Made by a program: the position numbers and the translations under genes
IMG/VR virus record: IMGVR_UViG_3300030012_002612
Location: 1-23,094 of that record
From: a virus
DNA: 23,094 nt
Strand: one strand, 5' to 3'
In this document: positions 1 to 23,094 of the stretch, piece by piece
Layout: each line of letters starts with the position of its first letter
Numbering within the stretch: position 1 is the first letter of the stretch
The notes under the pieces: generated by a model
The model's database searches: none
What the model was told of the DNA's origin: nothing
Seen by the model: only the letters and a program-made list of their open reading frames with translations

Positions 1-1115
1 CCTGTAATGTCACCACCCTCTCTTGTACCTACCTCAAAGTAAGCGTCAGCACTGAAAGTATCTGGTTGTCTTGGGTTTGAAAAATACAGTCGCTGTGCGT
101 CCATATATCCACCATCTACAAATACACAGTCCTTAAATGACGCTGAAAACTTAGCAGCCGGAGAAGGCATCACAATCGACTCTGAGGGCAATGGTGCTTC
201 AGACCCTAGTTGACTATCGTTGCGAAAGTCTGTGTACACTAGAGACGCGTTCTCGCTAACCTGAGCAACAAAGAAATAAGTACTGCCAGCATTTTTTGTT
301 CTGTATATTCTACGAGCAACAGTTCCGCTAGGTCCGGTAGGTATATCAACAATAATACCTGTCTGTGGAACACCACTTGTACCGCCTCTTGTGACTGATA
401 CTGCTTTGTATGTGACTATATTACTTGGTCCACTCAAAGGACTTTCACTACCCGCTTCATTAACAAACGATACTTTGTAAGAGTACTCACTCTCATCGTC
501 TGCTGCTTTACCTGTCACACCTTGAAATACTGCGTCGTTTGCTCTCCATATCTGGTCATTGATTAAGTTTGCTGACGCGTCAAGAAAAGTAGGTGGTTGT
601 TCGTCTGGTTGACCAATACCTCTTGCTATAGGTGTACCGGGTATTGCTCGCCAACCTAATGGATATATACGGTCAGCACCTCCACGAGACGCTCTGTATT
701 TAACTGGACCATCAAGACCATTTGATATAATCAAATAACGACCATACGGATTATAGTTTGTTGGTGGGTCAGTCTGTGTAGGAATATATCGTCCTGTCAA
801 CAAAGTATCAATTGATTCTGTTGAACCGTTTACTTCGTATAATACACCGTTAGTTTCAAACAGAGTACTTTGCTTTGCTCCATTGTGTTGTGACCAAATA
901 TATAGCGAGTCAATCTCTCTTTGACTACCTGCAGCAAACACACCTAAGTTATTTTGATTTGAAAAGTATTTTTCATAACCTAGTTCGTTTGACCACGCTT
1001 GTGTCTTTGGGTCATAACACCAATTTACTAGTCTGTTCGCTGACTCAACCGGTGCAGGTATACCTATATATACACCGCGCTGTGCTAAAACATCTAGGCG
1101 TTTAACGTTCTTCAT
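1..1115 (-). CDS. Tail nozzle-like virion protein, partial (3' end outside window)
   Basis: The reading frame starts at ATG 1115 (MKNVKRLDVLAQRGVYIG) and stays open for about 371 codons to the window edge, so the C-terminus is missing. The chain is rich in beta-prone, Gly/Asn/Thr segments (for example NPYGRYLIISNGLDGP). It also has a fibronectin-like stretch around residues 215-300 (SYKVSFVNEAGSESPLSG, then RRIYRTKNAGSTYFFVAQV). This composition, and its position after an adaptor-like gene in a terminase-portal-capsid-adaptor order, suit the nozzle or stabilisation protein of short-tailed phages (the T7 gp12 or P22 gp10 role). Its start overlaps the end of the 85-residue gene upstream by 14 bp and has only a weak SD, which suggests translational coupling. 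The structural role is fairly likely. The exact family is inferred from context and could instead be another tail component. Confidence 0.6.
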   Translation of the reverse strand, partial: MKNVKRLDVLAQRGVYIGIPAPVESANRLVNWCYDPKTQAWSNELGYEKYFSNQNNLGVFAAGSQREIDSLYIWSQHNGAKQSTLFETNGVLYEVNGSTESIDTLLTGRYIPTQTDPPTNYNPYGRYLIISNGLDGPVKYRASRGGADRIYPLGWRAIPGTPIARGIGQPDEQPPTFLDASANLINDQIWRANDAVFQGVTGKAADDESEYSYKVSFVNEAGSESPLSGPSNIVTYKAVSVTRGGTSGVPQTGIIVDIPTGPSGTVARRIYRTKNAGSTYFFVAQVSENASLVYTDFRNDSQLGSEAPLPSESIVMPSPAAKFSASFKDCVFVDGGYMDAQRLYFSNPRQPDTFSADAYFEVGTREGGDIT

Positions 1116-1359
1116 TGTGTTCTACCCACTTAAAATGTGTCAGTTCTATTTTACCTGTCTTCGTATCGCCTTGTACCGCAATAAACAATACATCGCCATC
1201 ACACTCAAAAGAGTGCTGAAATACAATTTTATCACCCTCTGTAAGGTCTTCTTGTTCATTACATCTTGCTCGTATCTCAGGTGTTATTGCTTCTAGTTCT
1301 TCGTTTACTTGGTCAAGGTTTGCGTGAAACCTCTTTAGTGTATCTGTCCAGTCTTCCAT
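1102..1359 (-). CDS. Small acidic protein between adaptor and tail genes
   Basis: This is an 85-residue protein starting MEDWTDTLKRF with a good SD (CAGGAGAAGAAG before ATG). The N-terminal third looks helical (LDQVNEELEAITPEIRARC). The C-terminal half looks like a small beta unit (GDKIVFQHSF, then GDVLFIAVQGDTKTGKIELTHF). I do not recognise the family. It lies between an adaptor-like gene (20 bp upstream) and the tail nozzle-like gene, whose start it overlaps, so a role in the virion or its assembly is the simplest reading. That role is inferred from position only. Confidence 0.6.
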   Translation of the reverse strand: MEDWTDTLKRFHANLDQVNEELEAITPEIRARCNEQEDLTEGDKIVFQHSFECDGDVLFIAVQGDTKTGKIELTHFKWVEHNEER

Positions 1360-1379
1360 CTTCTTCTCCTGTTTTGGAA

Positions 1380-2891
1380 TTAACTACCATCTCCACCCAC
1401 GGTTTTCGTAAGTGTCCTAAATGGTCTTATACGCATAGGACCACTGCGGAACGAGTCTTTAATATATATGGCAGAACGTTGTGTTAAATACCTTTCTTCG
1501 ATTTTTTGTAGTTCTTTTTCTGCTTTTCTCGCATAGTACGCTGACTGTGGGTCTTGATTATGTTTGAATAACATCTCTTCAAGACAACGATATACAATGT
1601 ACCTGTGACAGTCAATAGGACACTCAGGTTGGTCGTGGTCGTCTACTAACTCTGTAGGGAAGGATATATAACGTATTTGTATTGGAGTTTGCACAGCAGG
1701 TCGTGGATGTAATCTAATACGTTGTCGTGATATAATCTGTTGATAAAACCTAGGTACCATACGAAGTTTTGATATATCATTTATCTGTATCAACGCTTGA
1801 GGCCAGTCTCTTTGTGTATCATCGTCTTCAATGCGAAAGTATGACACTAAGTCATCTGGGTTAAGGTCTTCAAAATCAATAGCACCTAAGTCTCTGTAAT
1901 ACAGTTCTTCGTGTTCTGAAGCAAGTCCCGCTACCTTTTTGTACCGTACAAAGAAACGTTTGCGTAAACCTTTGAAACCAAACTGAGTAGTATCAATAGT
2001 ATTAAATCGTGGTACAGTACCCGCTTCAGTCAATGTAAGTTCAAATGGGTCTGATAATTCACCGTGTACATTGTGAAACTCATACGCCATCTTAAACTCA
2101 TAAGTACCTAGCGGCCAACCGCCAGCACCACCGCCTGATACTGTGTCAACTGTAAAATCTTTTTTTGCTCGAGGTACAAAGTGCGTAAGGTCTTGAAAAC
2201 CATTTGGCAATTGGTCGTATACAATATATTCTGTTGGAGTACCTGTCAAGTCATATCGTAAGTTTAATTGTTCGTCTCTGCGACGAGTAAGATTATAGAT
2301 ATGTCCTAACGATGAACCATTACCTGCGCCTGCCTCGTCTGTGTTCCTAATACCAACACTGAGTAATTGATTACAGTCTTTTGGTAAAGGTAAGTATCTT
2401 TGAAAAGCGGTTGCTGTGACAGTCTGAGCAACACCGGCATTACCTTGCCAGTTGACTTTTTCAAAGTTGTTTGATTGTTTTGATAGCGTTGCTACCCTTG
2501 CAGCTGCATCGATTTTATCAATGATGTATATACCATTGTTTGCTTCTGTAGATGCGCCTGTTATTTTAAGGTAATTACCTTCGTGATTACCATTGATTTG
2601 TCCCATACGAAACTGTTGACCTATCTCACCTGTTGCTAATCCAATGCTTGTCACAGTGTTTGTAGCAAAACCTTGAGCAATTGCACGAGGTGTAATCTGA
2701 GTATCGGTTTGTGTACAGTCTGGGTTTGTGTAAGTGTCGAGCGTCTTCTGCGCCCAAGTCCAAGGTTGTAAACAATAAAAATCAAGATAACACTCATTGA
2801 TTATCCTGTTCATCTCATCGCGATATGCTTCTACCTCAGGGTTATAGTCGAGTATGGACCCTACCATATTTCTCATTTGTACAAGATTCAT
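1380..2891 (-). CDS. Head-to-tail adaptor-like protein with an inserted beta domain
   Basis: The product is 503 residues and starts at ATG 2891 after GGAGAAGTAAA. The first ~50 residues (ILDYNPEVEAYRDEMNRIIN, then a WTWAQK segment) and the last ~100 (IQIRYISFPTELVDDHD, CHRYIVYRCLEEMLFKHNQD, then a long helix) look like the two halves of the helical adaptor that sits under the portal in podoviruses (T7 gp11 or P22 gp4 role). Between them lie roughly 300 residues that look mainly beta. These include a fibronectin- or Ig-like stretch near residues 260-330 (GTYEFKMAYEFHNVHGELSD) followed by KRFFVRYKKV. The common adaptors I know are about 160-200 residues, so the inserted segment would be the odd part. 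It is preceded by a terminator, which separates it from the capsid genes. The role is inferred from the termini and gene order, and no search was run. Confidence 0.55.
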   Translation of the reverse strand: MNLVQMRNMVGSILDYNPEVEAYRDEMNRIINECYLDFYCLQPWTWAQKTLDTYTNPDCTQTDTQITPRAIAQGFATNTVTSIGLATGEIGQQFRMGQINGNHEGNYLKITGASTEANNGIYIIDKIDAAARVATLSKQSNNFEKVNWQGNAGVAQTVTATAFQRYLPLPKDCNQLLSVGIRNTDEAGAGNGSSLGHIYNLTRRRDEQLNLRYDLTGTPTEYIVYDQLPNGFQDLTHFVPRAKKDFTVDTVSGGGAGGWPLGTYEFKMAYEFHNVHGELSDPFELTLTEAGTVPRFNTIDTTQFGFKGLRKRFFVRYKKVAGLASEHEELYYRDLGAIDFEDLNPDDLVSYFRIEDDDTQRDWPQALIQINDISKLRMVPRFYQQIISRQRIRLHPRPAVQTPIQIRYISFPTELVDDHDQPECPIDCHRYIVYRCLEEMLFKHNQDPQSAYYARKAEKELQKIEERYLTQRSAIYIKDSFRSGPMRIRPFRTLTKTVGGDGS

Positions 2892-2911
2892 TTTACTTCT
2901 CCATACTTAGA

Positions 2912-2948
2912 TATAAAAAGGACCCACCCGTTTGACCGAGCGGGTCCT
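2912..2948 (-). terminator. Rho-independent terminator after the decoration-like gene
   Basis: On the minus strand AGGACCC (2948-2942) pairs with GGGTCCT (2925-2919), enclosing a loop that includes CGGTCAAACGGG, and is followed by TTTTT then ATAT (2919-2912). It lies in the 81-bp gap between the decoration-like gene and the adaptor-like gene. It would lower transcription from the abundant capsid and decoration genes into the tail genes. Confidence 0.75.
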
Positions 2949-2972
2949 CGCAATATAACCGAACTTGGTATT

Positions 2973-3500
2973 TTAGAACTGAGACAAGAAGATAACTGTC
3001 TTTAGTCCAGTAGCACCGGATGTTTGTCCGTCAACAGCAATCGCGTGTACCATTGCGTCAGTACCCGCAGTGTACTTGTACAAGACACCCGCAGTGTCAC
3101 CTTGACACAAGAAGTCACCGGCATTGACTGTAGCGTTTCCAGCGTTGTTTGCGCCTTCAACTTGTGCTTCAGCGATACCACTGATACAGACATCGATAAA
3201 GTCAGCAGCAGTAAGATTACTTCCAGAGTCAGTTGTACTTGTTCCACCAGAGATAGCGACACCAATACAGTGCTTATCAGCAGCAGATTTAGCGACTGAG
3301 AAACCAACTTCTCCGTCAGAACCTGCGTCGACACGAAGAGCAACAATGTCACCAGCAGCAACGGTTTCTGTTTGACCAGCACCTACCGCAAGTACACGAA
3401 ACTTTTCGACTTGTCGTCTATCAGAAATACTGATTGAGTCTTCGCCTACACCGCTCTCGTCGTGAGCGAACAATCTTTGAATTAGTCTATTTGTAGCCAT
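2973..3500 (-). CDS. Capsid decoration-like / minor head protein
   Basis: This is a 175-residue protein starting MATNRLIQRLFAHDESG with SD AAGGGGAAA. After a short polar N-terminus it is rich in Ala, Gly, Val and Thr, with alternating small and hydrophobic residues (GDIVALRVDAGSDGEVGF, CIGVAISGG, FIDVCISGIAEAQV, GDFLCQGDTAGVLYKY). This pattern is seen in beta-rich head decoration proteins. It follows the major capsid gene by 12 bp and is followed by a strong terminator, so it is probably made at high levels with the capsid. A decoration (cement) role is inferred from size, composition and position. A head fibre or minor capsid protein is the alternative. Confidence 0.6.
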   Translation of the reverse strand: MATNRLIQRLFAHDESGVGEDSISISDRRQVEKFRVLAVGAGQTETVAAGDIVALRVDAGSDGEVGFSVAKSAADKHCIGVAISGGTSTTDSGSNLTAADFIDVCISGIAEAQVEGANNAGNATVNAGDFLCQGDTAGVLYKYTAGTDAMVHAIAVDGQTSGATGLKTVIFLSQF

Positions 3501-3512
3501 GATAATTTCCCC

Positions 3513-4565
3513 TTATGATTCTGCGTTCACATGAATACCATGTGAGGCTAGGTGTGAGAAGTAAACTTGAAGACGTGTGTAGATACTTGCAGAGCGAGAT
3601 GCGTATCCAGATACGTTTTCAAAGTCTTCCATTTCGAACTGAGCAGCAGAGTCAAAAGCCAACTTCATATAACGAGTGTTCAAGAAGTAAGCACCAATGA
3701 TACCATCACCAGCAGCAGTACCACCAGCGATTTGTACATCTTTTCCGAGGAAAGGAGTAGCAACCAGCATAGCACCGTTGAAAGCAAGAGCAAGACGTCC
3801 ACCATCAAGAACTTTCTCATCGATGTATCGTTCAAGAGACTGCAAACTTTCTTTGTAGTTCGTGTAGTACTTTGGTGAACAGATGATAAGGTCAGGAGCA
3901 CTTCCGTCAGGAGTGTTCAATTGACACTGTACATAAAGTTCAGCCATGTCAGCCAACATAGTTTCAGCACCAGATACAGCAGCACCGTTAGAAGATACGA
4001 ACTGATTTTGCAAACGTGGGAAAGATGCTTTACTCAGAGTTCCAACAGTACCGGTTTGTGAACCAAAATCTTGGTTATCAAAGAACCCACCGGAAGTATT
4101 TCCACCAGAAGTACCTTGAGAAAGACCATTGAAGGTGTTCAAGTTCGTAAGTACTGAAGAAGAGTTAGCAAGGATTTGCTTTTCAACTTCTCTTTTAAGT
4201 GCGCCCATCACCGACTTCATCCGCGCTTCAGCGATGTCAATGATTGCACGTTCGCCCTTATTAGATAGTTCTTCAGATTTTGTAATTACAATAGGAGCGA
4301 CAAAGTCACACCAGTTAAAGGATGCGTGTCTAAGAGCGTCCTTGACAGCAAGATTTACGGGTTCATACCCTGAATCCAACTGAGTGATAGAAGAGTGTTC
4401 TTCCAAGATAAGCGGTACGTCAAGTTTTTGTCCGCCATCATATGTTTCTACCCCACCACGTTCGCGCATTTTATCCAGAAGAGGAGTTGCTTGATACAAC
4501 TGGTCTACTTCTTCGTCCAACAAGATGCGCATCGTCGATGAGAGTACATCATTCGATATAGCCAT
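3513..4565 (-). CDS. Major capsid protein
   Basis: The protein is 350 residues, starting MAISNDVLSSTMRILLDEEV after SD CGGAGA. The N-terminal part (LYQATPLLDKMRERGGVETY, then LDVPLILEEHSSI) and the following long helix (KGERAIIDIAEARMKSVMGA) resemble HK97-fold coat proteins of marine phages. A glycine-rich middle segment (SQGTSGGNTSGGFF) is followed by a conserved-looking PDLIICSPKYYTNYKESLQS region and a C-terminal beta region (YMKLAFDSAAQFEMEDFENV). Size and position right after a scaffold-like gene agree with the major coat protein. The 159-bp gap upstream is exceptional for this compact block and holds the structured antisense element described separately. Confidence 0.85.
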   Translation of the reverse strand: MAISNDVLSSTMRILLDEEVDQLYQATPLLDKMRERGGVETYDGGQKLDVPLILEEHSSITQLDSGYEPVNLAVKDALRHASFNWCDFVAPIVITKSEELSNKGERAIIDIAEARMKSVMGALKREVEKQILANSSSVLTNLNTFNGLSQGTSGGNTSGGFFDNQDFGSQTGTVGTLSKASFPRLQNQFVSSNGAAVSGAETMLADMAELYVQCQLNTPDGSAPDLIICSPKYYTNYKESLQSLERYIDEKVLDGGRLALAFNGAMLVATPFLGKDVQIAGGTAAGDGIIGAYFLNTRYMKLAFDSAAQFEMEDFENVSGYASRSASIYTRLQVYFSHLASHGIHVNAES

Positions 4566-4591
4566 TTTATTTCTCCGACTAAGGTTTTGTT

Positions 4592-4609
4592 AAGTTTACC
4601 ACTATGAAC
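4592..4609 (+). promoter_or_regulatory. Phage-type promoter motif pointing antisense to the capsid block
   Basis: AAGTTTACCACTATGAAC matches the repeated motif AAGTTTACCACTATAGAAC at 9389-9407 over nearly its whole length. It shares TTTACCACTAT with copies at 12091 and 18920. The CACTAT core followed by a purine resembles promoters of T7/SP6-type RNA polymerases. Unlike the other strong copies it points away from the downstream genes: it reads plus, while capsid and scaffold are on the minus strand. Confidence 0.55.
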
Positions 4610-4724
4610 AAGTGGATAATGTTGTTTACATCTGAGTGGATTGTCCGGTATAGTACGGGTCCCAGTCAGCTTATCCTTTCCAGATGCGCGAAAAGGGGCT
4701 CTATACTATACCAAAACTTTTTTC
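4606..4724 (+). ncRNA. Candidate structured antisense RNA between scaffold and capsid genes
   Basis: This is the only long gap in the structural block. On the plus strand it starts at the phage-type promoter motif and ends with a strong inverted repeat and a T-run. GGTATAGTA (4647-4655) pairs perfectly with TACTATACC (4704-4712). Next to it GGTCCC (4658-4663) can pair with GGGGCT (4695-4700) using G-T pairs. TTTTTT follows at 4718-4723. Two further complementary pairs, GGATAA (4614-4619) with TTATCC (4671-4676) and CATCTG (4629-4634) with CAGATG (4681-4686), would cross the main stem as pseudoknots. A sigma70-like TTTACA-N18-TATAGT (4625-4654) also lies here. On the minus strand the same repeat could act as a processing hairpin in the capsid mRNA leader. 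The structure is visible, but transcription is inferred. Confidence 0.4.
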
Positions 4725-5597
4725 CTACTTTATTTTATTATTTTTTAACCAGTTATATATCTCGTGTCCTTTCTTCAAATGTTTCGGGACTTGTGATACT
4801 GCGCGTGTTCCACCGGTGCTGAGTTTAAGTCCTACCTCTCTCATACGGTTTTGACGTTCTTCTAGTTCTTTTTTGAGTTTCGCATTTTCATCAACTGATG
4901 ATTTACCCTTCACGATGAAGTAAGCGTCTTCAAGAGATATGTTTTGGTTTTCTTTCAACAACTTTGCGATAGGTTCTTTGTAGTCCATCAAGTCAGGATG
5001 TTCTGCTTTGAACTGGTCTAACTGAGCGCGCTTACGCATTTGGTGTTGTTCTTCTTGTACCGGCTTAATTAACTCCTGCATACGTCTCGCTACTTCTTGC
5101 TGTATCCTTTGTTCAAATGACTCAGTGTTATATGGGTCAAGTTCAACTGTTTCAGCGTCAGCGAGTTCGTTGATTTGTTTATTAAACTCAGGGTTTTCAG
5201 CCATACTTTTGCGTACCGCCTCTAACTCTTTTCTCTCTTTGCTTAACTCTTGTGTTTTACGAGTATAGTCTGCGCGAAGATTACTTAACAGTTTCTGCGC
5301 TTCTTCAGGTAATTCTTTGATTACTCTGTTGTAATCTATACCTTTGTGTCCACCTTCATCAAGTCCTTCGACTTCAGTTAGTGTCTCAACGGTCATAGTT
5401 TCTGGTGTGACGAGAGGTCCGTTCTTCGCTTGTTCCAACGCTTCTGAAACTCTGTCGCGACCATTAAACTTTTTCTTACGCTCATCGGATGGCGTTTCGA
5501 TTAAGTCATTGGCGTTAACTGTATTTGTAGTTTCTACGTCAGTCCCAGCGGTTTCTACTACTACTTCTGTTGTTGGGGTGCTGATTTCTTCACTCAT
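4725..5597 (-). CDS. Scaffolding protein-like
   Basis: This is a 290-residue, highly charged protein starting MSEEISTPTTEVVVETAG with SD AAAAGGAGA. It has a disordered acidic/Thr-rich N-terminus of about 40 residues, then long predicted coiled-coil helices (residues ~105-150, RADYTRKTQELSKERKELEA, and ~165-260). It ends with a basic tail (HLKKGHEIYNWLKNNKIK). That layout, with helical rods and a positively charged C-terminal helix, is typical of internal scaffolding proteins, whose C-terminus binds coat protein. It lies directly upstream of the capsid gene in the transcription direction, as in T7-like phages. The call rests on composition and gene order. Confidence 0.7.
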   Translation of the reverse strand: MSEEISTPTTEVVVETAGTDVETTNTVNANDLIETPSDERKKKFNGRDRVSEALEQAKNGPLVTPETMTVETLTEVEGLDEGGHKGIDYNRVIKELPEEAQKLLSNLRADYTRKTQELSKERKELEAVRKSMAENPEFNKQINELADAETVELDPYNTESFEQRIQQEVARRMQELIKPVQEEQHQMRKRAQLDQFKAEHPDLMDYKEPIAKLLKENQNISLEDAYFIVKGKSSVDENAKLKKELEERQNRMREVGLKLSTGGTRAVSQVPKHLKKGHEIYNWLKNNKIK

Positions 5598-5611
5598 GTT
5601 TTTGTCTCCTT

Positions 5612-6157
5612 TTACATACGTGACATAAATAATGTGTTGACGTCCACGTCATCGCGGACTGGGTTAGTTCTTTGAACGTTGGTACTTCCACCGCTCATCT
5701 CTGTGGTAGGCACTTTCATTTCATCTTGAAGTTCGCCCATACCTTGAGGTTTATTAAGAAACGCTTTAAACGCCCTGTCCATTGCCAGTGCGTCAAGTTT
5801 ACCGGCAATATCTCTAAGTTCTGTATCGTTTGTAGGTTTAGGGTCAAACATTTTGTCTTCAACCATAGCGTCTTTCGCAGCAGCTGATACCATTGTCAAC
5901 TGTCTTACAAACTCAGGTGGTAGTACATTACTTCCACTTTCAAACTTAGGATACTCAGGTGCTCTGAAAATTTTCAATACACGGTTAAGTGCGTCAACTG
6001 TCTTGTTCAACATACGCTCTGAGTACTCACCTTGTACTTGCATTTGCTCTGCTTCCATAGCATCGAGTTCCATTGCCTCTTGTTTCATTTTATCTTCCAT
6101 CATACCAACGTCCTGTAAAGCGTCTTGGTCCATCTGGTTCATCATTTTTTCTTCCAT
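5612..6157 (-). CDS. Methionine-rich head-assembly-associated protein, function unknown
   Basis: The protein is 181 residues, starting MEEKMMNQMDQDALQDVGMM. About ten of the first forty residues are Met, embedded in Glu/Asp/Gln, which gives an acidic amphipathic helix. A central region (SERMLNKTVDALNRVLKIFR, then PPEFVRQLTMVSAAAKDAM) is also helical. The C-terminal ~40 residues are polar and probably disordered. It begins 1 bp after the portal stop and precedes the scaffold-like gene by 14 bp, the slot that often holds a head-assembly or protease-like protein. I see no protease motif and do not recognise the family. Confidence 0.6.
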   Translation of the reverse strand: MEEKMMNQMDQDALQDVGMMEDKMKQEAMELDAMEAEQMQVQGEYSERMLNKTVDALNRVLKIFRAPEYPKFESGSNVLPPEFVRQLTMVSAAAKDAMVEDKMFDPKPTNDTELRDIAGKLDALAMDRAFKAFLNKPQGMGELQDEMKVPTTEMSGGSTNVQRTNPVRDDVDVNTLFMSRM

Positions 6158-6158
6158 G

Positions 6159-7832
6159 TTATTCTCCTAGAAGTGATTGTAAGTTGTTAGGTCCCAGTGG
6201 TTGGGCCATTTGTTGCGCTTCCATTGCGTCAGGTTGGATAGCATCACCTGATGTTTGTGCTTTTGCGGCGGATACCATTGCTGCTTGTTGCTCTTGTTGT
6301 GCTTGCATTGCTTGCTTTGCTTCTTCAACAAATGACTCAGGTAATCCTAATGAGCGTACCATTTCGTTCAATAACGACTGTGGTGGTACTCCCAATGCTT
6401 GTAATGTAGGTATAGACTGAATAAACTCACGCTTACGTACCGACTCACTGAGAGGTGTACTCGCTTGGTCTTGCGCGTATATTACCCAACTTTCTACTAA
6501 GTCTTTCTTTTGTACAGTCTCTACACGATTATCAATAACAACTGTATCTGTAATGTCTTCTTCATCCATATACATAACTATGAGTTCTAAATAAACTTTT
6601 GCTATGTATTCGATGGTTCCGTCTCTTTCTCTCGCAAGTCTTCCAATTTCCGAACTTGAGTATGCAGCCAGAGCAGCGATTTCAGTAGCAGAACTTCTCG
6701 TTGACTCTCCCCTCGTGAACGGGGCAAGTATACTTCCTTTATCTTTGTCTCTTTGTACTTGGTCATAATACACCTGTAATTCTGGTGGGGTGGGGTTTTG
6801 TGGCATTGCTCGTATCGCACCCGCTAAATCGTCATCATCGATTTCAATAAACAGCCCATCAATACCTGATGTAGCCTGAGCCATACTCTCTTCGTCAAAC
6901 GTACCTCTCTTTACAATATACTGTCTACTTGCTTTTCTTACACCATTTGCTTGAAAAGTACGAATTAAGTTTGTTTCATACAGTTGGTCGTATATTCTTT
7001 TCATCGATGAGTATCCTTCAATAGGACAGTCTGGTTTACGATTAAAGTAAAGCGGTACAATAGGTACACACGGGTCACCTTTGAAGTCTCTGAAAGGTAT
7101 CATCTCTTGAAACAAAAACTTATCACCTGATGAGTACTGAGGTGACCAAAACATAATGCGGTCATTTACTAAATCGTAAAACTCTACACACTCAATATAT
7201 TGAAACATTTGTTCGTCTGTATATCCTACATCGCGATAGTCTCTGTCAAATGTATTGTATTCATCAAAGTAATCTTGTCGTTTGATAGGTTCATATTGTT
7301 TAGCACCAAACTTTGCTTTTGCTTCGTGTAAAGGTAAGAAGTATCTGTGTCCCATAAACCTACAGTCTTCAATACGTTTAGCATCTCTGTCAAGAATAAT
7401 GTCCCAAGGGTTTACACTCATCATATCTACACGCTTATATAGGTCTGCTGAGTTTACCGGTATGAGTTTCATAAACGCACAAGGATAAATAAGAGCAAGT
7501 CGACTCGCATCTTCTATCTGAGTACGGTACCTAACCAAGAAGTCGTTCGCTAATGCTTGCGCTTTCTTTGGGTCTCCTTTACCTCTCAGTCCTCTTTTTA
7601 CAATAACTCCGGGGTTTCTAGCAAATAAACTAGCGATATACGATTCAATATACCCATACCCATCACTTGTCTGTACAAGTATTTGTGAGTCTGAGTTTAA
7701 TCTTTCTTTGTCCCAAAAGTCTGTGTCATACGCTGATTTGTATTGATACAGTTCTCTTTTGTGTTCTTCCCAATAAGCGTCGTGCGCTTCCAAGATAGTC
7801 TTAATAGTCTTTGGTCTTATGTCGTATTTCAT
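6159..7832 (-). CDS. Portal protein
   Basis: The protein is 557 residues, starting MKYDIRPKTIKTILEAHDAY after TAGGAGAAGAGG. It shows portal features in order: an N-terminal helix-rich region with NPGVIVKRG, a wing region (MSVNPWDIILDRDAKRIEDC), a P-rich turn (PIEGYSSMKRIYDQLYETNL) before the long stem helix region, and an ARER/YIAKVYLELIVMYMDEEDIT segment. The C-terminal tail is Gln/Ala/Met-rich (QAMQAQQEQQAAMVSAAKAQ), like the variable barrel or tail of many podovirus portals. It starts 4 bp inside the end of the large terminase gene. The portal forms the dodecameric DNA channel at one capsid vertex and docks the terminase. Size and position fit well. Confidence 0.85.
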   Translation of the reverse strand: MKYDIRPKTIKTILEAHDAYWEEHKRELYQYKSAYDTDFWDKERLNSDSQILVQTSDGYGYIESYIASLFARNPGVIVKRGLRGKGDPKKAQALANDFLVRYRTQIEDASRLALIYPCAFMKLIPVNSADLYKRVDMMSVNPWDIILDRDAKRIEDCRFMGHRYFLPLHEAKAKFGAKQYEPIKRQDYFDEYNTFDRDYRDVGYTDEQMFQYIECVEFYDLVNDRIMFWSPQYSSGDKFLFQEMIPFRDFKGDPCVPIVPLYFNRKPDCPIEGYSSMKRIYDQLYETNLIRTFQANGVRKASRQYIVKRGTFDEESMAQATSGIDGLFIEIDDDDLAGAIRAMPQNPTPPELQVYYDQVQRDKDKGSILAPFTRGESTRSSATEIAALAAYSSSEIGRLARERDGTIEYIAKVYLELIVMYMDEEDITDTVVIDNRVETVQKKDLVESWVIYAQDQASTPLSESVRKREFIQSIPTLQALGVPPQSLLNEMVRSLGLPESFVEEAKQAMQAQQEQQAAMVSAAKAQTSGDAIQPDAMEAQQMAQPLGPNNLQSLLGE

Positions 7833-9367
7833 TGACCTCTTCTCCTAAATGGTAGCGGACCGTTCTGTCGTATACGTCTCGCTCTAGTTTTCATGATAAA
7901 CTCATCCATAAGCGCTACACGTACACCGTAAATAGAGGGTGCAGGTTTGAGTCGCGCACCTTCCAAGGCCAAGACAAACGAGACTAATAGGTCGTCGTTT
8001 CCACCTTTTGGATGATGTGGTGCGCCGTTTGGATTTGTTAATGTGTTTCTTATCTCTGACCATAATTTTTCCTCTAGTATCCTTATTACACCTTCGCATA
8101 ATAATTCACGTAGGTTGTCATAGATACTCAATTTATTTTCCTTGCGTGTGTGCCAGTCTTTACCCTTGTCACTTTTGTATAACTTCTGTGTACCAAACTC
8201 TTCAAGTCTGTGTATGACTAATGAACCCGGTCCGTTTGCTTCTACAATGGTATATGGCTCGTTAAACGTCCAATATATGTCCCACACTTTATCCGCAAAC
8301 TTTGCTGGTAATATAGTATTACAACGATAATGGTAAATAGGTTGTAGTGTTGTTGTTGATACAACTGTAATCGCTGAGTAGTCTTTACCTGTACCGTGAG
8401 CGACGTCTACTCCCATCGCATATCTTTCACCATCTTGTGGGTCACAATACCACATATCTCTACCATTACCTAGCGATACTATTTCACAGTCATCAACTAT
8501 ATCAGTAGGAAAAAACAATGCTGAGTTTGACATAAACGCTTCAGCAACCGAAGCAGGAAACTCACGTTTGAACTTATCAAGTCCCATTGTTTGTATCTGA
8601 GTACGCCGCCAATACATTTGTCCTTTGGTAAGTCCATACTCTTCTGCTATATCTTCTTCATCCTCAGTCATATCAGGTACAGTCTTTTGATGAAACTGGG
8701 ATTTTTTCTTATATGCTTTGTGCTCAAACCAAGGAAAAAAGCAGAGGTGCCAACCATTGTCTGGTGCGTCCATACATAGTCTGTGGTACTTATCACCCGG
8801 TCCATCGGGTGTTGTTTCGATAATTATTTGTCCGTTTCCACAGGATGCGATGGTGTTTGCGAGCAAGTCTTCTTGGTCGTCGAAAAAGGCGAACTCACTA
8901 ATATGGGCGGAGGAAAAAGTAAACGAACGAGTCGCTCCTGCTTTTCCGCCACCCGTAAACGCTCTAAGTTCTGCTCCTGTGTCGTTAAACTTGAGTGTTC
9001 GCTGAGTTGACTTGGACAACTTCCTTTGTAATGGTTTTGGCAAACATAGGTAAAATCCTTTGTCCATTGAGTGTAAGTGGTCTGCTGAGTCTCTTGTATA
9101 AGAGATAATGGCGTGTCTTGTTGGTTGTGTTTCGACATATTGTTTCCATAGGAAGTAGGCACGTATAAGTGTTGAACAACCTATCTGACGCGCCTTACAA
9201 ACTACGATACGGTTGTGTGTTAATAGTGCTTCAAGTAATTCTTCTTGCTCGTTGTTCATTTCAAAAGGTACTAACTCACCTCTCTCTTTGTCAAACACTT
9301 TTAGAAACCTGAAGAAAACTCTAGGGTCTTCTGTTATCTTTTGCATTACAGCTAGTTTATTGCTCAC
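7829..9367 (-). CDS. Terminase large subunit
   Basis: This is the 512-residue DNA-packaging ATPase and nuclease. The start is GTG at 9367, chosen because CAGGAG sits 6 nt before it. Visible motifs are a Walker A-like KARQIGCST (58-66), a Walker B-like FSSAHISEFAFF (151-162) with Ser-Glu in the catalytic position, and the coupling motif IIIETTP (181-187). The RNase H-like nuclease begins GVDVAHGTGKDYS (319-331, Asp321), followed by IVEANGPG and, near the C-terminus, GGNDDLLVSF with further acidic residues. It would package DNA through the portal encoded just downstream. A phage-type promoter motif lies 22-40 bp upstream, so it may head a late transcription unit. Confidence 0.93.
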   Translation of the reverse strand: MSNKLAVMQKITEDPRVFFRFLKVFDKERGELVPFEMNNEQEELLEALLTHNRIVVCKARQIGCSTLIRAYFLWKQYVETQPTRHAIISYTRDSADHLHSMDKGFYLCLPKPLQRKLSKSTQRTLKFNDTGAELRAFTGGGKAGATRSFTFSSAHISEFAFFDDQEDLLANTIASCGNGQIIIETTPDGPGDKYHRLCMDAPDNGWHLCFFPWFEHKAYKKKSQFHQKTVPDMTEDEEDIAEEYGLTKGQMYWRRTQIQTMGLDKFKREFPASVAEAFMSNSALFFPTDIVDDCEIVSLGNGRDMWYCDPQDGERYAMGVDVAHGTGKDYSAITVVSTTTLQPIYHYRCNTILPAKFADKVWDIYWTFNEPYTIVEANGPGSLVIHRLEEFGTQKLYKSDKGKDWHTRKENKLSIYDNLRELLCEGVIRILEEKLWSEIRNTLTNPNGAPHHPKGGNDDLLVSFVLALEGARLKPAPSIYGVRVALMDEFIMKTRARRIRQNGPLPFRRRGQ

Positions 9368-9388
9368 GCAGTACTCCTGTTTAGTATT

Positions 9389-9407
9389 GTTCTATAGTGG
9401 TAAACTT
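9389..9407 (-). promoter_or_regulatory. Phage-type promoter motif before the terminase gene
   Basis: On the minus strand the sequence reads AAGTTTACCACTATAGAAC. The CACTATAGAA core is almost the SP6 promoter core, CACTATAGAAG. It points toward the terminase gene and directly follows the stop codon of the gene upstream. SD CAGGAG and the GTG start follow, so a transcript from here would have a leader of roughly 25-30 nt. Confidence 0.6.
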
Positions 9408-9642
9408 ACTCTTTGTCGTTATTCACTAACTTAAGTATGTCCGCCATATCATCATTACCAAACTCTTGTCTGTATTTTGATAACACTTGCAGTAATTCCA
9501 TAAACGTACGTGGTGACGCTTTCCAGTCTTCTGCTTCATTGTTCTTCACTGCCATCAGCATAATGTTTTTAACGATACCTTCAAAGTCTCCTTCATTGAT
9601 ACACTTCTTTAATCGTTGTTTATATCCTGTATTTGTACTCAT
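9406..9642 (-). CDS. Small helical protein, candidate small terminase subunit
   Basis: This is a 78-residue protein (MSTNTGYKQRLKKCINEGDF) with SD TAGGAG, overlapping the preceding gene by 4 bp. It looks all-helical with a basic N-terminus and an acidic C-terminus (DDMADILKLVNNDKE). The middle (ASPRTFMELLQVLSKYRQEF) could be an oligomerisation helix pair. It lies directly upstream of the large terminase, the usual place for the small subunit that recognises the packaging site. It is shorter than usual for that family and I see no clear helix-turn-helix. The 123-residue gene upstream is an equally possible candidate. Confidence 0.5.
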   Translation of the reverse strand: MSTNTGYKQRLKKCINEGDFEGIVKNIMLMAVKNNEAEDWKASPRTFMELLQVLSKYRQEFGNDDMADILKLVNNDKE

Positions 9643-10010
9643 TTTTTTACTCCTAGTATTTTTTGTAGACGTTGTATTGCTTGATTTTTCTTTTTGAATA
9701 CAGTACTCACAACAACGCCTAATTCATCGGCGCAGTATTGTAAAGTTTGTCCTTCAATAAAATACCACCATATAATCTTTTGTTCATCATCAGGCAATGA
9801 GGGTAGTGCTTCGTGTATCTCCCCCATATAATCCCTCTTTTCTTCACCAGTAATACCGTCTAACTCATCTTCAATACTTTGAGTAGGGTCGTAAGACATA
9901 CCACGCTTCTGTGCTATCCACTCAAACAGTGATGAGTCACCTGTCGACCAATGCTTACGATACCAGCGTCTGTCAAGTTGTTTCTGTGTTTTAATCTTGC
10001 CCTTCGACAT
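9639..10010 (-). CDS. Sigma-region-4-like helix-turn-helix protein
   Basis: This is a 123-residue basic protein. The C-terminal ~55 residues (LPDDEQKIIWWYFIEGQTLQ, then YCADELGVVVSTVFKKKNQA and IQRLQKIL) match the logic of sigma70 region 4: a 'YFIEGQTL..iA..LGVs.sTV....+.A...L' helix-turn-helix. The N-terminal part (RWYRKHWSTGDSSLFEWIAQ) is unlike a full sigma factor, so it is not a complete sigma. It is probably a DNA-binding regulator, or it supplies the DNA-recognition function of a small terminase. Its start overlaps the end of another helix-turn-helix-like gene (9991-10263). The fold call is moderately sure and the role is open. Confidence 0.6.
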   Translation of the reverse strand: MSKGKIKTQKQLDRRWYRKHWSTGDSSLFEWIAQKRGMSYDPTQSIEDELDGITGEEKRDYMGEIHEALPSLPDDEQKIIWWYFIEGQTLQYCADELGVVVSTVFKKKNQAIQRLQKILGVKK

Positions 10011-10263
10011 CCATACCTCTCCTTATCTTTTTCATTGCGGTACGTATATAACCCTGTACAGCAGATTTACTTACTCTTGTAGGCGTAAGTCCTTCGTGGT
10101 ATATTATCTCAGCGATTTGTTCAAGAGTATGATGGTATTGGTTTTTCCAGTTCTCACACTTCTCTCCCTCAAAAAATTGTTTGTCCATACCCGGTTTCCA
10201 ACCCTTGTCTCTGAGTTCTTTGAGTTTTGCATTGGCTGCTGTAAGATTATAGTTGCGTTTCAT
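9991..10263 (-). CDS. Second sigma-region-4-like helix-turn-helix protein
   Basis: This is a 90-residue basic protein starting MKRNYNLTAANAKLKELRDK. Its start overlaps the RusA-like gene's stop (TAATG). The C-terminal half (TLEQIAEIIYHEGLTPTRVS, then KSAVQGYIRTAMKKIRR) has the helix-turn-helix pattern of sigma region 4, including the 'TLEqIAeii' helix and a final 'A+KKIRR' helix like the 'ALRKLR' ending of sigma factors. Together with the next gene it forms a tandem pair of small DNA-binding proteins just before terminase. It could be a late-gene regulator or a packaging accessory protein. No function is established. Confidence 0.55.
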   Translation of the reverse strand: MKRNYNLTAANAKLKELRDKGWKPGMDKQFFEGEKCENWKNQYHHTLEQIAEIIYHEGLTPTRVSKSAVQGYIRTAMKKIRRGMDVEGQD

Positions 10264-10643
10264 TATTCAGTCTCCAGTCTAATGTTGAACTGCCAAGTGT
10301 CTTTATCATAATGCTTCTGAGCGGCTATTCTACGCACTTGACAATCATCGTCGTATAAAACCCCATTGAGACTATCACAGACACTTCCAAAGATGTTCTG
10401 GACGTCTCTACGGCGTCTGTCACCGTATACTACTTCTACCTTCAAATAATACTCTGCGTTCATAGGCCAAGCCCTACCCATATCAACTTCCCACTCTCTC
10501 TTCTTTTCCATTGCTAAGTCTGCTAAGTATTCTTCAAATGCTCTGATGTCGTGTGGTTTGTACATCTTCTTTGTTTTCGAATTAAACTTCATCGAATTTT
10601 TTTTAGCGGGTATTTTCATAAACCCGTCAAACTCTATCAACAT
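10263..10643 (-). CDS. rusA-like: RusA-like Holliday junction resolvase
   Basis: This is a 126-residue protein, matching the usual RusA length of about 120. The start MLIEFDGFMKIPAKKNSM agrees with the RusA N-terminal 'G.P.pK.R' strand. The family signature is clear: RRRRDVQNIFGSVCDSLNGV (76-95) followed by YDDDCQV (97-103). RusA homodimers cut four-way DNA junctions, and in phages they resolve branched replication products before packaging, which fits the site just upstream of terminase. The catalytic motif is usually D-x-D-N. Here it reads D80-V-Q82-N83, so one of the expected aspartates appears to be glutamine. The gene overlaps the preceding gene by 7 bp. Confidence 0.8.
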   Translation of the reverse strand: MLIEFDGFMKIPAKKNSMKFNSKTKKMYKPHDIRAFEEYLADLAMEKKREWEVDMGRAWPMNAEYYLKVEVVYGDRRRRDVQNIFGSVCDSLNGVLYDDDCQVRRIAAQKHYDKDTWQFNIRLETE

Positions 10644-11044
10644 CCTCTTACCTCTTTGTAATCTTGTTCTCTCTCTTCAAAGTGTGCTGCCATAGAGGCG
10701 CAAGGTAAGTGCCAAGTTGTTTCTTCGCTTGGGTTAGGTTTACCGTGTTCAAGCCACTCTTCAAAGTAATAGTGCATATGTTCTACGAACAGTCCGTATA
10801 TCTCAAACCATTGCTGAGGTGTACAGTTATGATACTCGATAAAGTCGTCACCGTCTTCATCATACAAACCCATTGAGTCACATATTGCTTCCCAGTTTGC
10901 TGAGTCATAAAGTATATCGTCAATGTAAAAGTCCATACCTGCTACCCACTCTGGAAAAAAGTCAAAGCGTAGTGTATTGTGTATATCATCAAAGTATGCT
11001 ATTTTGTTAGCGAGACAGTATGCGAGTTTATCTTCTGTTTTCAT
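10637..11044 (-). CDS. Acidic protein of unknown function
   Basis: This is a 135-residue, strongly acidic and aromatic protein starting MKTEDKLAYCLANKIAYFDD with SD GGAAGGAAA. Acidic clusters include FYIDDILYDSANW, LYDEDGDDFIEYHN and the C-terminal HFEEREQDYKEV. A central QQWFEIYGLFVEHMHYYFEE helix is rich in aromatic residues. I do not recognise it. The high net negative charge is what one would expect of a DNA-mimic or inhibitor protein, but that is only a possibility. It lies second in the minus-strand unit that begins at the divergent region and overlaps both neighbours by 7-17 bp, so it is translationally coupled. Confidence 0.6.
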   Translation of the reverse strand: MKTEDKLAYCLANKIAYFDDIHNTLRFDFFPEWVAGMDFYIDDILYDSANWEAICDSMGLYDEDGDDFIEYHNCTPQQWFEIYGLFVEHMHYYFEEWLEHGKPNPSEETTWHLPCASMAAHFEEREQDYKEVRGC

Positions 11045-11366
11045 TTTTGATTTCCTTCCATATAGGTTTGAAGATTTTCCAGCGACATAAGTTGTTAGTA
11101 AAACGATGGTCTTTCAGTATTTCTTTCATCCAAGTACGGGGTACATTGTAAAGTTTACTCCCCCCGTATTCTCTCCAGTCTTGTTCGTATCTGTAGTGTC
11201 CAAGGTACAGTGTACCCCAGTTCTCAAATGTAAGTACCTTACCGTCGTTAAACTCAACATATCGTAGGATGCGTGAGTTGTAAAGTTGTTCGTCCCAAGT
11301 ACGGTGTATCTCCCAAGGTGGGTAGTCAAGGAAGCATAGCGTTTCAAAGTGTTCGTAAGTAATCAT
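11028..11366 (-). CDS. Aromatic-rich small protein, first gene of the minus-strand unit
   Basis: This is a 112-residue protein starting MITYEHFETLCFLDYPPWEI. Trp and Tyr are frequent (for example TWDEQLYNSRILRYVEF and LTFENWGTLYLGHYRYEQDW) and the C-terminus is basic (WKIFKPIWKEIKNENRR). The family is unknown. The start codon lies only about 8 nt beyond the -10 box of the minus-strand promoter and has no SD, so its mRNA may have almost no leader. No better in-frame ATG with an SD is seen downstream. As the first gene after a host-type promoter it is probably expressed early. Confidence 0.6.
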   Translation of the reverse strand: MITYEHFETLCFLDYPPWEIHRTWDEQLYNSRILRYVEFNDGKVLTFENWGTLYLGHYRYEQDWREYGGSKLYNVPRTWMKEILKDHRFTNNLCRWKIFKPIWKEIKNENRR

Positions 11367-11373
11367 ACCTATA

Positions 11374-11401
11374 ATTATACTCTAAAATCTTTTTCTGTAT
11401 A
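11374..11401 (-). promoter_or_regulatory. Sigma70-type promoter for the minus-strand block
   Basis: On the minus strand TATACA (11401-11396), a 16-nt spacer, then TATAAT (11379-11374). Predicted transcription start is near 11366-11368, at the start codon of the first gene. The -35 box is identical to that of the plus-strand promoter at 15266. Confidence 0.7.
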
Positions 11402-11506
11402 TTTTTTTTGGTTTTATTTTTAGTAGCAATTTGACTACGCAACTAGACCAATTTGTAAAGGACAAAAAATGGGCCCTACCACAGCCAAAATAATTAGGCT
11501 TTTTAT

Positions 11507-11534
11507 TTTACACATCAGTGGTGGTGGGTATAAT
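11507..11534 (+). promoter_or_regulatory. Sigma70-type early promoter 1
   Basis: TTTACA (11507-11512), 16-nt spacer, TATAAT (11529-11534). The -10 sits in the palindrome GGTATAATACC. Predicted start is near 11541, giving a leader of about 170 nt before the ATG at 11715. Confidence 0.7.
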
Positions 11535-11602
11535 ACCTATATGAATGATGATTAGAACTTCTCTTCATTTCTCTCTCGCGACACACGCCACCCCCCCTCT
11601 CA

Positions 11603-11634
11603 AAATTATTTCAAATTAATTCGATAAATAATTT
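11603..11634. repeat. AT-rich inverted repeat in the control region
   Basis: AAATTATTT (11603-11611) and AAATAATTT (11626-11634) are perfect 9-bp inverted arms separated by 14 bp. The right arm abuts the -35 box at 11633. It could bind a regulator of that promoter or be an easily melted element. Confidence 0.45.
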
Positions 11635-11660
11635 AACACTTCAATCAAACAGCCTATAAT
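11633..11660 (+). promoter_or_regulatory. Sigma70-type early promoter 2
   Basis: TTAACA (11633-11638), 16-nt spacer, TATAAT (11655-11660). Predicted start is near 11667, about 48 nt before the ATG at 11715 and upstream of the TTCACCACTAAT motif. Confidence 0.65.
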
Positions 11661-11686
11661 AATAATATCAAATCAAACAGGTGATA

Positions 11687-11700
11687 ACTTCACCACTAAT
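11687..11700 (+). promoter_or_regulatory. ACTTCACCACTAAT motif in the leader of the first early gene
   Basis: The same 14 bases recur at 12350-12363. It starts 34 nt after the start of the upstream TATAAT box and is followed by the SD AAGGAG. It resembles the CACTA core of T3/T7-type promoters and may be a second promoter or, because both copies lie near +20 of a host-type promoter, an operator or RNA element. Confidence 0.45.
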
Positions 11701-11714
11701 AACAAGGAGACAAT

Positions 11715-12089
11715 ATGTCAATCAATATAGCACCCGCACTCGAAGGCGGTACCATCATCAACTGGAATAACCAAACTTACGTCATCATCGATATAGATGC
11801 CATTGAGGAAGGTGTCACTCGTTTCAAGTGCCTCAACTGCACCTCAGCCGAGGAGTACACCCTTATCAATTATTCATCGACAACAGACGAGTATTGGGAA
11901 GCAATCCAAGGCAAGGCTGAATTTAATTATGAGACAGGCAAGGAGTGTCCTGACCATTACTCTTATGATGAGGAACTGGAAGCAGCGCTAAGTGATTACC
12001 CAACCTATTGGCGAGAAGAAGGGTCAATGTGTGAAGACCTGCCTGATAGCCTTTGGTGGGATGAGAGAGGTCCGCGCATCGCCGCCTAA
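11715..12089 (+). CDS. Acidic early protein, function unknown
   Basis: This is a 124-residue protein with SD AAGGAGA 5 nt before ATG. The first half looks like a small beta barrel (GGTIINWNNQTYVIIDIDAI, then TRFKCLNCTSAEEYTLINYS). It contains a single CLNC pair of cysteines. The second half is acidic and probably helical (YDEELEAALSDYPTYWREEG) and ends with WWDERGPRIAA. I do not recognise it. As the first gene behind two host-type promoters it is likely among the first proteins made after infection, so host-takeover or defence-inhibition roles are possible but unproven. A phage-type promoter motif begins immediately after its stop codon. Confidence 0.75.
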   Translation: MSINIAPALEGGTIINWNNQTYVIIDIDAIEEGVTRFKCLNCTSAEEYTLINYSSTTDEYWEAIQGKAEFNYETGKECPDHYSYDEELEAALSDYPTYWREEGSMCEDLPDSLWWDERGPRIAA

Positions 12090-12101
12090 CTTTACCACTA
12101 T
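12089..12101 (+). promoter_or_regulatory. Phage-type promoter motif after the first early gene
   Basis: ACTTTACCACTAT begins on the stop codon of the 124-residue gene and is followed by GAGGAGATAA. The 13 bases are identical to the minus-strand copy at 18920-18932, which is followed by GGAGGATAA. It would drive the rest of the early block. Confidence 0.6.
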
Positions 12102-12121
12102 GAGGAGATAATAATAAACAA

Positions 12122-12184
12122 GAGGTAGGATTTTATTCTTACACACGCGAGAGAAGGGTGTCGCAATATGATTACCCTTACCTC
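12122..12184 (+). promoter_or_regulatory. Structured leader that could hide a ribosome binding site
   Basis: AAGGGT (12154-12159) pairs with ACCCTT (12174-12179), placing the ATG at 12168 in the loop. GAGGT (12122-12126) pairs with ACCTC (12180-12184), directly adjoining the first helix. The AAGGG in the first stem is the SD of the small frame that starts at 12168, so the fold would block its translation until opened. Confidence 0.35.
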
Positions 12185-12317
12185 CCATATCGAGATGTTT
12201 TTTCTAACCCATACCCAAGACAGACGTGTCCTGAGGTGGCAGGAGAGCAGTATATCGATACTCGAACGCGATTTATTTCGAAAAAAATACAAAAAAGATT
12301 TACACTTTTACACTTAA
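12168..12317 (+). CDS. Possible 49-residue small protein in the second early leader
   Basis: The frame starts at ATG 12168, 9 nt after AAGGG, and ends at TAA 12317. It encodes a short aromatic then basic peptide (MITLTSHIEMFFLTHTQDRR, ending FRKKYKKDLHFYT). It sits in the 309-bp gap between two early genes, downstream of a phage-type promoter motif, and its last codons overlap the next sigma70-type promoter. Its SD and start lie in a predicted hairpin. Nothing is recognisable and it may be chance. Apart from this frame the gap holds only regulatory sites. Confidence 0.3.
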   Translation: MITLTSHIEMFFLTHTQDRRVLRWQESSISILERDLFRKKYKKDLHFYT

Positions 12318-12326
12318 GGGTATAAT
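12299..12326 (+). promoter_or_regulatory. Sigma70-type early promoter 3
   Basis: TTTACA (12299-12304), 16-nt spacer, TATAAT (12321-12326), with GGG before and TATATA after the -10 box. Predicted start is near 12333, leaving a leader of about 66 nt before ATG 12399. Confidence 0.7.
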
Positions 12327-12349
12327 TATATATAACAAACACACATCAT

Positions 12350-12363
12350 ACTTCACCACTAAT
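12350..12363 (+). promoter_or_regulatory. ACTTCACCACTAAT motif in the leader of the second early unit
   Basis: This is identical over 14 bases to 11687-11700 and lies at nearly the same distance (31 nt) from the start of its upstream TATAAT box. It is followed by AGACTT and, further on, SD CAGGAGA. Confidence 0.45.
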
Positions 12364-12398
12364 AGACTTCAATAATTCAAACAAAACAGGAGACAGCA

Positions 12399-12776
12399 AT
12401 GTCAATCAAAGATATAAACGACAAACTGATGAAGGCAGGATTTATTCCTTCAATAATAAACGAACTCACCAACGACGAACTCGAAGAGATGCTAAAAGAC
12501 TCAATCATTGAGATGTGGGAAGGTAATCGATACCTCGTGCAACGGGTGACCAAACACAAGCCGGTCACAAATAATCCCAAACGATATGGTCCTGCATTTA
12601 TGTGGATGAGCTGTATCGACCTCAACTCGTGTGAGAAGGTCAGACTGCGAGTCCGATACGATAGACTTCCATCAAAGAACACACCCCAAAATTGGTCCAT
12701 CAACGAGTGGGTAGACAAGTCCATTTGGAAAGTGGGTGAACAAAGACTTTATGTAAAGGAGTGGTCAAATGCTTAA
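12399..12776 (+). CDS. Early protein of unknown function
   Basis: This is a 125-residue protein starting MSIKDINDKLMKAGFIPSII with SD CAGGAGA. The N-terminal ~45 residues look helical (NELTNDELEEMLKDSIIEMW). The remainder looks mainly beta, with many Trp and Arg (AFMWMSCIDLNSCEKVRLRV, then WVDKSIWKVGEQRLYVKEW). I do not recognise it. It has its own sigma70-type promoter and TTCACCACTAAT motif. Its end overlaps the next start by 8 bp, and four genes follow without gaps down to the polymerase-like gene, so it heads that operon. Confidence 0.7.
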   Translation: MSIKDINDKLMKAGFIPSIINELTNDELEEMLKDSIIEMWEGNRYLVQRVTKHKPVTNNPKRYGPAFMWMSCIDLNSCEKVRLRVRYDRLPSKNTPQNWSINEWVDKSIWKVGEQRLYVKEWSNA

Positions 12777-13050
12777 AGGACAACTCATACAAAAATCCAC
12801 AGGTGAGGTGGGCGTCATTATCGACGTCCACGAGACTTGGGTAATCGAACAATACAATACCAACAGCAGAGGTATTTCGAGAGAGCGAGTCAATTATTAT
12901 TGCTCAATACTTTGGGGCGATGAGATGGAAAATACGAGTATATACTATCGACACAACTCTTATCAACTCGACTCAAAGATATATACGATTCGAGTAAAGC
13001 CTGAAGATGTTATGAACTATGATAGATACAGAGTGAAGGTGGTAGCGTGA
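12769..13050 (+). CDS. Small SH3/KOW-like barrel protein, unknown role
   Basis: This is a 93-residue protein starting MLKGQLIQKSTGEVGVIIDV with SD AAGGAG 7 nt upstream. The N-terminal 'kGqLI.kstGEVGVIiDV' followed by VNYYCSILWGDEMENT and a closing strand (IYTIRVKPEDV) has the spacing of small SH3-like or KOW-like beta barrels. These occur in many small phage regulatory proteins. Its stop (TGA) overlaps the GTG start of the next gene. The fold is a guess from pattern, and a role with the adjacent polymerase-like protein is not shown. Confidence 0.65.
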   Translation: MLKGQLIQKSTGEVGVIIDVHETWVIEQYNTNSRGISRERVNYYCSILWGDEMENTSIYYRHNSYQLDSKIYTIRVKPEDVMNYDRYRVKVVA

Positions 13051-13328
13051 AGTGGACTAAACAACTGAAGGGTAGGTGCTTTCATTTTGGCGAGGGTAAA
13101 CACTCAGCGCTTTTCTTAGAAGACTGTGACTCACTCGATGAAGACTCGATATGGCTGACAGATATATTCGTTGATGGATATACCTGCAAGGCTGTTATCA
13201 ACTGGGATAGACTTATTCACAAACGCGAGAAGACTGAGTACAATAGACACGAAGGTCCGTGTATGGTCCAGATGTATATACCAAACTATCAATGGGAAAG
13301 AGGATTTGATGACGTCACACTTATCTAA
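13047..13328 (+). CDS. Small protein of unknown function (GTG start)
   Basis: This is a 93-residue protein whose start codon is GTG inside GTGA, with AAGGTGG upstream. It begins MKWTKQLKGRCFHFGEGKHS, followed by ALFLEDCDSLDEDSIWLTDI and a basic middle (WDRLIHKREKTEYNRHEGP). It looks beta-rich and may be related in fold to the preceding small barrel protein: both open with a 'LKG...G' strand and have a similar length. I do not recognise it. It overlaps the polymerase-like gene by 20 bp. Confidence 0.6.
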   Translation: MKWTKQLKGRCFHFGEGKHSALFLEDCDSLDEDSIWLTDIFVDGYTCKAVINWDRLIHKREKTEYNRHEGPCMVQMYIPNYQWERGFDDVTLI

Positions 13329-14295
13329 ACGCGACTGGATAAAGACTTATATGGGTCGTTATTCAAAGAACAAGGAAGCATTATTCGATGTATACCTCGA
13401 GGTCTATCAGAAGTGGATTAGACGAAGGCGGTCTGACTTTTCATATGCGCCTGTCAAAGACTTGAAGAAGGCTTGTCATCACTACTTCAAATACAAAGAC
13501 CTGTTTGTTGAAGACGACTCAGACTCATATCGTATGGGTGAAGCGTGTAAATGGATACTCAAATGGAATACAGACTTCGAAGACTGGGCTAAACAGTCTA
13601 TGGTCTCTAACGAAACGCCATCGGTTTCTACTCGAAATAAAACTAATCAGTATTCTTTATCTCGGCTGAGACAAATCAAAGGTCTTGATGAGATGGGTGA
13701 GTTGTGGCGACGCAGTGTCATCGCAAATGAGGGTCAATGGACAGACTGGTATGACCGCAAACCATACCGACTGTACACTCAAGGTATGTCTTTACAATAT
13801 GTCAAACGAGAAGACAGACAGCGCATTGTACCTGACTGGCTGGACTATGACTTCAAGAACTGTCATTGGGCTATATTCATACAGACCTTCAACATCGATG
13901 ACGAGTACCGTTTATTCTTACAACAGATGCTCGATGACTCAGACAAGTTTATGAAACAGGTCTGTGATGAGTCAGGTAATGATTACAAGATAATGAAGTC
14001 ACGTCGTAATTCGATACTGTATGGGTCACGTAGTGGTACAGGGTCACCCACACTCAATCGTCTCAGAGACCTACACCAACGTTATCTGAAGGCGTCTGGC
14101 AAAGACGGTACGAAATTATTCTATTCACTCAGTCGGTACGAGTCTATGATGCTCGACATTTGTATACAACACGACCCGAACTGGACACTACTGATGTATG
14201 ATGGATGGATGACAACAGAGCGAGTCGACACGAAACGCCTGCAGGCCCAGATATATAATCAATTAAAAATCAAAATAATAATTACAGAAAAGTAA
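13309..14295 (+). CDS. TV-Pol-like (family A-related) DNA polymerase/primase candidate
   Basis: I take ATG 13309 as the start because AAAGAGGA lies just upstream. A longer frame begins at 13171 but would overlap the previous gene by over 150 bp. The 328-residue product begins MTSHLSKRDWIKTYMG and has an N-terminal basic helical region (residues ~35-45, WIRRRRSDF). Three palm motifs then follow in order. Motif A-like is DYDFKNCHWAIF (179-190, Asp181). Motif B-like is KSRRNSILYG (230-239), with the K-x3-N-x3-YG spacing of family A polymerases. Motif C-like is LLMYDGWMTTE (294-304, Asp298). This arrangement recalls the TV-Pol family described in bacterial mobile elements and Sputnik, proposed to combine primase and polymerase activity. 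No exonuclease domain or helicase is seen. It is the most likely replication enzyme of this phage. Confidence 0.6.
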   Translation: MTSHLSKRDWIKTYMGRYSKNKEALFDVYLEVYQKWIRRRRSDFSYAPVKDLKKACHHYFKYKDLFVEDDSDSYRMGEACKWILKWNTDFEDWAKQSMVSNETPSVSTRNKTNQYSLSRLRQIKGLDEMGELWRRSVIANEGQWTDWYDRKPYRLYTQGMSLQYVKREDRQRIVPDWLDYDFKNCHWAIFIQTFNIDDEYRLFLQQMLDDSDKFMKQVCDESGNDYKIMKSRRNSILYGSRSGTGSPTLNRLRDLHQRYLKASGKDGTKLFYSLSRYESMMLDICIQHDPNWTLLMYDGWMTTERVDTKRLQAQIYNQLKIKIIITEK

Positions 14296-14308
14296 TGAGC
14301 AGTATAAT
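14281..14308 (+). promoter_or_regulatory. Sigma70-type early promoter 4
   Basis: ATTACA (14281-14286), 16-nt spacer, TATAAT (14303-14308), overlapping the end of the polymerase-like gene. The 15 bases from the -10 box (TATAATTATCTATGT) differ at one base from those of the promoter at 15288. Confidence 0.65.
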
Positions 14309-14335
14309 TATCTATGTCAAACAAGGAGAAAAGCT

Positions 14336-14734
14336 ATGACAAAGAAAACTAAATTACAACTACCTTCAATGCGACCAAAGTCTGATGACGACACGAGTAT
14401 ATTCTCAAACAAGATGTGGACTCAGTCGTATGACGAACTAATGAAGAACATTGAGGATGAAGACACTGTTATCGAGATGGTGTCGATAGACGTGGGTGAC
14501 AGAGTGCGTATACAAACTACAAACTTTGACTTCATTTGCACTGTCACAAACATCGATGAAGACTTTAATCTTGTCACGTGTACACACGATGATACAGGTA
14601 CAGAATATATCTGGGATGAGACACCAGACACACGTATTCTGGAGTCTACAAGCAACACAGAAGGCATCTCAAACATTTTTACGATAGTTAACATAGACAA
14701 AATCATAGGAGACGATAATGGGACAGTGGAGTGA
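14336..14734 (+). CDS. Acidic protein with possible SH3-like domain, unknown
   Basis: This is a 132-residue protein starting MTKKTKLQLPSMRPKSDDDT with SD AAGGAGA. A polar N-terminus is followed by a likely small barrel (SIDVGDRVRIQTTNFDFICT, then NLVTCTHDDTGTEYIW) like those of small phage regulatory proteins. The C-terminus (FTIVNIDKIIGDDNGTVE) is acidic. It has its own sigma70-type promoter and overlaps the next, nuclease-like gene by 17 bp. I do not recognise it. Pairing with the nuclease is suggested only by the overlap. Confidence 0.65.
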   Translation: MTKKTKLQLPSMRPKSDDDTSIFSNKMWTQSYDELMKNIEDEDTVIEMVSIDVGDRVRIQTTNFDFICTVTNIDEDFNLVTCTHDDTGTEYIWDETPDTRILESTSNTEGISNIFTIVNIDKIIGDDNGTVE

Positions 14735-15257
14735 CGATGTAAAGTACGGTACGACAATGGAACAACTGGTCTGTAATGAACTCAATGCGCAGATACCACA
14801 TTGGAAAGTAGAAAGTTGGGGTGGTAAAGACCAGCCTGACTTCAAGTGTCAAATCGGATATGGCGAAATCAAATCATACAACGACTGGTACCGTCAACCA
14901 ATGATTGAGTATTCTAATATGACCACTAATAAGAAGTCTGTATGGGTAGACGATACAACAATCAACATTATGGTAGTCAATCACGGTGAGTGGCTACATT
15001 TATACAACGCAAGCAAACTGAGATACTGCTGTGCTGAAGGACACTTCGCGTGGCACTACAAAGAAGTAAAGCAAGGCGAACTCGACCAATGGAAGAAGAT
15101 GAAGTTCCTACACGTGAACAAAGCATCGACACTCAGAGACGCGTCACACAACGAAGACACTGACCCACAACGATGGGACTGTTCTCATATACACGAGAAG
15201 ATAAACCCATACATCACATCGATACGTAAAGACTGGACATCAATTGAAAAAAAATGA
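14718..15257 (+). CDS. PD-(D/E)XK nuclease-like protein
   Basis: This is a 179-residue protein starting MGQWSDDVKYGTTMEQLVCN with SD ATAGGAGA. It has the layout of the PD-(D/E)XK fold: an early helix with Glu15 (TTMEQLVCNEL), then QPDFKC with Pro40-Asp41, then GYGEIKSYNDW with Glu50-Ile-Lys52. The spacing and order (E, PD, ExK) are those of metal-dependent nucleases such as exonucleases, resolvases and restriction-like enzymes. The C-terminal half contains NIMVVNHGEWLHLYNASKL and several Cys/His/Trp residues. In a phage replication block it could recycle host DNA, process replication ends or act as a homing-type enzyme. Substrate is unknown. Confidence 0.65.
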   Translation: MGQWSDDVKYGTTMEQLVCNELNAQIPHWKVESWGGKDQPDFKCQIGYGEIKSYNDWYRQPMIEYSNMTTNKKSVWVDDTTINIMVVNHGEWLHLYNASKLRYCCAEGHFAWHYKEVKQGELDQWKKMKFLHVNKASTLRDASHNEDTDPQRWDCSHIHEKINPYITSIRKDWTSIEKK

Positions 15258-15265
15258 AAATAAAT

Positions 15266-15293
15266 TATACAAAAACGTTTTTTGGGGTATAGT
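15266..15293 (+). promoter_or_regulatory. Sigma70-type promoter 5, driving a short RNA
   Basis: TATACA (15266-15271), 16-nt spacer containing TTTTTTGGGG, TATAGT (15288-15293). No gene lies between it and the terminator 60 bp later. Confidence 0.65.
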
Positions 15294-15299
15294 TATCTA

Positions 15300-15381
15300 T
15301 GTACCAACAAGACATAGTTGGTCTCCTTAAAATTGAAGTTTGAGTTTGTGGGAGAGGGCGAGCCGGTCCTCTCCCCTTTTC
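15300..15381 (+). ncRNA. Candidate small RNA with exposed anti-Shine-Dalgarno sequence
   Basis: The predicted transcript of about 80 nt lies between its own promoter and a terminator and has no reading frame. CCAAC (15304-15308) pairs with GTTGG (15317-15321). AATTGA (15331-15336) pairs with TCAATT (15380-15385) around the terminator stem. Between the two helices TCTCCTTAA (15322-15330) is left unpaired. TCTCCTT is the exact complement of the AAGGAGA SD used by the genes at 11715 and 14336. The RNA could therefore act on phage or host translation. Existence is inferred from the promoter-terminator pair. Confidence 0.5.
15350..15380 (+). terminator. Terminator of the plus-strand early block and small RNA
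   Basis: GGGAGAGG (15350-15357) and CCTCTCCC (15368-15375) form a perfect 8-bp GC-rich stem with a 10-nt loop, followed by CTTTT. Confidence 0.75.
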
Positions 15382-15385
15382 AATT

Positions 15386-15411
15386 AAAAACGGACGTCAC
15401 AATGGACGCCC
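15386..15411 (-). terminator. Terminator of the minus-strand late block
   Basis: On the minus strand GGGCGTC (15411-15405) pairs with GACGTCC (15398-15392, one G-T pair) around CATTGT, followed by G then TTTTT (15390-15386). It faces the plus-strand terminator, so the two blocks converge here. Confidence 0.7.
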
Positions 15412-15438
15412 GCTCGGATTAAACACCTGTCACGATGG

Positions 15439-15630
15439 TTATTCTTTGTCTTCGTTATCGATATGCATTATGTCTTCGAGTACATAGTAAGCCATCTCAA
15501 GTAAGTCCTCACCCAACTCTTTTTTCTCAGCTTCGTTCCAACCATCCTTTGAGAAACGGATTAGTTTCCATATCAGTCTCAATACAGACGGTGCGTGCTT
15601 AATTACTATTTCTTCGGGTTTGTGTGACAT
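15439..15630 (-). CDS. Small helical protein at the end of the late block
   Basis: This is a 63-residue protein starting MSHKPEEIVIKHAPSVLRLI with SD AGGAGGAA. It looks entirely helical, with an amphipathic central helix (RLIWKLIRFSKDGWNEAEKK) and an acidic C-terminus (DIMHIDNEDKE). It follows a holin-like gene by 11 bp and is the last gene before a terminator. A lysis-accessory role is possible from position, but I see no signal peptide or membrane segment and do not recognise it. Confidence 0.6.
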   Translation of the reverse strand: MSHKPEEIVIKHAPSVLRLIWKLIRFSKDGWNEAEKKELGEDLLEMAYYVLEDIMHIDNEDKE

Positions 15631-15641
15631 TGTTCCTCCTA

Positions 15642-15881
15642 TTATTTATCCAAAATTTTTTCTATGTAGTGTAGTCGTGCGTCAATTTTATTTACTGCGT
15701 TCTTAAACTCTTCGAGTTCTTGTGCTTGTAGTTTGCGGTCCTCTTTCATTTCATCAACAAGCGACATCATAATCTCTCGCTGATAATTTACAAATGTTCT
15801 CACAAAATATATCGCAAGGAAGAATACTCCAACGGATGGTCCGAGCGCCATTATCAAATCTGAGTTGTTCATTATATCCAT
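15642..15881 (-). CDS. Holin-like membrane protein (BhlA/UviB-like pattern)
   Basis: Starting at ATG 15881 gives 79 residues. I prefer this to the ATG two codons earlier because GGAGG is then 6 nt from the start and not touching it. One N-terminal membrane segment (LGPSVGVFFLAIYFVRTFV) is followed by a charged coiled coil (SLVDEMKEDRKLQAQELEEF, then NKIDARLHYIEKIL). A membrane anchor plus coiled coil with a 'GP...' motif at the start of the membrane segment is typical of the BhlA/UviB holin-like family. It could form the membrane lesion at lysis. No endolysin is visible in the window. A generic membrane-anchored coiled-coil protein is the alternative. Confidence 0.6.
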   Translation of the reverse strand: MDIMNNSDLIMALGPSVGVFFLAIYFVRTFVNYQREIMMSLVDEMKEDRKLQAQELEEFKNAVNKIDARLHYIEKILDK

Positions 15882-15905
15882 CGTCATCCTCCGTGATGAT
15901 AGGTC

Positions 15906-15921
15906 GGGGACCGAAGTCCCC
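15906..15921 (-). promoter_or_regulatory. Stable stem-loop with cUUCGg tetraloop
   Basis: In minus-strand RNA GGGGAC-UUCG-GUCCCC is a perfect 6-bp stem with the very stable C(UUCG)G loop, in the 51-bp gap between the fibre and holin-like genes. No T-run follows, so RNA protection or processing is more likely than termination. Confidence 0.6.
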
Positions 15922-15938
15922 TTCCGTTATACAAAAGA

Positions 15939-16880
15939 TTATCCTTGGATGTAGAATACTCTTAGGTTTTCACCAGATGCTGGGGCAGAACCAAAGGTCA
16001 CCTGTCCATTACCACCTGCACCGCCTGTCAATGATACAGAATACTCATCTGTTCCTGATGGAGAAGATGCTTTTTGTTCAAGAACAAGACCGTTTCGTAC
16101 CACGACGATGAAGGCGAAGTCGCCAGACAAAGGATGGTCAAGGTCAAATGCGGTAGCTGAACCGTTAGGTGTCAATGATACCCACTCAGATGAGATAGCA
16201 AGTTTCGCAGAACCAACAGAGTTATCTACAAGTTTAGCAGCGGATACCTGTCCGTCACCAATCTTCGCAGTCTGTACAGCACCATCAGCGATTTGAGCAG
16301 TGCCAACCCCAAGGTTGTTAATCTTCACACCGTTCGCAGACTTAGCAAGAGTACTACCATCAAGGTTCAAGTCCATTGTCTGAGCAGCAGAACCATTGTA
16401 CGCTGAACCAATAGCAAGACCTTGTCCCGCAGCAAGTCCATCGAGGTTTGTACCAAGTGCTTTACCAGAAATCGTACTGTTCGCAAGTTTCGCGTTAGCA
16501 ATACTTCCAGCAAGTTTCGCATTACCGATAGCTGAGTCAGCAATGTAGATACCATCACCGTCTTTGGTAATCGTACCACCAGTTTCTGATTTGACTTTCA
16601 AGTCCAGTTTGTTTGAGGTGAACTGAAGTCCCGGGTTTGTAGCAAGGTCAACAGAGATGGTGTCGGTACCTGCTCCATCACTAATCGCGATACCATCGCC
16701 ACCGGCAAATGAGTCAGGAAGTTGTCCGTCAACGTATGCTTTGGTCGCTACATCTGAGTTTCCACTTGGTGTCGCTGCGCGAAGTACACCAGATGAGAAG
16801 TCAAACGTACCATCCATTGCGATTTGAGTCGCAGTAATCTGTGCGTTAGCAATCTGATTACCTCTAATTTGAATAGCCAT
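15939..16880 (-). CDS. Tail fibre-like protein with repeats
   Basis: This is a 313-residue protein starting MAIQIRGNQIANAQITATQI with SD AGGAGC. The N-terminus, with 'DVATKAYVDGQ', is typical of phage fibre proteins. The centre consists of degenerate short repeats of the type 'i.nAKLa.s.I' and 'VGTAQIADGAVQTAKIGDGQ', as expected for a trimeric beta-helical shaft. The last ~80 residues (SATAFDLDHPLSGDFAFIVV, then NGLVLEQ and GQVTFGSAPASGENLRVFYI) form a separate beta module that recurs as the free-standing 94-residue protein upstream. It probably binds the host surface or links fibre parts. It is short for a full-length receptor-binding fibre. Confidence 0.75.
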   Translation of the reverse strand: MAIQIRGNQIANAQITATQIAMDGTFDFSSGVLRAATPSGNSDVATKAYVDGQLPDSFAGGDGIAISDGAGTDTISVDLATNPGLQFTSNKLDLKVKSETGGTITKDGDGIYIADSAIGNAKLAGSIANAKLANSTISGKALGTNLDGLAAGQGLAIGSAYNGSAAQTMDLNLDGSTLAKSANGVKINNLGVGTAQIADGAVQTAKIGDGQVSAAKLVDNSVGSAKLAISSEWVSLTPNGSATAFDLDHPLSGDFAFIVVVRNGLVLEQKASSPSGTDEYSVSLTGGAGGNGQVTFGSAPASGENLRVFYIQG

Positions 16881-16895
16881 ATTATTATGCTCCTA

Positions 16896-17180
16896 TTAGT
16901 TTGTTTTATTGAGTGGTGAGTAAATCACCGTTAGTGAGTCTCCCGTCAACGGCGTCATGGAGATAGTGAAAGTTGTTGTAGAGTTTACCGTAATCTCGTT
17001 TCCGTTTGGTGGTCCTTGAAACAGACCATTGAGGAATACAAAGAGACGTGTTGCTTGGAACTCTCGTCCAACTGTGAACTGTACTTTTACACCGTTTATC
17101 TGAGACGATAAATCTTCTGACTCGAGGTCCGAACCTTGAACCGGTATGAACGGTCCTGCGAAAGCGACTTCTGCTGGCAT
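16896..17180 (-). CDS. Free-standing fibre-tip module protein
   Basis: This is a 94-residue protein starting MPAEVAFAGPFIPVQGSDLE with a perfect SD (AAGGAGGTGACGT). The core (NGVKVQFTVGREFQATRLFV, then NGLFQGPPNGNEI and TTTFTISMTPLTGDSLTVIY) has the same order of features as the C-terminal module of the neighbouring fibre: 'F......VvvNGL.q' strand, polar loop, 'i.F...P.sGd.l.V.Y'. It is therefore probably a virion tip or fibre-associated protein arising by duplication. It precedes the fibre gene by 15 bp. Confidence 0.65.
   Translation of the reverse strand: MPAEVAFAGPFIPVQGSDLESEDLSSQINGVKVQFTVGREFQATRLFVFLNGLFQGPPNGNEITVNSTTTFTISMTPLTGDSLTVIYSPLNKTN
16907..16924 (-). promoter_or_regulatory. 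Weak phage-type promoter-like motif before the fibre gene
   Basis: The minus strand reads TTTACTCACCACTCAATA, sharing TCACCACT and AATA with the TTCACCACTAATA motif but with one extra base. It overlaps codons at the end of the 94-residue gene and points toward the fibre gene 27 bp away. It may be chance. Confidence 0.25.
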
Positions 17181-17191
17181 ACGTCACCTCC

Positions 17192-17617
17192 TTATTCGTA
17201 CCAAGCGACTTGTACCTCAGATACTGTAAACGTTCCTGTGTTTGTCTTACAGAATAAATACAGTGAATCATCTTGGCTCGCGTGGAATATATCGACTTTG
17301 AATACAACGCTGAAGTCACTACCCGAGACACCTGCTTCGAGTGTTCCTGTACTTGAGGGTAATAACAAGTTTTGTCCACTTGCGTCTTCATACCCTTGTA
17401 GTTGTATTTGTGTAGCGCCATTTGCTATCGTTCCTTTGAGTCTAATGAGTTGTATATTACCGCTATAAAACGGTCTTATCCTTGTTGGTGAGTTAGGTTT
17501 AATGTCGTCAGCTGCATTTAGATTAACCAATACAGACTTATCAGTCGCGTATGTATTTGTAAAAGTTTGGTCCACCGTCTTCTTAATACGATGAACAAAG
17601 TGTCCTGTCGCTCCCAT
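17192..17617 (-). CDS. Virion-associated beta-rich protein, unknown
   Basis: This is a 141-residue protein starting MGATGHFVHRIKKTVDQTFT with SD GGAAGGAGA. After a short basic N-terminus it looks like a beta sandwich (SVLVNLNAADDIKP, IQLIRLKGTIANGATQIQLQ, FSVVFKVDIFHASQDDSLYL, VSEVQVAWYE) without cysteine pairs or membrane segments. It lies between a lysine-rich protein cluster and fibre-type genes, 11 bp before the fibre-tip module protein, so a fibre, baseplate or capsid-surface role is plausible. I do not recognise a named family. Confidence 0.6.
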   Translation of the reverse strand: MGATGHFVHRIKKTVDQTFTNTYATDKSVLVNLNAADDIKPNSPTRIRPFYSGNIQLIRLKGTIANGATQIQLQGYEDASGQNLLLPSSTGTLEAGVSGSDFSVVFKVDIFHASQDDSLYLFCKTNTGTFTVSEVQVAWYE

Positions 17618-17650
17618 CTTCTTCTCCTTCCGGGCTCTCTATAGTATCCC

Positions 17651-17959
17651 TTATTTTTTTCGTTTAGTTGTTGTCTTCTTTTTCTTTGACTTTGATGGAA
17701 AGTCGATTGCTCGTGCTTTACCACCACGTAGTACAGAGTTCACCCTCGCCATAGCCCAAGCGTGAGCAGACATCCCTTTACGAGAACCTGATGACGCGTA
17801 CGCGGCGAGACCTTTATTATACGATTTTCTAAGTTGAGCGGCAGTAAACTTACTTCCTTTTGCTTTTTCACTTAGAGTTTTTGCGAGAGACTTTTTTCCC
17901 TTTGCGCTTCGTTTTTTTGCTGTACTTGCTTTTTTTGTTTTTGAAACTTTTCTTGGCAC
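17651..17959 (-). CDS. Lysine-rich small protein with 'MSAHAWAMARVNS' core
   Basis: I choose GTG 17959 because AGGAAAAGGAA precedes it. An upstream GTG at 18034 has no SD. The resulting 102-residue protein has a Lys/Ser/Ala-rich N-terminus (KVSKTKKASTAKKRSAKGKK), a central conserved-looking region (FTAAQLRKSYNKGLAAYASS, then RKGMSAHAWAMARVNSVLRG and GKARAID) and a lysine-rich tail. The 'AWAMARVNSvlrGGKAR.iD' motif recurs, as far as I recall, in small proteins of many marine phages, without a known function. The basic ends suggest nucleic-acid binding, perhaps inside the virion. It overlaps the previous gene by 92 bp in another frame. Confidence 0.6.
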   Translation of the reverse strand: MPRKVSKTKKASTAKKRSAKGKKSLAKTLSEKAKGSKFTAAQLRKSYNKGLAAYASSGSRKGMSAHAWAMARVNSVLRGGKARAIDFPSKSKKKKTTTKRKK

Positions 17960-18125
17960 GTTCCTTTTCCTCCATCTTTTCTCGCAGTTTGAATGCTGCT
18001 TGTTTGTTTCCAGATTTGTATAACCGCTGGGCACGTCCTATGAGTTTAGCACGCTTGCTACCCTTTGGTGCTGAGTATCTTTTTCTTGCGCGTTTACTCA
18101 AGGACGCACCCTTCTTCTTCGGCAT
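17868..18125 (-). CDS. Highly basic small protein
   Basis: This is an 85-residue protein starting MPKKKGASLSKRARKRYSAP, whose ATG overlaps the stop of the preceding gene (TAATG). Over a third of residues are Lys or Arg. The middle (LIGRAQRLYKSGNKQAAFKL, then REKMEEKERAKKS) looks helical and the tail is almost purely basic. It is probably a nucleic-acid-binding or internal virion protein. The last 92 bp also encode the start of the next protein in the +1 frame. Both frames give Lys-rich peptides because the mRNA there is A-rich. Confidence 0.6.
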   Translation of the reverse strand: MPKKKGASLSKRARKRYSAPKGSKRAKLIGRAQRLYKSGNKQAAFKLREKMEEKERAKKSFKNKKSKYSKKTKRKGKKVSRKNSK

Positions 18126-18386
18126 TACTTACCTACCTTTTTCTGAGCCATCTTATGTGCAGCAGCAAAAGACTTACCTTTCTTCATCTCACGTCTCATC
18201 ATCGCCATATGTTTGGCAGAGTGATGTCCGGAGTGTTTACTCAGTTTCGCCTCTTGCGCTTTAGTAAGACGTTTTACTTCTTTTTTTTTTCATCGGCTTT
18301 GACTTACGCTTGGTAGGTTTCCGCTTCATTGGTGACTTCTTTTTAGTTGTCTTCTTTTTCTTTGGTTTTCCATAATGACTTGGCAT
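18125..18386 (-). CDS. Basic small protein split by an A10 run (apparent +1 frameshift)
   Basis: Frame 1 starts at ATG 18386 after AAAAGGAGA and reads MPSHYGKPKKKKTTKKKSPM and onward, reaching a run of ten A (18290-18281) just after an ATG codon. Continuing in frame gives MKKKRSKTSY and a stop at 18261. In the +1 frame after the A-run the reading continues KKKEVKRLTKAQEAKLSKHS, GHHSAKHMAMMRREMKKGKS, FAAAHKMAQKKVGK and stops at 18125, overlapping the next ATG. That second part looks like the conserved half of a marine-phage small protein. It has no start of its own: TGA precedes it. A shift of +1 (or one A fewer) would give an 86-residue protein. Cause: programmed frameshift, polymerase slippage or a sequencing error. 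Confidence 0.6.
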
Positions 18387-18387
18387 T

Positions 18388-18552
18388 TTATTTTCTCCTT
18401 TTACGGGTTGATTTACGTTTACGTTTTAATTTACCTCGCTCTGCTTGAGATGCTTTAACGGCTCTCAGTCTTCGCTTGGCTGCTTTCAATGTCTTAGATT
18501 TACCCTTGACATTTTTAAGTTTGTATCCACCTTTTACTTTACGTATCGGCAT
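18388..18552 (-). CDS. Basic small protein (MPIRKVKGGYK type)
   Basis: Starting at ATG 18552, with SD AAAAGGAGA and a TAATG overlap with the upstream stop, gives 54 residues: MPIRKVKGGYKLKNVKGKSK, then a helix (TLKAAKRRLRAVKASQAERG) and a basic tail. This 'MPIrkvkgGYk...s.tlkaA..r.raikasq' layout is one I recognise from small proteins in many phage and marine virus genomes, whose function is unknown. The frame extends further upstream, but no better start exists there. It lies within a run of five small basic proteins. Confidence 0.7.
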   Translation of the reverse strand: MPIRKVKGGYKLKNVKGKSKTLKAAKRRLRAVKASQAERGKLKRKRKSTRKRRK

Positions 18553-18863
18553 TACTTTCTCCTTTTGCGGGCGACTCGTCCCTTTGTACCTGTAGTCTTC
18601 TTGGGACTGGACTTCGACCACAAGTCCTTACACGCCCAATACGATGCAGTTAGTTTAGATTTTTTCTGGTCACACTTGTGGCGAGCACGAAAAGATTTTC
18701 GAGCAGCGTCAGATATATTATGTCCATACGCTTTCTCACCGTAATGTATTAGTTTCTTCTTACCACCTTCACTTGCTAACACCATCTTCTTCTTGTTCTT
18801 TTTATATGAACGCGCAGGTTTGTTTGGTTTGAGTCTCTTCTTTGCTTTGCTTGCTTTACTCAT
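18552..18863 (-). CDS. Basic protein with 'KSFRARHKCD...YWACK' motif
   Basis: I choose ATG 18863, which overlaps the stop of the Cys-rich micropeptide (ATGAGTAA). A GTG four codons earlier is less likely. The protein is 103 residues with a basic N-terminus (MSKASKAKKRLKPNKPARSY) and a compact core (KLIHYGEKAYGHNISDAARK, then SFRARHKCDQKKSKLTASYW and ACKDLWSKS). The 'I.yGekgy.h....aaRksFraRH.Cd.kk.k.ta.YWaCk.lW' core is a motif I recall as recurrent in marine and giant-virus genomes, with His and two Cys that could bind metal. Function is unknown. It is probably a nucleic-acid-binding virion protein. Confidence 0.7.
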   Translation of the reverse strand: MSKASKAKKRLKPNKPARSYKKNKKKMVLASEGGKKKLIHYGEKAYGHNISDAARKSFRARHKCDQKKSKLTASYWACKDLWSKSSPKKTTGTKGRVARKRRK

Positions 18864-18909
18864 CGCAACACTCACAGTCGCAGCATTTACAGCATTTACA
18901 GTTAGTCAT
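18856..18909 (-). CDS. Cysteine-rich 17-residue micropeptide
   Basis: The frame encodes MTNCKCCKCCDCECCDE: 8 of 17 residues are Cys, in CC and CxC spacings like metallothioneins. It has a near-perfect SD (GGAGGATAAC then ATG), sits directly behind the phage-type promoter motif, and its stop overlaps the start of the next gene, so it can couple that gene's translation. The coding sequence contains a direct repeat of TGTAAATGC. It may bind zinc, copper or iron-sulfur clusters. A pure leader or coupling peptide is the alternative. No similar peptide is known to me. Confidence 0.55.
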   Translation of the reverse strand: MTNCKCCKCCDCECCDE

Positions 18910-18919
18910 GTTATCCTCC

Positions 18920-18932
18920 ATAGTGGTAAAGT
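18920..18932 (-). promoter_or_regulatory. Phage-type promoter motif before the basic-protein cluster
   Basis: On the minus strand ACTTTACCACTAT is followed by GGAGGATAAC and the micropeptide ATG. It is identical to 12089-12101. If transcription starts at the first G, the leader is only about 10 nt with the SD at its very 5' end. Confidence 0.6.
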
Positions 18933-21900
18933 TATTTCTTCATCTGTTGTGTTTTTTGTTGTAGCCTTCTAATAGTATCCTTAACTTTTCTTATCTCAAC
19001 CTCTTGTTGTTTAGGGATACGCATTGGTCTTTCACGCAAGAACGAATAAAACAGTGGTGTACCTTTCTTGTCATACCCATAATAATAATTTTCAGGTACA
19101 TCAACAATACCCGAGTTTATTGCTTCATTGTAATAATCTGAGTATGTACGATTTATTCCAATAACGTTCAATGCTAATTGGTCTGTAAGAAACTGTAAGT
19201 ATCCAGCATTATCTCTGAAACGATACTGATACCCACCAAATGATGGTGACCCAGCAACGTTCTTTTCAGGTGGTCTGACTTCAATGTTGTATCTGTCAAC
19301 CATATATTCAAACGAAGAACCACCCATACCTAACGTAGCGTGTATATACTGAGGTAAATATCTGTCTTGCATTAACTGTATCATCGCTTGTCTTGGTACA
19401 CTTCGTTTGAAGTCTTTATCCATCGCCAAGAATATATCGATACCCGGAATATATGCTGCTCTTGATAAACCTTGTAGAGCCGTCTCTAACGACCTCTCTG
19501 CGCGTCCTTCAGCTATACCCATACCAAAACCCATCAACTCACCTAACATCATTATATTGGATATATATGGCGACCTAATGTACGTGTATGCGGTCGAACC
19601 TTCCTCATCTGCACTTATCTGTGTCCAAAAACTTTCATACGCTCTGTTGTCATTGAACATCCAAGTCCCTGAATTACGTGCCATATTCCTGTGCCAGTTC
19701 GCTAATGCTGATACTCTCAACAAACCTTTTTGTGTAGTCATTGCTCTCAACATTTCAATACTGGTCGCGTATGTAAACGAGAAGAACAAGAACGCTTTAC
19801 CAAACCCTTCACGGAAAGCGTCAGGTAGCATACCGTAGTCTAACATAACTCTTCGCGCTTGGTCTGCTGCGGTAGCAGGTGATGAACCTTTTCTAATCGC
19901 ATCGATAAATATACGTTCACGAAACGCACGGTCGACTTCATCCGCCCAACGCATCCACTTACTTGTGACGTTTGGATTAAAGTAATTCAGTCCATTGATA
20001 CCTAATCGTTTACCTGATGAGAACATATCTCTGATGTCTTTACTTGAACGCGCTAAGTTTTGTAGGTCATTGACTAACTGGTCACCAATTTGTATTGACT
20101 GAGATGATACACCAAGATTATATTGGTTGAACATATCAAACATCTCACGATTAGTGTATCGAGTACCCGGGTATATGTCCAACGGGTTTGTACTTGCTTT
20201 CAGTCTCAACTGATAATACGGCATTGTACTGCTAGTAAAGGCGCTTCGTGGTACTTGAAGTCCAACACTAATAGTTGTTTTAGGGTTTGTAATGTATGCG
20301 ATGAGAGGAGCAGACAATAAGTTTTCTGCGTGATATACAATGTTCGGTGCGACTTTACCACCCAGCATACCTTGTACTAACATACGTCTCGCTGAGTTCG
20401 CACCAGAAGATATGATACCTCGAGCATATCGACCTGTCTCTGTCTGTCCAAGTTTCATAAAGTTTGATTTGAATATGTCAGCACCTTCAGCCGTATCTAA
20501 CGCTGCTTGTGTTCTTTGATATACCTTTGCTTCTGCTGGTGTTAACAGTTTGAGTTCATCGTCTAACATCAGTGTCATTTTATATCTGAAAGAATTAACA
20601 AGTTCGTTAGGACTGAACAAGTCATCAAACCTTGAACCACTTACACCGCTGATATAGTCTATCATATTCTGTGAAGAACCACCGTCAAACATATCTACAT
20701 ATCGCTCAGCGTCATCGTACCCTTGTAATCTATTAACATATCTTTCATAGTTTGCTTCATATCTTGCTACTCTTGCGTCATACGCATCCATACGTTCTGA
20801 GTACTCAGCAAACCTTTCCATACCTTGAAAATCTGACGGGTCTTCTGGTGGGTCAACACGCTTAGGTTCACGAGGTGGTTTAGGTTGTTTTTGTAATGGT
20901 CGCCGTGGTCTCAACTCAACTGTTGTAAGATTATATTTTCTAACAAGTTCTAACATACCCTCACCACGAGCAATACTAGCGTCTGGTGTAGATATCTTCA
21001 AGTCAAATACATCTTGTACAAACTTTTGGTATCGTGCGGGGTTTGTAAATACTGGAGTATCAAGTGTACCAACTCTCGCCATACTATTTGCAGGGTTGTT
21101 TGACCAAGTCGAAGTAATACCCGGTCGATTTGCAAAGTGTTTTCTCGCAGCATTTGTAATAATACCTTTTGTTTCTTTTGATATAATCATATTTACTAAC
21201 GCGTCAAGTTTATCGATTTTAACGTTGTTCAACTCAGGAAACTGTCTCGCCATATTTTCATATATTTGATTTGCGTCAGCAATACTTATCCTAGAATTAT
21301 TTCTAACGTTCATAAACAAAAAGTCTTGTATCTCTGCTTTTGAACCGAGTGGACCAGCGTATGTAGCGATTATCTCACGCAATACAAGGTCAGCATACGT
21401 ACCTGTTTCATCATCGATTAGTCGTCCCATATCTCGTACGTTATCAAACAACTCAGACTTACTCATTGTCTGTATATCCGAAAATGTTCTACCAGCAAAT
21501 TGGTTTGACATTATTGTGACAAATACTTGTTCTTCTTTACTCATACCTTTGAGTGCTGGAAACAAACCGTCAAACTCACTTTGACTAAACGATTTTGCGA
21601 CTTGTTGAAACGTTGTCTTTGAAGTTCTATCAAGTCTCGCAAACCCTTGGTCTACGTCTGATGTAAAGTTTCGTGTGTCAACTGTATCTGCTTCAAGTTC
21701 ATTAAGCGCTTTTGTTTGTTTTGCTTTCTGTTTTGGTTTTGTACCTTGAAACCTAAGTTTAAGTTCTGTCGCTGTATTTGTTATAGACTTTGCTACAGGT
21801 CTCAACATATCTCTAGTATTACGAAACACCTGAGCAACATCACCACGTCTTATACCTTTTGCTTGGTCAAGTATTGGTGGAGCAGTATCAAAGTCTAACT

Positions 21901-23094
21901 TTGCAATGTCCATCAGTTCTGTATCTTTTACAACTCGTGTAATACCATCACGTGCAAACTCTTCAACCATCCTGTCATTGAAGTATCTGAAGTCGTCAAA
22001 CGTAATGCGCTCACCGTTCTTTGCTTTTTGTAGTATTTGAAAAAAGTATGGGTCGTTTGTATTTACTCTGAAACCATCAATGTCACCAATAGCCCTGTTT
22101 ATTTCATCAAAGTCTAATAACATAGTTTGACCGTCAAGGTCTTCAACAAAACGATTTTCACCGTTAACTGTCATACGATTAGTCACGTCACCAAAGTTAT
22201 CGTCCATCCACTTTTTTGATACAATAGTGCGCGGTGTCAACTGTATATAATCACCAATACCTGCTTTGATTAAGTACTCACGTCCGGGTTGTTTTAACTG
22301 ATAGTATCTTGCCGCTGCTATCTCTGCGATGTTTTGGTATACAAGGTCATCTCTTTCTGGTATTGGTCTACCCATCATCTCCGCATCAAACTCATCTGCT
22401 CGTCCAATGACAGGACCCATACCTTCGCCTGCTATATTTTCAGGGTCTATAGAACCGCCTCGTATATCTTGTGTACGAGATGTCTGACCAAAGTCGTCTA
22501 ACTGTTTGTAGTAATCTATTCGTGATACTTCAGTCACATCTTCAGCAAGGTCATCAGCACTTCGCAATGGTCTGTCTTTTCTACCAAACACAGGTTTGTT
22601 TTGTTTTTGAAACTCTATAATGTCTCGTACAATTGCACTGTCAGATTTTAATCCATCATCTAATAATCTTCTAGCACCGGCTTGGTCAACTGTTGGAAAC
22701 TTAGGATATGGAATAACCTGTCGCAACTCACGACTATTTATCAAGTCATCTGCTGCTGCTTTAGGCATACGTGACCTTATTTCTAGTTCAACTGTCGCAC
22801 CTGCTACTTCATCAACAATACCCTCACCAACTAACGCTTCGCTGTATACTGATGGTGCTTTACCTTGAACCTTTGCAAAGTCACCAGCGACACCTAGTTT
22901 TGCTGCGCTTCGTTTTAAGTATTGATTTTTTAATACCGGTCCCGCAAGGTCTGGTGCTGTACGTCTTACTAACTCAGCAACTGCAAGTCCACTACCACCT
23001 GTCGCAAACACATCAATTGTTGTCGCTCCTGCTTCTGTAATAAAGCGTTGTGCTTTTGGAGACTTTGTCGCAATGCTCGCACCTTTTGCTAACA
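18932..23094 (-). CDS. Giant virion (ejection/internal) protein, partial at N-terminus
   Basis: The frame is open from the right window edge to TAA at 18932, about 1386 codons. A GTG at 23011 lies inside the open frame and is probably not the start. The chain is mostly helical and charged, with no signal peptide. It includes a Pro/Arg-rich linker (RRPLQKQPKPPREPKRVDPP) near the middle, a hydrophobic stretch late in the chain (GFGKAFLFFSFTYATSIEML) and a Gln/Lys-rich C-terminus (TIRRLQQKTQQMKK). Length, position among virion genes and one amphipathic membrane-like stretch fit an internal protein ejected with the DNA, as in T7-like phages. I see no RNA polymerase or lysozyme motif in this part. 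The missing N-terminus could hold an enzyme. Confidence 0.6.
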   Translation of the reverse strand, partial: LAKGASIATKSPKAQRFITEAGATTIDVFATGGSGLAVAELVRRTAPDLAGPVLKNQYLKRSAAKLGVAGDFAKVQGKAPSVYSEALVGEGIVDEVAGATVELEIRSRMPKAAADDLINSRELRQVIPYPKFPTVDQAGARRLLDDGLKSDSAIVRDIIEFQKQNKPVFGRKDRPLRSADDLAEDVTEVSRIDYYKQLDDFGQTSRTQDIRGGSIDPENIAGEGMGPVIGRADEFDAEMMGRPIPERDDLVYQNIAEIAAARYYQLKQPGREYLIKAGIGDYIQLTPRTIVSKKWMDDNFGDVTNRMTVNGENRFVEDLDGQTMLLDFDEINRAIGDIDGFRVNTNDPYFFQILQKAKNGERITFDDFRYFNDRMVEEFARDGITRVVKDTELMDIAKLDFDTAPPILDQAKGIRRGDVAQVFRNTRDMLRPVAKSITNTATELKLRFQGTKPKQKAKQTKALNELEADTVDTRNFTSDVDQGFARLDRTSKTTFQQVAKSFSQSEFDGLFPALKGMSKEEQVFVTIMSNQFAGRTFSDIQTMSKSELFDNVRDMGRLIDDETGTYADLVLREIIATYAGPLGSKAEIQDFLFMNVRNNSRISIADANQIYENMARQFPELNNVKIDKLDALVNMIISKETKGIITNAARKHFANRPGITSTWSNNPANSMARVGTLDTPVFTNPARYQKFVQDVFDLKISTPDASIARGEGMLELVRKYNLTTVELRPRRPLQKQPKPPREPKRVDPPEDPSDFQGMERFAEYSERMDAYDARVARYEANYERYVNRLQGYDDAERYVDMFDGGSSQNMIDYISGVSGSRFDDLFSPNELVNSFRYKMTLMLDDELKLLTPAEAKVYQRTQAALDTAEGADIFKSNFMKLGQTETGRYARGIISSGANSARRMLVQGMLGGKVAPNIVYHAENLLSAPLIAYITNPKTTISVGLQVPRSAFTSSTMPYYQLRLKASTNPLDIYPGTRYTNREMFDMFNQYNLGVSSQSIQIGDQLVNDLQNLARSSKDIRDMFSSGKRLGINGLNYFNPNVTSKWMRWADEVDRAFRERIFIDAIRKGSSPATAADQARRVMLDYGMLPDAFREGFGKAFLFFSFTYATSIEMLRAMTTQKGLLRVSALANWHRNMARNSGTWMFNDNRAYESFWTQISADEEGSTAYTYIRSPYISNIMMLGELMGFGMGIAEGRAERSLETALQGLSRAAYIPGIDIFLAMDKDFKRSVPRQAMIQLMQDRYLPQYIHATLGMGGSSFEYMVDRYNIEVRPPEKNVAGSPSFGGYQYRFRDNAGYLQFLTDQLALNVIGINRTYSDYYNEAINSGIVDVPENYYYGYDKKGTPLFYSFLRERPMRIPKQQEVEIRKVKDTIRRLQQKTQQMKK

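Follow-up and report, generated by a model that had tools for sequence, protein, structure and literature searches.

We conclude that a marine tailed phage carries a stand-alone polymerase of the TV-Pol family, encoded at positions 13309-14295 of the window (the whole stretch of DNA that was analysed, 23,094 bases), an assignment that is well supported by sequence profiles and by a predicted fold. Complete relatives of the phage lack this gene and have no recognizable replication genes. We favor the view, with a probability of roughly 0.6, that the protein is an accessory primase-polymerase that is made early and either primes phage DNA or extends it, leaving the rest of the work to host replication proteins.

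The window is the whole of its source record, a linear fragment with structural genes truncated at both ends. The part that is absent from it, as judged by synteny with complete relatives, is structural. We call the phage marine based on the metagenome contigs from which its relatives come and on the reference phages that were matched. The genes at the two ends are:

3-1115, tail-type protein, cut by the window end
18932-23094 (-), large internal protein, cut by the contig end; approximately 1,800-2,100 aa in relatives; no Pfam match

A 123-aa protein (9639-10010, minus strand) contains a sigma-70 region 4-like domain only, and its gene is near TerL in most relatives. This protein is likely a regulator of late transcription.

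The polymerase gene and its conserved residues

The gene and its motifs are:

13309-14295 (+), stand-alone 328-aa protein of the TV-Pol family (ATG at 13309, stop at 14295), without an exonuclease or helicase domain
13768-13818 (+), hairpin arginine motif RLYTQGMSLQYVKREDR, residues 154-170; R154, Y156, Q163 and R170 are common to TV-Pols in the core alignment with three TV-Pols
13843-13878 (+), motif A DYDFKNCHWAIF, residues 179-190; D181 is a predicted metal aspartate
13984-14025 (+), motif B and fingers helix YKIMKSRRNSILYG, residues 226-239; K230 and G239 are invariant
14035-14067 (+), subfamily signature GTGSxxLNxxR, residues 243-253; invariant in the five homologues and absent from the reference TV-Pols
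14188-14214 (+), motif C LLMYDGWMT, residues 294-302; D298 is a predicted metal aspartate

An earlier note on this DNA had pointed to three motif blocks in order, DYDFKNCHW (residues 179-187), KSRRNSILYG (230-239) and MYDGW (296-300), and to the lack of an exonuclease domain. The three blocks are indeed present in that order and recur in four homologues, and the 328 residues gave no exonuclease domain in sequence searches of Pfam, PHROGs, NCBIfam and PDB. Searched as a single sequence, the protein matched no family in these four collections, and tblastn against 50,697 phage records found nothing.

When 2.9 million viral contigs were scanned and whole records searched with HMMs, homologues emerged in four other viral contigs: L002 (65% identity), L003 (63%), G005 (approximately 39%, on a contig recovered through a TerL scan) and G026 (approximately 37%). 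Scans of genome contigs revealed no cellular relative. The blocks RLYTxxMSxQY, DYDxxNCHW, MKxxRNxxxYG, GTGSxxLNxxR and LxMxDGWM are invariant across the family. R154 in the hairpin, and Y180, D181, C185 and H186 in motif A, are invariant in the five homologues and in three TV-Pols. In motif B, Y238 is present in all of the aligned proteins except that of LMM01, and the motif C of the G026 homologue, like that of the reference TV-Pols, reads HDG. The position of the arginine in the canonical RxxxK is Y226 in the window protein and Y or another residue across the homologues. The arginine is also missing at the aligned position in the reference TV-Pols LMM01, H8N and W9N, and thus does not separate the new family from them. 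D181 and D298 are invariant, and the alignment, predicted strands and fold matches are consistent with an RRM-like palm with two metal-binding aspartates. The gene is under purifying selection, with a dN/dS of approximately 0.1 where dS, which is nearly saturated, could be measured.

Membership in the TV-Pol family

The reference set of TV-Pols consisted of MAP_030 of cyanophage Ma-LMM01, two Polaromonas plasmid proteins and one Calothrix plasmid protein. Ma-LMM01 has been named as a carrier of a TV-Pol element (PMC2579912); the assignment of MAP_030, which adjoins a transposase, as the TV-Pol gene of Ma-LMM01 was made in this analysis. One of the Polaromonas genes has a recombinase in its neighborhood, the other adjoins repA, and the Calothrix gene adjoins a resolvase.

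An HMM of these four proteins, made without any of the query sequences, matched exactly the five polymerase genes (E = 2.2e-9 to 1.2e-8; 6.7e-9 for the window). Over 21 records, its only other match was Ma-LMM01 itself, and it matched 0 of the 15 other related records. When the five-sequence family was compared by hhalign with a profile of Ma-LMM01 and Polaromonas proteins, the probability was 98.5% and the score was 77.6. Since 60 column shuffles scored at most 11.2, this match is beyond chance. Reversed and unrelated-family profiles scored approximately zero, and the probability was still at least 97.5% when any one member was dropped. Against 72,556 plasmids, the window protein alone had one match, the TV-Pol next to repA on Polaromonas pW9NP1 (E = 9e-4). 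The core alignment with three TV-Pols shares R154, Y156, Q163, R170, Y180-D181, C185-H186, K230, G239, E278 and D298-G299.

The family did not align by hhalign to a two-sequence profile of E. coli Pol I and T7 gp5, and known TV-Pols fail likewise. PF00476 (DNA_pol_A) matched nothing in the window at E <= 10, with the 162-kb Ma-LMM01 phage as the positive control. TV-Pols are usually, though not always, linked to a D5 helicase or to a recombinase or transposase. There was no D5_N in 16 related records, and the ORFs that were scanned included no recombinase.

Predicted structure

AlphaFold2 gave a pLDDT of 50.5 with three close homologues and, after two divergent homologues were added (five in total), a pLDDT of 85.9 and a pTM of 0.77. 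The predicted elements fit a palm polymerase. Two strands, 143-151 and 154-158, form the hairpin around R154. Next come the strand of motif A (178-183), the helices of the fingers (198-237), further long helices (247-288), and the motif C hairpin (292-302, with strands 292-296 and 299-302), after which there is a helix and a strand. Helices 88-98, 117-122 and 128-139 are predicted N-terminal to the hairpin and may correspond to the bi-helical thumb of TV-Pols.

Among predicted viral proteins, Foldseek found 17 matches at E <= 0.001 (best E = 2e-10). They include the Zamilon DNA replication protein (E = 2.8e-8), a helicase/primase/polymerase of a Qinghai Lake virophage (E = 9.9e-6) and, from an uncultured marine phage, a putative DNA polymerase I (E = 6e-5), as well as several uncharacterised proteins from uncultured members of the Caudovirales. 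The comparison with virophages is by Foldseek fold matching alone. Nothing in the PDB was significant; the top hits there were family A and B polymerases (best E = 0.013). The best matches by fold came from TV-Pols and DNA polymerases, not from T7-like RNA polymerases. Structure prediction, which the earlier note had proposed as a check, thus yields a palm polymerase layout with fold matches to TV-Pols. Together, the HMM, hhalign with its controls, the core alignment, and AlphaFold2 with Foldseek bear out its suggestion of a compact palm polymerase of the TV-Pol family.

The early region and its promoters

The polymerase gene is the last of four overlapping ORFs that follow a host-type promoter. 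These and other features of the region are:

10263-10643 (-), RusA-type Holliday junction resolvase (Pfam E = 4.8e-14)
12299-12326 (+), host-type promoter TTTACA-N16-TATAAT, 11/12 match, upstream of the polymerase operon
12399-12776 (+), ORF of 125 aa, first of the operon; found only in the window among the contigs compared
12769-13050 (+), small ORF of 93 aa; overlaps its neighbors and is kept beside the polymerase gene in L002 and L003 only
13047-13328 (+), small ORF of 93 aa; overlaps the start of the polymerase gene
14336-14734 (+), group-wide early gene adjoining the polymerase gene (hhalign 93% with homologues in G005, G027 and G029)
14718-15257 (+), PD-(D/E)XK-like nuclease; D41, E50 and K52 are invariant; assigned by residue pattern only, with no Pfam match

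The promoter element recurs at 14281-14308 and 15266-15293, leftward at 11401-11374 (-), and also in L002 and L003. The overall number of promoters in the region is not above that in shuffles (23 vs 18.0, sd 4.5), and the argument from promoters therefore rests on the repeated element, which suggests early expression of the polymerase from a promoter of the host type. Neither the RusA resolvase nor the PD-(D/E)XK-like protein figured in the earlier note. The two small ORFs at 12769-13050 and 13047-13328 are candidate partners of the polymerase. A proposed equivalence of the first of these to a 147-aa protein at the matching place in relatives without the polymerase was unsupported (hhalign 0.02%).

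Relatives without the polymerase

The earlier note had described the polymerase as the only one visible, with no adjacent helicase, primase or SSB. This is true of the window, itself a 23-kb fragment. A search for a conventional polymerase or helicase elsewhere, which the note had named as a refuting finding, found none. The note had gone further and taken the protein to be the apparent replication enzyme of the phage, which would be a distinct replication strategy. This part of the proposal is not supported in that form, in view of five complete relatives of 30.2-32.1 kb (G006, G007, G009, G027 and G029), whose ends overlap themselves by 98-212 bases at 97.8-100% identity, by which they were called complete. 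These five have no TV-Pol homologue, no PolA (family A), no DnaB and no D5 helicase. Among 52 early ORFs (from G006, G009, G027 and G029, plus G005 and G026), the families listed (all 19 Pfam families and 25 of the 50 PHROG families) included sigma-like, methyltransferase, HNH and zinc-binding proteins and no polymerase, primase, helicase or SSB. Because complete relatives lack the polymerase and any recognizable replication gene, the phage backbone most likely replicates on host machinery. Replication proteins of unrecognized families could exist in these phages.

The presence of the polymerase is patchy. On a tree of TerL, portal and capsid, a parsimony reading requires at least three gains or losses of the gene, and the complete G027 and G029, which lack it, fall between G005 and the window clade. 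Identities to the window differ between genes: with G005 they are 42.5% for the polymerase and 68.9% for TerL, and with G026 they are 38.0% and 34.3%. This discordance suggests that the gene has been exchanged horizontally, and unequal rates could contribute to it.

A proposed role in phage replication

We postulate that the polymerase acts on single-stranded phage DNA, with R154 in the hairpin contacting the template, the palm (D181 and D298) and the fingers lysine K230 contributing to synthesis, and short stretches of DNA being laid down or extended. The host would supply the helicase, SSB and bulk synthesis. The priming and polymerase role is proposed by analogy with CCPol, which elongates primers by itself and, when bound to MP, starts DNA de novo from dNTPs (PMC7581432). 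CCPol is the only assayed TV-Pol that we found. Several points weigh against this reading. The priming activity of CCPol requires the small partner MP, and the partner in the window is a candidate only. In addition, Y226 stands in place of the RxxxK arginine, a feature that the family has been said to conserve (PMC2579912), and the PDB matches fall short of significance. More tentatively, and with the odds against it, we suggest that a minimal, helicase-free TV-Pol is acquired recurrently and would allow otherwise polymerase-free 30-kb marine phages to start their own DNA, by de novo priming at a phage origin, before the host replisome takes over. The gene would then be a swappable one-gene replication module.

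The main rival to an accessory primase-polymerase, which we consider unlikely, is a polymerase that fills gaps in recombination and repair, working alongside RusA and the PD-(D/E)XK-like nuclease. The genes for both share the early region with the polymerase gene, and short synthesis can dispense with proofreading. However, G005 yielded no RusA, and G006, G027, G028 and G029 have the nuclease gene but lack the polymerase. Thus, the three genes are not a set that travels together. Precedents among TV-Pols also favor initiation and priming. Less likely than gap filling, and improbable in our view, is that the protein is the sole replicative polymerase and copies the whole genome with a host helicase. 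No second polymerase was found in the five contigs that carry the gene, including the 29-kb G005, as this explanation would predict. However, the enzyme has neither an exonuclease nor a helicase, its presence is patchy, and complete relatives with the same backbone and no recognizable polymerase indicate that the backbone is already replicated by the host. This bare backbone makes an accessory role more likely than that of a sole replicase.

We give little credence to the protein being selfish or non-replicative cargo that takes no part in phage DNA synthesis, for example a counter-defence protein or the remains of a mobile TV-Pol element. Its patchy presence, the signs of exchange, and relatives that manage without it could be explained in this way, but the catalytic residues are invariant down to approximately 37% identity, dN/dS is 0.1, and, unlike in mobile TV-Pol elements, no recombinase or transposase adjoins the gene. 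Least probable by our reckoning is that the protein belongs with the single-subunit RNA polymerases of the T7 type or serves as an RNA primase. TV-Pols have been proposed to lie close to the ancestor shared by family A DNA polymerases and T7-like RNA polymerases (PMC2579912), and H186 in motif A appears from alignment to occupy the position of E710 in E. coli Pol I, but the best profile and fold matches are TV-Pols, the protein has only 328 aa and lacks the promoter-recognition part of an RNA polymerase, the polymerase operons bear host-type promoters, and CCPol primes using dNTPs.

Comparison with known polymerases

The TV-Pol family (Iyer, Abhiman and Aravind 2008), made up of palm polymerases related to family A, includes Sputnik V13, the Ma-LMM01 element, and proteins of bacterial transposons and plasmids (PMC2579912). 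The window protein has in common with it the hairpin arginine, motif A YDxxxCH, motif B K...(Y)G, motif C (H/Y)DG and the lack of an exonuclease, in addition to a significant profile match and fold matches to Zamilon and other virophage proteins. It differs in its size of 328 aa without the insert that plasmid members have between motifs B and C, in having no D5 helicase fusion and no recombinase neighbor, in having YxxxK instead of RxxxK and its own GTGSxxLNxxR signature, and in its place in the early operon of a tailed phage. CCPol-MP of SCCmec (PMC7581432, PMC10061031), likened here by description, is also a polymerase-only, family A-type enzyme of a mobile element with small ORFs adjoining; in contrast, the window has no Cch2-type helicase gene, and its counterpart of MP is a candidate only. 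Family A polymerases (E. coli Pol I, T7 gp5 and Taq) share the motif order and the predicted palm and fingers, with structural matches of low significance, but the window protein has no exonuclease and the sequence profiles fail to align.

Fold matches in BFVD to proteins of uncultured Caudovirales (A0A6J5SM67 and A0A6J5NAK1) and to the putative DNA polymerase I A0A8D9FR19 have E values of 1e-9 to 6e-5; these proteins are 400-509 aa and only 13-15% identical to the window protein. Together with Ma-LMM01, they indicate that TV-Pol-like proteins in tailed phages are not new. What is new is a minimal TV-Pol subfamily, free of helicase and recombinase, and its pattern of presence and absence within one phage group. 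A stand-alone member of 328 residues, in phages whose near relatives have no recognizable polymerase, provides both a minimal TV-Pol and a natural comparison, which can address whether TV-Pols prime DNA, which partner they require, and what a polymerase contributes to host-dependent phage replication.

Other features of the early regions

The promoter element that recurs in the window, L002 and L003 reads approximately (T/A)TTACA-N16-TATA(A/G)TTAT and marks the transcription units of the early region. At 15266-15375 (+), a promoter-like element is followed within approximately 60 nt by a strong terminator hairpin of 10 pairs (15350-15375), and the stretch between them holds no ORF. This unit had no match in Rfam and is possibly a small RNA; its promoter and its location 3' of the nuclease gene are kept in L003 and L002. 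The complete 30-32 kb phages G006, G007, G009, G027 and G029 (L070-L073, L076-L077 and L099-L102) have no recognizable replication proteins, and the early region of several of them encodes small adenine methyltransferases (MT-A70, Dam-like) instead. In G005 (L068/L069), another repeat, TTATAGTTATACACTTA, lies at several sites between genes, for example at 1548(+), 3257(-) and 11312(-) of L068.

Follow-up and report, generated by a model that had tools for sequence, protein, structure and literature searches.

A cysteine-rich micropeptide family of phages and SAR86 with a probable metal-binding role

We found that a 17-residue, eight-cysteine open reading frame (ORF) in the 23,094-nt virus record IMGVR_UViG_3300030012_002612 (the window, i.e. 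the whole stretch of DNA that was analysed) is very probably a real gene. It falls within a family, apparently not described before, of cysteine peptides of 13-26 residues that many phages and SAR86 carry and among which homology is unprovable at such length. At a probability of about 0.6, we favour the reading that the ORF is genuine and translated, and that its product, one of a widespread family, works in trans by binding metal through thiolates as a very small peptide.

The micropeptide gene and its surroundings

The gene is encoded on the minus strand (the preliminary description had named no strand), among the following features.

17651..18552, minus strand: cluster of small Lys/Arg-rich ORFs after the micropeptide, one with a DUF5824 domain
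18552..18863, minus strand: downstream basic protein of 103 aa, with conserved ARKSFRARHKCD...YWACKDLW, overlapping the micropeptide stop by 8 nt
18856..18909, minus strand: cysteine-rich micropeptide ORF, MTNCKCCKCCDCECCDE*, 8 Cys in 17 residues
18915..18919, minus strand: Shine-Dalgarno (SD) sequence GGAGG, with a 5-nt spacer to the ATG
18920..18934, minus strand: promoter-like motif TAACTTTACCACTAT, with 5 matches in the window against 1.1 expected
18932..23011, minus strand: upstream gene of 1359 aa, conserved in relatives, putatively a large virion-type protein

The cysteine count given earlier was confirmed at exactly 18909-18856, and the SD sequence was as near to ideal as had been described. 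The claimed position directly behind a phage promoter was borne out as well, since the motif abuts the SD and recurs both in the window and in its closest relative (contig L002). The motif was exact at 18934-18920 (minus) and at 12087 (plus), and near-exact at 9394 (minus) and 4591 (plus), each with 1 mismatch, and at 11685 (plus), with 2; none of 100 shuffles (0/100) got to 5 matches. The near-exact copy at 4591-4605 (plus) falls between the capsid gene and the scaffold gene, opposite their strand. The upstream gene has its stop codon in the TAA of the motif at 18934-18920, and a longer in-frame start of the micropeptide (MEDNMTNCK...) falls inside the promoter and SD. Translational coupling to the next gene, also proposed earlier, agreed with the overlap of the micropeptide stop and the next ATG at 18863, an overlap retained in L002.

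The cysteine density was compared with that of about 43,000 small ORFs from 100 dinucleotide shuffles. The Cys fraction of 0.47 exceeded the maximum of 0.40 found in shuffled small ORFs with at least 5 Cys, and only 2 of the about 43,000 combined at least 5 Cys with 30% Cys. With a cysteine density above chance, an SD, a promoter motif and retention in other phages, the suggestion of a real gene that is easily missed was upheld.

The terminase large subunit (TerL) of the window was distantly related to that of Roseobacter phage CRP-7 (28%). The downstream protein matched PHROG 220 (E=4e-14) and PHROG 7595 (E=4e-13), and comparison of the 1359-aa upstream protein, probably a virion protein, with Pfam and PHROG gave no convincing match. 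Around the copy in the window, metal genes were looked for and not noticed. Within the basic cluster, a small ORF at 18386-18261 (minus) stops early after an A run while another frame goes on as far as about 18126. In L004 and L008, ORFs of this kind are single and intact (92 and 89 aa), and the break is a frameshift, either programmed or an assembly error. At 17651-18125 (minus), an 85-aa basic ORF and the DUF5824 ORF (GTG start) overlap in different frames. A frameshift between these two was considered and dropped, since L004 has the identical layout and the overlap is therefore probably genuine. A further idea, that the neighbours encode internal proteins of the head whose N-termini target them to the capsid, was not convincing (18/64 near versus 58/322 far) and was set aside.

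Conservation in phages and in SAR86

Conservation in related phages had been proposed as a check, and a cysteine-rich peptide of 16-24 aa was found in the same cluster in seven nearer relatives, although moved or rearranged. L002, whose downstream protein is 88% identical to the window's, encodes MIYLDSVCTGCYKRLCCCAKCCNE in the same slot and keeps the promoter motif, SD and overlap together with 7 Cys of 24 (spacing CxxCxxxxCCCxxCC; Tyr and Leu present), so that the loss of cysteines behind a retained promoter and SD, which had been named as grounds for rejection, was not observed. The six others (L001, L013, L004, L008, L003 and L005) have no ORF of this sort in the slot and carry MSDECKKCQCDPCRCEE, MKDCQCQCPCCKEGKCKR, MKDCQCQCECCKECPKCNG, MRNQCDCQCPCCKDGQCQK or MSECKCQCECCKERCK further along the basic-protein cluster, each preceded by an SD; the peptide of L001 and L013 has only 5 Cys. 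With spacing so variable among relatives of the window, no fixed cluster geometry is conserved. No Cys-rich micropeptide was present in L007 or in L085/L087, and L006 was uninformative because its contig ends soon after the downstream gene. A search with exact peptides of the upstream protein found no relatives, and alignments A1 and A2 gained just two new contigs. In the relatives L004 (5368-5517), L083 (4865-5008) and L003 (2214-2414), the Cys peptide is followed by a small protein that seems to have a single membrane segment and ends with a stretch containing Cys; no homologue was noticed in the window.

IMG/VR was then scanned with only the CKCCKCC codons fixed and a near ATG required, which gave at least 20 distinct peptides of 13-26 aa in at least 41 contigs, two members (L139 and L221) being manual additions. 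Among the matches listed, each of the 20 distinct phage peptides had 8-9 Cys, and cysteines outside the fixed pattern were kept at position 9 in 20/20, at position 11 in 19/20 and again later in 20/20, with an SD by strict regex in 18/20. A looser scan added CDCCNCC, CKCCECC and CKCCRCC variants. A broad viral scan for CxCCxCCxCxC was swamped by tandem and out-of-frame repeats, and only matches with a near ATG plus an SD or a matching layout were kept. With these variants included, the member contigs formed at least 20 nucleotide-level clusters. The family follows the pattern M-x0-6-C-x-C-C-x-C-C-x-C-x-C, usually with another Cys shortly after, and the linker positions vary (K, D, N, E, R, S) whereas the cysteines are constant.

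The genes next to the phage members were diverse: NifU_N by Pfam and, by reading of the sequence, T4-like structural or tail-type, cytidyltransferase-like, exonuclease-like and basic-protein genes. Judged from gene content and phage relatives rather than from sample records, the member contigs are probably marine. Megablast of four of them found no cultured relative; members of 20-26 aa had no Pfam or NCBIfam match, such short queries having little power, and a 26-aa member matched none of the solved structures. The open-access literature searched contained no description of this peptide family, although other papers may. A CxCCxCC scan of 12 annotated marine phage records matched MK613349, KC465899 and GU071096, where the matched letters look repetitive or include an in-frame stop.

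A stricter K pattern, applied to bacterial genomes, gave matches in SAR86, Porticoccaceae and others. The pattern C[RRN]CC[RRN]CCxCxC matched 71/203 genomes of the SAR86 order (about a third) and 4/390 of the Porticoccaceae order, one credibly. Across the phylum it matched 2/299, the query genome and a repeat, leaving about 298 other Pseudomonadota with no credible match. Thirty SAR86 matches were read as loci, and all except L424 were micropeptides (e.g. MCDCCDCCECSCCSK); a ninth Cys, outside the search pattern, was retained in 29/29. A strong -10-like box in the SAR86 loci (L404-L433) mostly starts 12 nt and ends about 6 nt before the ATG, so that the mRNAs look leaderless. L424 and L434-L436 were rejected as repeats or unlikely ORFs and L440 as a GGC/TGC repeat; the L399 match sits in a contig that looks phage-like and is followed by a tmRNA-like sequence.

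Metal-gene linkage and a probable metal-binding function

A link to metal homeostasis was seen in SAR86 but not in the window phage. Among the matches listed, 30/56 SAR86 loci had MerC (PF03203) on the strand of the peptide and no more than 2.6 kb away, with distances computed from listed places alone and the 56 loci with a listed MerC as denominator. These 30 are not independent, because the linkage is partly inherited by descent. MerC was downstream of the peptide in some loci, upstream in others and elsewhere in several, and these different arrangements suggest that the linkage has been re-formed. HMA, CsoR-type regulator and cupredoxin genes were present besides in L397. Twenty SAR86 MerC neighbourhoods lacking the pattern held no Cys-rich small ORF, which suggests presence or absence instead of decay and indicates that such ORFs are rare by chance. 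Since the SAR86 copies often adjoin metal-transport genes, the peptide probably binds metal, and this linkage together with the composition points to soft-metal thiolate binding.

Methanobactins and bufferins are copper-binding modified peptides. They resemble this family as small Cys peptides linked to copper; the present peptides have no leader peptide, and no modifying enzyme was noticed adjoining them. The metallothioneins (bacterial SmtA, mycobacterial MymT and the small fungal Cu-metallothioneins) share the very high Cys fraction with CXC and CC motifs, the near absence of aromatic residues in the core family (L002, with its Tyr and Leu, excepted) and, in SAR86, the metal-related neighbours. 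This family differs in its length of 13-26 residues (MymT is 4.9 kDa; PMC7558416), its occurrence in phages and its lack of a Pfam or NCBIfam match. The earlier label of metallothionein-like held for composition, with CXC and CC motifs and 8/17 Cys in MTNCKCCKCCDCECCDE; metal binding is inferred, as are translation, the identity of the metal and what the phage gains from it.

In the proposed mechanism, the phage promoter would transcribe the micropeptide together with virion-type genes, and its eight cysteines would enclose ions of a soft metal to form a cluster like that of metallothioneins. The metal would most probably be Cu(I) or a different thiophilic one, for example Zn, Cd or Hg. The micropeptide may thereby buffer metal, or keep it sequestered, inside infected cells. 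The retention of cysteines beyond the search pattern, the variable linkers and the unrelated neighbourhoods argue for a peptide that acts in trans. The earlier proposal of cluster supply to the His/Cys product of the next gene found no support, because the downstream genes differ between lineages.

Alternative explanations

Cysteine-rich ORFs just ahead of or overlapping a gene may also act in cis, with Cys-tRNA supply setting the speed of translation and so controlling the downstream gene. The leaderless polycysteine attenuator ORFs of mycobacteria (cited in PMC9031893) offer a precedent for short, Cys-rich ORFs of this sort, and the SAR86 copies, with the -10-like box ~6 nt from the ATG, likewise look leaderless. 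This family differs by its fixed interspersed CxCCxCC, by SDs in the phages and by varied downstream genes (tail-type, cytidyltransferase-like, NifU_N, exonuclease-like, MerC, glyoxalase II and others), among which no Cys-biosynthesis gene was noticed. Moreover, an attenuator would not need the exact CxCCxCCxCxC spacing that is retained, and folding of the RNA surrounding the window ORF was weaker than that of 200/200 shuffles (z +2.4). Three other loci showed no significant RNA structure either, the downstream genes are not one conserved Cys-metabolism operon, and we consider attenuation improbable. A related possibility is that the nascent peptide senses copper. In the CruR-type leader of Bordetella, a copper-responsive upstream ORF controls the coupled downstream gene, and the Cys-containing short ORF, its overlap with the next gene (kept in L002) and the metal-type neighbours in SAR86 are similar. 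This family is not tied to one downstream gene: the phage gene that follows is mostly no transporter, and the ORF precedes a different gene in six relatives. We rate sensing as slightly more improbable still.

A redox or Fe-S role, with Fe-S clusters or thiols being delivered or scavenged by the peptide in the infected cell, takes up the cluster supply proposed earlier and would suit the L146 member, which is followed by a NifU_N scaffold gene (Pfam, E=1e-37), and the L139 member, near an IscA/ErpA-like gene by inspection. These are the only two Fe-S assembly-type neighbourhoods noticed (one Pfam-confirmed) in about 20 phage clusters, and the SAR86 neighbours are MerC, HMA, CsoR and cupredoxin instead of Fe-S genes; we regard this role as unlikely, if the least so of the alternatives. 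A 9-nt tandem repeat inside the ORF (TGTAAATGC twice) could mean that it is a spurious, untranslated product of a low-complexity or duplicated stretch. The SDs, the promoter motif, the conservation of the family, its distribution in SAR86 and the 20 pattern-free MerC neighbourhoods make this the most improbable reading of all.

Beyond the trans-acting metal-binder itself, a broader proposal, to which we give somewhat less than even odds, is that a family of 13-20 residues, among the smallest genetically encoded metallothioneins, occurs in diverse, probably marine phages and in SAR86, and that phages use it to buffer soft metals, e.g. Cu(I), during infection. If true, phage-host biology would gain a trait in metal homeostasis. 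Gene callers pass over peptides of this size, so that a role in metal handling has probably been overlooked in ocean phages and SAR86, and the family offers short, easily synthesised peptides for asking how small a working metallothionein can be.
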